Source: an uncultured Bacteroidia bacterium (GTDB lineage: Bacteria > Bacteroidota > Bacteroidia > NS11-12g > UBA9320). From it: a DNA stretch of 64,000 nt. A program made the position numbers and the translations under genes. Numbering within the stretch: the first letter of the stretch is position 1; the number at the start of each line of letters is the position of its first letter. The notes beneath the pieces are model-generated. The model was given only the letters and a program-made list of their open reading frames with translations. It was not told the DNA's origin and searched no databases. This document shows, piece after piece, positions 1-64,000 of this stretch. The DNA is taken from NCBI GenBank assembly GCA_943787465.1, contig CALSMN010000005.1, positions 1 to 64,000 of the forward strand, written 5' to 3'.

Positions 1-771
1 AAATCCTTTTATTCACCAAATGTAAGCACATTAGTAGTTTCTGGTGATTTAACAGAGACAGAAGCAATTTCAAAGATTTCATTTTTGAAGGAATGGAAAA
101 ATACAGACGTATCTGTACCTCCAATTCCAGCACTAAATTCTCCGGAGTCGACAACCATTTATCTTGTTGATAAGCCCTATGCCGCTCAGTCAACAGTTTA
201 TATTGGACACCCTGGACCTAAATATGATTACAATGGAGAATATTTTAAATCTGGCGTGATGAATTTTACGTTGGGAGGTGCTTTTAACAGTCGTATAAAC
301 TTGAATTTAAGGGAAGATAAAGGATTCACCTATGGAGCACGTTCAGGGTTCTCGGGTAATAAATATTATGGTGTTTTCCGTTTTTCATCAGAAATCAAAA
401 AGGAGGCAACGGATAGTGCTATTCGTGAGGTCATGTATGAGATTAATAATTATTTAGACAAAGGAATAACTCAAGAGGAGTTAGATTTTACAAAATCCTC
501 TATTACGCTAAGTGAGGCTTTGGATTATGAAACACCTTTTCAAAAGTTAAACTTCTTAAGCAGAATTGCGGAGTATAATTTGCCAAAAGATTATACGATC
601 CAACAGGCAAATATGATTAATTCCATGACGGTATCCGATGTCAATGCGATTGCTAAACGAATGTTAAAACCAGACAATATGGTCATTATTGTTGTTGGAC
701 ATGCCTATAAAATTAGGGAGGGATTGAATAACTTGGGCTATGGTAAAATCAAAGAAATAACGGTTGATTAA
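1..771 (+). CDS. M16 family metallopeptidase (insulinase-like), C-terminal part; open at the left window edge
   Basis: Frame +1 is open from base 1 (KSFYSPNVSTLVVSGDLTETEAISKI...) into the 85-771 ORF; GGAFNSRINLNLREDKGFTYGARSGF is typical of the M16 C-terminal domain. Confidence 0.85.
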   Translation, partial: KSFYSPNVSTLVVSGDLTETEAISKISFLKEWKNTDVSVPPIPALNSPESTTIYLVDKPYAAQSTVYIGHPGPKYDYNGEYFKSGVMNFTLGGAFNSRINLNLREDKGFTYGARSGFSGNKYYGVFRFSSEIKKEATDSAIREVMYEINNYLDKGITQEELDFTKSSITLSEALDYETPFQKLNFLSRIAEYNLPKDYTIQQANMINSMTVSDVNAIAKRMLKPDNMVIIVVGHAYKIREGLNNLGYGKIKEITVD

Positions 772-796
772 ATTCAATACTAGAAATTTAAAACGC

Positions 797-830
797 GAAA
801 GGCGATTTGTACAGCAAATCGCCTTTTTTT
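797..830. terminator. Bidirectional intrinsic terminator between convergent genes
   Basis: AAAGGCGATTTG-TACAG-CAAATCGCCTTTTTTT hairpin. Confidence 0.85.
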
Positions 831-2031
831 ATACCATAATTCGGGAGTAATATGCAAGTTTTTCCTTGGCCAACGCCTCAGTAGCATATTTTTTTTCTAT
901 TAATTTTCTGGCTTCTTTGATGATTTCAACATAATCTATCTTCCCTTGTTTGATGTTTTGAAATATGGAAAGAAATTCTTGGGGAGTATCAGCGATAAGC
1001 AAATGTTTCTGATTAATATATTCGATGCCTTGTGCTCCAATGGTTGTAGATATGACTAGTTTTCCTGCGGCCATAGCTTCTAATATTTTAAGTCGTATCC
1101 CACTTCCGCTTTTTAATGGCACTATACAAACATCCAAACTTTTTACAAATTCATACGCGTCGGGTACATTTTGGATAGTGTTAAGTTGAGGTATGTTTTC
1201 AAATGAATTAGACGGTAAACCTTTGCCAGCTATAGTCAAACAATAGGCCTCATCTTCATTTTGAAGTAATGGATGAATTTCTTTTACAAACCAGTTCACA
1301 GCTTCTACGTTTGCATGCCATTCCATAGATCCTATATGGTACCATTGATGATATGTGGAGCTAGGAGTATATCTCCATGTGTGTAAATTTATTCCAGCTG
1401 GGATGGTTTTAAATTTACCTTTAGGATATAATTTTTTAAACTTACTAGCATCTTCATGTGTAACAGTTACAATAGTATCGGCCTTTTTTATCAAGTTAGA
1501 TTCATATTTTTTTAATTGTTTAGCAAGAATGTTCAGATATATTTTTTTCAGAGGATTAGAGGTGTTTTTAGCTAGACGTTCCCATATTTCATGCTCCACA
1601 TTGTGCATACGGACGGATATCAATCCATTAAAGTTATTACGAATGGTATCAATGTATGGACCAACAAATGTTCCTTCTAATTGAATTATGTCAAAGGACT
1701 GGTTGGTTAATAATTGAATTAATTCTTGCTCGAATATTCGATTGTAAAATCGACTGACATTATATGATTTATTTTTAATAAGATGTTTTAGTGCATCATC
1801 AAAGTTTAGGTCTGTGTCTATTGGGTGGATTAAAACGGTAGCCAATTTCTCTAATTCTTTTTTTGCTTCTGTAATGGGAGTATTGTGCTTGTACCCATCC
1901 AAACAATATAAGGTGACTTTGTGCCCTAAGGAATGAAAGGCTTTAGTGTAATTGTAAATACCTATAGTTCCTCCCTCATTAAGAGGCCAAGGAACTCGGT
2001 TACTTATTTGGAGTATATTTAATTTCTCCAT
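829..2031 (-). CDS. Glycosyltransferase, GT4-like
   Basis: N-terminal ILQISNRVPWPLNEGGTIGIYNYTKAFHSLGHKV and C-terminal SLDVCIVPLKSGSGIRLKILEAMAAGKLVISTTIGAQGI. Confidence 0.85.
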   Translation of the reverse strand: MEKLNILQISNRVPWPLNEGGTIGIYNYTKAFHSLGHKVTLYCLDGYKHNTPITEAKKELEKLATVLIHPIDTDLNFDDALKHLIKNKSYNVSRFYNRIFEQELIQLLTNQSFDIIQLEGTFVGPYIDTIRNNFNGLISVRMHNVEHEIWERLAKNTSNPLKKIYLNILAKQLKKYESNLIKKADTIVTVTHEDASKFKKLYPKGKFKTIPAGINLHTWRYTPSSTYHQWYHIGSMEWHANVEAVNWFVKEIHPLLQNEDEAYCLTIAGKGLPSNSFENIPQLNTIQNVPDAYEFVKSLDVCIVPLKSGSGIRLKILEAMAAGKLVISTTIGAQGIEYINQKHLLIADTPQEFLSIFQNIKQGKIDYVEIIKEARKLIEKKYATEALAKEKLAYYSRIMV

Positions 2032-3527
2032 TTTTTAGGAATTATATTTTTATAGAAATCAATATTAAATAGTTGAGAGTCACGACTTGCTTTATAGGTT
2101 AAAAATATAGCCATAGGAAAAAATAATCCAAGTGCTAACCACATTCCTATCACTGGTGGTAATACACCTTGTTTAATTAATTTTTCACCAAAAATAGTAA
2201 CCACATAATAAAGTATAAAAAGAAGGATAGAGATGACTAGCGGTAAACCAAATCCACCTTTTTTTATGATTGCTCCCAATGGAGCTCCTATAAAGAATAA
2301 TAAAATACACGATACTGCCAAGGTGAATTTACGATGCCATTCGACAGCATATTTTGCCTTTAATTCTAACTGAGATGATAAATCATTCTGATTATTTTCT
2401 GTGATTCGGATTATGTTGTTGGTGTTTTGGAGTGCACGTTCTAAAATATCATCTCTATTGCTTTGATTAGTGGTTGCTGGTGATAGGGCATTTGATCTCA
2501 TAGGAGACAGACCTGCAGCTAATTTTTCTTCTATTTCTACGTTGTTTTTTGGCGTGTTATTCTTTATTGATTCTAGATAAGCTAACCTCTTTGAAACGGA
2601 TGAGTCCTTAATTTTGATTGAGTCGGATGTTTCATGAAAATATGGATGAATATAATCAATGATAGCATTATTTTTTCTAGCAATAAATCGATCTAAAGAG
2701 TCTATTCTGGTGGATAATTGATCAATATTCATCATACGATGATCTTCAGAAAAACGTTCCTTTTCTGTCCTACTAAATGCTAGTTCACTTAAATTAATGG
2801 TCAAAGAATAGGTGTCAAAAGACATCGTATTGTGGGGCATTGAAATGTTGTAATTGGGGTCATTTACTAATTCTTGATATCGTTTACCATCTTCAAGAAA
2901 TAATGTCATGAATTGTTTATCATTACTGATAGACATTTTTCCTCTTTTAGCAATGAGTATATTATTATTACCTTCTTTTTTATTTGTATTAACGTAGATT
3001 AGTATATCTTCAATTGTTTGGTTATCCTTATGTTTTTTACCTACGCGTATTTGATAGCCTTCGATGTCCTTAAAAAATACATTGTCAACAATATTCATAG
3101 CTGGTTTTTTTTGCATTACATCATAGAGAAGTGCACCCCAACTTAAATTTGCTTTAGGGATCAAATGATTTGAAACAAAGAAGGCAGATATAGCAAGTAT
3201 GATACTTATTAGAAACATGGGACGCATAGCCTTTAATAGAGATACTCCAGCACTCTTAATAGCTACAAGTTCATATCGTTCAGCCATGTTCCCGAAAACC
3301 ATCATAGATGATAATAAAATGGCCAAAGGAAGAGCCATAGGAATTAAATGAATGGCAAAATAAAAAATGAATTCTAAAATAACTGAAATTTCCAATCCTT
3401 TACCAACCAAGTCCTCCAAATATTTCCAGATGGTCTGCATCAGAAACAAGAACAATGCGACAAAAAAAGTACCCACAAATGGACCAATGAATGACTTGAT
3501 AAATAGCCAATGTAATTTTTTAAGCAT
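2019..3527 (-). CDS. LptF/LptG family permease (YjgP/YjgQ)
   Basis: MLKKLHWLFIKSFIGPFVGTFFVALFLFLMQTIWKYLEDLVGKGL, multiple TM segments at both ends with a periplasmic middle. Confidence 0.85.
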   Translation of the reverse strand: MLKKLHWLFIKSFIGPFVGTFFVALFLFLMQTIWKYLEDLVGKGLEISVILEFIFYFAIHLIPMALPLAILLSSMMVFGNMAERYELVAIKSAGVSLLKAMRPMFLISIILAISAFFVSNHLIPKANLSWGALLYDVMQKKPAMNIVDNVFFKDIEGYQIRVGKKHKDNQTIEDILIYVNTNKKEGNNNILIAKRGKMSISNDKQFMTLFLEDGKRYQELVNDPNYNISMPHNTMSFDTYSLTINLSELAFSRTEKERFSEDHRMMNIDQLSTRIDSLDRFIARKNNAIIDYIHPYFHETSDSIKIKDSSVSKRLAYLESIKNNTPKNNVEIEEKLAAGLSPMRSNALSPATTNQSNRDDILERALQNTNNIIRITENNQNDLSSQLELKAKYAVEWHRKFTLAVSCILLFFIGAPLGAIIKKGGFGLPLVISILLFILYYVVTIFGEKLIKQGVLPPVIGMWLALGLFFPMAIFLTYKASRDSQLFNIDFYKNIIPKKWRN

Positions 3528-3570
3528 GTTTAATCTTATTCAAAAATAGGTGGTACTACGTTTATTAATG

Positions 3571-3588
3571 TATTTTCGAACGAAAATA
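3571..3588. repeat. Inverted repeat TATTTTCG-AA-CGAAAATA between divergent genes
   Basis: Perfect 8-bp arms, 2-nt spacer. Confidence 0.6.
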
Positions 3589-3599
3589 ATTTTATCACT

Positions 3600-4769
3600 T
3601 TGAACTTATTTATGCGAATAATTTTAGTTGTATTCATTGGCTTTTTAACATTCAACACCTATGCCCAAATGGACAAAAGGGATAGAAGGCTACTTAATAA
3701 TGTAGACCGCTACTATAAAAAACAAAAATTTAAAAAAGCTTCTAGTACCATGGAGTTGATTTTGAATCGATATCCGGTTAATATATCATTATGGAATTTG
3801 TATCAAGATATTGCATTTAGTGCCTATTATAAATCTGTTAATATGTCCAAATCAGACGAAAATAAATCCTCATTATTTTTCTTTTACAATGCCATATATT
3901 TTGCAAATATGAGTGTTCCCTATAATAGTGATGCAAGTTCTATGTTGCGAAATTTATATGTAGATAAAAATTATTTTGATTACGATTTAATAGCTGATTC
4001 TTCTAAATTTTTTTATGAGAAAGGAAATGAATCAATGAATGCCCATAACTACCAAGATGCAATCAAATATCATACAAAATCATTCATTATGGATACTATG
4101 AATTATCAACCCTTGTTACGGCTAGGAGAGGTATACACAGAATTAGAATATTATGGAAAAGCTATCAATTTTTTTAAACAGGCTATAGATCTTCAACCTA
4201 AATTAAATGAACCGGTTAAACTTTTAGCTTTTTCATTAAATAAAAAAGGGGATCAAAAATTAGCGTTAGAAACTTGCAAAAAAAGTTTGTTGATTTACCC
4301 AGAAGAGTCTATTTTTAGTTTGATGGAATCAATTATTGAAAATCAGAATAAGTCATTTTATCGGAATTGGATTTTAAGATTATCTCCCATAAATATTGTC
4401 GGAAACTATTACAAAAGAGAGGAAATATACACCGATATGATGCATTTTAAGTTTTATCGTGAAGCGTTATTATCAGCCGAAGAATTTTATGACATAAATG
4501 GATTACTTAAAAAAGAAGTTACTCTACCAATGAGCCAATATTTAGAAGTTTATTGTTGGGAAAAAATGTTAGAGGCTACTGAAAATCAGGATATTCCGTC
4601 ATTAAGTTATGCTAGATATATACAAGGTAAAGGCCTTTTAGAGCCATATGTTCTTATTAATTTATTTAATGTTGATTTGTATGCTCAGTTCAATCATTTT
4701 GTAGAGAACAAACAGTCCTTGGCAGAAGATTTTATTAATACATACTTGATATCAGATGGTTTCAGATGA
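3600..4769 (+). CDS. Tetratricopeptide-repeat protein with signal peptide (start may be ATG at 3612)
   Basis: Hydrophobic N-terminus then TPR-like repeats (NAHNYQDAIKYHTKSFIMD, LEYYGKAINFFKQAIDLQP). Confidence 0.7.
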   Translation: MNLFMRIILVVFIGFLTFNTYAQMDKRDRRLLNNVDRYYKKQKFKKASSTMELILNRYPVNISLWNLYQDIAFSAYYKSVNMSKSDENKSSLFFFYNAIYFANMSVPYNSDASSMLRNLYVDKNYFDYDLIADSSKFFYEKGNESMNAHNYQDAIKYHTKSFIMDTMNYQPLLRLGEVYTELEYYGKAINFFKQAIDLQPKLNEPVKLLAFSLNKKGDQKLALETCKKSLLIYPEESIFSLMESIIENQNKSFYRNWILRLSPINIVGNYYKREEIYTDMMHFKFYREALLSAEEFYDINGLLKKEVTLPMSQYLEVYCWEKMLEATENQDIPSLSYARYIQGKGLLEPYVLINLFNVDLYAQFNHFVENKQSLAEDFINTYLISDGFR

Positions 4770-7367
4770 TTCAATTTGTTTTTGAAGACTCTTTATCTTC
4801 AATTCAGTGTCTGATTTTTTCTTCATTTCATTTGCTATTATAGACGGGTTAGCATTATTCATAAATTTTTCATTGTTTAGTTTTTTATCAATACTTACTA
4901 AAAATCCTTTTAATCGATTTATCTCTTTTATAACAGATTGATTGTCTATTTTTTTAACAAAATTATTGAAAGTTAAAGATACCTCATCGGTACCGATAAG
5001 TACTTTGAATATTGTATCTTCTGAGGTTATCTCTCCAATACTAGCATGAGCTAATTTTTGAATAATACCTGAGGAATGAATATAAATGTCTGTATTGTTT
5101 GTATTCAGTTGAATCAAAGCTGCAACTTTAGGAGAAATACCATTCTCATTTCTCTTGCTTCTAATTTCAGTGATAAGATCAAAAACACGAGGATGTATAG
5201 GATCTTCCTCTGTTTTGAAATCTGGCCAACTTTGTTGATTGATGAATTCATCTCCTCTTTGATTCAAACTGTGCCAAATTTCTTCAGTTATAAATGGCAT
5301 AAAAGGATGAAGTAACTTTAAAATCTGATCAAATAGCAAAATACTTTGATCTAAATCACCTTTAGGAATGGGATTACCATAGTTGGGTTTAATCATTTCC
5401 AAGTACCAACCACTAAAATCATCGCGTGTTAATTTGTAAAGTTCCATGAGTGCATCAGATATACGAAATTCTTCAAAATTTGTATTAACAATAGCCGTAG
5501 ACTTCGCTATTCTGGCTCTCATCCATTGGTGAATTTGATTATTGTATTTTTGATAATAGATGTTAGGGGTATCTGTTGTTTCAAGTCCTTTGAGAAATCG
5601 GAATGAATTCCATAATTTATTGCAAAAATTTCTGCCTTGTTCGCACAAAGCTTCATCAAATAAAATATCATTTCCAGCTGGAGCACTAAGCATTAAACCC
5701 ATGCGAACCCCATCTGTGCCAAATTGTTCCATGAGTTGAATAGGGTCGGGGCTATTCCCCAAGGATTTTGACATTTTACGTCTATCTTTATCTCTAACAA
5801 TCCCGGTGAAATATACATTTTTAAATGGAAATTGACCCTTAAATGCATGACCCGCCATAATCATTCTTGCTACCCAAAAAAAGATAATATCAGGAGCTGT
5901 TACAAGATCTGTAGTAGGGTAGTAATAGTCTATTTCTTGATGTTTATCTTTTTGGAATCCATCAAAAACGCTAATAGGCCACAGCCAACTACTAAACCAA
6001 GTATCCAGTACATCTTCATCTTGTTTTAAGTCATTAATAGTCCATTGTTTATTTCCTAATTGATTTAGTGCTTCTTCTGCAGTTTTAGCAATGATAATAT
6101 TGCCATCAGGAGTATACCAAGCTGGGATTCGATGCCCCCACCATAATTGTCTAGAAATACACCAATCTTTAATGTTTTCAAGCCAATGTTTGTATGTGTT
6201 TTTAAATTTAGCAGGATAAAAATCAATAGTTCCATCCAAAACATCAGACAAAGACTCTGGGTAGGTGGCCATAAATTTTTTCATATCTACAAACCATTGA
6301 GCTGATAAGCGAGGTTCTACTATACCTTTAGAGCGTTCACTTCTGCCTATTTTATTCGAGATTTGTTCTGTATTGTTTAAGAAGCCTTTTTCAGTAAGTT
6401 GATTAACAACAAGTTTTCTTGCTTTAAAGCGATCTTCACCTACAAAAATTTGAGCGGATGGACTTAATGTTCCATCATCATTAAAAATATCGATAGTTTC
6501 AAGATTATGTTTTTTTCCAAGTTCATAATCATTAAAGTCGTGAGCTGGTGTAACTTTAAGAGCACCAGTTCCAAACTCTATATCAATATATTCATCGGCT
6601 ATGATAGGTATTTTCCTACCTATTAAAGGAATCCGACATGACTTACCAATAAGATGAAGGTATCGATCATCTGTGGGATGCACACAAATGGCAGTATCAC
6701 CCATGATGGTTTCTGGTCTTGTTGTAGCTATTTGAATTGTTTCCTCAGAATCAACAATCGAATAATTAATATAATATAGGTAAGCCTGTTGTTCTTCATG
6801 AATAACTTCTTCATCACTGAGAGCGGTTTTCCCAACGGGATCCCAATTGATCATTCGGGTGCCATGATAAATAAACCCTCGTTGATGAAGATCAATAAAA
6901 GAATCAATAACAGCTTCAGACAAATCGTGCTCCATGGTAAAGCGAGTCCTTTGCCAATCACAACTACAGCCTAATTTTTTTAATTGATCTAAAATGATAT
7001 TCCCATACTTATCTTTCCATTCGAAAGCGTGGGTAAGAAATTCATCACGAGTTAAATCATCCTTCTTTATTCCCTGTTGATTCAATAACTGAACGACTTT
7101 ATTCTCAGTGGCTATAGAAGCGTGATCAGTACCTGGAACCCAGCATACATTATAGCCTAACATACGAGCTCTTCTTACCAAAATATCCTGGATGGTATTA
7201 TTCAGCATGTGACCCATATGAAGAATACCTGTAACATTTGGAGGAGGCATAACAACAGAATAACTAGGTCTGTCATCAGGAGTAGAAGAAAATAATTTAT
7301 TTTCCATCCATCTATCGTACCATTTTGATTCGATGCCACTAGGGTTATATTTTGCTAAAATTTCCAT
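4752..7367 (-). CDS. valS: Valyl-tRNA synthetase
   Basis: PPPNVTGILHMGHMLNNTIQDILVRRARMLGYNVCWVPGTDHASIATE; KMSKSLGNSPDP; 871 aa. Confidence 0.97.
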   Translation of the reverse strand: MEILAKYNPSGIESKWYDRWMENKLFSSTPDDRPSYSVVMPPPNVTGILHMGHMLNNTIQDILVRRARMLGYNVCWVPGTDHASIATENKVVQLLNQQGIKKDDLTRDEFLTHAFEWKDKYGNIILDQLKKLGCSCDWQRTRFTMEHDLSEAVIDSFIDLHQRGFIYHGTRMINWDPVGKTALSDEEVIHEEQQAYLYYINYSIVDSEETIQIATTRPETIMGDTAICVHPTDDRYLHLIGKSCRIPLIGRKIPIIADEYIDIEFGTGALKVTPAHDFNDYELGKKHNLETIDIFNDDGTLSPSAQIFVGEDRFKARKLVVNQLTEKGFLNNTEQISNKIGRSERSKGIVEPRLSAQWFVDMKKFMATYPESLSDVLDGTIDFYPAKFKNTYKHWLENIKDWCISRQLWWGHRIPAWYTPDGNIIIAKTAEEALNQLGNKQWTINDLKQDEDVLDTWFSSWLWPISVFDGFQKDKHQEIDYYYPTTDLVTAPDIIFFWVARMIMAGHAFKGQFPFKNVYFTGIVRDKDRRKMSKSLGNSPDPIQLMEQFGTDGVRMGLMLSAPAGNDILFDEALCEQGRNFCNKLWNSFRFLKGLETTDTPNIYYQKYNNQIHQWMRARIAKSTAIVNTNFEEFRISDALMELYKLTRDDFSGWYLEMIKPNYGNPIPKGDLDQSILLFDQILKLLHPFMPFITEEIWHSLNQRGDEFINQQSWPDFKTEEDPIHPRVFDLITEIRSKRNENGISPKVAALIQLNTNNTDIYIHSSGIIQKLAHASIGEITSEDTIFKVLIGTDEVSLTFNNFVKKIDNQSVIKEINRLKGFLVSIDKKLNNEKFMNNANPSIIANEMKKKSDTELKIKSLQKQIESSETI

Positions 7368-7407
7368 GATTTATTTCAAGGTCATAAAGGTATGTTTATT
7401 TGCAAAT

Positions 7408-7445
7408 AAAAAAGCCCATCGTGGTTCTACCAAGACGGGCTTTGT
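7408..7445 (-). terminator. Intrinsic terminator downstream of rplS
   Basis: AAAGCCC...GGGCTTT hairpin just after the rplS stop on the minus strand. Confidence 0.6.
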
Positions 7446-7464
7446 ATTATTTTTAATTTGATAA

Positions 7465-7806
7465 TTATCTTTTTTCTTTAATACGAGCACTTTTTCCAGA
7501 ACGACCTCTAAGATAAAATATACGAGCTCTTCGTACTTTACCTCGTCTGTTGAGCTCAATTTTATCTATAAATGGAGAATGGAAAGGGAATATTCTTTCT
7601 ACACCAACACCACTACTGATTTTTCGAACGGTAAATGTTTCATCCATTCCAGTATTTCTTCGTTGTAGAACAGTACCTTGAAAAACCTGAATACGTTCTT
7701 TATCGCCTTCTTTGATTTTGTAGTGAACAGATATGTTGTCACCTGCTGCAAAATCAGGTAAGTCTGTTCTTATTTGTTCTGCTTGTATTTGCTTAACTAA
7801 ATCCAT
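7465..7806 (-). CDS. rplS: 50S ribosomal protein L19
   Basis: [96 protein letters not shown]. Confidence 0.97.
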
Positions 7807-7823
7807 TGTTTAATAATTGAGTG

Positions 7824-7831
7824 CAAAAGTA
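7824..7831 (-). promoter_or_regulatory. Bacteroidota -7 box (TACTTTTG) for rplS
   Basis: CAAAAGTA on plus = TACTTTTG on minus, shortly upstream of the rplS start; matches TAnnTTTG. Confidence 0.6.
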
Positions 7832-7927
7832 AAAAAAAATATTACCTCTTTTCCACATTACTCAAAAAAATATGAATAATTATTATTAAAAAAAAGTGAA
7901 CTTGTAGTAAGATTTATAAATTAATTT

Positions 7928-7935
7928 TACTTTTG
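7928..7935 (+). promoter_or_regulatory. Bacteroidota -7 box (TACTTTTG) for rplU-rpmA
   Basis: TACTTTTG 16 nt before the rplU ATG, with an upstream TTG. Confidence 0.6.
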
Positions 7936-7951
7936 CAGCTCTTAAAATAAA

Positions 7952-8266
7952 ATGTACGCAATAGTAGATATAGCAGGAAAGCAATTCAAAGTTCAAAAAG
8001 ACCAAAAATTGTTCGTTCACAGGATAGGTGCAGACACTGGCAAATCAGTCAATTTTGATAATGTAATGCTTGTTGATGATGCTGGTAAAGTAAGTGTAGG
8101 TACTCCATCCATCAAGGGCGCTTCAGTCACTGCAAAAGTTTTAGATCATCTCAAAGGAGATAAAGTTATCGTTTTTAAGAAAAAAAGAAGAAAGGGATAT
8201 AAAGTGAAAAATGGTCACAGACAATATCTTACTCAAATTCAAATTGAAAGTATTAAAGTTAAATAA
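7952..8266 (+). CDS. rplU: 50S ribosomal protein L21
   Basis: [25 protein letters not shown]...[26 protein letters not shown]. Confidence 0.97.
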
Positions 8267-8268
8267 TC

Positions 8269-8517
8269 ATGGCACACAAAAAAGGAGCTGGAAGTAGTAA
8301 AAACGGAAGAGAGTCTCACAGTAAAAGACTTGGTGTTAAAATTTTTGGTGGACAAGATTGTATCGCTGGAAATATTATTGTTAGACAGCGAGGTACAGTT
8401 CATCATCCAGGAAAAAATGTAGGGATTGGTAAAGATCATACATTATTTGCATTGACCGATGGTAAAGTTGAATTCAAGAAAAGAGCTAACAAGCGTTCTT
8501 TTGTAAATATTGTATAA
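8269..8517 (+). CDS. rpmA: 50S ribosomal protein L27
   Basis: [29 protein letters not shown]...[25 protein letters not shown]. Confidence 0.98.
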
Positions 8518-8569
8518 TTTTTTAATTTAGTTGTTGCACAACCAAATAAAAGTTATAATTTTGTATCAT

Positions 8570-8690
8570 ATTATAAGGCAATCATAAGCGTCTCCATAGA
8601 GGCAATATAGATTAAAGACCTTGGGCGTTCTAGCCCAAGATTTAGAGTTTTCATAGTCAATTGAAAAGGTCCCTTCGGGGGCCTTTTCTT
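8570..8690 (+). ncRNA. Candidate small non-coding RNA of unknown family, about 118 nt
   Basis: TTG (8534) - 19 nt - TAATTTTG (8556-8563) promoter; hairpins GTCTC-CATA-GAGGC (8590-8603) and CTTGGGC-GTTCTA-GCCCAAG (8620-8639); terminator at 8664-8687; no meaningful ORF. Confidence 0.55.
8664..8690 (+). terminator. Strong intrinsic terminator ending the candidate ncRNA
   Basis: AAAAGGTCCC-TTCG-GGGGCCTTTT, 10-bp stem with UUCG loop, followed by CTT. Confidence 0.85.
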
Positions 8691-8691
8691 A

Positions 8692-9345
8692 TTATTGGGG
8701 AGAATTAAATATTTTACTACCAACGCGTATTAAATTACTACCACATTTGATAGCTATGTGAAAATCACCACTCATACCCATAGATAATATTTCCCAATGG
8801 AGTTGGTCTTTATATTCATTATATAAATCCGAAAGTTTTAAAAATTCTGCTTCAATGTGTGACTCTATATGAGTATTAGTAGCCATACCCATCAGTCCTT
8901 TAACCGTTATATTTTTAAGACTTTCTATTTCAGTTGATTGAATTAACTTCCTAAGTTCTTCTTCTGAAAGCCCGTATTTATCTTCTTCCTGTGCAATGTG
9001 GATCTGAAAAAGTATAGGAATAACTCGGTTATATATTTTTCCTTGTTTATTGATTTCTCGAAGTAATTTTAAACTATCTACAGATTGAATTAAATGAATG
9101 AATGGTGCAATGAGTTTGACTTTATTGGTTTGAAGATGTCCAATCATGTGCCAACGGATATCTGATGGCATCATTTCTTTCTTCTTTAAAAGTTCTTGTA
9201 CTCTATTTTCTGCAAAATCTCGTTGATTTGTTTCATATACTTTTTCCAACTCCTGGATTGATCGGTATTTAGAAACGACAACTAAATTAGATTTTCCTGC
9301 ATGTTGACGTATTTGTTTGATATTTTCGTGGATGAAATAATGCAT
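8692..9345 (-). CDS. YggS family PLP-dependent protein (PLP homeostasis)
   Basis: NLVVVSKYRSIQELEKVYE; FAENRVQELLKKKEMMPSDIRWHMIGHLQTNKVK; GLMGMATN; LSMGMSGDFHIAIKCGSNLIRVGSKIF. Confidence 0.93.
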   Translation of the reverse strand: MHYFIHENIKQIRQHAGKSNLVVVSKYRSIQELEKVYETNQRDFAENRVQELLKKKEMMPSDIRWHMIGHLQTNKVKLIAPFIHLIQSVDSLKLLREINKQGKIYNRVIPILFQIHIAQEEDKYGLSEEELRKLIQSTEIESLKNITVKGLMGMATNTHIESHIEAEFLKLSDLYNEYKDQLHWEILSMGMSGDFHIAIKCGSNLIRVGSKIFNSPQ

Positions 9346-9678
9346 TATTTAACTACAAAGATATTTTTTGTTTGCTTAGTTATTTTTTTTGTGACTTGCA
9401 CTCCTAAATCTGATGATTTACCAGAGGGTATTTTAAATAAAGAAGTTATGATTGATGTTATTACGGATCTTCAACTATTAGATGCTGCTCAGCGATCATT
9501 CAGTACTGGAAGTATTGAAACCAACAAAATGAGGGATACATCCTACGCAATTGTCTTTAACAAGTATGAGATAACAAAATCAGATTATGATAGTAGTTTT
9601 AGATCATATGCAAGGCATCCGGAAGTATTTTCTCAAATAATGGACCAGGTTTCTCTAAAATTAAGAACTTTTAAGTAG
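9340..9678 (+). CDS. DUF4296-type putative lipoprotein
   Basis: MHYLTTKIFFVCLVIFFVTCTPKSDDLPEGILNKEVMIDVITDLQLLDAAQ; lipobox-like VTC. Track start 9301, more likely ATG 9340. Confidence 0.65.
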   Translation: MHYLTTKIFFVCLVIFFVTCTPKSDDLPEGILNKEVMIDVITDLQLLDAAQRSFSTGSIETNKMRDTSYAIVFNKYEITKSDYDSSFRSYARHPEVFSQIMDQVSLKLRTFK

Positions 9679-12026
9679 TGTTATATCCTAAAAGTATTTC
9701 CAAAAAGCTAGGTTTCGATCAAATTTTATCTAAAGCTAAAGACCATTGTGAAACTCAAATGGGAACAGCGATATATCGTAAGATCAAATTTTCAAATAAT
9801 GCGGATGTATTACATATTGCATTGCATCAAACTACTGAAATCCAAAAAATTATTCAAAAAGGGGAGTTAAACGTTGTTCTTCATTTAGATTTTGATATCT
9901 ATGAAAAAATGGCACAAATTCAGGGTTTTTTTTATGAAATAGAAACTCTTCAACATATCCAAGACCTTCTTGTAGCTATTCGAAAAATCAGTTTATTTTT
10001 TGAAAATCATTCAGTTTCTTATCCCTTAATGGGTGATGTTTTCAAAAATAATCTCATTGATTTTTCATTGATTGATAGTATTGAATCTATTTTAGGTCCA
10101 GACGGTGCAATTAAATCTTCGGCATCCCCTGTTTTAAAGAAGGTAATTTCTGATATCAAAAAAGCAGAGTCGAACATTGTCCGGAATTCAAATCGTTTAT
10201 TTCAAAATGCCAAAGATCAAGGATTTTTAGCAGATACTGAATTAGGTATAAAAAATGGGAGAGTGGTTTTGCCAGTTCTATCAGAGCATAAACGTAAAAT
10301 CCATGGGGTTTTAATTGATCAATCAGGAACGGGTAAGGTTTCGTATGTAGAACCTATCGAGTTGGTAAGCTTAAATAATGATTTGGCAGAATTACATATA
10401 AAGCGAAGACAAGAAGAGATTGTAATACTCAGAAAGATAACACGTCATGTTGTAGATAATTTAAGTGAGATCAAACAAGCTCGTCATCATCTTGCATATT
10501 TTGACTTCGTACGTTCCAAGGCTAGACTAGCAGAGGATTGGAGATGTGTTTTACCCTTGTTTAGTGATGAAACATTAATGATTGATTGCAGACATCCATT
10601 ATTAGAGGATCGATTATCATTAGAAAAACAATCGATCGTTCCACTAAACTATTCATTTAATGCAAGTCAAAGATTAATTATTATTTCTGGACCAAATGCT
10701 GGAGGAAAGTCTGTTGCATTAAAAACTGTTGGGTTATTACATTTAATGTTACAACATGGTTTCTTAATCCCATGTTCACCGAAAAGTAGTATTCAATTGT
10801 TTCAAAAAATATTCATTGATATTGGAGATGATCAGAGTATTGAATCTGATTTAAGTACCTATTCTTCGCATCTCAAATCCGCTAAACATATCATTAATTT
10901 TTGCGATAATAATACTTTAGTATTGATGGATGAAATAGGGACTGGTACAGATCCTACATTTGGCGGGCCTATGGCAGAGGCTATTTTAGAACGTGTACAT
11001 GCCCAGAATGCATTTGGAATTATTACAACCCATTTTAGTAATATAAAAGCAAAAGCAGATCAACTCAAGGGTGTCCAAAATGCAGCGATGTTATTTGATG
11101 TAGAAAATTTAAAACCCCAGTATGAGTTGCAAATTGGTCACCCCGGCAGTTCATTTGTGTATGAAGTGGCTACTAATATTGGACTGAATAAAAAACTCAT
11201 TCAAAGAGCCAAAGAACTTACAGATACCAAACAATATGATTTGGATCAACTTTTATCGGATGTACAATCTCAACAAGAAAAGATCAAAGAAATTGAACTT
11301 CGACTTCAAGAAAAACTCTCTAATGCTGCCAGGTATGAAAATGAGTACAAATCATTGAAAGAATCTATAGATACTCAAAGGCTATCGATTATAAATGAAG
11401 CTGAGCAGGAAGCCAAACGTATCGTTAAAGCGGCTAATAAGGATATTGAAAAAACAATTCGTATAATCAAGGAATCCTCGGCCAACCAAAAAAAGACGAA
11501 ATATGCAAGAGAGCTATTAGAAAAAAAAGTAGCCAATTATAGCCCTAAAACTTCAGAACCATTTATTGTTAAGACTCTATTTTCTGTTGGAATGCAAGTT
11601 CAAATTAAAAATACCCATACTTCTGGTGAGATTGTTGAGATTAATAAAAATAAAGTAACGATTAAATTTGGTGCTATAACAACAAAAACATCTTTAGATC
11701 AAATTGAAAAAGTGGGTCAATCTTCATCAAAACAAGTTAAAAAATATATCAGTTCATCTTCTTATAATCAAATACAACAGAACTTTAAGTCTGAAATTGA
11801 TGTGCGTGGAATGCGAACAATGGATGCGTTAGTAGAAGTAGACCATTTGATTGATTCAGCTCTAATTATGGGAATAACAACCCTTCGAATTTTACATGGA
11901 AAAGGCAATGGAATCCTTAAGTCTGAAATCAGAAAACATATCAAATTGAACTCAGCTATTCAGTCCATTTCATACGAACATGTTGATCTTGGTGGAGAGG
12001 GTATCAGCATTATAGAACTTAAGTAA
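9678..12026 (+). CDS. mutS2: Endonuclease MutS2
   Basis: Walker A SGPNAGGKSVALKTVGLLHLM, LMDEIGTGTDPTFGGPMAEAIL, C-terminal Smr domain (IDVRGMRTMDALVEVDHLIDSALIMGITTLRILHGKGNGIL). Confidence 0.96.
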   Translation: MLYPKSISKKLGFDQILSKAKDHCETQMGTAIYRKIKFSNNADVLHIALHQTTEIQKIIQKGELNVVLHLDFDIYEKMAQIQGFFYEIETLQHIQDLLVAIRKISLFFENHSVSYPLMGDVFKNNLIDFSLIDSIESILGPDGAIKSSASPVLKKVISDIKKAESNIVRNSNRLFQNAKDQGFLADTELGIKNGRVVLPVLSEHKRKIHGVLIDQSGTGKVSYVEPIELVSLNNDLAELHIKRRQEEIVILRKITRHVVDNLSEIKQARHHLAYFDFVRSKARLAEDWRCVLPLFSDETLMIDCRHPLLEDRLSLEKQSIVPLNYSFNASQRLIIISGPNAGGKSVALKTVGLLHLMLQHGFLIPCSPKSSIQLFQKIFIDIGDDQSIESDLSTYSSHLKSAKHIINFCDNNTLVLMDEIGTGTDPTFGGPMAEAILERVHAQNAFGIITTHFSNIKAKADQLKGVQNAAMLFDVENLKPQYELQIGHPGSSFVYEVATNIGLNKKLIQRAKELTDTKQYDLDQLLSDVQSQQEKIKEIELRLQEKLSNAARYENEYKSLKESIDTQRLSIINEAEQEAKRIVKAANKDIEKTIRIIKESSANQKKTKYARELLEKKVANYSPKTSEPFIVKTLFSVGMQVQIKNTHTSGEIVEINKNKVTIKFGAITTKTSLDQIEKVGQSSSKQVKKYISSSSYNQIQQNFKSEIDVRGMRTMDALVEVDHLIDSALIMGITTLRILHGKGNGILKSEIRKHIKLNSAIQSISYEHVDLGGEGISIIELK

Positions 12027-12089
12027 TTCAGTTTCTAGTATTTAATGGTAATTTCGTCACATATTTGATTCTAATAATTATCTAATACC

Positions 12090-12488
12090 ATGAAACAGTT
12101 ATTTAAATACGGTGATACTAAAGAATTTTATACCACAGTATCAAAAAAAGATTTAGCCAAATTCAATGGGGTAGAGGTTCATCCATACTACAGTACTTTT
12201 GCTTTGGCTCGGGATGCTGAGTGGTCAAGTAGATTGTTTGTATTAGACATGAAGGAAGTTGATGAGGAGGGGATTGGCACATTTGTAAATGTTCAACACA
12301 TATCACCAGCTAAAATTGGGGATGAGGTTCGTTTTATTGCTACAATTAAAAGTGTAATTCACAATGAGATTGTTTGTACTATTACAGCAAAAGTGAATGG
12401 CAGACTGATAGCTAAAGTTGAAACTGGACAGAAAATACTAAATGCTGATGAACTTGAATCATTAAAACGAGTTGCTCAACGTGACTAA
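12090..12488 (+). CDS. Hotdog-fold thioesterase-like protein
   Basis: LARDAEWSSRLFVLDMKEVDEEGIGTFVNVQHISPAKIGDEVRFIATIKSVIHNEIVCTITAKVNGRLIAKVETGQKIL. Confidence 0.65.
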   Translation: MKQLFKYGDTKEFYTTVSKKDLAKFNGVEVHPYYSTFALARDAEWSSRLFVLDMKEVDEEGIGTFVNVQHISPAKIGDEVRFIATIKSVIHNEIVCTITAKVNGRLIAKVETGQKILNADELESLKRVAQRD

Positions 12489-12942
12489 GAAAAAAAATAG
12501 AGAACATAGCGTTACCCGAAATAAAAAAGCATATTTTGAGTATGCCATTGAGGAAACATTTGAGGCAGGTATTGTACTGACAGGTGCTGAAATTAAGTCT
12601 ATTCGAGCCAAGAAAGTGAGTATCTCTGAAGGATATTGCTTTTTTGATGACAAACAAGTTTTCAAAATAAGAGGGATGCGTATTGCTGAATTTAAAAATG
12701 CGGGCTATGTACAACAAAATCCAGATCGAGATAAATGTCTGTTACTCACCAAAAATGAACTCAAAAAAATCACAAATAAATTAAAAGACCAGGGTATCAC
12801 TGTTATTCCTATTGAAGTATTTATCTCACCCAAAGGATTTGCTAAGTTAGAAATTGGCTTAGGGAAAGGTAAAAAAATATACGACAAAAGAGAGTCTTTG
12901 AAAGATAAAGACATTCGAAGAGAAATAAATAATTTTACTTAA
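12481..12942 (+). CDS. smpB: SsrA-binding protein SmpB (likely GTG start overlapping the upstream stop)
   Basis: NKKAYFEYAIEETFEAGIVLTGAEIKSIRAKKVSISEGYC; KKYDKRESLKDKDIRRE-type C-terminus. Confidence 0.95.
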   Translation: MTKKKNREHSVTRNKKAYFEYAIEETFEAGIVLTGAEIKSIRAKKVSISEGYCFFDDKQVFKIRGMRIAEFKNAGYVQQNPDRDKCLLLTKNELKKITNKLKDQGITVIPIEVFISPKGFAKLEIGLGKGKKIYDKRESLKDKDIRREINNFT

Positions 12943-13015
12943 AAGGTAACGACAGTATTCTTATTAAAAAATCTGACTGAAAATTTAATTTATCCTATAA
13001 ATTCGCATCTTCATT

Positions 13016-13101
13016 GCTCACGTGGTGAAATTGGTAGACACGCCAGCTTGAGGGGCTGGTGTCCGCTTTTGGACGTGCTGGTTCGAATCCAGTCGTGAGC
13101 A
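13016..13101 (+). tRNA. tRNA-Leu (GAG anticodon)
   Basis: GCTCACG/CGTGAGC acceptor stem; anticodon arm CCAGC-TTGAGGG-GCTGG; long variable arm GTCCGCTTTTGGAC; GGTTCGAATCC T-arm. Confidence 0.95.
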
Positions 13102-13105
13102 CAAA

Positions 13106-14863
13106 TTGACTAACAATTTATTTCTCATGATGACACGTCTTTTCATAATCTTTAGTTGGTGTACACTATCACTATCAGTATTTGCACAAACTAATATTAC
13201 ACTAACGAATGCTATTGCAATGGACATTTTAATGGGCGATTACTCCTCGAGTGATTATGTGTCCACTACTATCATTGATGACCATGATGCCATTATCCAA
13301 GGGATTAATAGTCAAGTTTCTTCTGATTCTCTTAAATCGTATATCCTGAAACTGGCTACTTTTGAAAATCGTAATACTGGTTCAGATACCCTTTCTACGT
13401 TCAGAGGGATTGGTGCTGCTCGGCAATGGATTATGTCCAAATTTCAAGCTATAAGTAATGAAAATGATCAACGGCTAGTTACCTCATTTTTACAGTTTGA
13501 TCAAGACATTTGTGGAATGACTCGCCACAAAAATGTACTGGGTATATTACCAGGAACAGATATTGATCACCATCAAGTTATTGTCATTGAAGGCCACTTT
13601 GATAGTCGTTGTGCAGGTAGATGCGATGTAGATTGCATAGCTCAAGGGATTGAAGACAATGCCTCTGGGACAGCATTGGTTATAGAGTTAGCTCGTGTAA
13701 TGAGTCGCTATACGTTTAAAAATACCATTGTTTTTATGGCTACTACAGGTGAGGAGCAAGGTTTAAATGGGGCCAAAGCATTTGCTGATTATGCTAAAAC
13801 AAAAGCTATACCAATTGAAGGGGTATTCAATAATGATGTCATAGGTGGGGTGATTTGCGGTAAAACATCCTCAGAACCTTCTTGCCCAGGACTCAATGAT
13901 GTAGATAGTTTACAAGTTAGATTATTTTCAAATGGCTCCACATCGATTCAAAAACAATTAGCTCGTTTTGTCAAATTACAATACCAAGAAGAACTAAAAC
14001 CAATAGTTAGAGTTCCCATGTTACTTACCATCATGTCTGCTGAAGATAGATTAGGTAGAGGAGGTGATCATATACCATTTCGCAATAATGGATATGCAGC
14101 TATTCGATTTACTTCGGCTAATGAGCATGGAGATGCCTCCAATGGTCCTGATTATACAGATAGACAACATACTCATAATGATATTGTCGGTAAAGATGTT
14201 AATGGTGATCTCATCATCGATAGTTTTTATGTAGATTTTAATTATTTGGCACGAAATACTGTAATTAATGGCGCAGCAGCGGCCATGTTAGCTATTGGAC
14301 CGCATGCTCCAGCCTACGAAATTAGAGATTTTGAAAAAAGAGGTTTTGTAGTTTCTATTGATGATCCCATGAATTATGACAACTATCGTGTTACAATCCG
14401 ATCTAAAACTAATGATTGGGATACGGTTTATACGATTCATTCTAAGATAGATACTATTTTTCCAAACTTTAATTCATTGTATTTTGTGAGTGTAGCGTCA
14501 GTGGATCAAAATGGTATTGAAAGTGTGTTTGGGCAAGAGAACTTTTTAAGGATGTCTGGAATTAACAATTTGAATAAAAATATATATTCACCCTTCGAAT
14601 TACTCCAAAACAAGCCTAATCCATTTGATGAATCAACCATTATCAGTGTGAAATCAAATACAAAAATCCATACTAAGAATGCCATTATTCGTATTCAAGA
14701 TATGCAAGGAAATCGAATAAAAGACATCCCCTTTATATTATCAAATCAAGAAATCACAGAAATCATGTATTACCACGGATATGGTGTATCTGGGGTATAT
14801 AGCTACAGTCTAGTCATCGATGATGAGGTTGTGGATACTAAACGAATGATCTTTAATAATTAG
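13106..14863 (+). CDS. M28-family metallopeptidase with signal peptide and T9SS type A sorting tail (start probably ATG near 13127)
   Basis: NVLGILPGTDIDHHQVIVIEGHFDSRC, IEDNASGTALVIELARVM, TTGEEQGLNGAKAFADYAK; C-term LLQNKPNPFDESTIISV...VYSYSLVIDDEVVDTKRMIF. Confidence 0.9.
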   Translation: MTNNLFLMMTRLFIIFSWCTLSLSVFAQTNITLTNAIAMDILMGDYSSSDYVSTTIIDDHDAIIQGINSQVSSDSLKSYILKLATFENRNTGSDTLSTFRGIGAARQWIMSKFQAISNENDQRLVTSFLQFDQDICGMTRHKNVLGILPGTDIDHHQVIVIEGHFDSRCAGRCDVDCIAQGIEDNASGTALVIELARVMSRYTFKNTIVFMATTGEEQGLNGAKAFADYAKTKAIPIEGVFNNDVIGGVICGKTSSEPSCPGLNDVDSLQVRLFSNGSTSIQKQLARFVKLQYQEELKPIVRVPMLLTIMSAEDRLGRGGDHIPFRNNGYAAIRFTSANEHGDASNGPDYTDRQHTHNDIVGKDVNGDLIIDSFYVDFNYLARNTVINGAAAAMLAIGPHAPAYEIRDFEKRGFVVSIDDPMNYDNYRVTIRSKTNDWDTVYTIHSKIDTIFPNFNSLYFVSVASVDQNGIESVFGQENFLRMSGINNLNKNIYSPFELLQNKPNPFDESTIISVKSNTKIHTKNAIIRIQDMQGNRIKDIPFILSNQEITEIMYYHGYGVSGVYSYSLVIDDEVVDTKRMIFNN

Positions 14864-14917
14864 CGGATTCATTTATAATTATATGAGGAAACCTTGTGTT
14901 AGATGTTGAATACACCT

Positions 14918-14925
14918 TACATTTG
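14918..14925 (+). promoter_or_regulatory. Bacteroidota promoter upstream of the Cys/Met PLP enzyme
   Basis: TTG (14894) - 21 nt - TACATTTG. Confidence 0.5.
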
Positions 14926-14945
14926 AGACGTTAATAATATATCTA

Positions 14946-16085
14946 ATGAAATTCGGAACCAAAGCAATCCATGCAGGATTAGAACCAGACTCAGCTACAG
15001 GAGCAATTATGACTCCTATTTATCAAACCAGTACATATGTTCAAGATGGTATTGGAAACCATAAAGGATACGAATATAGTAGAACAGGTAATCCTACCCG
15101 TAATGCACTTGAAGCAAATTTAGCAGGCATAGAAAATGGAAAATATGGAGCATGTTTTGGGAGCGGTTTAGCAGCCATAGACTGTGTGATTAAAATGCTT
15201 AATCCTGGAGATGAGGTTATATCTACCAATGATTTATATGGCGGATCATACCGAATATTTAAAACCATTTTCGAGAAATATGGAATCAAATTTCATTTTG
15301 TTGATATGCTCGACACACAAAATATTGCTAATGCCGTAAATGCCAATACGAAGTTGATTTGGGTAGAAACACCAACCAATCCCATGATGAATATTATTGA
15401 TATTAAGGCGGTTTCTGTCATTGCTAAATCAGTAGGAGCGATGCTTGGCGTTGATAATACATTTGCTACTCCTTATCTTCAAAACCCTCTTGATTTGGGA
15501 GCAGATATTGTGATGCATTCTGTCACTAAATATTTGGGTGGACATAGCGATGTAGTTATGGGTGCATTAATTTGCAATGATGATCAAATTGCGGATGAAA
15601 TGTACCGTATTCAAAATAGTAGTGGTGCGGTTACCGCACCCATGGATTCTTTCCTGGTATTGCGAGGAATTAAAACGCTTCATGTTCGAATTCAACGGCA
15701 TTGTGAAAATGGAGAAAAAATAGCCCGTTGGTTGAACAGTCATCCGAAAGTGGATACCGTATATTGGCCTGGATTTGAAAGCCACACTAACCATGAGGTT
15801 GCTAAGCTACAAATGCGTGGTTTTGGAGGTATGATTTCCTTTACACTTAAAGGAAACCACATTGAAGATGCTAAACAAATTGTTAAAAGTACGCACTTAT
15901 TTGCATTGGCAGAAAGTTTAGGTGGAGTAGAAAGCCTCATTGGCCATCCAGCTACTATGACGCATGCTTCAATACCGAAGGAAGAACGAGAAAAATCAGG
16001 TGTAGTTGATTCTTTAATTCGATTGAGTGTTGGTATAGAAGATGTAGATGATTTAATTGCTGACTTGGAAAAAGCCATGGGTTAA
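14946..16085 (+). CDS. Cystathionine gamma-synthase/lyase family PLP enzyme
   Basis: KFGTKAIHAGLEPDSATGAIMTPIYQTSTY; YSRTGNPTRNALE; HSVTKYLGGHSDVVMGAL; SLGGVESLIGHPATMTHASIP. Confidence 0.93.
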   Translation: MKFGTKAIHAGLEPDSATGAIMTPIYQTSTYVQDGIGNHKGYEYSRTGNPTRNALEANLAGIENGKYGACFGSGLAAIDCVIKMLNPGDEVISTNDLYGGSYRIFKTIFEKYGIKFHFVDMLDTQNIANAVNANTKLIWVETPTNPMMNIIDIKAVSVIAKSVGAMLGVDNTFATPYLQNPLDLGADIVMHSVTKYLGGHSDVVMGALICNDDQIADEMYRIQNSSGAVTAPMDSFLVLRGIKTLHVRIQRHCENGEKIARWLNSHPKVDTVYWPGFESHTNHEVAKLQMRGFGGMISFTLKGNHIEDAKQIVKSTHLFALAESLGGVESLIGHPATMTHASIPKEEREKSGVVDSLIRLSVGIEDVDDLIADLEKAMG

Positions 16086-16104
16086 ATTATAACGGACATT
16101 GTTT

Positions 16105-16878
16105 TTAAAACTGCTCAAAAACACCTAGACCGAATAAAGCAAAATCATACTTTACAGGGTCATTAGCGTCCAATAATCTCAGATTGCTATCCAATTCATT
16201 TAGGGCCTTAACATCATTCTGTTTTCTTGTGAGCAAATCAAACTGTCTAGCTACGTTTCCAGAGTGAACATCCAAAGGGCAAGATAGAATAGCAGGGGGT
16301 ATGTTCTTCCAGATTCCAAAGTCAACTCCATGATTATCTTGTCTGCAAAACCAACGAAGCATCATATTAATTCTCTTAGAAGAACTACCTTTTGCCGGAT
16401 CACTTACATGCTTGGTTGTTCTAATGGGATGTTCAACAGAAAAAAATAGCCGTTTAAATTCTGTTATTGCAGGTAGAATACTACCTGTAGATTGATGAAG
16501 TGAAAACACTTTTTCCATTCCACCGTGGTTGGTGTATATATGGTTTAGAGCTTTGATGAAGAATCCGAAATCAACACTATTGAAAGTTCGGTGAACAAAT
16601 CCATCCAGTAATTTCAATTGGTTTTCATTGTATGACATCACAAAATCATATGGAGAGTTGCCCATCATCTGCATCATTTTATGACCATTTTTAATGATCA
16701 TAGTTCTATTTCCCCATGCAATAGTAGCCGTTAGAAATCCTGAAATCTCAATATCCTCTTTTAGGTCATACTGATGTGGAATTTGAATGGGGTCACTTTC
16801 TATAAAATTTGGCGAGTTGTATTGGGTTACCTTTTCATCTAGATATTCTTTTAATTCAATATTTAGCAAAAGACTCAT
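16105..16878 (-). CDS. TIGR02757-like conserved protein
   Basis: PIQIPHQYDLKEDIEISGFLTATIAWGNRTMIIKNGHKMMQMM...KRINMMLRWFCRQD...PLDVHSGNVARQF. Confidence 0.75.
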   Translation of the reverse strand: MSLLLNIELKEYLDEKVTQYNSPNFIESDPIQIPHQYDLKEDIEISGFLTATIAWGNRTMIIKNGHKMMQMMGNSPYDFVMSYNENQLKLLDGFVHRTFNSVDFGFFIKALNHIYTNHGGMEKVFSLHQSTGSILPAITEFKRLFFSVEHPIRTTKHVSDPAKGSSSKRINMMLRWFCRQDNHGVDFGIWKNIPPAILSCPLDVHSGNVARQFDLLTRKQNDVKALNELDSNLRLLDANDPVKYDFALFGLGVFEQF

Positions 16879-16989
16879 GATGTTTAACGTATGGACTATT
16901 TAAAAAATGTTAGAGAGAGGATGAATTAATAAAATTGGATTTAGGACTACAATTAATGGATGTTTTTGGGGATTGTGATACCAATTCGA

Positions 16990-18075
16990 TTATTTAATCA
17001 AAACTCCATGATCCCATTTTTCAGTTTTCCATTTCTTGCCATCGTGATACCAATATTCCCAAGTTCCATTTTTTACATTATCAATGAACTCGCCTTTGCA
17101 TTTACCAAATAGACTAGTGGATCCGAGTTTCCAGATCCCATTCTTTTTTCCTAATCGATAACTTCCTTCATCTGGGCCACCCTCAGCAAATTTGTGTTCT
17201 ATCCATGGTCCTGTTTTTAGGTCGTCTTTATATAAACCATACGTGTCTAATCCTTGTCGTTTATATAATTGATATGGTCCATTCAATTGCCCATTTTGAT
17301 AGGTTTTAATTTCTAATGGTTCTCCATTCATTGTATAAGTCGTGAATTCGCCATCTAATTTTCCATTGATGTACCTTTCTGAACTAATTAGTTGTCCTTC
17401 AATGGTATATGTTTGTTTTAAACCGTCTAAATACCCACTATTAAAGGAAGATGTTTCTGCAACTTGCCCATTAATATGATAAAAAGTACACTTTCCATCT
17501 CGAAGTCCGTTAGCGTAAAGGATTTCTTTTCGTATATTCCCATCACGATCATAGGATGTAATCAAGCCTTGAGGTTTACCATTTTTGTAGGCCCCTTTTT
17601 GCTCTAAATTACCATTGGTATGGTACAGCATAAAATTACCCTGTTCTAATCCATCTATAAATGTGGCTATTTTTTTAACTTGTCCACTGGTGTAATATGA
17701 CTTGTAGCTTCCGTCTATTTTCCCTTCATTATAACGACAGTCTACTTCTGGATTACCATTGGAATAATAGGTTTTAAAATATCCATGTCGGACCCCATTT
17801 TTGTATTCAATGTCTTGGTCTTTTTTTCCATCTTCATACCAACTTTTGAAATAACCATTGATTTTGCCATTTTTCCATAATACACGCTGCATAGGTTTAT
17901 TGTTTGATGGCCATAAAAGCAACGATTCTCCTGTATATCTTATACCATTTAGTGTATAATCTCCGTTTTCATTTTTCTCTAATTTACTAAAAGCTATTTT
18001 ATCTTGAGCTTGGATATTAAAAAATAAAAGGAATAACCCTAAAGAAATTAAAAATTTAATGGATATTTTAGTCAT
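16990..18075 (-). CDS. Secreted MORN-like / YwqK-type repeat protein
   Basis: About ten ~22-aa units of the form NGK.DG.y..Yy.nGq....y. Confidence 0.8.
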   Translation of the reverse strand: MTKISIKFLISLGLFLLFFNIQAQDKIAFSKLEKNENGDYTLNGIRYTGESLLLWPSNNKPMQRVLWKNGKINGYFKSWYEDGKKDQDIEYKNGVRHGYFKTYYSNGNPEVDCRYNEGKIDGSYKSYYTSGQVKKIATFIDGLEQGNFMLYHTNGNLEQKGAYKNGKPQGLITSYDRDGNIRKEILYANGLRDGKCTFYHINGQVAETSSFNSGYLDGLKQTYTIEGQLISSERYINGKLDGEFTTYTMNGEPLEIKTYQNGQLNGPYQLYKRQGLDTYGLYKDDLKTGPWIEHKFAEGGPDEGSYRLGKKNGIWKLGSTSLFGKCKGEFIDNVKNGTWEYWYHDGKKWKTEKWDHGVLIK

Positions 18076-18093
18076 GGGACAAATATATGTAGG

Positions 18094-19071
18094 TTAATTA
18101 ATTGGCAACTCAGCAATTATTTTATCAATATCTTGTTTTTTCATACAATGAAAATGTTGTCTAGGACAAGCATTGTTTCCTAGTTTACTGCAAGGGTGAC
18201 AAGGCAAGTCTACGATATAGTTTTTAATTCCATAGTTTCGATAGGCGTACATACCAAATTTGGGATGTGTGTTTCCCCATAGGGTAACAATAGGTACATC
18301 AAAACTAGAGGCAATATGCATCATACCTGTGTCACCAGTTAATAGGAGTTTAGATTGCTGTATTAAAGATGCAGATTCATGTATGGTTAGCTGATTACAT
18401 AAATTGATCATTGTTTTATTTTTGGGATTTTCCATGATAGATATTGACTTGTTATAATCTACTTCACCATGGCCAATAAGGACAATAGGAGCATCATTTA
18501 ACTGTTTAAATAACGCATTTAACGTGTCAATTGGAATTTGCTTGGTGTAATATGTGGCGCCTAATGCAACTACATAAAAGTTATGTTTATGGAGTGCGTG
18601 GATTTTTAAATCATAAGTAAAATTGTGAGGTAAATAAAAGTCGATACCGTTTTGGTCATTAGTGATACCAAGCGATTGAATACCTTCAAAATATCGATCG
18701 ATAATATGTTTTTCTGGTAAAAGATCAATTTTAAAATTAACGAAGAGCCATTTTTGAATATTTAGTTTAGCAAAAGAATAACTTTTGATATGAAGAGCTC
18801 GCTTAATTTTAAAGGTTCTAATATTTTTATGTAAATCAATAATGCAATCAAAATTTTCAGTTTTTAAAGATTCAATGATTGCTGATAAATCATTTTTTTT
18901 AAGTGAATGAATTTTCTGAATATATGGATGATGTGCCAATAATCCGGCAAAGCTATCTTTAGTAAGAAAATGAATTTCAGACTCAATAATCTGATTTTTG
19001 ATGCAACGGATAATAGGTGATGTTAGAACAATATCTCCAATACTACTAAATCGTATAATTAATATTTTCAT
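18094..19071 (-). CDS. Glycosyltransferase family 9 (heptosyltransferase-like)
   Basis: MKILIIRFSSIGDIVLTSPIIRCIK; LLLTGDTGMMHIASSFDVPIVTLWGNTHP. Confidence 0.9.
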   Translation of the reverse strand: MKILIIRFSSIGDIVLTSPIIRCIKNQIIESEIHFLTKDSFAGLLAHHPYIQKIHSLKKNDLSAIIESLKTENFDCIIDLHKNIRTFKIKRALHIKSYSFAKLNIQKWLFVNFKIDLLPEKHIIDRYFEGIQSLGITNDQNGIDFYLPHNFTYDLKIHALHKHNFYVVALGATYYTKQIPIDTLNALFKQLNDAPIVLIGHGEVDYNKSISIMENPKNKTMINLCNQLTIHESASLIQQSKLLLTGDTGMMHIASSFDVPIVTLWGNTHPKFGMYAYRNYGIKNYIVDLPCHPCSKLGNNACPRQHFHCMKKQDIDKIIAELPIN

Positions 19072-19523
19072 TCTTTTGGAACGTATGTCAATTCATCATT
19101 TATAAAAGCTTCCTCAGTAATATATGCCGCAGAAGTATTGGAATCAACCAGTGCGATTATAACTGTTTTATAAATTTGATCATCACTGGCTATTTGCATG
19201 ATGTGTTTGATAATACCGAATTTCCCAGCAAGTGAACAAGGCATTCTGCTTACATCAAAATCACCGGTATTAAAAAAAGTATTATAGAATTCCCATTGGT
19301 AGAGTGTAGCTAAATCATGGGTGTCATTTTCTTCAAATCTTGTTTTTTTATAGAAGTCAATATACTGATAGGTCTCAGTATTGCAGGAATTAAAATATAC
19401 GGTATCTTGAATCCTAATTTCAATTTCATCTGTCTGACCAAAGGCAACTCCAAAATTAAAAGCGAATCCGATTAGGAGTAGTTTTAGAAAGTATAATTTA
19501 AAACAATTTAGATTATAATCCAT
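19068..19523 (-). CDS. Hypothetical secreted protein
   Basis: 151-aa ORF with hydrophobic N-terminus, overlaps the GT9 start by 4 nt (same operon); no family recognised. Confidence 0.55.
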   Translation of the reverse strand: MDYNLNCFKLYFLKLLLIGFAFNFGVAFGQTDEIEIRIQDTVYFNSCNTETYQYIDFYKKTRFEENDTHDLATLYQWEFYNTFFNTGDFDVSRMPCSLAGKFGIIKHIMQIASDDQIYKTVIIALVDSNTSAAYITEEAFINDELTYVPKE

Positions 19524-19606
19524 TTATCTTGTTTGTCTACGACCAAAATAATATAATTATGCATAATAAAGTGAATAACTCACTGTTATTGCAATGTAAT
19601 CCTAAA

Positions 19607-19614
19607 TAAATTTG
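19607..19614 (+). promoter_or_regulatory. -7 box TAAATTTG immediately before the LysM protein ATG
   Basis: Exact TAnnTTTG match ending 4 nt before ATG 19619. Confidence 0.5.
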
Positions 19615-19618
19615 TAAT

Positions 19619-20572
19619 ATGAAAAATTTAATTGGAATAATAGTTCTATTCTCATCGCTTTGTTCTTATGCTCATAAAACCGATTCCATTGGCACTCGAG
19701 TAAAAAATGGTAAAACATATATTTTACATCAGGTAGAAAAAGGGGACGGGTTGTATAGTCTGAGCAGAAAATATAATATATCTCTAAAATCAATTATTAA
19801 TGAAAATCCCGGGTCAGATGAAGTAATTAAAATTGATGATATAGTTTGGATACCAACGGATATTCAATCATCGGTTCAAGATGAAGTGGTTAGCGACTTT
19901 TTTTCAAATAATTCAGTTTTACAAGAATCAAACATAAAAAATGATCCTTTACGGTCAAATGGTGTGAGTACTTTTGCTAAGTATCACAAAGTTGTTCCAG
20001 GTGAGACATTATATTCTATCAGTGTAAAGTACAATACCAAGGTTGAAATGATTAAAAATTTAAATAATCTTACGTCTAATGAATTAACAGTTGGTCAGCG
20101 CTTATTAGTGCAGGATGGACAGGCAAAAACTGTTTTTGTTTCGTCAGATACTACGGATTCTATTGTTAGTTCAATTGATGTTGAAATTTCTTCAGATTCT
20201 TCGTATAAAGATCAGGGATTTGAAACTCAAGTTGAAACAAAAACGATAAAGGATAACTCTGGATATAGCATAAAAGTGGAGCGATTAAAAGAATATGACA
20301 TTGAGAAAATTGAGGAAAATGGAACGGCTATGCTCGATGATCCTCAAATTCCTAGTGATAAGAATTTTGCATATCATTTTAACGCACCCATTGGTCAAGT
20401 TATCATGGTTACTAATCCTATAAACAAAAAAACAATTTTTGTGAAAGTGATCGGTAATTTCGAAAAGGAAGAAAATAGTTCTCTTATTATTAAATTATCA
20501 GACATATCTGCTAAAAGTATTGATCTGAAAAACAATGAGAGAGTGATGCTAAGTTATGCCATTGCTCAATAA
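19619..20572 (+). CDS. LysM-domain protein (two LysM repeats)
   Basis: HQVEKGDGLYSLSRKYNISLKSIINENPG and HKVVPGETLYSISVKYNTKVEMIKNLNNL, signal peptide. Confidence 0.88.
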   Translation: MKNLIGIIVLFSSLCSYAHKTDSIGTRVKNGKTYILHQVEKGDGLYSLSRKYNISLKSIINENPGSDEVIKIDDIVWIPTDIQSSVQDEVVSDFFSNNSVLQESNIKNDPLRSNGVSTFAKYHKVVPGETLYSISVKYNTKVEMIKNLNNLTSNELTVGQRLLVQDGQAKTVFVSSDTTDSIVSSIDVEISSDSSYKDQGFETQVETKTIKDNSGYSIKVERLKEYDIEKIEENGTAMLDDPQIPSDKNFAYHFNAPIGQVIMVTNPINKKTIFVKVIGNFEKEENSSLIIKLSDISAKSIDLKNNERVMLSYAIAQ

Positions 20573-21800
20573 TATATCGCTCAAAAAGTTCAATAATTCA
20601 TTCATTTTTTACTTACTTCAGGTTGGGTTTTTAAGTTTATGGATTTCCCCATTTATAGTCAGCCTAACCACTTTTTTTTCCTTGGTTTATGTTGTTTTAA
20701 CTTTTAATAATTATAGTGATAAACGAGTCAAAGTAGTTTGTTACCTTTCTTTTATTATCCTCTTAACTCATTTAGCATCTATGGGAATTTATGGTGCATC
20801 AGACACATTAGTCTCTAAGCTATTGTTAGTAGTTGGTTTTATTGCATTGTTGTCCTCCTCCTTTTTAGTTTTTGATGCTAAAAAAAATCATTTGATTTTG
20901 TTTTCTTTGGTTATATCGGGTATTGTTTTTGTAATTAATATATATGCTATCACCAATTATTTAGTCCATAAAGCCCATTATGATGCCTTGCTTCTTCAAA
21001 GTAAAAGCATACCCATTCCTAATATGCATCACATTCATTTTGGGATCATTAATGCATGTATCCTTTTTTTATTATTGGGTTTATTGGTTCAAAAAAAAAT
21101 ACCAAAAATATGGCATCGAAATTTAGCTAAATTTATGCTAGTAGTCATAGCCATTAGTTTCCATATTTTAAGTTCTCGTACGGGTTTATTATCATTCTAT
21201 GTAGGAGCATTTGTATCTGTGATTGCCTATTCAATTCAAAAACGATCATACTCAATTTTACTTTATTCTTTCTTAAGCATAATCATTACTCTAGGTTTAT
21301 CGGTTCAGTATAGTGATTCGTTCCGTAATAAAATAAAAAATAGTCTGGAAGATTATAACAGCTGGGGTAAAGGAGATGAGATTAACCACAAGTCTATGGG
21401 TATGCGTATTGAAGCATCTACTATGGCTATTCATGTTATAAAAGCATACCCGTTTGGAGTAGGAATAGAGAAAAAAGAACAAGCTTTACAAGCAATGTAT
21501 GTAAAAAAAAATACCCCGTTAGATCTAGAAAATAGAATTGGTCCACATAATCAGTTTTTGGATTACGGTATGAAATTTGGTTGGATAGGTATTGGTATAC
21601 TTCTTATCTTTTTTATATCACTTATTCCACTGATTCAAAATGCATCTTTTCCTATGTTAGGAATTAGTGTTGTTTTTTTAGTCGCTTTGTTCTTTGAATC
21701 GCTTTTTGAAAGACAGACAAGCATATTTACTTTTTGTATGTTTATTCCTCTTTTTTATTCTTTATTTGGCTTTGGTTCTGTAATTATGAATAAAAAATGA
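20556..21800 (+). CDS. O-antigen ligase family membrane protein
   Basis: Multi-TM; ILSSRTGLLSFYVGAF; IGPHNQFLDYGMKFGWIGIGILLIFFISLI. Confidence 0.82.
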   Translation: MPLLNNISLKKFNNSFIFYLLQVGFLSLWISPFIVSLTTFFSLVYVVLTFNNYSDKRVKVVCYLSFIILLTHLASMGIYGASDTLVSKLLLVVGFIALLSSSFLVFDAKKNHLILFSLVISGIVFVINIYAITNYLVHKAHYDALLLQSKSIPIPNMHHIHFGIINACILFLLLGLLVQKKIPKIWHRNLAKFMLVVIAISFHILSSRTGLLSFYVGAFVSVIAYSIQKRSYSILLYSFLSIIITLGLSVQYSDSFRNKIKNSLEDYNSWGKGDEINHKSMGMRIEASTMAIHVIKAYPFGVGIEKKEQALQAMYVKKNTPLDLENRIGPHNQFLDYGMKFGWIGIGILLIFFISLIPLIQNASFPMLGISVVFLVALFFESLFERQTSIFTFCMFIPLFYSLFGFGSVIMNKK

Positions 21801-22603
21801 CATCATATCTTTTTTCTAGTTCTACCTTTGCCATTGTGTTAAAAAGACTATTATTTTTTCTTTGTGCATTGGGTGTTTCGTCTTTACAAGCCCAAGTTTA
21901 TGATAATATAGATGATGAAAATGATGCATATTTACAGGAAGATAAGACCCCTTTATTTAATGATTGGAGGGGAAGACTTCATACCGGAGTATCCAGTTCC
22001 TATTTCATTGATTTTATTTCATCTCCACTCGGGGAAGTTGATGTGGTTTATACCGATCCAGGCAATATTAAACGCATTGAAAAAGGAGCAACTCAAACTA
22101 GCTATTCATCGTATTTTACAATAGGTTTTGTGCCTCGATACAACCTAGCAGAGTTGAATAGTAATTTAGCTATAGCTGCATCTTTACCCGTAGCGATAGG
22201 ATTTGGTAACGCAAGTGCAAGTTCCACTAGCGTAATAGGCGGAACAGGATTTGGTAATTTACAAATACCCCTAATGTTTCATTTTTTCTATGGAGCAGAA
22301 TCCACATTTCGATCTCAAGAAAAGGTAGGCTTTAATATAGGGTGTGGTTATGAGTTTAATAAGATTGGATTGATTGATTTTTCAATCAATAGATCTGAAC
22401 CAATTAATAAAGCATGGTTGATGCCTGCAATTACCGGTGGAGTTCAATTTTATAGAGGATTATCACCAGTAGAAGTTAATGTGAAATATGGTTTTGGTAA
22501 AGTACAAGATCAGTGGGTAGATCAATATGGTAACAAACTGACTGATGGCAAGCGAATTACGCGAGCATATTCACTTAAATTATGCTTCATCTATTATTTG
22601 TAG
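21797..22603 (+). CDS. Putative outer-membrane beta-barrel protein
   Basis: Signal peptide, alternating beta-strand-like segments, C-terminal ITRAYSLKLCFIYYL; ATGA overlap with the upstream gene. Confidence 0.6.
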   Translation: MTSYLFSSSTFAIVLKRLLFFLCALGVSSLQAQVYDNIDDENDAYLQEDKTPLFNDWRGRLHTGVSSSYFIDFISSPLGEVDVVYTDPGNIKRIEKGATQTSYSSYFTIGFVPRYNLAELNSNLAIAASLPVAIGFGNASASSTSVIGGTGFGNLQIPLMFHFFYGAESTFRSQEKVGFNIGCGYEFNKIGLIDFSINRSEPINKAWLMPAITGGVQFYRGLSPVEVNVKYGFGKVQDQWVDQYGNKLTDGKRITRAYSLKLCFIYYL

Positions 22604-24234
22604 TCGCTTAAATTAAGTATCTTTCCATCAAATTCTGTTGATGTCTTAATTGATAAATAATCTAAAATAGTTGGAACTATATCCGTTGTAAAAGTAATCG
22701 TATTATTTGTTCCAGCATGAATAGAGGGTCCCAAGAAAATAAGAGGTACATGGGTATCATAGTTGAATGGAGTTCCATGAGTTGTCCCGTAAGGTCGCAT
22801 ATCAATAAGATAGTTTTCCGTTTGAAGGATTTTAATAAATAAACCCTGGTCGGGGGAGTGACTATTTCTAATTTTTTGAATATAGGATTTGTGACAGGCT
22901 GGATTATCAATTTCAAAAAACGAATACGTTTCTTGTATGTAATTTAAATTTTCTAAATGGAATTGAATTTGACTCACCAATTTACTACTATCTATTTCAT
23001 GTGACTGAATAACAGCAAAATTTGGTTCTACACCCTGATAGTTTGCGAATATTATGGTTGATTGATTAATTTTAAATTCTTGTTGTATAAGTATATCAAT
23101 GGAGTCTATATCCTGTTTGAATTGTGAGGATGTTATTCTTTTTGATGGATGGTTAGAATTAGTGTTGGATTCAGGAAATTGTGCAACTCCATGATCAGAT
23201 GTCAAAACTAGTAAATAATTATCTACCCCAACTTGATTGTTTAAGAACTGAATAAAATCTAATAAATATTGATCTAACTTTTGATAATAATCGTAAATTT
23301 CAAAACTTTCGGGTCCAAATTGGTGCCCAATTATATCCGCAGCAGATAGGCTCAAAGTTAGAACATCTATACATTCATCTATACCAAGTTTTTCCTGAAC
23401 TATCAATTCCTTGGCAAATTTCAGCACGAACTGGTCACCAAAAGGAGTATGCCAAAGGAAATCACCCGAATTCACATCAATATCGGAAATTTCATTGGCT
23501 TGTTTCAGGGTATGAGGAAAATGAGTATCAAAAAAACCAAACTCTTCTGCTCTATGGTCTCTATATTTAAATGATTTAGAATTAAAATCTGATTCAAGTT
23601 CCCATCCCGATTCTATCTCAGATTTCATTAAATCTTTTGCTTTAAAATTTTGAACCCAATGGGGAAATGACTCTTTGTAGAAATCTGTACTTACCATTTG
23701 TGTGCTTTTTGAATCAAACCAAAAGGATCGATTGGCAAGATGACCACCCATTAAAATTGATGCTCTGTCTTTGAGCGATACACTGTATGATTTAGATTTA
23801 GATGATTGTGTCTTGATGTAATCTCCAAGGCTGGGTTTTAGTAAATTTTTAACAGAATTTTTGGGTAGGGTACAGTTTTCTATACCCATATAATTAACCG
23901 ATGTGTCTTGAATGCAATATTGTATTTTGGATTGTTTTCTAACATAAATATTATTATTGGTAATCCCATGATTAGATGGATGATAACCTGTAGCTATAGT
24001 TGCATGACCTGGCGCAGTTGTTGTATAAAAATGATTATGATTTGTATGGTTAAAAGTCTGTCCATTTTGAATTAAATAATTTAACCCTCCTTCAAAATTT
24101 TGATCGAATTTTTCTAAATAATCAGCTCTCATTTGATCAACACTCAATAAAACTATCAATTTAGGAGGAAGAGTGGGGGTTGGGCTTCTAAATGCCAAAA
24201 ATAAAAAACTCAAAAAGGGGATATATTTTCTCAC
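22594..24234 (-). CDS. Alkaline phosphatase / nucleotide pyrophosphatase superfamily protein (PafA-like)
   Basis: LIVLLSVDQMRADYLEKFDQNFEGGLNYLIQNGQTFNHTNHNHFYTTTAPGHATIATGYHPSNHGI; LTSDHGVAQFPE; THGTPFNYDTHVPLIFLGP. Confidence 0.92.
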   Translation of the reverse strand: MRKYIPFLSFLFLAFRSPTPTLPPKLIVLLSVDQMRADYLEKFDQNFEGGLNYLIQNGQTFNHTNHNHFYTTTAPGHATIATGYHPSNHGITNNNIYVRKQSKIQYCIQDTSVNYMGIENCTLPKNSVKNLLKPSLGDYIKTQSSKSKSYSVSLKDRASILMGGHLANRSFWFDSKSTQMVSTDFYKESFPHWVQNFKAKDLMKSEIESGWELESDFNSKSFKYRDHRAEEFGFFDTHFPHTLKQANEISDIDVNSGDFLWHTPFGDQFVLKFAKELIVQEKLGIDECIDVLTLSLSAADIIGHQFGPESFEIYDYYQKLDQYLLDFIQFLNNQVGVDNYLLVLTSDHGVAQFPESNTNSNHPSKRITSSQFKQDIDSIDILIQQEFKINQSTIIFANYQGVEPNFAVIQSHEIDSSKLVSQIQFHLENLNYIQETYSFFEIDNPACHKSYIQKIRNSHSPDQGLFIKILQTENYLIDMRPYGTTHGTPFNYDTHVPLIFLGPSIHAGTNNTITFTTDIVPTILDYLSIKTSTEFDGKILNLSDYK

Positions 24235-24327
24235 ACTGCGAATTAAACCAACTTGTACCTTTTTTAATTAAATCTACTAGAATTATATTTGGTAAAGTCT
24301 TGTTTTAACTAGTTTACCTAAGCATAT

Positions 24328-26628
24328 TTGTGCATGCGATTTTTATATCTCACGGCTATTGTTAATCTATTCTACGCTAATGTTTTAGCTCAAGGTTATA
24401 CTTCTGGTTTTATTATGGATGAAGATGAAAATGGAATCCCCCATGTACAGGTCATAGAATTAGGAGAAAACAATGTTTCATATTCCAATGATATGGGTGC
24501 ATTTTTATTGAAATATTTTGAGGAGGATGCTCGTGTATTATTTGTTCATCCTGATTATGATACGCTTCAATTACAAATTAACTCATCAACAGATCGAATT
24601 ATTTTTTTACAACCTAAAGTTGGGAATAATAATTATCACTTAGGATTTCACGCTGGATTTTTAGATTTTTCTACTAAAAATAAAAACAAAAATTTAGAAA
24701 ATATGCCTTACTTTCTTGGAGAATCAGATGTAAATAGACAATTGCAAATGTTGCCAGGAATTGAACAAGGTACAGAGGGCTATAGCAATTTATTTGTGAG
24801 AGGTGGGGATGTCGATCAAAATATGATGTTGTATAATGGAACACCTATTTATAATTACAATCACTTATTTGGAATATCTTCAACTTTTCATAACAAGAGT
24901 ATTAAAAACACAAAAATTTACAGAGGATTATCTCCAGCAAAATATGGGGGTAGGGTATCTTCTTATATTGACTTAGAAAGCGAAAAAAACAGCTCATATA
25001 GTGGTTTAGACGGTGAATTTGAGATGACACCACTTAATGCTGGAATCTACATTAGTAACATCAATAAAGGCAAAGGATTTTTTACATTAGCTGCACGAAG
25101 ATCATGGATAGACTTGATGGTACCATTAGAAAGTCGCCAAAATAGCCTCAATGCAAATATTTATGATATCCAACTTAATTTTGGTAAAACTCTTCATTCA
25201 AATGATAAAATTGAGTTCAACTTTATGAATACTCGAGATTTTTATTTCATATCTCTACAAAGCGACGATTCATTGCCAAGTTCGAACGATACTCGTGTAG
25301 TAGGATTTACCCAAAAATGGTCTAATCTTTTAGCATCAATCAAGTATAAGCAAAAGTTGAATTATAGCTTAAATGCTGAACATCAACTCTATATTTCTAG
25401 TTACAAAGCAAAATCTATTTTCAAAGAAGAAATATTTGACCCCAATATTACCACAATACCTACCACTCAACTTGAATTAACAAATGGGATTCAAGATTTG
25501 GGTGTCCAAAGCAATTGGACATTCATCAAAAATAATGCTCATTCAATCCAGTTTGGATTACAATCCAGTTTTCGATTTTTTCAACCAGGAAAAAAAATAT
25601 ATCGTTCACAAGGTTATCCAACTATTGCTGATATCAATACCATTACAGGAAATACAAAAAGTGTTTTCTCTAATGAACTCTCCCTATATGGAGAGGATCA
25701 CTGGAGATTGAATGATAAAACGTATTTTGACTTAGGGCTTCGTCAAGTATACTATACTCATGATGGTTATCATAAATTGGCATTTGAACCCAGAATTCAT
25801 GGTACTTTTTTGTTGCAACACCGCGATGCTCTTAAAGTGGGATACAATCGGCATAATCAGTTTCTTACCCAACTCAATTTAGGAAGAACAGGAAGTCCAG
25901 ATAATATATGGGTGCCAAGTACTTCATTGGTAAAACCCACACAACTGGATATTTTTGAGTTGAGTTATGAACGTAAATTAGGTAAAATTTATGCTGGATC
26001 TTTTAATTTATACTCTAAACGTATGACCAACCTTGTTGGAGTATCTAACTTGTCAGATGCGAGTAATCCTGAATTGGATTGGCAATCCAGTGTAGTTTTT
26101 GGAACGGGTAGATCTTATGGAGCAGAATGGTTAATTCAGAAAAGTGATGGTGATATTACGGGATGGTTGAGTTACGCATATAGTCGAAGTTTTAGAACGT
26201 TTTCAGACCTATATGATCAAGAATATCTTTTTAGTTTTGATAGACCACACATGCTTAAATTGTACGTTAATTATACCAATCCTCGAAGTGATTGGAATTT
26301 TGGATTTAATTATCTTTTGGGATCTGGTCAGTTATTTACTTTGCCTATTGGCAAGTTCAGAGATATCAATGGAAATACGCAATTAGAATACAATACTTTA
26401 AATAATTATAGAAGTAATGTGTATCAACGTTTTGATGTGAGTGTTATTCGTTTAAAAAACACTTACGGATTAGAACAAGAATGGCGATTTTATTTATACA
26501 ATGCCCTCGGCAATATTAATCCATTAAGTGTGGCTGCTGTTTTTGATTCAGCTAATTTTTCCAAATTAGTGGTTGATAGGGCATACCTAGCATTTGTTCC
26601 TGGAGTAGCCTATATTGTTAAATTTTAA
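24328..26628 (+). CDS. TonB-dependent receptor with N-terminal carboxypeptidase-regulatory-like domain (start likely ATG 24334)
   Basis: LQMLPGIEQGTEGYSNLFVRGGDVDQNMMLYNGTPIYNYNHLFGISSTFH; RGLSPAKYGGRVSSYIDLES. Confidence 0.92.
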   Translation: MCMRFLYLTAIVNLFYANVLAQGYTSGFIMDEDENGIPHVQVIELGENNVSYSNDMGAFLLKYFEEDARVLFVHPDYDTLQLQINSSTDRIIFLQPKVGNNNYHLGFHAGFLDFSTKNKNKNLENMPYFLGESDVNRQLQMLPGIEQGTEGYSNLFVRGGDVDQNMMLYNGTPIYNYNHLFGISSTFHNKSIKNTKIYRGLSPAKYGGRVSSYIDLESEKNSSYSGLDGEFEMTPLNAGIYISNINKGKGFFTLAARRSWIDLMVPLESRQNSLNANIYDIQLNFGKTLHSNDKIEFNFMNTRDFYFISLQSDDSLPSSNDTRVVGFTQKWSNLLASIKYKQKLNYSLNAEHQLYISSYKAKSIFKEEIFDPNITTIPTTQLELTNGIQDLGVQSNWTFIKNNAHSIQFGLQSSFRFFQPGKKIYRSQGYPTIADINTITGNTKSVFSNELSLYGEDHWRLNDKTYFDLGLRQVYYTHDGYHKLAFEPRIHGTFLLQHRDALKVGYNRHNQFLTQLNLGRTGSPDNIWVPSTSLVKPTQLDIFELSYERKLGKIYAGSFNLYSKRMTNLVGVSNLSDASNPELDWQSSVVFGTGRSYGAEWLIQKSDGDITGWLSYAYSRSFRTFSDLYDQEYLFSFDRPHMLKLYVNYTNPRSDWNFGFNYLLGSGQLFTLPIGKFRDINGNTQLEYNTLNNYRSNVYQRFDVSVIRLKNTYGLEQEWRFYLYNALGNINPLSVAAVFDSANFSKLVVDRAYLAFVPGVAYIVKF

Positions 26629-26642
26629 AAAAATTACATAGA

Positions 26643-27515
26643 ATGAAAAAATATATCATTATCAGTTTAACCTTCTTATTTTTTGGATGTTATCAAGATA
26701 GTATTCAACCCGATTTATTGGAAAATTATAAAAGTAAGATGGTAGTAAATGCGATATTTACGAATGGCCAGCCTGCTAAACTCCAATTAACCAATAGTTC
26801 AGCTGTCATGGATAGTTCGGGATTAAAAGGGATACCAAATGCAACGGTAATGATTGAAACTGTTGATGAAACGAAAACGATGAGTCCAAGTTCCGGAGAT
26901 TTTAATTACTCATCTGATTTCATACCTACCTCAGGAAAGCCAATAAAATTATCCGTTCGACATCCAGATTATGTGAACGTATCATCAACTGTAATTGTAC
27001 CTGTTAATGTGAATGCTATCTCTACCCTTACAGAAAATGGGGGATTAGATACATCGGGATTGCCAGGTGATTTGATACAAGTTTCATTCAATGACCCAGG
27101 AAATAAAAGTAATTTCTATAAACTTAATATCTTTTACTGGAATCAGACCATAGGTGATTGGATACCGATGGCATTTACTAAATCAGATCCTTCTTTGACA
27201 GGATACAATTCATACGTACTAAGTGATGCAGGAGTTATATTTTCTGATGAACTTTTCAATGGTTCAAATAAAATTATTCAAACAGTAGCACCTAATGGAC
27301 TAGTTTCTTCCAATCCTGATAACAAATACAAAGTAGAATTTTCTCATATTACCTCAGATTTTTTTGAATATTACAGATCTATTCAAAGGGCTGATGATGC
27401 TAAAGAAATATCCTTCAACGGTGGATTCAACAATGCAGTCGTTATTCATTCGAACATAGACAATGGATTAGGTATTCTTGCTGTTCAGAATACAAGTGAA
27501 ACCATACTTAAGTAA
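26643..27515 (+). CDS. DUF4249-type lipoprotein
   Basis: MKKYIIISLTFLFFGCYQDSIQPDLLENYKSKMVVNAIFTNGQPAKLQLTNSSAVMD; located between TonB receptors as is typical for this family. Confidence 0.8.
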   Translation: MKKYIIISLTFLFFGCYQDSIQPDLLENYKSKMVVNAIFTNGQPAKLQLTNSSAVMDSSGLKGIPNATVMIETVDETKTMSPSSGDFNYSSDFIPTSGKPIKLSVRHPDYVNVSSTVIVPVNVNAISTLTENGGLDTSGLPGDLIQVSFNDPGNKSNFYKLNIFYWNQTIGDWIPMAFTKSDPSLTGYNSYVLSDAGVIFSDELFNGSNKIIQTVAPNGLVSSNPDNKYKVEFSHITSDFFEYYRSIQRADDAKEISFNGGFNNAVVIHSNIDNGLGILAVQNTSETILK

Positions 27516-27573
27516 AATTATTTTAATTCTGTTTGTTTCTTATAAATAACCTTAGTTTGCAATCTTTAATTTC

Positions 27574-29895
27574 ATGAAAATAAGATTCTTATCCATTATT
27601 GTTTGCTTCTGCTTAAGCAATTTGATTATGGCACAAAATGCAACTTTTCGTGGATTTGTTTTCGATAAAGAAACTGGAGAGCCACTGGCCTTAGCGATTG
27701 TTACATTTACGACAATAAATCAAGGAGCCTACACTGATGCTAGTGGTTTGTTTAATATAGCTGATCTAGAATCAGGAGCTTATACTGCATATGCCACTAA
27801 TATAGGGTATGATACGTTATTTTTTAATTTTGAAGCTAAGCCTAGCAAAGTCATTTCGCATAATTTTTATTTAAAATCACAAAGCAAAAAGCTAGATCAA
27901 GTTTTTGTAAATGCCAATAAGATTCGTAAAACGAAAGAAATTAATATATCCAAAACATCGATAAAGCCTATTCAACTTACCCGAATACCGTCGGTAGGAG
28001 GAGAGCCTGATTTAGTTCAATATTTACAAGTTTTACCAGGTGTTGTTTTTTCTGGTGATCAAGGAGGTCAATTATACATTCGTGGGGGTTCACCTGTCAT
28101 GAATAAAGTATTATTGGATGGATTAACGGTTTATAATCCATTTCATAGTATTGGATTGTTCTCTGTGTTTGATAGTGATATCCTCAAATCGGTTGATGTG
28201 TACTCAGCTGGTTTCAGCTCAGAATATGGGGGACGAATTTCTGCGATTGTGGATGTTAAAACTCGGGATGGAAATAAAAATAGGTTAGCTGGAAAAATCA
28301 ATGCTAGTCCGTTCAATGGAAAACTATTATTAGAAGGACCTTTAAAAAAATATAAGGCCGAAAAAAGTAGCAGTAGTTATATCATTTCATATAAAAATTC
28401 ATATTTAAATACATCGGCACCTATCATATACCCCTATGTAAATGAGGGTGTATTGCCTTATTCCTTTAGTGATTTATATACAAAGCTTTCTTTTAATTCA
28501 TCCAAAGGAAGTAACATGAGTATTTTTGGGTTTGATTATTCTGATAAAGTTGATTTTCCAAGTTCCACGTCATACAATTGGAAATCCAGAGGTTTGGGTT
28601 CAAAATTTCTTTTAGTGCCAGAAAATAGTCAAGTAATTGTTGATGGGAGTGTTACGTTTAGCAACTATTTAATTCAACAAATAGAACTGGATAGTAAACC
28701 CAGATCTTCTGGAATTAGTGGGTATAATGTGAATCTTAATTTTAATCGATTTATCAACGCTAATGATAAAATCAAATATGGTGTCGAAATGAATGGATTT
28801 AGAACTGATTTTGAATTTTACAACACTTCGAATAGACGGATATCTCAAAATGAAAATACAAGTGAAATAAATGCTTTTATAAATTATTTAAAGAATTTCA
28901 ATAAAAAGATACTTCTAGAAACTGGTCTTCGAATGCAACGGTATGCCAGTCTTCAAGAAACGACGTTAGAACCTCGAATTCGTTTAAAGTATAACATGAC
29001 TCGAAGGATACGTTTTAAGGCTAGTGCTGGTATGTATTCCCAAAATCTGATGAGTGCGGTAAGTGACCGGGATGTGGTCAACCTATTTTATGGTTTTTTA
29101 AGTGGTCCAACTGATTTGCCTGAAACTTTTTTGGGTGAAGAAGTAGTCTCTAAATTACAAAAAGCGAGACATGCTGTAGCTGGTTTTGAATTTGATGTAA
29201 ATTCCATTTCTGAGATCAACATAGAGGGATATATTAAAGAGTTTACCCAAGTTACAAATATAAATCGGGACAAAATATTTGATAATAACGCTGAAAACCA
29301 ACGATTAAGACCGTATTACTTGTATGAAAATTATATTGTTGAAAAGGGTGAAGCCTATGGCTTTGATGTAACGTATAAATTGGAGAATAAGCAATGGTAT
29401 TTATGGAATGTCTATTCGTTTAATATAGTCAATAGATATGATGGACGTAGAGAGTATCAGCCTCATTTTGATCGAAGACACAATATAAATGTGGTCGGTT
29501 CGTATGATTTTGGTAAAAATCTGGTTTGGAATGCAAACCTTCGATGGAACTTTGGTTCAGGTTTTCCTTTTACACTGACACAGGGTTATTATGAGTTGTT
29601 GGATTTTGACGGTGGTGCAAGTGCTGATTATACAACAGCTAATGGGGATTTAGGAATCGTATACGATGAGTTAAACAAAGGACGTTTGCCTTATTACCAT
29701 CGATTAGATGCATCCATCAAACGAAGAATTGATTTTAAAGAAAAATCAGCCTATGTCAAACGTAAAGTTGAAATTATAGCTTCCGTAACGAATGTGTATA
29801 ATCGAGAAAATATCTTCTACTTTGATCGAATCAATTATAAACGAGAGAACCAGCTTCCATTATTACCAAGTTTATCAGTTAGCTTTTCGTTCTAG
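27574..29895 (+). CDS. TonB-dependent receptor with CarboxypepD_reg-like domain
   Basis: PSVGGEPDLVQYLQVLPGVVFSGDQGGQLYIRGGSPVMNKVLLDGLTVYNPFHSIGLFSVFDSD; SAGFSSEYGGRISAIVDVKTRDG. Confidence 0.94.
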   Translation: MKIRFLSIIVCFCLSNLIMAQNATFRGFVFDKETGEPLALAIVTFTTINQGAYTDASGLFNIADLESGAYTAYATNIGYDTLFFNFEAKPSKVISHNFYLKSQSKKLDQVFVNANKIRKTKEINISKTSIKPIQLTRIPSVGGEPDLVQYLQVLPGVVFSGDQGGQLYIRGGSPVMNKVLLDGLTVYNPFHSIGLFSVFDSDILKSVDVYSAGFSSEYGGRISAIVDVKTRDGNKNRLAGKINASPFNGKLLLEGPLKKYKAEKSSSSYIISYKNSYLNTSAPIIYPYVNEGVLPYSFSDLYTKLSFNSSKGSNMSIFGFDYSDKVDFPSSTSYNWKSRGLGSKFLLVPENSQVIVDGSVTFSNYLIQQIELDSKPRSSGISGYNVNLNFNRFINANDKIKYGVEMNGFRTDFEFYNTSNRRISQNENTSEINAFINYLKNFNKKILLETGLRMQRYASLQETTLEPRIRLKYNMTRRIRFKASAGMYSQNLMSAVSDRDVVNLFYGFLSGPTDLPETFLGEEVVSKLQKARHAVAGFEFDVNSISEINIEGYIKEFTQVTNINRDKIFDNNAENQRLRPYYLYENYIVEKGEAYGFDVTYKLENKQWYLWNVYSFNIVNRYDGRREYQPHFDRRHNINVVGSYDFGKNLVWNANLRWNFGSGFPFTLTQGYYELLDFDGGASADYTTANGDLGIVYDELNKGRLPYYHRLDASIKRRIDFKEKSAYVKRKVEIIASVTNVYNRENIFYFDRINYKRENQLPLLPSLSVSFSF

Positions 29896-29911
29896 ACGAA
29901 GAAGTATGCCG

Positions 29912-30148
29912 TTAGATCATCTCCATTGGAGATGAAGAACATGATTCTTCAAGGATGATTTGAACAGATGTGTTGCTGGGTGATACTTGAACATGAGAAA
30001 GCAAATGCGTTTGTTCTTTCAACTCGGTATAGGTTGCATAAAGTTCATCATCCTGGGATAATTTTTCCAATAGCATAATGCATTCTTGGGGTGGGAGCTC
30101 ATGGTAAATAAGCTGAATCAGTTTTTCTGGAGTAATGTCTATATCCAT
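29912..30148 (-). CDS. Small Bacteroidota protein, anti-sigma-factor-like N-terminus, no TM
   Basis: MDIDITPEKLIQLIYHELPPQECIMLLEKLSQDDELYATYTELKE pattern. Confidence 0.5.
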   Translation of the reverse strand: MDIDITPEKLIQLIYHELPPQECIMLLEKLSQDDELYATYTELKEQTHLLSHVQVSPSNTSVQIILEESCSSSPMEMI

Positions 30149-30391
30149 ATTAGTTTAAATTTTATTCTAAAACGAAGGTTTATATTGAATAGTATACGAT
30201 GATGAAAAATAAACATGGCTAAGATTATTGGTTCATTACTTGGTTTAAAATTTATATTTGTGGCAAGTAACTTTGAAAATCTAATACACTATGAGATTTG
30301 TTTGCCACTGTATTTGAAGCGTGACTTTCAGAGATCGAATGATCGATTTTGACTAGAAAGTTTTTAGAGTAGAAATTAAGTTTTTAAAACC

Positions 30392-31511
30392 ATGTTTCAG
30401 TATACATTCATATATCAACTATATTTTTTCATTTTCTTTGTTTGGGGATGTGTTAAAACACCAAGTATTATTGGCAACACTTCTCTATTAAGCTATGAAA
30501 AGATTGATAGCGTAATGGGGTTGAAAATACCTTTATCCCAATTGGAATTTAAATCCAATGCACATACGATAAATCCGAGCATCTTTTTTGAAGAAAAAGG
30601 ATGTTATGTCGAATACTCAGAAAATTTTAAAGACACATTATCTGTTCTAAAGAGTTCAGAAATAGCAGGAATTCCACATCATCTAAATGCCATGATTCAT
30701 TTGAATGACAGTATAGTCATTGCCCTAAACGATTCATTCTTGATTGAGATTCGACAAAAACAAATTGTAAAAAAAAACACCTATACAGCAAACAGAACCA
30801 GAATATATTGGGCATTTTCCTGGTGGACATATTGTACCCATGTATGCATACCGTGATAAAGTGTATCTCCACCGACTAAATGTAAATTGTGAATCTGATT
30901 TTACATCCAATTGTGATCATGAAAGTATATTGGTTGAAATGGATCTTAAAACTGGTCTTCATAAAAAGCTACCTATTTATTACAGTCCAAAGTACAATTC
31001 AAACACTTTCCCATCAAGTTTTTTAATCTCAAATATGGTTACTCTCGATTCTTTATTGGTTTTTGGTTTTGTTGCTGACGAGCATGTATACTCATACAAT
31101 TTAATCACAGGAATTACAGATTCATTTTTGTGCAAAAGTGATTTTCAATGTCAAACGATTATGGGTTTTAGTGATAATAGACCTCCAGAGCGATCAAAAG
31201 AAGTGATGAACTACTATATGACTACTTCAAAATATTCCATATTGACCTATGATCCATATTTAAAGGTGTTCTATAGAGTATTCTCAAAAGGTCAAAATCT
31301 AATCAATGAAGATTCATTATTTAATACCTATTTGGATCGTAAAACGTATGTTATGGTCTTAAATCAACAATTTAATTGCATAGGTGAATTTGAAATAGAT
31401 ACTAAAAAGTATAATTATGGAATTATCCCTAGTCGGAAAGGATTGATGATTCCAAGGAGAAAACTGGTTAATGGAAATTATCAATATGACATTTTTAAAG
31501 TTAATATATAG
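30392..31511 (+). pseudogene. DUF4221-like lipoprotein split by a frameshift at an A9 run (ORFs 30392-30856 and 30840-31511)
   Basis: Removing one A from A9 (30769-30777) joins ...RQKQIVKK-TPIQQTEPEYIGHFPGGHIVPMYAYRDKVY...; lipobox FVWGC. Confidence 0.65.
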
Positions 31512-31926
31512 TTTATGTATTTGTATGGTTGCTTGTACACCAACAAATTCACCACCAAATACAAAATCCAAACCAATCCAGAGGAAGGATTCCTATATAA
31601 ATAACTATTTAGGTAAGATGAGCATTCGTCTTGCATCAAATGCAACGGTTTTTATTATATATACGGATCGTTGTAATTCGTGTTCAGCTCATCATATAGA
31701 TTTAGTACGTGGTCTTTTAAATTCAGTTGAAAATCATTTTATACTTAATTATCCTGATGAAGAAATTGAAGCAAGACTGAGAAAATGGGGAACGGTTCAT
31801 CATGATCAAGACGATAATTTAACAAGGTATGGATTAAATCATGTAGATAATCAATATTTTGAATTTAAAAATCGAAAACTGATAAAGAATGGTTTGATAA
31901 TCGATTCGTTAAGTAGGACTAATTGA
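31471..31926 (+). CDS. Small putative lipoprotein with CxxC motif (thioredoxin-like?)
   Basis: FLKLIYSLCICMVACTPTNS lipobox; ATVFIIYTDRCNSCSAHHIDLVRGLL. Confidence 0.55.
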   Translation: MEIINMTFLKLIYSLCICMVACTPTNSPPNTKSKPIQRKDSYINNYLGKMSIRLASNATVFIIYTDRCNSCSAHHIDLVRGLLNSVENHFILNYPDEEIEARLRKWGTVHHDQDDNLTRYGLNHVDNQYFEFKNRKLIKNGLIIDSLSRTN

Positions 31927-31959
31927 ATATTTAACTGGAGTGAATACCATAAAAAAACT

Positions 31960-33243
31960 ATGAAGAAAATACTAATTATCACGTATTACTGGCCACCTAG
32001 TGGCGGTGCTGGGGTTCAACGATGGCTAAAGTTAACTAAATATTTGGCGACTAAAAATACAGAAATACATGTTATTACTGTATATCCTAAATGTGCTAGT
32101 TATATGCAATTTGATGATACTTTAATCAATGATGTCAATTCATCATTGATAGTCCATCACACAAAATCATTTGAACCCATAAATTGGTATGCGAAAATTG
32201 TAGGAAAATCAAAAATACCAACGGCAGGGTTTTCTAATGTAGACACCAATAATTGGAAACAGAAGATTGTAAATTTTTTGAGAAGTAATTTATTCATTCC
32301 AGATCCAAGAAGAGGTTGGAATTATTTTGCATAAAAAAAAGCATCGCAATTAATTCAATCATTGGATATTCCCAATGTAATTACGACTTCTCCGCCACAT
32401 TCTACGCAGTTGATTGGTTTAAAACTGAAGAAAAAATTCAAATCAGCCTTACATTGGATTGTAGATTTTAGAGATCCTTGGACAGATATTTATTACTACT
32501 CACTACTCAATCATTCTTGGTTCTCGAAGACGGTTGATGCGTATTATGAAAAAAATGTGCTTGAAAAATCAGATGCTATAATAACTGTAGGTAGTCTGTT
32601 TAAGCAATCGTTTATGTCTAAAACCAATCGAATAGAGGAACAAAAAATATCTATCATTACCAATGGATATGATCCGGATGATTTTCAGTTGATTCAAAAA
32701 AAGAAATCCAGTAAATTTATCATTGCATATGTAGGTACTATCTCAGATTATTACCAACCCGAGGTATTTTTTACTTCATTGTCTGAAATCATGCAAAAGT
32801 ACAAGGATATACCTATTCAATTTAAGCTGATTGGCATTGTCTCCGAATGCCTGAGATATAAGATTCAGCAACTATTGGGAGATTCAGCGATTTTTTTAGA
32901 CCCAGTTTCTCATGAACAAGCTATTCAATATATGGTTGATTCGGATTTGCTTGTACTAATTACTCAAGGAGATAAAGGGACAATACCTGGAAAAACATTC
33001 GAATATTTGGCTTCTGGTAATAGAATTATTGGGATAGGTAAAGGTGATTCAGCCGATATAATTTCACAATGCAATGCTGGAGCTAGTTTTGATAGAGAGG
33101 AAGCTTCTGCCATCGTTCAATTTTTAGACAATACAATACAGGATTTTATCAATAAACAACCCATTAAAAGTAATAGAGAAGAAATTCTCCAATGGTCTCG
33201 AGCCTATCAAGCTAAACAGGTCTTCGATTTATGTATTGAATAA
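31960..33243 (+). pseudogene. GT4-like glycosyltransferase interrupted by one in-frame TAA (32332-32334)
   Basis: ORFs 31960-32334 and 32362-33243 share a frame; read-through gives ...RRGWNYFA*KKASQLIQSLDIPNVITTSPPHSTQLIGLKLKKK.... Confidence 0.8.
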
Positions 33244-33257
33244 ATCCTATATTTTTT

Positions 33258-34058
33258 TTAAAAACGTAGATTGAATTTTTCCTTTGAAAATCGGGTATCG
33301 ATCCACACAAAACCCAAGAAAAATAAATCTATGGTCAGGGTTACTTGAGGCATTTTTTGAATTTCTTTCCATGCCATTTCCATAGCTGGAGAGTAGTGAA
33401 TATCATCAAAAATGAAAAGCGTTTTAGGATGACTATGAGATTGAAGTTTATGAAAATAGGATAGGGTAGGTTCATATTGATGATTACCATCGATATAAAT
33501 AACATCAAATATCTTATTACCTAGTGTGTCTAATGTTTGATTAAAATCACCCAATATACTTTCAATTTGAGTAATACCGAGTGTTTCCCATGTTTTTTTA
33601 GCAAGTTTTAGAACCTCATTAGAACCTTCAAGTGTGGTAATATTTATGGATTTATCGTAAGCTAAATAGGCGGTAGTAATCCCTAAAGAAGTTCCAAGTT
33701 CGAGTATGTTTTTTGCTTGATACACTTGTACAACACGTCGTAATAATTGGGCATATTTTTTTGATTTTAACGAATTTTGAGCAATGGTTTTTATCTTTTT
33801 ATCATAGGTCAAGCCTGATTTACCGAAGTCAATAAATGAAATAGAAGTATGGGTCTGCTTTAGTTTTTTTCGCTCTTTTTCAGCAGGTGAAAATGAAGAA
33901 TTATTTGAATATTTAAGAATCGTTGTAATGAACTGATACACCCATGGAGAATGCGTGGCATGCTTGCCTTGAGCCGTGATATAGTAGTAAATGTATTTTA
34001 ACGATATGACAAACTTATTGTATGGACGATTATCCATCTTGATCGTTTGAAACGCCAT
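33258..34058 (-). CDS. Class I SAM-dependent methyltransferase (O-methyltransferase-like)
   Basis: AKNILELGTSLGITTAYLAYDKSINITTLEGS...FDVIYIDGNHQYEPTLSYF. Confidence 0.85.
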   Translation of the reverse strand: MAFQTIKMDNRPYNKFVISLKYIYYYITAQGKHATHSPWVYQFITTILKYSNNSSFSPAEKERKKLKQTHTSISFIDFGKSGLTYDKKIKTIAQNSLKSKKYAQLLRRVVQVYQAKNILELGTSLGITTAYLAYDKSINITTLEGSNEVLKLAKKTWETLGITQIESILGDFNQTLDTLGNKIFDVIYIDGNHQYEPTLSYFHKLQSHSHPKTLFIFDDIHYSPAMEMAWKEIQKMPQVTLTIDLFFLGFVWIDTRFSKEKFNLRF

Positions 34059-35847
34059 TATCTACTATTGAGTTTTGAGAATTTTTACGAACTTGTTTCA
34101 GTGTAGTAATTTCTTTTTTCAATGCATCAATTAACTTTCGATTCTTTGAAATCTTTAATTCAAAATCTTTGAGCATCTTATCGGCAGTTTTTGATGAGGC
34201 AAAAAATGACATATTGGTCTCAAGACCGGTGATCTCTTCTTGAATATTTTGAATTTTACGATTTAAGTTTTGTTCCTCTTTAATAAGTGCTTTGTCACCA
34301 TTGGAAGTTTGCACCAGCTCTTCATAATGCTCCTTTAGGTTTGCATTTTTAGCATCTTCAATTTGTTTACTAAATTTGTTATATACGGCATTGTTTGCAG
34401 ATTCATATGCTTTACTGATAGTTTTAACTTTTTTGTGAGGAACAAATCCAATAGATCTCCAATCGGCATTGATACGTTTTAGTAACTGAAAAGCGGTCTT
34501 GTGTTCTTCATTGCTTTTAGCTAAAGTTTGTAATTCTTCTATTAAAGCTTCTTTTTTATGTAAATTTTCCTTTTCTAATTGAATTTTGCCTGAGTTAGCT
34601 TTATTCTTAGCATCGAAGAAAAAATCACAGGCACTTCTAAATTTTTTCCAAATAGCTTGATTGTATTTATCTGGAACAGGACCAATCTCTTTCCATTCTT
34701 GTTGTAATTGGATGATTAATTTCGAAGTTTTTGCCCAATCAGTACTGTTTTTAAGTTCATCCACTTTTACACATAAATTTTCTTTAGCCGTTAGATTTTC
34801 TTTTCTTAATGAATTTTGTTCACTATAAAATAATTTCTTTTTGGAAAAAAAATCATTTCTATTCCCACTAAAATTAATCCAAACTTCCTCATTATTAGCT
34901 TTGGGTATTGGACCTATTTTTTTCCATTCTGTAAATAATTCATCCATCTGTTTCGTTTTATCAGCCCACTCTTTAGATGATTTTGGTGTAACGGCATTGA
35001 TTAAAATGGCTTTTTCTAACAGGATTTCTTTTTGTTTTAAATTATCTTCTTTAGTGTTTTCAATAGCATCTATTTCTGCTTGTTTGGATAACCTGATTTC
35101 ATCAGAAGCTTTTTTAAATGCCAACCATATTGGTTCTTCGCTCTCTTTTGGAACGGGCCCTGTATTTCTGAATTCTTCATGATACTTATTGAGCATGATA
35201 AAACATCTTTTAATAGATTTTTCATCAATGAGTGATTCCATTTTCTTAGTCAATTCTATTTTATATTCTAGATTCTTTTGCCGGTCAAGTTCTTTCAGTT
35301 CTATATTTATACTATGGTTATCATAAAATTTATTTTGCAAATAATGGTATTGTGTCCATTGATCATTAATCCCATTATTGGGTAAAATTCGAATTGATTT
35401 CCATTCTTTTTGAATATCTTTTACTTGATTTATTGTTTCAAGCGTTTCGTCTTGATTAACCAGATCTTCTAATTGTTTGAGTAAATCATTTCTACGTTCA
35501 AAATTTTTCTTTTTTTCTAAATTGACGCGTTCTTTTTCTTCTTTCTGAGCTAGCTTTATTTGATTTTCGATATTTTTTATGGTTTCAATTAGATGCTTTT
35601 TTGAGAATTCAAATTCAGAATTCTCTTTTTTTGAGTCTTCTTCCTGATTTTTTTCATCATTATATTTATCGTAAAATATTTTTTTGATGATATTAAAATG
35701 TTTTATAGCTGTGCTTGGCGTCTGAACCATCAGGCCATTTGCGAGGTCAATTAGCTCTTCAAGTGTATTTTGTTGATAGGATGTGGCATCTAATTGTTTT
35801 TCACTATCCATACTTTTAGTTTTGGAAAATGATGTATGATTCGTCAA
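34030..35847 (-). CDS. DUF349 repeat protein
   Basis: Repeated units W.eWK.IGPvPk..n..iW..F....d.Ff..k. Confidence 0.85.
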   Translation of the reverse strand: MTNHTSFSKTKSMDSEKQLDATSYQQNTLEELIDLANGLMVQTPSTAIKHFNIIKKIFYDKYNDEKNQEEDSKKENSEFEFSKKHLIETIKNIENQIKLAQKEEKERVNLEKKKNFERRNDLLKQLEDLVNQDETLETINQVKDIQKEWKSIRILPNNGINDQWTQYHYLQNKFYDNHSINIELKELDRQKNLEYKIELTKKMESLIDEKSIKRCFIMLNKYHEEFRNTGPVPKESEEPIWLAFKKASDEIRLSKQAEIDAIENTKEDNLKQKEILLEKAILINAVTPKSSKEWADKTKQMDELFTEWKKIGPIPKANNEEVWINFSGNRNDFFSKKKLFYSEQNSLRKENLTAKENLCVKVDELKNSTDWAKTSKLIIQLQQEWKEIGPVPDKYNQAIWKKFRSACDFFFDAKNKANSGKIQLEKENLHKKEALIEELQTLAKSNEEHKTAFQLLKRINADWRSIGFVPHKKVKTISKAYESANNAVYNKFSKQIEDAKNANLKEHYEELVQTSNGDKALIKEEQNLNRKIQNIQEEITGLETNMSFFASSKTADKMLKDFELKISKNRKLIDALKKEITTLKQVRKNSQNSIVDNGVSNDQDG

Positions 35848-35943
35848 TAAGTCTGAATGAACATTAGATGTTTCTGTAGATTTTTTATCACGGAAGGCTC
35901 TCGGTTTTCTTTACTCATATTTTAAAAAAGAGTGCAAAAATGG

Positions 35944-35951
35944 TACTTTTG
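35944..35951 (+). promoter_or_regulatory. -7 box TACTTTTG upstream of the HMG-CoA lyase-like gene
   Basis: TACTTTTG-ATGCAGA-ATG, box ends 7 nt before ATG 35959. Confidence 0.55.
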
Positions 35952-35958
35952 ATGCAGA

Positions 35959-36834
35959 ATGACAACATTGTCTAATATTGGTTCAATTAAGTTAGTAGAA
36001 TGCCCCAGAGATGCTATGCAAGGTGTCTTAGACTTTATACCTACAACTCTCAAAATTGAATACATGAATACTTTACTGAAAGTGGGTTTTCATACTTTAG
36101 ATTGTGGCAGTTTTGTATCTCCTAAAATTATTCCTCAAATGAGAGATACAGCTGAAGTTTTAGATCATCTTGATTTGATAAATACCTCCACTCAATTGTC
36201 TGTTATCGTCGCTAATGAGAGAGGAGCAAAGGAAGCTGTCACTTTTGATCAGATTGATTTTCTTGGATACCCATTTAGTATTTCAAATACTTTTCAATTA
36301 AGAAATACCAATACATCTATGGATGATTCGGTTAATACCGTTCGATCTATTTTAGAGCTTTGTCATTCTAATGATAAGAATTTAGTACTTTATATTTCTA
36401 TGGGCTTTGGTAATCCATACGGTGATGAATGGAATGCTGCAATTGTCTCAGACTGGATTGGGAAATTATCAAATCTAGGTGTTAAGTTTTTTTCAATTTC
36501 TGATACAGTAGGGATTTCAAATCAAGAATCTATTCAAAAAGTTTTTGCTCTTATTACAAAATATTATACACATCTTGATATTGGTGCTCATTTTCATACT
36601 ACCACAGAAGATTGGTTAATAAAAGTAGAAACAGCTTACCAAAATGGTTGTGTCAAATTTGATGGTGCTTTGAGAGGTTTTGGTGGGTGCCCTATGGCAA
36701 AAGATGACTTGGTGGGTAACATGCCCACTGAAAATATGGTCAACTATTTTGGAATTGATCAAATGGGTTTAGATCCAATCGTATTTCAAGATGCTATTCT
36801 TCAAGCAGATCATCTCTTTAAAACTTATTTATGA
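35959..36834 (+). CDS. Hydroxymethylglutaryl-CoA lyase family protein
   Basis: IKLVECPRDAMQGVLDFIPTTLKIEYMNTLLKVGFHTLDCGSFVSPKIIPQM; DGALRGFGGCPMAKDDLVGNMPTENMV. Confidence 0.92.
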   Translation: MTTLSNIGSIKLVECPRDAMQGVLDFIPTTLKIEYMNTLLKVGFHTLDCGSFVSPKIIPQMRDTAEVLDHLDLINTSTQLSVIVANERGAKEAVTFDQIDFLGYPFSISNTFQLRNTNTSMDDSVNTVRSILELCHSNDKNLVLYISMGFGNPYGDEWNAAIVSDWIGKLSNLGVKFFSISDTVGISNQESIQKVFALITKYYTHLDIGAHFHTTTEDWLIKVETAYQNGCVKFDGALRGFGGCPMAKDDLVGNMPTENMVNYFGIDQMGLDPIVFQDAILQADHLFKTYL

Positions 36835-38489
36835 TGAATAATAATTCTCTTAACGATGTGTGTGTTGTCGCTTTTTAGTAAAACTAAATAAACACCATTG
36901 GGCAAATGTGAGACACTAACTCTTTTACTAACTTCAATGTTTTGTATAAAATGACCATCAATCGTATGTAAGCTTAAAACAGCTTTGTTTCCTACAAAAT
37001 ATTCATTAAAGTCTACAAATAATTCATCATATACTGGGTTTGGATAAACAATCAAAGCATCAGAATTAGTTAGTTTTGTTACATTTCCTGTGGTAGATAC
37101 AGCAATATAGTCTTTTACTACTTTCGAATCAGTACCATATTCATTGGTGATATTAAGTGTGATTGAATAAAATCCAGCTACTGTAAATTTTATATCTAAT
37201 GTCTTTGAACTAAGGTCACCTTGTGAAATCTCATATGTTTGTGGATTTATTTCCCAAGTTCTACTAGTGACCTCTTGTCCTGAAGACAAGTCAGTTAGGG
37301 TTGTGAGTTCATTTACCAACAAACTAGTTTTAGAAGATTTAAAGTCCGCTACAGGTGCTAAATTATTTATTGTAATTTTTCGAATGACATGACTGTTTAT
37401 TAATTGACTATTTTCTGTAGCATATAAATTTCCCAAGTTGTCTGTGATTAAACCACTGAGTTCTGTAAAGGAGGCAGATTTTCCAGACCCATCTATTATT
37501 TCAAAATTATCAATATTACCTGCAAAAGTACTTACCTTATTATTGGCTTCGTCAATCGCACGAATAGTATTCTGATCAGCTACATATACAATCCCATTTA
37601 CCACAGCTATTCCCTTTGGGGATTTAAAACGAGCATCTGATAGTGTGCCATCCACTTGTCTTGAATCTGATCCATTTGTTGGACCAGCTAGAGTAGAAGT
37701 TTCACCCGAATAAATATTAATTTTACGTATGTTAGTATTCCAAGGATCAGAAACCACAATATGATTATCATTATAAATGGCAACTCCCCATGGAGCTCCA
37801 AAACGTGCATCAGTGGATTTCCCGTCTGAGAAACCCTCAGATAATGCTTTACCAGATAGAGTAGAAACATCACCTGTAGGTGATATTTTTCGAATAGTCA
37901 TGTTGTCGTAATCAGTTACATAAAAGTATCCATCTATATCCATGGCAATACCCATCGGTTTGTTGAATCGGGCAGCGGTTGTTTTTCCATCAGTACTGCC
38001 GCTTGTTCCATAGCCAGGTAATCCTACAGTAGGATTTGCTCCTGCAAAAGTGGATACAACTTGTCCATTTCCCAGATTAACATATTTGGCTATTTTCCTA
38101 ATACAGTGATTGTCAACATCGGCAACATAAACATTCCCATCACTATCGCAAACCATTCCGCATGGATTTCTAAATGTAGTTTGAGTACCTGTACCATTTT
38201 TGTACCCTTCCGCAAAGGAAGGTTTTTGAAGACTTCCAGCGCGTATATGCACTTTATTGTTGTTTATTAATCGAATTTTATTTTTTTCAGAGATATACAT
38301 ATTTCCTGACGAATCAATGCATATCCCTTCCGGAGAGCTAAAGTAGGAAGATAATAAATCTAAATTGGATGATGACTCATAATATGTTTCGTAATCGTCA
38401 TGAGGCTTACCGGCATAGGTTACAACGCTTTGAGCAATTGTCGAAGACCAAAAAAATACAGTTAATAAGGATAAAATTAGTTTATTCAT
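36825..38489 (-). CDS. NHL-repeat / PKD-like secreted protein with T9SS sorting tail
   Basis: Repeated NHL units (GNVYVADVDNHCIRKI, GYFYVTDYDNMTIRKIS); C-term LIVYPNPVYDELFVDF...LPNGVYLVLLKSDNTHIVKRIIIHHK. Confidence 0.9.
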   Translation of the reverse strand: MNKLILSLLTVFFWSSTIAQSVVTYAGKPHDDYETYYESSSNLDLLSSYFSSPEGICIDSSGNMYISEKNKIRLINNNKVHIRAGSLQKPSFAEGYKNGTGTQTTFRNPCGMVCDSDGNVYVADVDNHCIRKIAKYVNLGNGQVVSTFAGANPTVGLPGYGTSGSTDGKTTAARFNKPMGIAMDIDGYFYVTDYDNMTIRKISPTGDVSTLSGKALSEGFSDGKSTDARFGAPWGVAIYNDNHIVVSDPWNTNIRKINIYSGETSTLAGPTNGSDSRQVDGTLSDARFKSPKGIAVVNGIVYVADQNTIRAIDEANNKVSTFAGNIDNFEIIDGSGKSASFTELSGLITDNLGNLYATENSQLINSHVIRKITINNLAPVADFKSSKTSLLVNELTTLTDLSSGQEVTSRTWEINPQTYEISQGDLSSKTLDIKFTVAGFYSITLNITNEYGTDSKVVKDYIAVSTTGNVTKLTNSDALIVYPNPVYDELFVDFNEYFVGNKAVLSLHTIDGHFIQNIEVSKRVSVSHLPNGVYLVLLKSDNTHIVKRIIIHHK

Positions 38490-39454
38490 TAGGACACAAG
38501 GGTTTCTAAAAATTCGTTAACTCTGTTTTCAATAATTTGTGAAATATTGTGATAATCTCGTTTAATAAATTTGTTTCCAGTAATATTTTCAAATAACTCG
38601 ATGTAGCGTTGTGTAATATTATGAATAAATTCATCGGGCATTTGAGGCATTACTTGACCATCTAATCCCTGAAACTCATGAGCAATGAGCCATTGTCTTA
38701 CAAATTCTTTGGATAGTTGCTTCTGTTGTTGATCTTTAGATTGAATGGTTTCATAGTCTTTATTATAAAAATAACGAGAAGAATCAGGAGTATGAATTTC
38801 ATCGATAAGCATTATTTGATTTTTGTATTTACCAAATTCATATTTGGTATCTACAAGGATTAACCCTTGATTGAGGGCATGCTTAGATCCAAAATCATAT
38901 AGTTTAAATGCATATTTTTCTAATAGATCTAATTCACTTTTTTTGATGATTTTCTGATTGATTATTTCATCTTTACTAATATCTAAATCATGACCATTTT
39001 CAGCTTTAGTAGAGGGAGTTAGGATGGGGGTTGGTAATTTATCATTTTCTTTAAGACCTTCAGGCAATGAAACACCACAAATTTCACGTTTTCCGGATTT
39101 GTATTCTCTCCATGCATGCCCGGCAAGATATCCTCGAATCACAAATTCAACGGGGTAGGGTACACACTTATATCCTACAGTTACATGTGGATCAATTTCT
39201 TTAATTTTCCAATTGGGTACAATAGTTTTAGTATCGTCTAAAAATTTAGATGCTATTTGATTCAAAACCTGACCTTTATATGGAATTGGACTTGGAAGAA
39301 CATGATCAAATGCAGAAATACGATCAGAAGCAATCATAACAACATAGTCGTCACCTATGGTGTATACATCTCTAACTTTACCCCGACTAAAATCGACTTG
39401 GTTCTTAAGAAAAAAATTAGTGGACAATAAAGTGTCAGTTGGAGGGTGATTCAT
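38489..39454 (-). CDS. purC: Phosphoribosylaminoimidazole-succinocarboxamide synthase
   Basis: RGKVRDVYTIGDDYVVMIASDRISAFDHVLPSPIPYKGQVLNQIA; CVPYPVEFVIRGYLAGHAWREY. Confidence 0.96.
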   Translation of the reverse strand: MNHPPTDTLLSTNFFLKNQVDFSRGKVRDVYTIGDDYVVMIASDRISAFDHVLPSPIPYKGQVLNQIASKFLDDTKTIVPNWKIKEIDPHVTVGYKCVPYPVEFVIRGYLAGHAWREYKSGKREICGVSLPEGLKENDKLPTPILTPSTKAENGHDLDISKDEIINQKIIKKSELDLLEKYAFKLYDFGSKHALNQGLILVDTKYEFGKYKNQIMLIDEIHTPDSSRYFYNKDYETIQSKDQQQKQLSKEFVRQWLIAHEFQGLDGQVMPQMPDEFIHNITQRYIELFENITGNKFIKRDYHNISQIIENRVNEFLETLVS

Positions 39455-39511
39455 TTTAATATAATTTCAAAATTAAAAATTTGTAGGATATCAGCTATTA
39501 CTATCATTCGT

Positions 39512-40516
39512 TTACACTGTTGATAAAAAATCTAAGGTATTTATATTGTCTGCAAATTGCTTTAAATCAGGCCATTGTGTTTGACCAAAAGCAACTGTGT
39601 TTGTGGAAGAATAATTCCCTACTACGCATTGAATTTGTTCTTTATTTTGTTCAATAAAGTCAGATATTTCCTGCGAAGATTGATATTCATCGTAATGAAC
39701 ACAAGCTAAAGGTGCATGGATATTTAGTTGTTTTTTAAATAATAAAAATCCAGTGTCTAGGTGTTTCTCACTATTCATCAGTAATAATGCTCGGTGATAG
39801 GTGTAATTATTAGCATATTTATTATGATTAATGAGGTCTTTATAATCCATAACCTCATCTAATAATTTTTCAATAGTAAAACCTTTTGGGATATAAATTT
39901 GGCTAACATTTCTGCAACCTAATCCAAAATAAGTAAGGATATCACTTGCTAATAATTTTAAATCATCTGTGGATTCGGATCCATCTAAGACAGCTATTGA
40001 TTTTCTATTTTTTCTTAACAAACTTGGCATATGTTTGAAATAAGTCTCAAAATAACGATAGGAGTTATTATTTCCGGTCGCGATTACCGCATCACTATTT
40101 TTTAGTCTATCTACATATTGAATTCTATTAACTAAACGGGGCTCTATTTCGATCAACAGGTTTGTGAGAACTGGTATTACATGTTTATCATCACTGGATT
40201 GTTTTATTTGAAGAATGTGTCCCATGAGAAGAGTACACAATAAGTCGTGAAAGCCAACCATAGGTATATTTCCAGCCATGATTATACCAATTTTTTTTGG
40301 GTTTCTAGTTGGCGTATAGTCGATTAAAAAATCATTTAAAGATTCTTCAGAAAGTAAATTTTTCCAATGAAGTAAGCTTTTCCAATAATTTTCAATAGTT
40401 AACCAATTATTATTGACATAGCTCTGTCTAATCGCATGTTCTATTTCCAAATTTGTAGGAGATATTCTGGAAGATAACTCCGAAAAAATATGAATAAGTT
40501 CCTTTTTGGAAAACAT
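39512..40516 (-). CDS. Acyl-CoA reductase (LuxC-like)
   Basis: KKIGIIMAGNIPMVGFHDLLCTLLMGHILQIKQSSDDKHVIP; LLRKNRKSIAVLDGSESTDDLKLLASDILTYFGLGCRNVSQIYIP. Confidence 0.85.
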   Translation of the reverse strand: MFSKKELIHIFSELSSRISPTNLEIEHAIRQSYVNNNWLTIENYWKSLLHWKNLLSEESLNDFLIDYTPTRNPKKIGIIMAGNIPMVGFHDLLCTLLMGHILQIKQSSDDKHVIPVLTNLLIEIEPRLVNRIQYVDRLKNSDAVIATGNNNSYRYFETYFKHMPSLLRKNRKSIAVLDGSESTDDLKLLASDILTYFGLGCRNVSQIYIPKGFTIEKLLDEVMDYKDLINHNKYANNYTYHRALLLMNSEKHLDTGFLLFKKQLNIHAPLACVHYDEYQSSQEISDFIEQNKEQIQCVVGNYSSTNTVAFGQTQWPDLKQFADNINTLDFLSTV

Positions 40517-40651
40517 TAAACAAATTTTATTTTATTAGTTTAGAAAAAAACAGATGTGTCCATTTGTTTACCACCATATAATCTACATTATTGAATTAGT
40601 TGAAGTGCATATGTTAAAATAATTATCTTCGAATTATAAATCATTAAAAAT

Positions 40652-41062
40652 TTGTCACGCATACTTGCACTTGATTATGGGGGGAAAAGAACCGGAATAG
40701 CTTCTACAGACCCTTTACAAATAATTGCTTCTCCATTGATTACGGTTGAGACAAAAGATCTATTGGAATATTTAAGCAATTATATAACAAAAGAAGAGGT
40801 AAGCGATATTGTGGTTGGGCAACCAACTCGTCATGACGGAAGTTATTCAACCATAGAGGAACAAATTTTGGTTTTCATTGAACGTTTTAGTAAATCATTC
40901 CCATACATAACCATTCACCGAATCAATGAAATGTATACTTCTAAAGATGCAATGAAGGCTTTAATTGCAAGTGGAATGAAAAAGAAACAACGCATGAACA
41001 AGAAATTATTGGATAGCACAGCTGCAACCCTAATTTTGCAAGAATTTTTATACCACAAATGA
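40652..41062 (+). CDS. ruvX: Holliday junction resolvase RuvX (YqgF family), TTG start
   Basis: RILALDYGGKRTGIASTDPLQIIASPL; VVGQPTRHDGS; KLLDSTAATLILQEFL. Confidence 0.93.
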   Translation: MSRILALDYGGKRTGIASTDPLQIIASPLITVETKDLLEYLSNYITKEEVSDIVVGQPTRHDGSYSTIEEQILVFIERFSKSFPYITIHRINEMYTSKDAMKALIASGMKKKQRMNKKLLDSTAATLILQEFLYHK

Positions 41063-41613
41063 TTTATCCAATACGAGCTTATGGTGATCCAATTTTAAGG
41101 GCTAAATGTCAGACAATTGATGTTTTTGATGGAGAACTAAATCAACTTATTGACGCGATGTATCAAACAATGGATGCTAGTGATGGTGTTGGTTTAGCTG
41201 CACCACAAATTGGAAAATCAATCCGTTTATTTATGATTGATTCAACTCATTTTTCAGAGAACAAATCAGAAGGTATACGTCAGGTATTCATTAACCCAGA
41301 AATCATAAGAGAATCGGGAGATGAATGGGCATTTGAAGAGGGATGTTTAAGCATACCTGAAATAAGAGAGGATGTTTATCGTAAACCGTCTATTCTGATG
41401 AAATATCAGACCCCTGAAGGAACAATAAGAGAAGAAGAATTCAATGGAATGACTGCTCGTGTAATTCAGCATGAGTATGATCATATCGAGGGCGTTTTAT
41501 TTATTGATCACATTTCAGCTTTTAAACGACAACTTTTGAAAGGAAAGCTAAACAACATAAGCCGGGGAAAAGTCAATGTACGTTACCGGATGAAGTTTCC
41601 AAAAAGAGGATAA
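41059..41613 (+). CDS. def: Peptide deformylase
   Basis: GVGLAAPQIGKSIRLFMID; EGCLSIPEIRE; QHEYDHIEGVLFIDHIS. Confidence 0.97.
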   Translation: MIYPIRAYGDPILRAKCQTIDVFDGELNQLIDAMYQTMDASDGVGLAAPQIGKSIRLFMIDSTHFSENKSEGIRQVFINPEIIRESGDEWAFEEGCLSIPEIREDVYRKPSILMKYQTPEGTIREEEFNGMTARVIQHEYDHIEGVLFIDHISAFKRQLLKGKLNNISRGKVNVRYRMKFPKRG

Positions 41614-42467
41614 TGCGCTCATACATTAAAATATATAGACCTATGAATATTTTTTTTATAGGGGCTTCACAATTATTTTGTGCGTATTATTTAGATCGTT
41701 TTGCTTCGCTATCCACATTATTAAATACGAGATTTTATTGGGTTTCTATCGGTACAATAGCTTGTGCATCATTTGGTTACTGGATCAATGATTTTTTTGA
41801 TAAAGAAAGAGATCTTATTAATAATAAGCAGTCCTATTTACATTTTTTACCCAAAGGTCTGGTAATTTTACATTTGATTTTTTTTGCACTTATTGGTTTG
41901 GTCTCAGGATATTTTTTAGAAATCAGGTTTTTGCTTCTTAATATTTTAACCTTATTTATTTTGCTCATATACAGTTGGAGGTTGAAGGATTTTTTATTTG
42001 TAGGTAATATATTCATCGCATTATTGAGTTTCTTGAGTATTTATTCTATCTCTTTTATATCCCCTTCAATAGATCCATTTCTATTGTATCATTACAGTAT
42101 TTTTTCGGGTTTAATTATTTTATGTAGAGAAATTATTAAAGACGCTGAAGATATAGAGGGAGATAGAGCTACAAATAGCTATACAGTTCCAATTTTGATA
42201 GGCATCAAAAAGACCAATATACTGGTTTATATTATCCTTTTACTATCCATATCGTTGTTAATATTCTCCTATTATTATCAGTCATTTTATTTTCAAGGAT
42301 ATCTGAAATATATTTTTACATCTTACATTGTTTTATTTGTTCTAATTCCGCTATACAAGGTTACACTAGATGTGAAATTTGCCAAAAATTCGCTTGACTA
42401 TTCTAAATTGAGTACAATTCTTAAATATGTAATTTTTACTGGTATTTTATCGGTTCTATTTTTTTAG
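41613..42467 (+). CDS. UbiA-family prenyltransferase (geranylgeranylglycerol-phosphate geranylgeranyltransferase-like)
   Basis: YWINDFFDKERDLINN and REIIKDAEDIEGDRATNSYTVPILIG; multi-TM. Confidence 0.88.
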   Translation: MRSYIKIYRPMNIFFIGASQLFCAYYLDRFASLSTLLNTRFYWVSIGTIACASFGYWINDFFDKERDLINNKQSYLHFLPKGLVILHLIFFALIGLVSGYFLEIRFLLLNILTLFILLIYSWRLKDFLFVGNIFIALLSFLSIYSISFISPSIDPFLLYHYSIFSGLIILCREIIKDAEDIEGDRATNSYTVPILIGIKKTNILVYIILLLSISLLIFSYYYQSFYFQGYLKYIFTSYIVLFVLIPLYKVTLDVKFAKNSLDYSKLSTILKYVIFTGILSVLFF

Positions 42468-42473
42468 ATAATT

Positions 42474-43043
42474 ATGAAAATACTCCTCGGCTCTCAATCT
42501 CCTAGAAGAAAAAAATTACTTGAACAGTTAGATATTCAATTTAAAACAGTAACTATCGAATGTGAAGAAAATTACCCAAATGCTATTAATCCAAGAGATG
42601 TAGCTGCGTATTTATCCAAAAAAAAATCGATATCTTACTCCGATTTGAATAAAGATGAACTATTAATTACAGCTGACACCGTAGTTATCATTCAAAATGA
42701 AATATTAAATAAACCCAAAGATTATAATGAGGCTAAAGAGATGTTGGAAAAATTAAGTGATAAAACACATGAGGTATATACTGGAGTCACCCTTCGATCA
42801 CTAGCAAAGCAGTCAACATTTTCAGTTCAAACTTATGTAGAACTAAATGAACTTAGTGATAAGGATATTAATTACTACATTTCAAATTTTCATCCCTTTG
42901 ATAAAGCAGGTAGTTATGGTATTCAAGATTGGATTGGCTTAAGCCATATATCTTCTATTAAAGGTTGTTATTACAATGTAATGGGTTTACCTACAAGTAT
43001 GCTATATAAACGTTTAAAAAACATTCTTGGGCGTGATGTTTAG
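42474..43043 (+). CDS. Maf family nucleotide pyrophosphatase
   Basis: ILLGSQSPRRKKLLEQL; LITADTVVIIQNEILNKPKDYNEAKEMLEKLSDKTHEVYTGVTL; FDKAGSYGIQDWIGLSHISSIKGCYYNVMGLP. Confidence 0.95.
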   Translation: MKILLGSQSPRRKKLLEQLDIQFKTVTIECEENYPNAINPRDVAAYLSKKKSISYSDLNKDELLITADTVVIIQNEILNKPKDYNEAKEMLEKLSDKTHEVYTGVTLRSLAKQSTFSVQTYVELNELSDKDINYYISNFHPFDKAGSYGIQDWIGLSHISSIKGCYYNVMGLPTSMLYKRLKNILGRDV

Positions 43044-43527
43044 ATTCATATTATTTTTTATTCTTGGTGTGTTATCATACCCCATATGTGCTCAGAATGG
43101 TAAACCATCGTTCTCCATATTAGGTGGATATGAGATAAATTATTTTGGAAAAAATGGATTAATTCACCTTCGTTTTGAACATAAAAATAATATTCTTGAA
43201 TTTGGTACAAACTATAATTTCTCTGATGGATTTTCTAATAATCCAGTTCTAGGTATCGGTATTTATTATGGTTACAAACTTGCAGAGAAAAATAAATGGT
43301 CTGCTGAATTAGGAATAGAATATCGACGTCAAAAACCATTACGAATTGTTAATATTCAAACCATTTGTTATACTTCATCCGTGGTTTATTCAATTAATGA
43401 AAATTGGAGAGCTATTTCTAGAATTGGTTACGGTGTCGCTACAGAAAGATCAGCTTCAGCTGGAAGTTTTGATCAGTTCAATAATATTACTGGTTCTGTT
43501 TCAATACTATGCGCTTATATATTTTAG
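43027..43527 (+). CDS. Hypothetical outer-membrane beta-barrel protein
   Basis: Signal peptide and beta-strand-rich 166-aa sequence ending SVSILCAYIF. Confidence 0.55.
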   Translation: MGVMFRFILFFILGVLSYPICAQNGKPSFSILGGYEINYFGKNGLIHLRFEHKNNILEFGTNYNFSDGFSNNPVLGIGIYYGYKLAEKNKWSAELGIEYRRQKPLRIVNIQTICYTSSVVYSINENWRAISRIGYGVATERSASAGSFDQFNNITGSVSILCAYIF

Positions 43528-44330
43528 TCATTATATCAAGTCTAATAGGATGTCATTCAGAGGATATTAATCCAAACGATGTGTTGATTTTGGGACATGG
43601 TGGATTAGGGTTTGATAATTTAAGTGGTCAATTTGCTCCCAATTCAGTTCCCAGTATTTCTAAAGCTCTTGATTATTATGATTTAGATGGGGTAGAAGTT
43701 GATATACAATTTACAAGAGATGGCGAATTAATGGTATATCATGATACGTATCTTGAAAATTCTACTCAATGTAAAGGTCGGGTTAATTGGCTTTTGATGG
43801 AAGAAATATCATCTTGTTATTTTAGAAAACAATTTTCGAATGAGTACAATCATGGAATTATTACCTTGGATAGTTTGATATATTGTATCAACACTCAATG
43901 GAGTGATAAATATTTCAGTTTTAATGTTAAAGATAATTTTGACGTCCCATATAGAATGGATTCATTGGGAGGATTACTTCACGAAAAATTACAAAAACTG
44001 AATTCATTGGATAAAATTTCTGTTGAATGCAATGATGCTAATTTACTTTATGCTTTAAATAGACGAAACAAGTATAACTGTTTTCTAATATCTGATATGG
44101 ACAGTATTGGCGTAGGTGATGTCATGCGCTTCAAGCTGAAGGGAATAGTTACCCGTTTTGATAAAACCAATGAACGTAGAATGCAGCAGCTAGTTGATAG
44201 TTCTAAGCAAATTATGCTATATGGATTCAAAAAAACTAGCGATTACAGAAAAATTGACTTTGAATATGTGAATGCAATTCAAACGGATAATCCTATCTTT
44301 TCTCTAAATTATCTTAGAAATAGTAGATAG
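43509..44330 (+). CDS. Glycerophosphodiester phosphodiesterase-like lipoprotein
   Basis: ILGHGGLGFDN...SISKALDYYDLDGVEVDIQFTRDGELMVYHDTYLE. Confidence 0.78.
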   Translation: MRLYILVIISSLIGCHSEDINPNDVLILGHGGLGFDNLSGQFAPNSVPSISKALDYYDLDGVEVDIQFTRDGELMVYHDTYLENSTQCKGRVNWLLMEEISSCYFRKQFSNEYNHGIITLDSLIYCINTQWSDKYFSFNVKDNFDVPYRMDSLGGLLHEKLQKLNSLDKISVECNDANLLYALNRRNKYNCFLISDMDSIGVGDVMRFKLKGIVTRFDKTNERRMQQLVDSSKQIMLYGFKKTSDYRKIDFEYVNAIQTDNPIFSLNYLRNSR

Positions 44331-44331
44331 A

Positions 44332-44865
44332 TTAACTAGCTGAAAGTCCATACGTTTTTTCGTACTCAGCAAGTTGAGCTCTTAATCTTCTCCTAGCTAC
44401 AAATATTCTTGTTTTAATTGTACCAATGGGGATGCCAATTTTTTCAGCTATTTCATGATATTTATATCCCAAAGTGTTCATTTCAAATGTAATTCTTAAA
44501 TCATCAGGTAAGCTATCAATAGCATTAGATAAATCTTGTTTGATAAATTTAGACTCACCGTTGTTGTGGGCATTGAAAGTCTTGGCATGATCAATAATGA
44601 ACTGCTCATCTTGAGTGTCCATGAATGTATTTCTTTTCGTAATTCTTCGATAGTTGTTTATAAAACTGTTACGCATGATCGTAAAAAGCCATCCTTTTAA
44701 GTTAGTGCCTTCCTGGAATTTTTTGGAGTATATAATAGCCTTCAACAACGTTTCTTGAACCAAATCATTAGCATCCTCCGTATTTTGTGTAAGCTGTAAT
44801 GCATAATTTCGGAGTATGGGTTGTAATTTATGTAATTGCGCTTCAAAGGAATTGTTATTTTTCAT
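44332..44865 (-). CDS. ECF-type RNA polymerase sigma factor
   Basis: EDANDLVQETLLKAIIYSKKFQEGTNLKGWLFTIMRNSFINNYRR; IAEKIGIPIGTIKTRIFVARRRLRAQL. Confidence 0.93.
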   Translation of the reverse strand: MKNNNSFEAQLHKLQPILRNYALQLTQNTEDANDLVQETLLKAIIYSKKFQEGTNLKGWLFTIMRNSFINNYRRITKRNTFMDTQDEQFIIDHAKTFNAHNNGESKFIKQDLSNAIDSLPDDLRITFEMNTLGYKYHEIAEKIGIPIGTIKTRIFVARRRLRAQLAEYEKTYGLSAS

Positions 44866-44884
44866 TTTGTTTAACTTTATGATG

Positions 44885-44892
44885 CAAAAGTA
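44885..44892 (-). promoter_or_regulatory. -7 box TACTTTTG (minus strand) for the sigma factor gene
   Basis: CAAAAGTA on plus, about 20 nt upstream of the start codon. Confidence 0.5.
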
Positions 44893-45090
44893 AAACAGAA
44901 TTTAAGAAAAACTAATTTTTGTTTAAAATTTATTTTAAAAAGTTAGTCAAAAACATATATTGCTGATAATCAATTAAATAAATAAATAATTTGATAAAAA
45001 ATTATCCTTTTTAGAGTCATTTGTTAGCGTTTTAGTAAAAAATCATCAAAAAACATTAAACAAAAATTATTAATGCGATGTTTGTAAGGT

Positions 45091-45501
45091 ATGATTGTTT
45101 CCGCCATTCGTATTGAACGATTTAATTCAGCACATAGACTTAATAATCCCAACTGGAGTGAACAAAAAAATCATGATTTTTATGGGTTATGTAACAACAA
45201 AAATTTTCATGGACATAATTATACACTCCACGTAAAAGTTACAGGCGAAGTTGATCCGGAAAGTGGATACTTAATTGATTTAAAGCTACTAAAAAATATA
45301 ATTAGAGAAGAAGTTATAGATAAATTCGATCATAGGAATTTGAATTTAGATGTACCTGAGTTCAATACTTTAATACCAACTGCCGAGAATATAGCTTATG
45401 TGATATGGCATAAAATTTATAACAAGTTAGATTCAAACTTAGATCTTCATATTACACTTTACGAAACAGATAGAAACTTCATAGAATACAATGGAAAATA
45501 A
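45091..45501 (+). CDS. queD: 6-pyruvoyl-tetrahydropterin synthase / 6-carboxytetrahydropterin synthase
   Basis: ERFNSAHRLNN...YGLCNNKNFHGHNYTLHVKVTGEVDPESGYLIDLKLLK...KFDHRNLN. Confidence 0.92.
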   Translation: MIVSAIRIERFNSAHRLNNPNWSEQKNHDFYGLCNNKNFHGHNYTLHVKVTGEVDPESGYLIDLKLLKNIIREEVIDKFDHRNLNLDVPEFNTLIPTAENIAYVIWHKIYNKLDSNLDLHITLYETDRNFIEYNGK

Positions 45502-46129
45502 ACATATCATTAAAATAAATTCAGCATTGGATTCTCCTACTGTTGAAGGGGCTTTTGAATTGTCGGATAAGGATAAAATTGAGAAAATAGCGGCTCATTT
45601 CAAAGCTATTATGGAGACTTTGGGTCTAGACTTGAGCGATGATAGTCTAAAAGAAACACCAAAAAGAGTAGCTAAAATGTATGTGTCTGAAATTTTTAGT
45701 GGCCTAAATCCTAACAATAAGCCTGATGTGACATTATTTGAGAATAAATATGGATACAATCAAATGTTGGTTGAAAAAAATATTTCTGTTTATTCCATGT
45801 GTGAACATCATTTTGTACCCATAATTGGGAAAGCTCACGTAGCATATATTGCCAATGGTAAAGTTATTGGATTGAGTAAGATTCATAGAATGGTGAAGTA
45901 TTTTTCCCAACGACCGCAAGTTCAAGAAAGATTGACTAAACAAATAATGGAAAATTTAAAAGAAACATTAGGTATTGAAGATGCTGCAGTTGTAATTGAT
46001 GCCAGACATATGTGTGTAGAATGCAGAGGGGTTGAGGATGTTACCTCAAATACGATTACATCTGCAATATCTGGTCAGTTTACAAAGGATACAACTCGAT
46101 CTGAGTTTTTGAGGTTTATTGGAATGTAA
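45491..46129 (+). CDS. folE: GTP cyclohydrolase I
   Basis: TPKRVAKMYVSEIFSGL; YSMCEHHFVPIIGKAHVAYIANGKVIGLSKIHRMVKYFSQRPQVQERLT; ARHMCVECRGVED. Confidence 0.97.
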   Translation: MENKHIIKINSALDSPTVEGAFELSDKDKIEKIAAHFKAIMETLGLDLSDDSLKETPKRVAKMYVSEIFSGLNPNNKPDVTLFENKYGYNQMLVEKNISVYSMCEHHFVPIIGKAHVAYIANGKVIGLSKIHRMVKYFSQRPQVQERLTKQIMENLKETLGIEDAAVVIDARHMCVECRGVEDVTSNTITSAISGQFTKDTTRSEFLRFIGM

Positions 46130-46138
46130 AAAAAAACT

Positions 46139-46810
46139 ATGATATCTGGTGAAAATATAAGTAAATTTTATGGAGAGCTACAAGTTCTAAAATCGGTCAA
46201 CATTTTAATTAAAAATAAGGAAATTGTAAGTATTACTGGACCTAGTGGTGCAGGTAAATCTACTCTTCTTCAATTATTGGGAACATTAGATGAGCCCAAT
46301 GAAGGGGTTGTTAAGTATGATGAAATAGATATCAGTGGCTACAATTCAAACCAGATGGCTAACTTTAGAAATAATACGATTGGTTTTATTTTTCAATTTC
46401 ATCATTTACTACCTGAATTTTCTGCATTAGAAAATGTTTGCATGCCTGCTTTAATAAGAGGAGAGAAAAAAAATGATGCCATTCAAAAAGCCACGGATTT
46501 ATTAACAAAACTAGATTTAAAGAATAGAATTCATCATAAACCCAATGAATTATCAGGAGGAGAACAACAACGTGTAGCTGTTGCTAGAGCTTTGATAAAT
46601 AATCCTAAGGTAATTTTTGCTGATGAACCTAGCGGAAATTTAGATACTGAAAATGCCAATGAATTGCATCGCCTATTTGTTCAATTAAGGGATGAATTAG
46701 GACAAACATTTGTTATAGTCACTCATAATAATGAGTTGGCGTCAATGGCTGACCGTATTTTGGAAATGAAAGATGGCAAAATTATAAACAGTATAACATC
46801 AAATGCCTAA
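46139..46810 (+). CDS. ABC transporter ATP-binding protein, LolD-like
   Basis: GPSGAGKSTLLQLLGTLDEP; NELSGGEQQRVAVARALINNPKVIFADEPSGNLDT. Confidence 0.93.
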   Translation: MISGENISKFYGELQVLKSVNILIKNKEIVSITGPSGAGKSTLLQLLGTLDEPNEGVVKYDEIDISGYNSNQMANFRNNTIGFIFQFHHLLPEFSALENVCMPALIRGEKKNDAIQKATDLLTKLDLKNRIHHKPNELSGGEQQRVAVARALINNPKVIFADEPSGNLDTENANELHRLFVQLRDELGQTFVIVTHNNELASMADRILEMKDGKIINSITSNA

Positions 46811-46829
46811 CCCTTCACGAAGTTTATTC

Positions 46830-46837
46830 TAAATTTG
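46830..46837 (+). promoter_or_regulatory. -7 box TAAATTTG just upstream of the RRM protein
   Basis: Exact TAnnTTTG ending 5 nt before ATG 46843. Confidence 0.5.
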
Positions 46838-46842
46838 TACTT

Positions 46843-47103
46843 ATGAATCTTATTGTAAAAAACTTGCCTACATCATACAATGCGCACTATCTAGAAATGC
46901 TATTTGAAAAATATGGAGAAGTTAGTTATGCTAAAGTGATTTATGATCGCGTAACTAAAGAACCAACTGGTACTGGATTTGTTGAATTCGCAAAAGAAAA
47001 AGATGGGGAAAAAGCAATTGAAGAGATGCATGGTAAAGAATTTCATGGCAAACAACTTGTTGTAGAGAAAGCACGACCCAGAAAGGTAAATATTTGGAGT
47101 TAA
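46843..47103 (+). CDS. RRM-domain RNA-binding protein
   Basis: LIVKNLPTSYNAHYLEMLFEKYGEVSYAKVIYDRVTKEPTGTGFVEFAKEKDGEKAIEEMHGKEFHGKQLVVEKARPR. Confidence 0.93.
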   Translation: MNLIVKNLPTSYNAHYLEMLFEKYGEVSYAKVIYDRVTKEPTGTGFVEFAKEKDGEKAIEEMHGKEFHGKQLVVEKARPRKVNIWS

Positions 47104-47122
47104 TTTGTTTAAAAATGTAAAT

Positions 47123-47156
47123 AAAAAAGGAGCATGCTAGCATGCTCCTTTTTTTG
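47123..47156. terminator. Bidirectional intrinsic terminator
   Basis: AAAAAAGGAGCATG-CTAG-CATGCTCCTTTTTT. Confidence 0.9.
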
Positions 47157-47172
47157 TATTCATAAAAAAAAT

Positions 47173-48075
47173 CTAGTAAAAACCAGAACCACCGGTAGTC
47201 TTTGCACCTGTTGCCTTTGGGTTTATACACATTACAGGTGTTCTTTGCGAACTATTGACGATCTGCTCAGCGTATGAACCAACAAATAGATCTGCTAGTT
47301 TACCCGTTTCTGATTTTGTCATAATCATGATTAAATCGGCATTAATTTCTTCAGCATATTTAATAGTGTCTTTACCCAAATGATCTGGATAAGATCGATC
47401 ATCTAAGAGATGCGATTCATATTTTACGCCATTTTTTTCAAAAATAGATTCTGCTTGATGTAAATTAGCTTTGACTTTCTTTTCAATCAATTCATCTTTT
47501 TCAAGTTCCATGAGAATATGGATAGTAGAATTATACTTTATTCCCATTTTGACAGCCCAGTCAATTTTTTGTTTACTCGTTTTTGTTAAATCAATGGGTA
47601 ATACGATTTTATCAAATCTAGGTTCCGTTTTTTTCTCCTTAACAGCTATTACAGGGATAGTAGAACTTTTTATCACGCGACTTGTGGTGCTTCCAGTAAA
47701 TTGTTCAATTCCATTTGCACCATTGGTACCCATTACAATGGTATCGCATTTACTATCCATAGCAATTTTATTGATAACTTTAAATGGTTTTCCTTCTGAT
47801 ACTAGAGTATTTACAGAAACTTTAGGCCATTTTTCCAAAATTTCTGTCTTAATATCTTCTAATTTTTTACGAACCTTATCTCTCAAAAGAGCAACTTCAC
47901 TGTCGTTAATAAATAGACTAGATAAAGTACTTTTGCTTATTACATGAAGTAATGTAATTTCACTATCAAATAAGTTAGCCATTTCGACTGCATAATATAC
48001 CGCATTAATCGAAGAATCAGAAAAATCCATAGGCACCAAGATGATGTGATCTTTAGGTGTTTTTATATCTATCAT
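47173..48075 (-). CDS. Universal stress protein, two UspA domains (start likely ATG at 48075)
   Basis: HIILVPMDFSDSSINAVYYAVEMANLFDSEITLLHV; DTIVMGTNGANGIEQFTGSTTSRVIKSSTIPVIAV; second FDKIVLPIDLTKTSKQKIDWAV. Confidence 0.9.
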   Translation of the reverse strand: MIDIKTPKDHIILVPMDFSDSSINAVYYAVEMANLFDSEITLLHVISKSTLSSLFINDSEVALLRDKVRKKLEDIKTEILEKWPKVSVNTLVSEGKPFKVINKIAMDSKCDTIVMGTNGANGIEQFTGSTTSRVIKSSTIPVIAVKEKKTEPRFDKIVLPIDLTKTSKQKIDWAVKMGIKYNSTIHILMELEKDELIEKKVKANLHQAESIFEKNGVKYESHLLDDRSYPDHLGKDTIKYAEEINADLIMIMTKSETGKLADLFVGSYAEQIVNSSQRTPVMCINPKATGAKTTGGSGFY

Positions 48076-48117
48076 AAAATTTGTTAAACTTGCTGCAAAG
48101 ATAAACACCTTTTTACC

Positions 48118-48939
48118 TTGAAACAATTCACAAATAGCGATATTATCCTTAATAAAAATGGTTCTATATACCACTTAGGATTAAAACCCGATCAAATTTA
48201 TCCAACGATCATCACAGTTGGAGATCCCGAAAGGGTTGATGATGTGTCTAAATACTTCGATTCTATTGATTATATGACTTCTAAAAGAGAATTTAAATCA
48301 GTTGGTGGACGTATTGGAAATAAATCAATGATGGTTCTATCAACAGGAATAGGGACAGACAACATAGATATTGTTCTCAACGAACTAGCTCTATTGGTTA
48401 ATTATGATTTGGCAACAGGGCAACCTCTAGCTAAACCTAAATCTTTGAATATTATTCGACTTGGCACATCTGGTAGCGTAAATCCAAATATAGAATTGAA
48501 TTCTACCGTTTATTCAAGATATGCTATTGCCTCTGATAGTTTATTTGATTTTTACAATCATTCTTTTGATACAATTTCCTATTTGGATAAAAATCTACCT
48601 GTTATCGGTTGTAGTCAAAAACTAGAAAAACAATTTTATGATTATCAACCCAGTATCACGTTAACGGCTTGTGGTTTTTATGGTCCTCAATTTAGATCAT
48701 CTAATCTAACTGCTAAATATTCGCTTGCAGATATGGGTGAGATTACCTATCAGGGAAATAAGGTTGGAAATATAGAAATGGAAACATCTGCTATTTATGG
48801 ATTATCTGGTCTTCTAGGTTTTGATTCAATTTCAATAAATGCTATTTTGGCCAATCGATTAACGGGTGAATTTAGTTTAGAACCCCATAAAATTATTGAT
48901 AAAATGATAAAAAATGCTTTGGAAACCCTATGTCTATAG
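48118..48939 (+). CDS. Nucleoside phosphorylase (uridine phosphorylase-like), TTG start
   Basis: IYHLGLKPDQIYPTIITVGDPERVDDVSKYFD; NIIRLGTSGSVNP; GNIEMETSAIYGLSGLLGF. Confidence 0.87.
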   Translation: MKQFTNSDIILNKNGSIYHLGLKPDQIYPTIITVGDPERVDDVSKYFDSIDYMTSKREFKSVGGRIGNKSMMVLSTGIGTDNIDIVLNELALLVNYDLATGQPLAKPKSLNIIRLGTSGSVNPNIELNSTVYSRYAIASDSLFDFYNHSFDTISYLDKNLPVIGCSQKLEKQFYDYQPSITLTACGFYGPQFRSSNLTAKYSLADMGEITYQGNKVGNIEMETSAIYGLSGLLGFDSISINAILANRLTGEFSLEPHKIIDKMIKNALETLCL

Positions 48940-50036
48940 AAGTTATTCAAATAATTACAAAAAAACAAATTAGTGCTTGGCATCAGTTTAGTAGGGATTT
49001 ATATAGGAGAGATAAATTTTTTATTTCACACATTGATCAGGATATAGAATCTATTTTTACGCCCTCTAAAAATTCAGCTTTTGATTCGGGTGATGCTCAA
49101 CGTTGGTTAGCTGTTAAGTCTGGCAAATATGTTGGTAGAATAGCTGCTTTTTTTTCACATAAGACTAAACAATCAGGGCTTGGTTTCTTTGATTGTGAAA
49201 ACAATCAAGATGTAGCCAATAGCCTCTTTGATACCGGAATTAATTGGCTTAAAGAAAGAGGATTTGAAAGGGTAGAGGCACCGATTAATTTTGGAGAAAG
49301 GGATAAATATTGGGGTTTGCTTGTGAAGGGTTTCGATTCACCATCGTATCAAGAGAATTATAATTTTCCGTACTATCAACATCTTTATGAAACATATGGT
49401 TTTAGAGTATGCATTGAACAAACAACAAGTATTGGAAATCCTAATCTATTTGACATATCTAAATATGAACGTTTTTGTAATCGATTGAAGATTAATAATC
49501 AGTACAGAGTGGAGCATTATTCTCATAATAATTCTGAAAAATATGTTAGCGATTTTGTAACCATTTACAATGATGCCTGGCAACATCATGCTCATTTTGT
49601 CCCATTTACAGTAGAACGTATTCGTGTTTTGTTTAAAGAAATGAAATTAATCATACGAGAGGAATATTTAGTTTTTCTATACAATGGCGATATTCCGATT
49701 GGATTTTACTTAAGTATTATTGAATTGAATCAATTATTTAAACATGTCAATGGAAATATGAATTGGTGGGGAAAATTAAAATTTTACTATCATTTAAAGA
49801 CTCAGAAAATAACTAAAATAAGAGGGATTATCTTTGGTGTAACACAAGCATATCAAAATAAAGGACTATATGCTTTAATGATTATGGATGTATACAATTC
49901 CATGATGAATGACCCTCATATACATAGCTCAGAACTAGCATGGATAGGTGATTTTAATCCTAAAATGCATGCATTATTTAAAAATTTAAATGCCATACCA
50001 TCTAAAGTCCATTATACCTACGAAAAACTTTTATAA
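48930..50036 (+). CDS. GNAT-superfamily-like protein
   Basis: QFSRDLYRRDKFFISHIDQDIESIFTPSKNSAFDSGDAQRWLAVKSGKYVGRIAAFFSH; FGVTQAYQNKGLYALMIMDVYN. Confidence 0.78.
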   Translation: MSIEVIQIITKKQISAWHQFSRDLYRRDKFFISHIDQDIESIFTPSKNSAFDSGDAQRWLAVKSGKYVGRIAAFFSHKTKQSGLGFFDCENNQDVANSLFDTGINWLKERGFERVEAPINFGERDKYWGLLVKGFDSPSYQENYNFPYYQHLYETYGFRVCIEQTTSIGNPNLFDISKYERFCNRLKINNQYRVEHYSHNNSEKYVSDFVTIYNDAWQHHAHFVPFTVERIRVLFKEMKLIIREEYLVFLYNGDIPIGFYLSIIELNQLFKHVNGNMNWWGKLKFYYHLKTQKITKIRGIIFGVTQAYQNKGLYALMIMDVYNSMMNDPHIHSSELAWIGDFNPKMHALFKNLNAIPSKVHYTYEKLL

Positions 50037-50064
50037 TAATGTTTGTGTTAGATTTATAAAATTT

Positions 50065-50072
50065 TACATTTG
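50065..50072 (+). promoter_or_regulatory. Promoter of tRNA-Lys
   Basis: TTG (50043-50045) - 19 nt - TACATTTG. Confidence 0.6.
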
Positions 50073-50091
50073 CAGCCGCGAAAGCGGAAAT

Positions 50092-50167
50092 GATTCCTTA
50101 GCTCAGCTGGTAGAGCATTACACTTTTAATGTAGTGGTCCTGGGTTCGAGTCCCAGAGGGATCACCA
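50092..50167 (+). tRNA. tRNA-Lys (TTT), 3' CCA encoded
   Basis: GATTCCT/AGGGATC acceptor; anticodon loop CTTTTAA; GGTTCGAGTCC; CCA at the 3' end. Confidence 0.96.
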
Positions 50168-50169
50168 TT

Positions 50170-50200
50170 AAAGCCTTTTCAGCAATTGAAAGGGCTTTTT
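50170..50200 (+). terminator. Intrinsic terminator after tRNA-Lys
   Basis: AAAGCCTTTTCA-GCAAT-TGAAAGGGCTTTTT. Confidence 0.75.
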
Positions 50201-50251
50201 AGTTCTTAGATAAAGTTTATTAGATTCATTCCTTTTGTCCAATATGCTTTT

Positions 50252-50301
50252 GAGGTTCAATTGGATAGTTCGCCACGGCGAATCGGCTCGTTGGGTATGA
50301 G
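50252..50301 (+). pseudogene. Decayed tRNA-Arg-like fragment (D arm and anticodon arm only)
   Basis: gGTTCAATTGGATAG...CGGCGAATCGGCTCGTTGGGT resembles aGTTCAACTGGATAG...CGGATTTCGGCTCCGAGGGT of the adjacent tRNA-Arg; no acceptor or T arm. Confidence 0.4.
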
Positions 50302-50314
50302 TTTAAAAGGAATT

Positions 50315-50391
50315 GCACTCGTAGTTCAACTGGATAGAATATCGGATTTCGGCTCCGAGGGTTAGGGGTTCGAATCCTCTCGAGTGCACCA
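50315..50391 (+). tRNA. tRNA-Arg (TCG), 3' CCA encoded
   Basis: GCACTCG/CGAGTGC acceptor; TCGGA-TTTCGGC-TCCGA anticodon arm; GGTTCGAATCC; ACCA. Confidence 0.95.
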
Positions 50392-50396
50392 GTAAT

Positions 50397-50436
50397 AAAA
50401 GCACATTTAACACTTGGTTAAATGTGCTTTTATTTT
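50397..50436 (+). terminator. Intrinsic terminator after tRNA-Arg
   Basis: AAAAGCACATTTAA-CACTTGG-TTAAATGTGCTTTTATTTTT. Confidence 0.85.
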
Positions 50437-50602
50437 TATACGTTTTTTAATTAAGTCTATTTCATAATTTTACTATGCTTCACAATTTTTAGTCAGGATT
50501 TAGACTTAGTTGGAGATAGATGTGTTCCTATACGGGCATATTAAATTATTACTTTTTAATGTTCAATTTTTTTTTTTACGCTTTCCATGTATTTTTACGG
50601 CA

Positions 50603-52269
50603 ATGTCAGAACAATACAATTGGTTTAAAAGCTACCCTGAATTTGTCCCACAAACGGTAGATGAAAATAAATATGCATCACTAGCTCATGTTTTTGAAGA
50701 TGTAGTTGCAACATTTGGTGATCAAGTGGCCTTTCAAAATATGGATGTCACTCTTACATTCTAACTCAATTAAAGCTGAAGTAGATGCATTTGCTTGGTA
50801 CCTTCAAAATAAAACGAACCTTGAAGCAGGAGATCGAGTAGCTATTCAAATGCCCAATCTTCTTCAGTTCCCTGTTGCCATGTTTGCTGTAATTAAGTGT
50901 GGTTTTGTTGCTGTAAATACCAATCCGCTATATACGCCTGAGGAAATGAAGCATCAATATAAAGATAGTGGGGCCAAAGCTGTATCATTTCTAGAAAACT
51001 TTGCATTTAATTATGAGAATATAGTTGAAGACACTCATGTAGAAACAGTTATAGTAACTCGAATTGGGGATATGCTTGGTGGTCTCAAAGGAACATTCGT
51101 CAATACTGTGGTGAAACATATTAAAAAAATGGTGCCCACCTATTCACTTGCCTCAATGCAGTATCATTCAAAGTCTACTTGACAAGGAAAAGGGTAAAGT
51201 TCCAAAAGTAGCTAGATACTACGGCACACAGATGTAGCCTTCCTACAATATACTGGCGGTACTACTGGAGTATGCAAAGGTGCTATGCTAACTCACGGAA
51301 ATATTTGTAGCCAATTATCCCAAGTAGATGGATGGTTAACAGGACTATTCACACCGGGAGAACCTGTAGTTATTACAGCGTTACCTTTGTACCATATTTT
51401 TGCTTTAACGGCTAATTGTCTTGCTTTTTTTAACTATGGATCACGAAATGTTCTCATTACTAATCCTAGAGATATGAAAGCGTTTTTGAAAGACCTAAAG
51501 AAAAATCCATTTTCCCTCATTACTGGAGTGAATACCCTTTTTAATGGATTATTAAATCAACCAACTTTCAAGGATATTGATTTTTCAAAATTAAAAATAG
51601 CACTTAGGGGGCGGTATGGCTGTACAAGATGCAGTAGCAACTCAAATGGCAAGAAGTTACAGGATCTCCACTATTAGAGGCCTATGGTTTATCAGAAACT
51701 TCACCTGCAGCGCACCATAAATCCAACAGATGGCACACATCGCATGGGTACTATTGGTTTACCTATCCCTAACACTGTTATCAAAATATTTGATGATCAA
51801 AGAAATGAGGTTCCAGTAGGAGAACGTGGAGAAATTGGTATTAAAGGCCCTCAAGTCATGGCTGGTTATTGGAATAGACCCGATGCTACTCAGGAGGTAA
51901 TGCACGGTGATTATTTCTTGATCCGGAGATATTGGTATTATGGATGAAGATGGTTTCTTTCGGATTGTAGACCGAAAGAAAGAAATGGTATGTGTTTCTG
52001 GCTTTAATGTATATCCAAGTGAGGTGGAAGCTGTAATTTCAGGTCATCCCAAAGTTCTAGAGGTAGGTGTTCGAAGTGAACCTCACCCTAAAACTACAGA
52101 GTGTGTCATGGCATTTATAGTAAAGAAAGAGGATAGTCTAACTGAAGAAGAAATACTATCTTTTTGTAAAGACAAGCTAACCAATTATAAATTACCTAAA
52201 ATCATTGTTTTTAGAGATGAATTACCAAAATCTAATGTAGGTAAAATACTTCGAAGAAAATTAGTTTAG
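50603..52269 (+). pseudogene. fadD: Long-chain fatty-acid--CoA ligase (FadD-like), split by at least seven frameshifts
   Basis: Sequential fragments in changing frames: [138 protein letters not shown]. Confidence 0.9.
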
Positions 52270-52270
52270 A

Positions 52271-53110
52271 TTACTGATTCCCAAGAATTAATGGTAAACC
52301 ATCTTGACCACTTCCTACCACAACCACTTTTGTATTGTTAGATTTTGCTAGTTCAAGTGTAGCATCTATTCCTTTTTCCTTTAGTATTTTGTCTGTGAGT
52401 GACGCACTTAAAATGGTATTTGCAACGGCTTTTCCCTCTGCATCAATCTTTTGACGTTCAGCTTCTTTCTTAGCTTTAACTAGTCGAAATTCATATTCTA
52501 ATGCTTCTTGTTCTTGTCTTAATTTACGTTCAATAGCATCTTTAATGGTAGTTGGAAGTGTAACATCTCTGACGAGTATCTCGTTGAGTTGTAAATGTTG
52601 TTTTTCAACTATTCGTTTTGCTTCCTCATAAATTTCATTTTGAATGGCATCACGCTTACTACTGTACAATTGCTCTGGAGTATAACGTCCTACAACACTC
52701 CTTGCAGCTGATCGAATTGTGGGTAGTAGAACACGTTGTATATAATCTTCTCCTTTCTGTTGATGGAGCTTTCCTAGATTTTCATATTGCGGTTGAAACC
52801 ATGCAGAGGCATCTAATTTTATTTCTAAACCATTACTCGATAAAACAGACATTTGTTCAAATACTTCTTGCTGGCGTACCTCATAGATAATCATCTTGTT
52901 CCATGGGGCTATGATATGAAAGCCTTCACCGAATGTCTGATCTGTCACTACACCATTGCTAAATGTTTTGTATAAAACACCTGCTTGACCAGACCGAATA
53001 GTAGTGGACGATTTAGCTAAGATAATGATGATAAAAAAAACACCTGCTATCCAACCTATTTTAGATAATGAAAGATTGGGAGTTGAATTTCTGTTATTTG
53101 ATGATTGCAT
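52271..53110 (-). CDS. SPFH/prohibitin-family membrane protein
   Basis: RSGQAGVLYKTFSNGVVTDQTFGEGFHIIAPWNKMIIYEVRQQEVFEQMSVLSSNGLEIKLDASAWFQP. Confidence 0.9.
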   Translation of the reverse strand: MQSSNNRNSTPNLSLSKIGWIAGVFFIIIILAKSSTTIRSGQAGVLYKTFSNGVVTDQTFGEGFHIIAPWNKMIIYEVRQQEVFEQMSVLSSNGLEIKLDASAWFQPQYENLGKLHQQKGEDYIQRVLLPTIRSAARSVVGRYTPEQLYSSKRDAIQNEIYEEAKRIVEKQHLQLNEILVRDVTLPTTIKDAIERKLRQEQEALEYEFRLVKAKKEAERQKIDAEGKAVANTILSASLTDKILKEKGIDATLELAKSNNTKVVVVGSGQDGLPLILGNQ

Positions 53111-53167
53111 ATATATATAAAATTTTGTTCGAATGTAGGTGATACACGTTCGATATGAGTATTTTTT

Positions 53168-54175
53168 CTACGAAAGCATCAAATCAATCGATTTTTTAAC
53201 CTCTTGCACGGAAATAGAATAGATAGTACTATTAATTACCGTTTGTTTGTGATGTCTACGGGCTAAAAAATAATGATGAACAATAGATTTTTCATTTATT
53301 GGATAAAATACACCTTTTACGCCTGGACCAAAAAGTCCAATATTTGGCGTATTCTGGGCAGCAGCTATGTGTAAAGGGCCACTTTCATTTCCAATAAAAA
53401 GTGTAGCTCCAGAACATAATGCAGCAAATTCTAATAGATTAAATTTTCCTACGATATTGAGGTTGTTTTTGTTTTTTACTGCGGATAAACAAGTTTTATT
53501 TAGAGAATTATCTTCTGGACCGCCTACCAAAATACAATGTATAGAATAATTTGTATTTATATATGCAATAATTTCCCGAAATCGGTCAATAGGCCATCTT
53601 CTTGCTTCATCCCTGGCGCCCAAATGTAATAGGACAAATTTGTTTAATCCTTGTTGTTTAATGAATGCTTTTACTTTGGTCTCTTCTTTTTTTGAAAAAA
53701 CTATTGAATTGGATAAACTAATGGGTTTGTCAACAATTGAGTCGATAATTTGAATGTTGGTCAATATTTCATTTTTCTGTCCACCAAAAAATTTATTTTT
53801 CAATCGAACGGTTCCCCGGTCTAAAAAAATTTGTGGTCTATACCTTAGAGCATATTTTAAAGTTTCCCAATTTCCTCTGAGTTCTATAATTAAATCATAG
53901 GGATGATCAAATTCTAATTGATGATGTTCAGTTATGCAGTTTATATAGTCTAAGTGTTCAAAAAAAACAGTATTAAATGGTTTACAAAACAACGTCATGC
54001 GAGCCGATGGATATTGATTATGTATGGTATAAAAAACAGGTAAAGCCGTTATTATATCTCCAATTTCGTCAAGTTTTACTATTAAAATATCATGAATATC
54101 AGGATTTTTACGACCCCTTAATCGAATATATGTGCTAACAAGATAGGATAAAAAATAGAGTATTTTTTCGTTCAA
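53168..54175 (-). CDS. Glycosyltransferase family 9
   Basis: ILIVKLDEIGDIITALPVFYTIHNQYPSARMTLFCKP; LLHLGARDEARRWPIDRFREI; LFIGNESGPLHIAAAQNTPNIGLFGP. Confidence 0.9.
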   Translation of the reverse strand: MNEKILYFLSYLVSTYIRLRGRKNPDIHDILIVKLDEIGDIITALPVFYTIHNQYPSARMTLFCKPFNTVFFEHLDYINCITEHHQLEFDHPYDLIIELRGNWETLKYALRYRPQIFLDRGTVRLKNKFFGGQKNEILTNIQIIDSIVDKPISLSNSIVFSKKEETKVKAFIKQQGLNKFVLLHLGARDEARRWPIDRFREIIAYINTNYSIHCILVGGPEDNSLNKTCLSAVKNKNNLNIVGKFNLLEFAALCSGATLFIGNESGPLHIAAAQNTPNIGLFGPGVKGVFYPINEKSIVHHYFLARRHHKQTVINSTIYSISVQEVKKSIDLMLS

Positions 54176-54176
54176 C

Positions 54177-54923
54177 TTAATTGGTAATTAATGGGTATAG
54201 AATAGGCTTACTCGGTGCAGCATCTGAGACAAAGTTTGCAATATTTAGCTTTAAAAGATAATCACCATCTAGAGTATCGTTAGGTATATACGCAAATTCA
54301 GTTATGCTACACTGCTTTCTTGGTTGGTCTGGGTAATTCCAAAAAATATGATGAGCAGCTAATTTTCCGCCATCCCATTCAGGATCTACAGATGGTAAAT
54401 CAATAATCAGATGTTCAATTCCTGCTTCGACAATAGACTTCATGTCATCGGCAGAAATAAAAGGTGTAGCTTGATTTGAATAATCCTTTATCTTTTTCAA
54501 ATCATTATTTGGCAAACTCCTAATTATCAATGATTTGTAATTTTTTAATGAGAGGATATCTAGGTTGTTGAAGTCGAGTATCAAATGATTATTTACTTGT
54601 ATGGTAGGTGCAGTAACTAATTTAGCGAAATAAAAATTATCAACTATATGATCATTTACAAAATGAGTATCTAAGCTGATATGACCGAAACACTCCGTAT
54701 GCGTTCCATTTCCATGTGGGGTAAAGGTGATAGTTTCAAGGTTACATGATCCACCTTTGTTTTTATTTCCAATAAACCCATCATTTTCATAGGTATGATA
54801 TCTAGCATTATGTATCCCAAAACCTTTGACACCATTGATTCTTTGAATAGGAATGCCAATGGTGATTCCTTGATTTAAATTTATTTTATAGTCTGTATTT
54901 TGATGTTTTAATGATACAATCAC
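54177..54923 (-). CDS. Cyclase family protein (kynurenine formamidase-like)
   Basis: ETITFTPHGNGTHTECFGHIS; HLIIDLPSVDPEWDGGKLAAHHIFW. Confidence 0.82.
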   Translation of the reverse strand: MIVSLKHQNTDYKINLNQGITIGIPIQRINGVKGFGIHNARYHTYENDGFIGNKNKGGSCNLETITFTPHGNGTHTECFGHISLDTHFVNDHIVDNFYFAKLVTAPTIQVNNHLILDFNNLDILSLKNYKSLIIRSLPNNDLKKIKDYSNQATPFISADDMKSIVEAGIEHLIIDLPSVDPEWDGGKLAAHHIFWNYPDQPRKQCSITEFAYIPNDTLDGDYLLKLNIANFVSDAAPSKPILYPLITN

Positions 54924-54983
54924 ATAGCAAAAATACTTTTTTGTCTGATTTTTGGTTTTGATATAATAACTTCGAGTATCCTA

Positions 54984-56153
54984 TTGAACACGAATACATA
55001 TCAAATGAAGCGAGTTTTAAAAATTCTACTTCTAACATTTGCCTTTCTTATTGGGTTTTATTCCCTTTGGTATACCAATCGATTAGTAGAGAGGCTGGAG
55101 CTTCGTGAACGTGATAAAATTGCCACTTGGGCAGATGCTACAAGACTCATAGCTTCACCTGATTATGATGGAGATGTAAATTTCTTGTTCAAAATTATTG
55201 AAGATAATACTACTATTCCTGTCATCTTAACTGATAACACTGGTGCTATTAGAGGGTCTCGTAATTTAGATTCTAGCAATTATCGGGGTAAGAATTTTCT
55301 AAAAGAAAAACTCAAATCAATGGAGCTTGAAAATGAACCCATTGAAATTGAGTATATGGCTGGGGAAACAATCAAGATTTATCATGAAAATTCAGAATTA
55401 TTAAATCAATTAAAGATATATCCATATTTTCAGTTGGGAATAATAGCCATTTTTTTAGGTATAAGTTATTTTACATTTAGTTATACTAGGAGAAGTGAAC
55501 AAAACAAAGTTTGGGCAGGAATGAGTAAAGAGACAGCCCACCAGTTGGGAACACCTATTTCATCTCTTATTGGTTGGGTTGATTACCTTAGGGATAATAA
55601 TTATGATGTACCCGATCATGTCTTAGATGAAATTAATCATGATTTAAATCGATTGAATTTAATTACAGAAAGATTTTCAAAAATTGGTTCAGAGCCTGTA
55701 TTGATGACCTATGGATTATTTGAAGTATTAAATGAAAGTGTTTCCTATATCAACTCACGGACATCAGACAAGGTAAGTATAACCATTGAAAATCCAGAAA
55801 AGGTAAACACCATTTTTGTTTCTGTCAATAAACCACTCTTTGCTTGGGTGATTGAAAACCTGTGTAAAAATGCCATAGATGCGATGGATGGAGAAGGCCG
55901 TATTACATTTATTGTCCACGATAACGATTCCAATTTTATATTTATTGATATACATGATACTGGTAAGGGTATTCCCGTAAATAAACAAAAAACTATTTTC
56001 AAACCTGGTTATACCACCAAAAAAAGAGGATGGGGATTAGGGTTATCATTAGTGAAACGAATTATTGAAAATTATCATCAAGGAAAGATTTATGTTAAAT
56101 CCTCTAGTAATGGTAAAGGAACTCTCTTTAGAATTGAACTTCTAAAAATTTAA
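54984..56153 (+). CDS. Membrane sensor histidine kinase
   Basis: MSKETAHQLGTPISSLIGWVDYLRD H-box; ENLCKNAIDAMDGEGRITFIV N-box; GWGLGLSLVKRIIENYHQGKIYVKSS. Confidence 0.93.
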   Translation: MNTNTYQMKRVLKILLLTFAFLIGFYSLWYTNRLVERLELRERDKIATWADATRLIASPDYDGDVNFLFKIIEDNTTIPVILTDNTGAIRGSRNLDSSNYRGKNFLKEKLKSMELENEPIEIEYMAGETIKIYHENSELLNQLKIYPYFQLGIIAIFLGISYFTFSYTRRSEQNKVWAGMSKETAHQLGTPISSLIGWVDYLRDNNYDVPDHVLDEINHDLNRLNLITERFSKIGSEPVLMTYGLFEVLNESVSYINSRTSDKVSITIENPEKVNTIFVSVNKPLFAWVIENLCKNAIDAMDGEGRITFIVHDNDSNFIFIDIHDTGKGIPVNKQKTIFKPGYTTKKRGWGLGLSLVKRIIENYHQGKIYVKSSSNGKGTLFRIELLKI

Positions 56154-56234
56154 AATTTATAGCTTTATAAACAATGCTTATTTTTAGTCTTTTAAATACA
56201 ACGTATTATTGTACCATAAAAAAGTAAATATATT

Positions 56235-56555
56235 ATGGCATTAGAATTTTCAGATTCAAATTTTGAACAAGAGGTTTTGAATAGTGACACTCCTGTATTA
56301 GTTGATTTTTGGGCAGAATGGTGTGGACCATGTCGCATGATTGGACCTATAGTCGAAGAAATAGCAAACGAGTACACAGGTAAAGCTAAAATTGGTAAAA
56401 TGAATATTGATTTAAACCCAGCAACACCTATGAAATATGGTGTTAGATCTATTCCGACACTTTTGGTATTTAAAAACGGTGAAGTCGTAGATAAAATTGT
56501 TGGGGCTGTTCCAAAGACCTCCATTACAAGTAAAATTGATAACCAATTAGCATAA
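56235..56555 (+). CDS. trxA: Thioredoxin
   Basis: PVLVDFWAEWCGPCRMIGPIVEEIANEYTGKAKIGKMNIDLNPATPMKYGVRSIPTLLVFKNGEVVDKIVG. Confidence 0.97.
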   Translation: MALEFSDSNFEQEVLNSDTPVLVDFWAEWCGPCRMIGPIVEEIANEYTGKAKIGKMNIDLNPATPMKYGVRSIPTLLVFKNGEVVDKIVGAVPKTSITSKIDNQLA

Positions 56556-56580
56556 ATCAACCTATAATTAACTAATATTG

Positions 56581-56617
56581 AGCGATATGTTTAAAAACTA
56601 GACATATCGCTTTTTTT
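56581..56617 (+). terminator. Intrinsic terminator between trxA and the DUF58 gene, abutting the latter's start codon
   Basis: AGCGATATGT-TTAAAAACTAG-ACATATCGCT + T-run, then ATG at 56618. Confidence 0.8.
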
Positions 56618-57526
56618 ATGCAAATTCGTCCAGAAGATATTATACAGACAGGCAGCCTTAATTTACTTGCTAAAAAGGCAGTGGAGGGGTATATAACAGG
56701 TTTTCATAAAAGTCCATTTCAAGGGTATTCGGTAGAATTCGCTGAACATAGGCAATATAATTCTGGAGAAAGCACTAAAAATATTGATTGGAAACTTTTT
56801 GCACGTTCGGATAAGCTATATAATAAACAATACGATGAAGAAACAAATTTACGCTGCCATTTTTTGATCGATGCATCACCTAGTATGCAATTAAAATATG
56901 AAGGTTTGTTAACCAAACTTCAATATGCCATATCGATGACTGCTTCATTTTTAGAATTATTAAAAAAACAACGTGATGCTTCCTCTTTATGTTTTTTTGA
57001 TAATGAAATACTAGAATTTACAAAGGTATCTTCTTCTACAAGACACTATAAAGAAATCATGTCTAAAATGGAGCATTTTCTTAACTTCAAATCTCAAAAA
57101 ACAGATACTGATATTAGTGCTACAATTCATCAGATAGCTAATCAAGTTCACAGAAGAGGATTAGTTGTTCTTTTTACAGATTTTTTTGATAAAGACCAAT
57201 CCCTTACCCATTTTTTTGATTCAATTAGACATTTAAAATACCATAAACATGAAGTTATCATCTTCCACATATTACATAAAAAAAGTGAATTTAACTTTGA
57301 CTTTGGAAACGTCCCTGTAAGATTCGAAGATCCAGAAACTGGAGAATCAATAAAATTATTACCGCATGAGATCAAAGTTAAATATCAAGAATCTATGAAT
57401 GATTTTCAATCCGATTTGATTGGAGAATTACATCAACATAAAATTGAATATGTTCCTGTTGACATTTCAGGGTCATTAAATCAATCAATTGTTCCTTTTC
57501 TCGTTAAACGAAAAAAAATGCGTTGA
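56618..57526 (+). CDS. DUF58 domain protein (MoxR-associated type)
   Basis: GYITGFHKSPFQGYSVEFAEHRQYNSGESTKNIDWKLFARSDKLYNKQYDEETNLRCHFLIDASPSM. Confidence 0.92.
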   Translation: MQIRPEDIIQTGSLNLLAKKAVEGYITGFHKSPFQGYSVEFAEHRQYNSGESTKNIDWKLFARSDKLYNKQYDEETNLRCHFLIDASPSMQLKYEGLLTKLQYAISMTASFLELLKKQRDASSLCFFDNEILEFTKVSSSTRHYKEIMSKMEHFLNFKSQKTDTDISATIHQIANQVHRRGLVVLFTDFFDKDQSLTHFFDSIRHLKYHKHEVIIFHILHKKSEFNFDFGNVPVRFEDPETGESIKLLPHEIKVKYQESMNDFQSDLIGELHQHKIEYVPVDISGSLNQSIVPFLVKRKKMR

Positions 57527-57562
57527 TCTAGAATTGTATTTAGAATGTCAAATTTTGATAAA

Positions 57563-57590
57563 AAAAAACCTGGACAAAGCCAGGTTTTTT
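57563..57590. terminator. Bidirectional intrinsic terminator
   Basis: AAAAAACCTGG-ACAAAG-CCAGGTTTTTT. Confidence 0.85.
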
Positions 57591-57595
57591 ATAGT

Positions 57596-57681
<86 letters not shown>

Positions 57682-57802
57682 ATGGTTTTAGTCCGAATTG
57701 CTTTTACAAGGCTGCAAAAATAATCCATTCGTTATTTTATCAAACAAAAAGTATAATGATTCATGAATTTTATTTAACGTAAATCAATTTTCATTTGTAC
57801 TA

Positions 57803-58762
57803 CTACTTAGCTCGATCAATACTACGATTGAGCTCAAATCCTATCAGTACAACAAAACTATTAACATAAATTAATATCATGAGGACTAGCAATGTTCCTA
57901 CAGAGCCATATAATTTGTTGTACGAATTGAAATTTTCAACATAAAGTCGAAATCCATAGGTAGATACTATACTTAAAATGGTAGCCAAAGTGCTGCCCGC
58001 GGAAAAGAATCGCCATTTTGCTCCTTTATTTGAACCAATATAATACACAGAACTATAAATCAAATAGGTTAAAAACAAAGTGAGGCTGTACTCGATAAAT
58101 TTTAGGTAAATATCAAATGAATTTTCATCAATAGTAATTCTATTACCAAGAGCACTAAAACTATAATTAAAAGATAGGGACAATGCTATAGTCATGATTA
58201 ATAGAGATAGCACTGTGATCAAAAGTAAAATACTTTTTAGCCTGATATCCAACCAGTTACGTTGCATTTTTGAATCAACATTGACATCAAATGCAGCAAG
58301 TAGGCTAGCAAAACCATTACTAGCAAAATATACAGCAGCAATAAATCCAAAAGAAAGTAAGCCTGCATTTTGATTTAATAATATATCTTGAATGGTATCT
58401 TGAATAAAATGATATGCATCAATAGGCAACAAGCGTTTTATAAAACTCGATATTAAAGTGTCTAAATGATCAATCGGAATGTAAGGAATTAGGGTAAATA
58501 AGAATATTATTAAAGGGAAAATGGCAATAAAAAAATTAAAAGCTAATGATGAAGCCCTTAAATTTAAATCTTCTTTAAAAAGCCCATTGAAAAAAAATTT
58601 AGTAACATGATAAATACTTTTCCCTTTAAAACCAGGTAAACTTACAAATTCTAATCTTTTATCAAGAAAATTATCTAGACGCTTAAAAAATAATGTTATT
58701 TTTAATTTAAGTTTCACTAATGATAGACTGCAAATAACAAGAAATAAATAGTTTTGCCCCAA
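57803..58762 (-). CDS. YihY/BrkB family membrane protein
   Basis: FNGLFKEDLNLRASSLAFNFFIAIFPLIIFLFTLIPYIP; FGFIAAVYFASNGFASLLAAFD; GSVGTLLVLMILIYVNSFVVLIGFELN. Confidence 0.9.
   Translation of the reverse strand: MGQNYLFLVICSLSLVKLKLKITLFFKRLDNFLDKRLEFVSLPGFKGKSIYHVTKFFFNGLFKEDLNLRASSLAFNFFIAIFPLIIFLFTLIPYIPIDHLDTLISSFIKRLLPIDAYHFIQDTIQDILLNQNAGLLSFGFIAAVYFASNGFASLLAAFDVNVDSKMQRNWLDIRLKSILLLITVLSLLIMTIALSLSFNYSFSALGNRITIDENSFDIYLKFIEYSLTLFLTYLIYSSVYYIGSNKGAKWRFFSAGSTLATILSIVSTYGFRLYVENFNSYNKLYGSVGTLLVLMILIYVNSFVVLIGFELNRSIDRAK
58749..58756 (+). promoter_or_regulatory. -7 box TAGTTTTG upstream of serC
   Basis: Exact TAnnTTTG 16 nt before ATG 58773. Confidence 0.45.
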
Positions 58763-58772
58763 TTATATTTTT

Positions 58773-59828
58773 ATGAAACAAATTCACAATTTTTCTGCTG
58801 GACCAGCAATTTTACCCAAAGAAGTTATTGATAACTGTGTATCAGCCTTACAAAATTTTTCAGGAACTCATCTATCTCTGATTGAGGTATCCCATAGAGG
58901 TAAGGAGTTTGTTGCTGTGATGGATGAAGCACAAAGTTTGGTTAAAAAAATCATGAACATCGGTGATGATTATGAGGTATTATACCTACAAGGTGGAGCA
59001 AGCACTCAGTTTCTAATGGTTGCTATGAATCTACTTGAGAATAGAGCAGCATATTGCAATACGGGTACCTGGGCTTCAAACGCAATAAAAGAAGCCAGGC
59101 ATTTTGGTTCCGTAGACGTATTAGGTAGTTCAGAAGAAAAAAATTTTAATTATATCCCTAAAAACTATACCATAGGAAATGACTATGATTATTTTCATTG
59201 TACCTCAAATAATACCATTTTTGGAACGCAGATGCATACCTTCCCTGAATGCCCTGTTCCATTGATTTGTGATATGAGTTCAGATATATTTAGTAGAAAA
59301 ATAAATTTTAGTGCTTTTGACTTAATTTATGCAGGTGCTCAAAAAAATATGGGACCAGCAGGCACTACTTTGGTCGTTATTAAAAAAAATATATTAAATA
59401 AAGTTAACCGTTATATTCCAACAATGCTTGATTATAATACTCATATTAAAAAGGGATCTATGTTTAATACACCTTCTGTATTTGCCGTTTTTGGATGCCT
59501 TCAAACGTTAAAATGGATTGATCATCAGGGACTGGGAAATATAGAAATGTACAATTCTAAAAAAGCAGACTTGCTTTACTCTGAAATAGATAGAAATGAA
59601 CTTTTTGAGGGTACTACTGCTATCGAAGATCGTTCTAAAATGAATGCTACCTTTGTTTTGAAGGATGATAAACTTAATGATTCTTTCATGCAAGCTTGTA
59701 ATGAAGCCAATATAAGTGGAATTAAAGGACACCGAAGTGTGGGTGGATTTAGAGCGAGTATGTATAATGCACTTCAACTAGAAAGTGTACAAGTTCTGGT
59801 AGATGTAATGAAAAATTTTAAATCATAA
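58773..59828 (+). CDS. serC: Phosphoserine aminotransferase
   Basis: HNFSAGPAILPKEVIDNCVSALQNFSGTHLSLIEVSHRGKEF; LIYAGAQKNMGPAGTTLVVIKK; GHRSVGGFRASMYNAL. Confidence 0.96.
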   Translation: MKQIHNFSAGPAILPKEVIDNCVSALQNFSGTHLSLIEVSHRGKEFVAVMDEAQSLVKKIMNIGDDYEVLYLQGGASTQFLMVAMNLLENRAAYCNTGTWASNAIKEARHFGSVDVLGSSEEKNFNYIPKNYTIGNDYDYFHCTSNNTIFGTQMHTFPECPVPLICDMSSDIFSRKINFSAFDLIYAGAQKNMGPAGTTLVVIKKNILNKVNRYIPTMLDYNTHIKKGSMFNTPSVFAVFGCLQTLKWIDHQGLGNIEMYNSKKADLLYSEIDRNELFEGTTAIEDRSKMNATFVLKDDKLNDSFMQACNEANISGIKGHRSVGGFRASMYNALQLESVQVLVDVMKNFKS

Positions 59829-59830
59829 TT

Positions 59831-60781
59831 ATGAAAATACTAATTAATGATGGGATGCACCCTAAAGGTATTGAATTACTAAAAAATGCAGGACATGAGG
59901 TGGATACTGATTTTATTCCTCAAAATATGCTAGCGACTCAACTCAATGTTTTTGATGCAATTTTAGTAAGAAGTGCAACTCAAGTCAGAAAAGAACTTAT
60001 CGATCAAAATCCAAACCTAAAGCTAATCGGTAGAGGTGGAGTGGGGCTAGATAATATTGATGTAGAATATGCGAAAGAAAAAAACATAGCCGTTTTTAAT
60101 ACCCCAGGTGCCTCAACTCGATCAGTTGCCGAATTAGCAATAGCGCACTTATTTGGAATGGTTAGATCATTACCCATGGTCAATAAAAAAATGTCAATCG
60201 ACGGGATGACTGATTTTAAAAGTTTAAAGAAAAAAGCTAGTAACGGCATTGAATTACAGGGAAAAACCTTGGGTCTGATTGGATTTGGAAGAATTGCCAA
60301 AGAAACAGCTTCGATAGCGCTTGGATGTGGTATGAAGATTATAGCATTTGACCCATTTATAGATGAAGGGGATATATCATTAAATTTACATTCAGAGTAT
60401 GCCTTTAGCCATAAAATACATATTAAAACCACATCTAAGGCCAAAGTATTGACTGATTCTGATTTTATTAGTTTGCACATTCCTGGAGGTCAAGGGTATG
60501 TTTTGGATAAAAACGAATTCAATCAAATGAAAGATGGAGTAGGCATCGTAAATTGTGCGAGAGGAGGAACAATCAGCGAAAATGCGCTTATAGAAGCTAT
60601 TCAATCTGGAAAAGTTCGCTATGTAGCTACAGATGTTTTTGAAAATGAACCTCCAACTGATGATCGATTATTACGGATGCCTCATGTTGGACTCAGTCCA
60701 CATATTGGAGCTAGTACACAAGAGGCCCAAGAAAGGGTGGGTATAGAATTAGCTCAAAGTGTTATAGACTATTTTAAATAA
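59831..60781 (+). CDS. serA: D-3-phosphoglycerate dehydrogenase / 2-hydroxyacid dehydrogenase
   Basis: VRSATQVRKELIDQNPNLKLIGRGGVGLDNIDVEYAKEKNIAVFNTPGAST; LGLIGFGRIAKETA; VNCARGGTISENAL. Confidence 0.92.
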   Translation: MKILINDGMHPKGIELLKNAGHEVDTDFIPQNMLATQLNVFDAILVRSATQVRKELIDQNPNLKLIGRGGVGLDNIDVEYAKEKNIAVFNTPGASTRSVAELAIAHLFGMVRSLPMVNKKMSIDGMTDFKSLKKKASNGIELQGKTLGLIGFGRIAKETASIALGCGMKIIAFDPFIDEGDISLNLHSEYAFSHKIHIKTTSKAKVLTDSDFISLHIPGGQGYVLDKNEFNQMKDGVGIVNCARGGTISENALIEAIQSGKVRYVATDVFENEPPTDDRLLRMPHVGLSPHIGASTQEAQERVGIELAQSVIDYFK

Positions 60782-61966
60782 ATGCCAAAATTATTTCCTT
60801 TTCGGGGACTTCGTCCAGATCAGAAATATGTAGAACAAGTTTCTGCAAAATCAACTGATTTTTCAAGCAAAGAGGATTTAGTCAATGAAATCCAAAATAA
60901 TCCCTTTACTTTTCATCACTTAACCAAGGGGCATCTTAGATATTCAGGTTCGTATCAATCACCTGAAAAGTTTTTACCTTTTGCATTACAATACATTCGA
61001 AAAATGAAGGCGGATGGCATCTTATTGCAAGAACTCGAAGAGTCATTTTATGTATATGAACAAGTAGATCAAAATGGGATTTCTTATAAAGGAATAATTG
61101 CGCTATGTTCAGTAGATGATTATAATAATAATAAGATAAAAAAACACGAAGAAATTAGGCCTAGTAGATTGCATTATTTAGTTGAGCTATTCAAAACAGC
61201 TAAAGTTTTAGGAGAACCCACACTCCTTGCTTATAAAGGAAACATCGCGATAGATTCATATAAAACAAAACCCGTATTTTCATTTCAATCGCCTGATGGA
61301 AAAAAACATATTGTTTCTAAAGTGACTTTATCTGAAGAAATGGATCGACTTAATCATGAATTTGAATTAATAGATGATTTTTATATTGCGGATGGTCATC
61401 ATAGGAGTGCATCTGTATCAAAGTTCAATGAAGTATCTCATCATTATTTCAATGATAAAATGATGTGTTTTGTGATTCAAGAAGATCAATTATCAATTCT
61501 TCCTTTCCATCGTTTGGTGAATTCCATTCATCTTAATGATAAAGTTTCCATTTTGTCTAAATTATCAGAAGAGTTTGATGTTAAAAAATCGACAGAATCG
61601 ATTTACATAGTCAATAATGAAGGTACTTTTGGTATTTATTTAGATAAGGAATGGTACGAAATTAGTTTTAGGGGAGATCGAGCTGGAAGATTAGATGTTG
61701 AGATCATAGAGCAACATATTATTTACAATGTATTTGGAATTTCAAATAGTAGTACTGATTCTCAAATTGCATTTCATCCTCATACACAAGGTGAAAATGA
61801 AATGTGTAAGTTAATAGATTCAGGCATTTACACTATCGGCATTACTAACAAGCCTTGTAGTTTTGAGGAAGTTCGAAAAGTTTCAGATCAAAATAAAACA
61901 TTGCCACCAAAGTCTACTTACATTGAACCTAAACTGCGTTCAGGAATGATTATTCAAGAATTCTAG
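60782..61966 (+). CDS. DUF1015 domain protein
   Basis: FPFRGLRPDQKYVEQVSAK; DDFYIADGHHRSASVSKF; third gene of the serC-serA unit. Confidence 0.88.
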   Translation: MPKLFPFRGLRPDQKYVEQVSAKSTDFSSKEDLVNEIQNNPFTFHHLTKGHLRYSGSYQSPEKFLPFALQYIRKMKADGILLQELEESFYVYEQVDQNGISYKGIIALCSVDDYNNNKIKKHEEIRPSRLHYLVELFKTAKVLGEPTLLAYKGNIAIDSYKTKPVFSFQSPDGKKHIVSKVTLSEEMDRLNHEFELIDDFYIADGHHRSASVSKFNEVSHHYFNDKMMCFVIQEDQLSILPFHRLVNSIHLNDKVSILSKLSEEFDVKKSTESIYIVNNEGTFGIYLDKEWYEISFRGDRAGRLDVEIIEQHIIYNVFGISNSSTDSQIAFHPHTQGENEMCKLIDSGIYTIGITNKPCSFEEVRKVSDQNKTLPPKSTYIEPKLRSGMIIQEF

Positions 61967-61971
61967 AAGAT

Positions 61972-62505
61972 TTACGCTAAAATAATTTTTTTTCGAGAAG
62001 CAAAGTTGTAAACCACAAATATGCCAACACTGAAAATGATTTGGCTCAATAATGATGCTCTAAAGAAGGGAATACCAGCCTCGTATGCAAGGATTAAGCC
62101 ATTAAAATTGGGTTCGTAATTTAAAGATAACCATGAACCTGCGTTTGTAATTAAAAAAAATAAAACAGCACTGGCAATACTTCCACCAAATACTTTGGTT
62201 AAAGTAATCTGTGTGCTGATTTGTTTACCTAACAGAATAATGGCAATAAACGAAATATATACAAATATGAATGTTTGTGAAAATAAATATTCAGCATAAG
62301 CAGGAGAGGAGAAGGCTAAAAGGAGATCTCCCATAAAAAGAGCCCCTAAGGGGATACTAAACGCTAAGCTGTTTTTACGAAATAATACACCACCCATTAA
62401 GGCTATGGCTCCAATTGGATTAAAATTTGGAATATTAAAAATCACACGTACTAGAATTAGCACCAACATTAATCCAGTAAGCAATAGTATATCTTGTTTT
62501 TTCAT
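61972..62505 (-). CDS. DUF6580-type integral membrane protein
   Basis: VIFNIPNFNPIGAIALMGGVLFRKNSLAFSIPLGALFMGDLLLAF; SAVLFFLITNAGSWL. Confidence 0.75.
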   Translation of the reverse strand: MKKQDILLLTGLMLVLILVRVIFNIPNFNPIGAIALMGGVLFRKNSLAFSIPLGALFMGDLLLAFSSPAYAEYLFSQTFIFVYISFIAIILLGKQISTQITLTKVFGGSIASAVLFFLITNAGSWLSLNYEPNFNGLILAYEAGIPFFRASLLSQIIFSVGIFVVYNFASRKKIILA

Positions 62506-62681
62506 GTTTTGTTAAATGTATCACAAATTTAAAGATCTTTTCATTTTTAAAAAATATGCCATTCTGACCGAATGTTAATAATTGTTAAAAATTTACATTT
62601 AAAATACTTAAAATCAGTTGATTAACTATGAAATGAAAAGTAAATTAATAGTACATAAGTTTAAATACAACCTCAATAAAT

Positions 62682-62693
62682 TAACAATTGTTA
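62682..62693. promoter_or_regulatory. 12-bp palindrome TAACAATTGTTA upstream of the XRE gene
   Basis: Exact palindrome sharing TAACAA with the larger repeat downstream. Confidence 0.5.
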
Positions 62694-62695
62694 TA

Positions 62696-62728
62696 TTAAC
62701 AAATGTAAATAATATTTACATTTGTTAA
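62696..62728. promoter_or_regulatory. 33-bp inverted repeat (16-bp arms, 1-nt centre) overlapping a -7 box; candidate operator
   Basis: TTAACAAATGTAAATA-A-TATTTACATTTGTTAA directly abutting ATG 62729; contains TACATTTG (62717-62724). Confidence 0.7.
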
Positions 62729-63082
62729 ATGGATTTAGATATCAATAGAAGAGTAGAAGCATTGATTGATAAAACTTCTAATACAAAATCAGCATTTGCC
62801 GAAAAGACAGGTATCAATACTGTCATTTTATCTCATATTAGTTCCGGAAGAAACAAGGTAAGTTTAACAACTGTTCAACAGATTTTATTGAGTTATCCTA
62901 ATGTAAATGCAGAGTGGTTAATTTTAGGCAAGGGTGGTATGTTCAAATCATCCAATAAAAATGAATCGATACAAGATATAAAAAATTACTTAAATGTCCT
63001 GAAACAAGGTGTTGATGAATCTAGCACTCAACTTCACCAGAAAATTAAACACATGGAAAAGTATATGGATAAATTGGTATAA
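62729..63082 (+). CDS. XRE-family helix-turn-helix regulator
   Basis: SAFAEKTGINTVILSHISSGRNKVSLTTVQQILLSYPNVNAEWLILGKGGMF. Confidence 0.88.
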   Translation: MDLDINRRVEALIDKTSNTKSAFAEKTGINTVILSHISSGRNKVSLTTVQQILLSYPNVNAEWLILGKGGMFKSSNKNESIQDIKNYLNVLKQGVDESSTQLHQKIKHMEKYMDKLV

Positions 63083-63086
63083 ATAC

Positions 63087-63680
63087 TCAGCTATCTAAAG
63101 ATTTAATTTTATCTCTGATTAATGCTGCTCTTTTGTAATCCTCAATTTGTATAGCCTTATCTAACTCTAATTTCAATTGATCCAAAGATAAATGACCTAG
63201 GGTGTCATTAGGTTCAGGGATTTGTTCAATTTCTTGGGTATCTAAATCTAAAGAATTTTCATCATCATCTTCGTACTGAATTCCAGCATCATTTAAAATA
63301 CTTCGAAATGTATAAATGTTGCACTTGGATCGGAGAGCTATCGCGACAGCATCACTAGTTCTGGCATCAATATGGATTTCCTTACCGTTCATACTTGTTA
63401 CTAAAGTAGAGTAAAATACTCCTTCCTCAAGCTTATTGATTATAACCTCTTTTAAAACGATTTGGTATTGATTTAAAAAATCTTGAATTAGATCATGGGT
63501 CAATGGACGTTGAGGTTTTAAACCTTCTATAACTAATGCGATAGATTGAGCTTCGTATCCGCCAATGATTACAGGAAGTTTGAGTTCACCATTATCTTCT
63601 CCTAAAATAAGCGTGTAACTATTGCGTTGGGAATGACTGGATGTTAGACCCACGATATTTAATTTAATCTTATCTTCCAT
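63087..63680 (-). CDS. Bifunctional nuclease domain (DUF151) protein with C-terminal UvrB/UvrC motif
   Basis: YTLILGEDNGELKLPVIIGGYEAQSIALVIEGLKPQRPLTHDLIQ; IDARTSDAVAIALRSKCNIY; LELDKAIQIEDYKRAALIRDKIKSL. Confidence 0.93.
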   Translation of the reverse strand: MEDKIKLNIVGLTSSHSQRNSYTLILGEDNGELKLPVIIGGYEAQSIALVIEGLKPQRPLTHDLIQDFLNQYQIVLKEVIINKLEEGVFYSTLVTSMNGKEIHIDARTSDAVAIALRSKCNIYTFRSILNDAGIQYEDDDENSLDLDTQEIEQIPEPNDTLGHLSLDQLKLELDKAIQIEDYKRAALIRDKIKSLDS

Positions 63681-63696
63681 ATAAAATGGAGTGTTT

Positions 63697-64000
63697 TTAT
63701 TTTTTGATTTCCAAAATTCTTCTTGTAAGTCTGGGAAGTACTTCTAATGCATCACCAACAATTCCATAATCAGCAGCTTTGAAAAAAGGAGCTTCAGGAT
63801 CAGTGTTAATCACACAAATAACTTTACTGCCACTCACACCTGCTAAATGTTGAATAGCTCCTGATATTCCAGCAGCAATGTATAGATTGGGTTTGATGGT
63901 GATTCCAGTTTGACCAACATGTTCGCTGTGAGGTCGCCATTCCATATCACTAACAGGTTTAGAACATGCTGTTGCTGCTCCTAACGCACTGGCTAATTCC
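63697..64000 (-). CDS. etfA: Electron transfer flavoprotein alpha subunit, C-terminal part; open at the right window edge
   Basis: [91 protein letters not shown]. Confidence 0.95.

Follow-up and report, generated by a model that had tools for sequence, protein, structure and literature searches.

The small-RNA unit behind rpmA

The window analyzed here, a 64,000-nt stretch of a contig from an uncultured Bacteroidia bacterium, contains rplU and rpmA, the gene for ribosomal protein bL27, followed by a noncoding interval and a convergent yggS-like gene (Table 1). A sequence-only reading had described in this interval a complete promoter (TTG, 19-nt spacer, and −7 box), two hairpins, and a UUCG-capped terminator. 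Each of these elements was read directly at the positions listed, and the terminator was also found by a terminator scan. The discrete transcript in that reading is likewise predicted from the sequence, but its length is ∼120 to 125 nt rather than the ∼118 nt proposed. The reading saw no meaningful ORF in the unit, and the ORF list indeed has none of at least 60 amino acids with an ATG, GTG, or TTG start. A coding role for a short stop-free frame was rejected because some of the copies in relatives shift, break, or alter the frame and no synonymous change is seen in it.

Table 1. Features of the rpmA-yggS interval (window coordinates)
Feature	Position	Strand	Basis or detail
rplU	7952-8266		Upstream of rpmA
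rpmA (bL27), presumed parent gene	8269-8517	+	ORF; stop at 8517
Small-RNA unit	8534-8696	+	Direct reading; promoter, two hairpins, terminator
Promoter	8534-8563	+	TTG 8534-8536, 19-nt spacer, −7 box TAATTTTG 8556-8563
Predicted small RNA	8569-8692	+	−7 box spacing and terminator; start approximate
Hairpin 1	8590-8603	+	GTCTC 8590-8594/GAGGC 8599-8603, loop CATA
Hairpin 2	8609-8650	+	Apical stem CTTGGGC 8620-8626/GCCCAAG 8633-8639, loop GTTCTA
Hairpin 2, possible weak lower stem	8609-8613/8646-8650	+	RNAalifold consensus
45-nt invariant block	8620-8664	+	No differences among the 13 promoter-bearing copies aligned
Linker TTTCATAGTCAAT, candidate recognition element	8649-8661	+	Common to rpmA 3′ UTR of sister genus G001
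Intrinsic terminator with T-rich tail	8663-8696	+	Terminator scan; stem 8663-8673/8678-8688, TTCG loop
yggS-like gene, convergent	8692-9345	−	ORF; neighbor conserved in relatives

The minimum free energy of the predicted RNA is −40.8 kcal/mol, compared to −25.2 ± 3.3 kcal/mol for 200 dinucleotide shuffles (z = −4.7), which indicates that the fold is not due to chance; five homologues gave z values of −4.7 to −7.6. The RNAalifold consensus consists of three serial hairpins, in which the lower stem of hairpin 2 (AGAUU/AGUUU) is an alternative pairing with small covariation support, GAUUA/UAGUC being the competing arrangement. Elsewhere in the window, at 9678, the stop codon of a 125-amino-acid ORF overlaps the GTG start of a mutS2-like gene (TAGTG), and translational coupling is possible there.

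Promoter type

The TTG/TAnnTTTG promoter is the housekeeping type of the Bacteroidota (PMC7366714; PMC9723704). By crude ORF calls, the genome that carries the window (G000) contains 64 intergenic occurrences of TTG-N17-21-TAnnTTTG versus 12 of the reversed motif, an approximately fivefold excess, and versus 21 in shuffled intergenic DNA. TAnnTTTG is concentrated 0 to 25 nt upstream of ATGs. Twelve of the 13 aligned promoter-bearing copies of the small RNA retain the −7 box, the remaining one reading TAAATTCG, and from this conservation we infer that the RNA has its own promoter. The unit thus has the makeup of a stand-alone small-RNA gene, a putative promoter and a terminator around a noncoding conserved stretch. 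Upstream of an M20-type peptidase gene (L326-L344), only a few bases separate a −7 box from the ATG in all 19 genomes of the genus; a box so near the ATG suggests very short-leader or leaderless mRNAs.

Distribution

DNA searches combined with a covariance model found the RNA at the same locus in 16 of the 19 genus genomes; in the other three, rpmA is missing or cut at a contig end. The gene order rplS-rplU-rpmA-RNA-yggS is kept at the homologous loci. Outside the genus, the RNA was absent from all 89 remaining genomes of the order, a weak covariance-model match in G005 being to the terminator alone, and matches in 395 sampled genomes of the class were confined to genus members; these large searches used stricter filters, which lose weak matches. 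The exact 25-nt core was found in 14 records among ∼85,000 prokaryote species genomes, titled Bacteroidetes or Bacteroidia, with one labeled Chitinophaga pinensis. Phage carriage was considered and rejected, as an exact 21-nt core pattern had no match in viral contigs. By these sequence searches, the RNA is confined to a single genus of uncultured Bacteroidia, presumably marine, as some record titles and the usual source of such MAGs suggest.

Conservation and covariation

Forty-five consecutive nucleotides are identical across the 13 aligned promoter-bearing copies (Table 1). Two further copies that are not attached to rpmA (see below) lie outside this alignment. The G015 copy, whose contig starts just upstream, was left out and has an identical core, while the second copy of G017 differs in hairpin 2 (GCAUUCUUGUCC for GCGUUCUAGCCC), keeps 8640-8664, and lacks a clear −7 box at the usual spacing. 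Within 8640-8664, 23 of 25 positions are invariant in all 21 copies, attached copies included. In the same genomes, fourfold-degenerate sites of rplS, rplU, and rpmA match G000 at 39 to 55% (21% in one genome with only 19 such sites), a background that is near saturation.

The sequence-only reading had made its case dependent on conservation of the hairpins in relatives, and they are kept; both hairpin 1 and the terminator covary. Hairpin 1 occurs as GUCUC/GAGGC, GUCUC/GAGAC, GUUAG/CUAAC, GAUAG/CUAUC, and GCAGG/CCUGC, so that four of its five pairs have changed on both sides, with 98.4% of alignment cells paired; in the terminator, 4 of 12 pairs have changed on both sides. For the whole structure, which was derived from the same alignment, 99.5% of cells are paired, versus at most 64% in slid-partner controls, and there are 38 double-change cells versus 12.5 in shuffles, a control that, unlike the slide control, ignores relatedness. 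The apical stem of hairpin 2 is nearly invariant, and covariation therefore says little about its pairing; attached copies contain a few pair-preserving changes there. The core is better kept in promoter copies than in attached copies. Together, 45 identical nucleotides beside half-identical fourfold sites and the covariation of hairpin 1 and the terminator argue for a selected structured RNA and not a chance terminator. By these sequence criteria, this is a real, selected, structured small-RNA gene whose transcription is predicted from its promoter and terminator. That the 45-nt block is nearly invariant while the background is saturated suggests an important partner.

Comparison with known RNA families

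A cmscan search against all 4,227 families of Rfam 15 returned no match at gathering level for the RNA in the window or in relatives, so the high-scoring match that would have made it a known family did not appear. Scans of the whole window and of the contigs of six relatives returned tRNAs only. A permissive scan of 8400-8800 (E up to 10) gave nothing close to a cutoff. The best score below gathering level was 19.5 bits versus a cutoff of 50, and the subgathering matches were dismissed as unrelated, weak, and terminator driven. A tracrRNA was also rejected, as an exact-repeat scan found no CRISPR array in the whole assembly. We conclude that the RNA is a new family of a known general kind, absent from Rfam. 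The proposal of an autonomous small-RNA unit, belonging either to a known family or to a new structured RNA, is thus borne out at the level of sequence. Scans of part of the G000 genome also revealed a cobalamin riboswitch at C7:14967-15134 (−) and a tmRNA at C9:1334-1707 (−).

Small RNAs of Bacteroides offer close precedents. GibS and FopS RNAs base-pair at mRNA start regions and are ligands of the RRM protein RbpB (PMC11697453), and UTR-derived small RNAs exist in Bacteroides (PMC7366714). Like GibS and FopS of Bacteroides thetaiotaomicron (PMC11697453; PMC7366714), the RNA described here is a Bacteroidota small RNA with a putative sigma-A-type promoter and an intrinsic terminator. Their conserved unpaired seed pairs with mRNA start regions, and the linker here is seed-like by sequence; one FopS member is derived from a 3′ end, as is probable here. 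FopS, however, is a multicopy family of ∼65 to 70 nt with a single-stranded 5′ seed, whereas the rpmA-associated RNA is larger, has two hairpins and a seed-like linker beside the terminator, and occurs as one copy in the genome. It has no match in Rfam, where FopS was deposited according to its paper and is assumed to be included in release 15. Compared with 3′-UTR-derived small RNAs generally, the attached copies in six relatives end with the rpmA mRNA and its terminator, as expected for this class; the G000 RNA differs in having its own putative promoter and in the loss of the attached copy.

The L17 downstream element is likewise a conserved structured RNA behind a ribosomal protein gene (PMC2864571). 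It differs in lying in the presumed L17 3′ UTR of other bacteria; the present RNA lies behind the L27 gene, has its own putative promoter, and is unrelated in sequence. Neither this element nor Bacteroidales-1 RNA, both assumed to be among the 4,227 families, matched in the cmscan search.

Bacteroidales-1 RNA is often found near a ribosomal protein gene with its own promoter and terminator. It (RF01693) is also a structured RNA of Bacteroidota and differs in order and sequence. The 6S and 6S-Flavo RNAs (RF00013 and RF01685) are conserved Bacteroidota RNAs of the same size class. The rpmA-associated RNA matches neither model, is restricted to one genus, and has three serial hairpins rather than a closing stem with a large central bubble. 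The G000 genome has no RF00013 match and no RF01685 match above the cutoff. In a control on 14 known genomes, RF00013 reached its cutoff in just 4, which makes the absence of 6S elsewhere weak evidence; the lineage either escapes these models or has a very diverged 6S RNA.

Probable origin from the rpmA 3′ UTR

Five genomes (G013, G014, G016, G017, and G020) have two tandem copies behind rpmA. The first copy begins in the region of the rpmA stop codon (e.g., ...GTA GAT TAA AG...). Such attached copies leave no room for a promoter of their own or for hairpin 1, and their terminator sequence differs. G024 has the attached copy only; in nine genomes whose interval is complete, the promoter form stands alone, with the −7 box and hairpin 1 conserved. 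G000 has the promoter-bearing copy and no longer has the attached one. Promoter copies still carry UAGAUUAAAG; in attached copies, this sequence closes the rpmA frame. In a sister genus (G001), the rpmA 3′ UTR reads GTTTAGTTTCATAGTCAATCAAAGCCATTG followed by the terminator, and the 13-nt linker is thereby preserved at this locus; in most other genera of this family, rpmA is followed by a plain terminator.

The simplest history, which we infer from these arrangements, is that the RNA was probably born in the rpmA 3′ UTR and gained its promoter after tandem duplication. The element would have started within the rpmA 3′ UTR. Tandem duplication would then have included the final bases of rpmA, and the copy lying downstream would have gained a housekeeping-type promoter and a 5′ hairpin. 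The attached parent copy would then have been lost repeatedly, with decay in G013. A small protein tree fits several losses, with weak deep support. The G024 state could have arisen by recombination between the two copies, and the reverse order, with the promoter copy first, is possible. As the RNA appears to descend from an rpmA 3′ UTR element, its autonomy is probably a derived state.

The attached copy of G013 (L009 1306-1390 [+]) is decaying, with hairpin 2 broken and the AUUUAGAG-UUUCAUAGUCAAUUG part nearly intact. The linker also occurs away from rpmA (L181 and L187); its reverse complement lies just before a terminator-like hairpin in G016:C98 and, in G017:C141, overlaps an exonuclease-like gene at the start codon.

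Proposed working and target searches

The nearly invariant unpaired linker, UCAUAGUCAAUU in the RNA, looks by its sequence like a recognition or seed element, and it is complementary to the start-codon context AAUUGACUAUGA. Transcription would start near 8569 and stop at the terminator. Hairpin 1, whose sequence is free to vary, and the terminator would protect the RNA ends, while hairpin 2 would present the loop GUUCUA and the unpaired linker. These frozen parts would contact a conserved partner, most likely mRNAs paired near their start codons, and an RRM-type RNA-binding protein may help pairing. By precedent, mRNA base pairing is the most likely class of mechanism. G000 encodes two different RRM proteins (C4:144401-144739 [−] and C5:158699 [+]), candidates for RbpB-like small-RNA partners; the start context of the latter gene, ATGAACAT, is strongly conserved in relatives.

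K-mer counts, duplex energies, and an ortholog test returned no conserved or significant mRNA target. The only overrepresented 9-mer, TCTAAATCT, reflects coding usage, as 52 of its 88 sites share a single codon phase. Across 1,783 predicted start regions, the top 20 duplex energies were −16.1 versus −15.2 ± 0.6 for shuffles, which is not clearly above the control in a test that used only the top-20 and shuffle figures. Between G000 and G019 (140 ortholog pairs from 400 kb of G019), the correlation was not significant (rho of 0.35 versus 0.21 ± 0.10). Individual candidates were rejected as well. The complementarity of the RRM gene at C4:144401-144739 is not conserved, the conserved stretch of the M20-type peptidase gene is the promoter −7 box TACCTTTG beside the ATG, and scattered near-matches to the linker in relatives precede frames that are tiny or unrelated and do not have a gene in common. 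A motif search of the assembly returned no rRNA genes.

Alternative explanations

On balance, we lean modestly toward a new genus-limited small RNA, born from the rpmA 3′ UTR, that most likely pairs with mRNAs. The joint freezing of stem, loop, and linker is more than base pairing alone would require, which makes protein binding a serious rival. Hairpin 2 and the linker would then bind one protein, for example, a regulator that binds RNA or a component of the ribosome or of RNA polymerase, that the RNA titrates or guides as a sponge or scaffold. Freezing over 45 nt fits a structured binding site, hairpin 1 would be free to vary, and the empty target searches agree with this explanation, which nevertheless has no candidate protein and only one site per RNA. 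Known protein sponges usually repeat the binding site. We regard protein binding as a credible minority explanation.

The element might instead act on rpmA itself, in mRNA stability, processing, or feedback with no role in trans, the tandem copy and promoter being secondary. The promoterless attached copies of six genomes, the attached-only state of G024, and the linker in the G001 3′ UTR are what such an element would leave, and the L17 downstream element is a precedent (PMC2864571). However, in nine genomes, the attached copy has disappeared and the promoter copy persists with its conserved box and hairpin 1, and it is the promoter copies that preserve the core better; we consider this explanation rather improbable. 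A 6S RNA that has diverged strongly and regulates RNA polymerase is much less probable still. The length is within the small 6S range and the genome has no 6S detectable by Rfam, but 8400-8800 gave no 6S match even at an E value of 10, and the three serial hairpins leave no open central bubble within a closing stem. That the unit is simply the rpmA terminator region with hairpins arising by chance is scarcely credible. A terminator does close the unit, and in other genera a plain one stands at this place, but 45 invariant nucleotides, a covarying hairpin 1, a conserved promoter box, and paralogous copies all oppose it.

Significance

The small RNAs of Bacteroidota are known mostly from gut Bacteroides, and the present RNA adds an uncatalogued family from uncultured Bacteroidia that are presumably marine. 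Because living genomes keep the attached, double, and autonomous states, the route from an mRNA tail to a small-RNA gene is open to comparison. We propose, tentatively, that a duplicated 3′ UTR element of a ribosomal protein gene became a promoter-driven and almost immutable genus-wide regulator that links ribosome production to other genes, with its parent lost repeatedly. If so, the birth of this RNA would be readable from living relatives.
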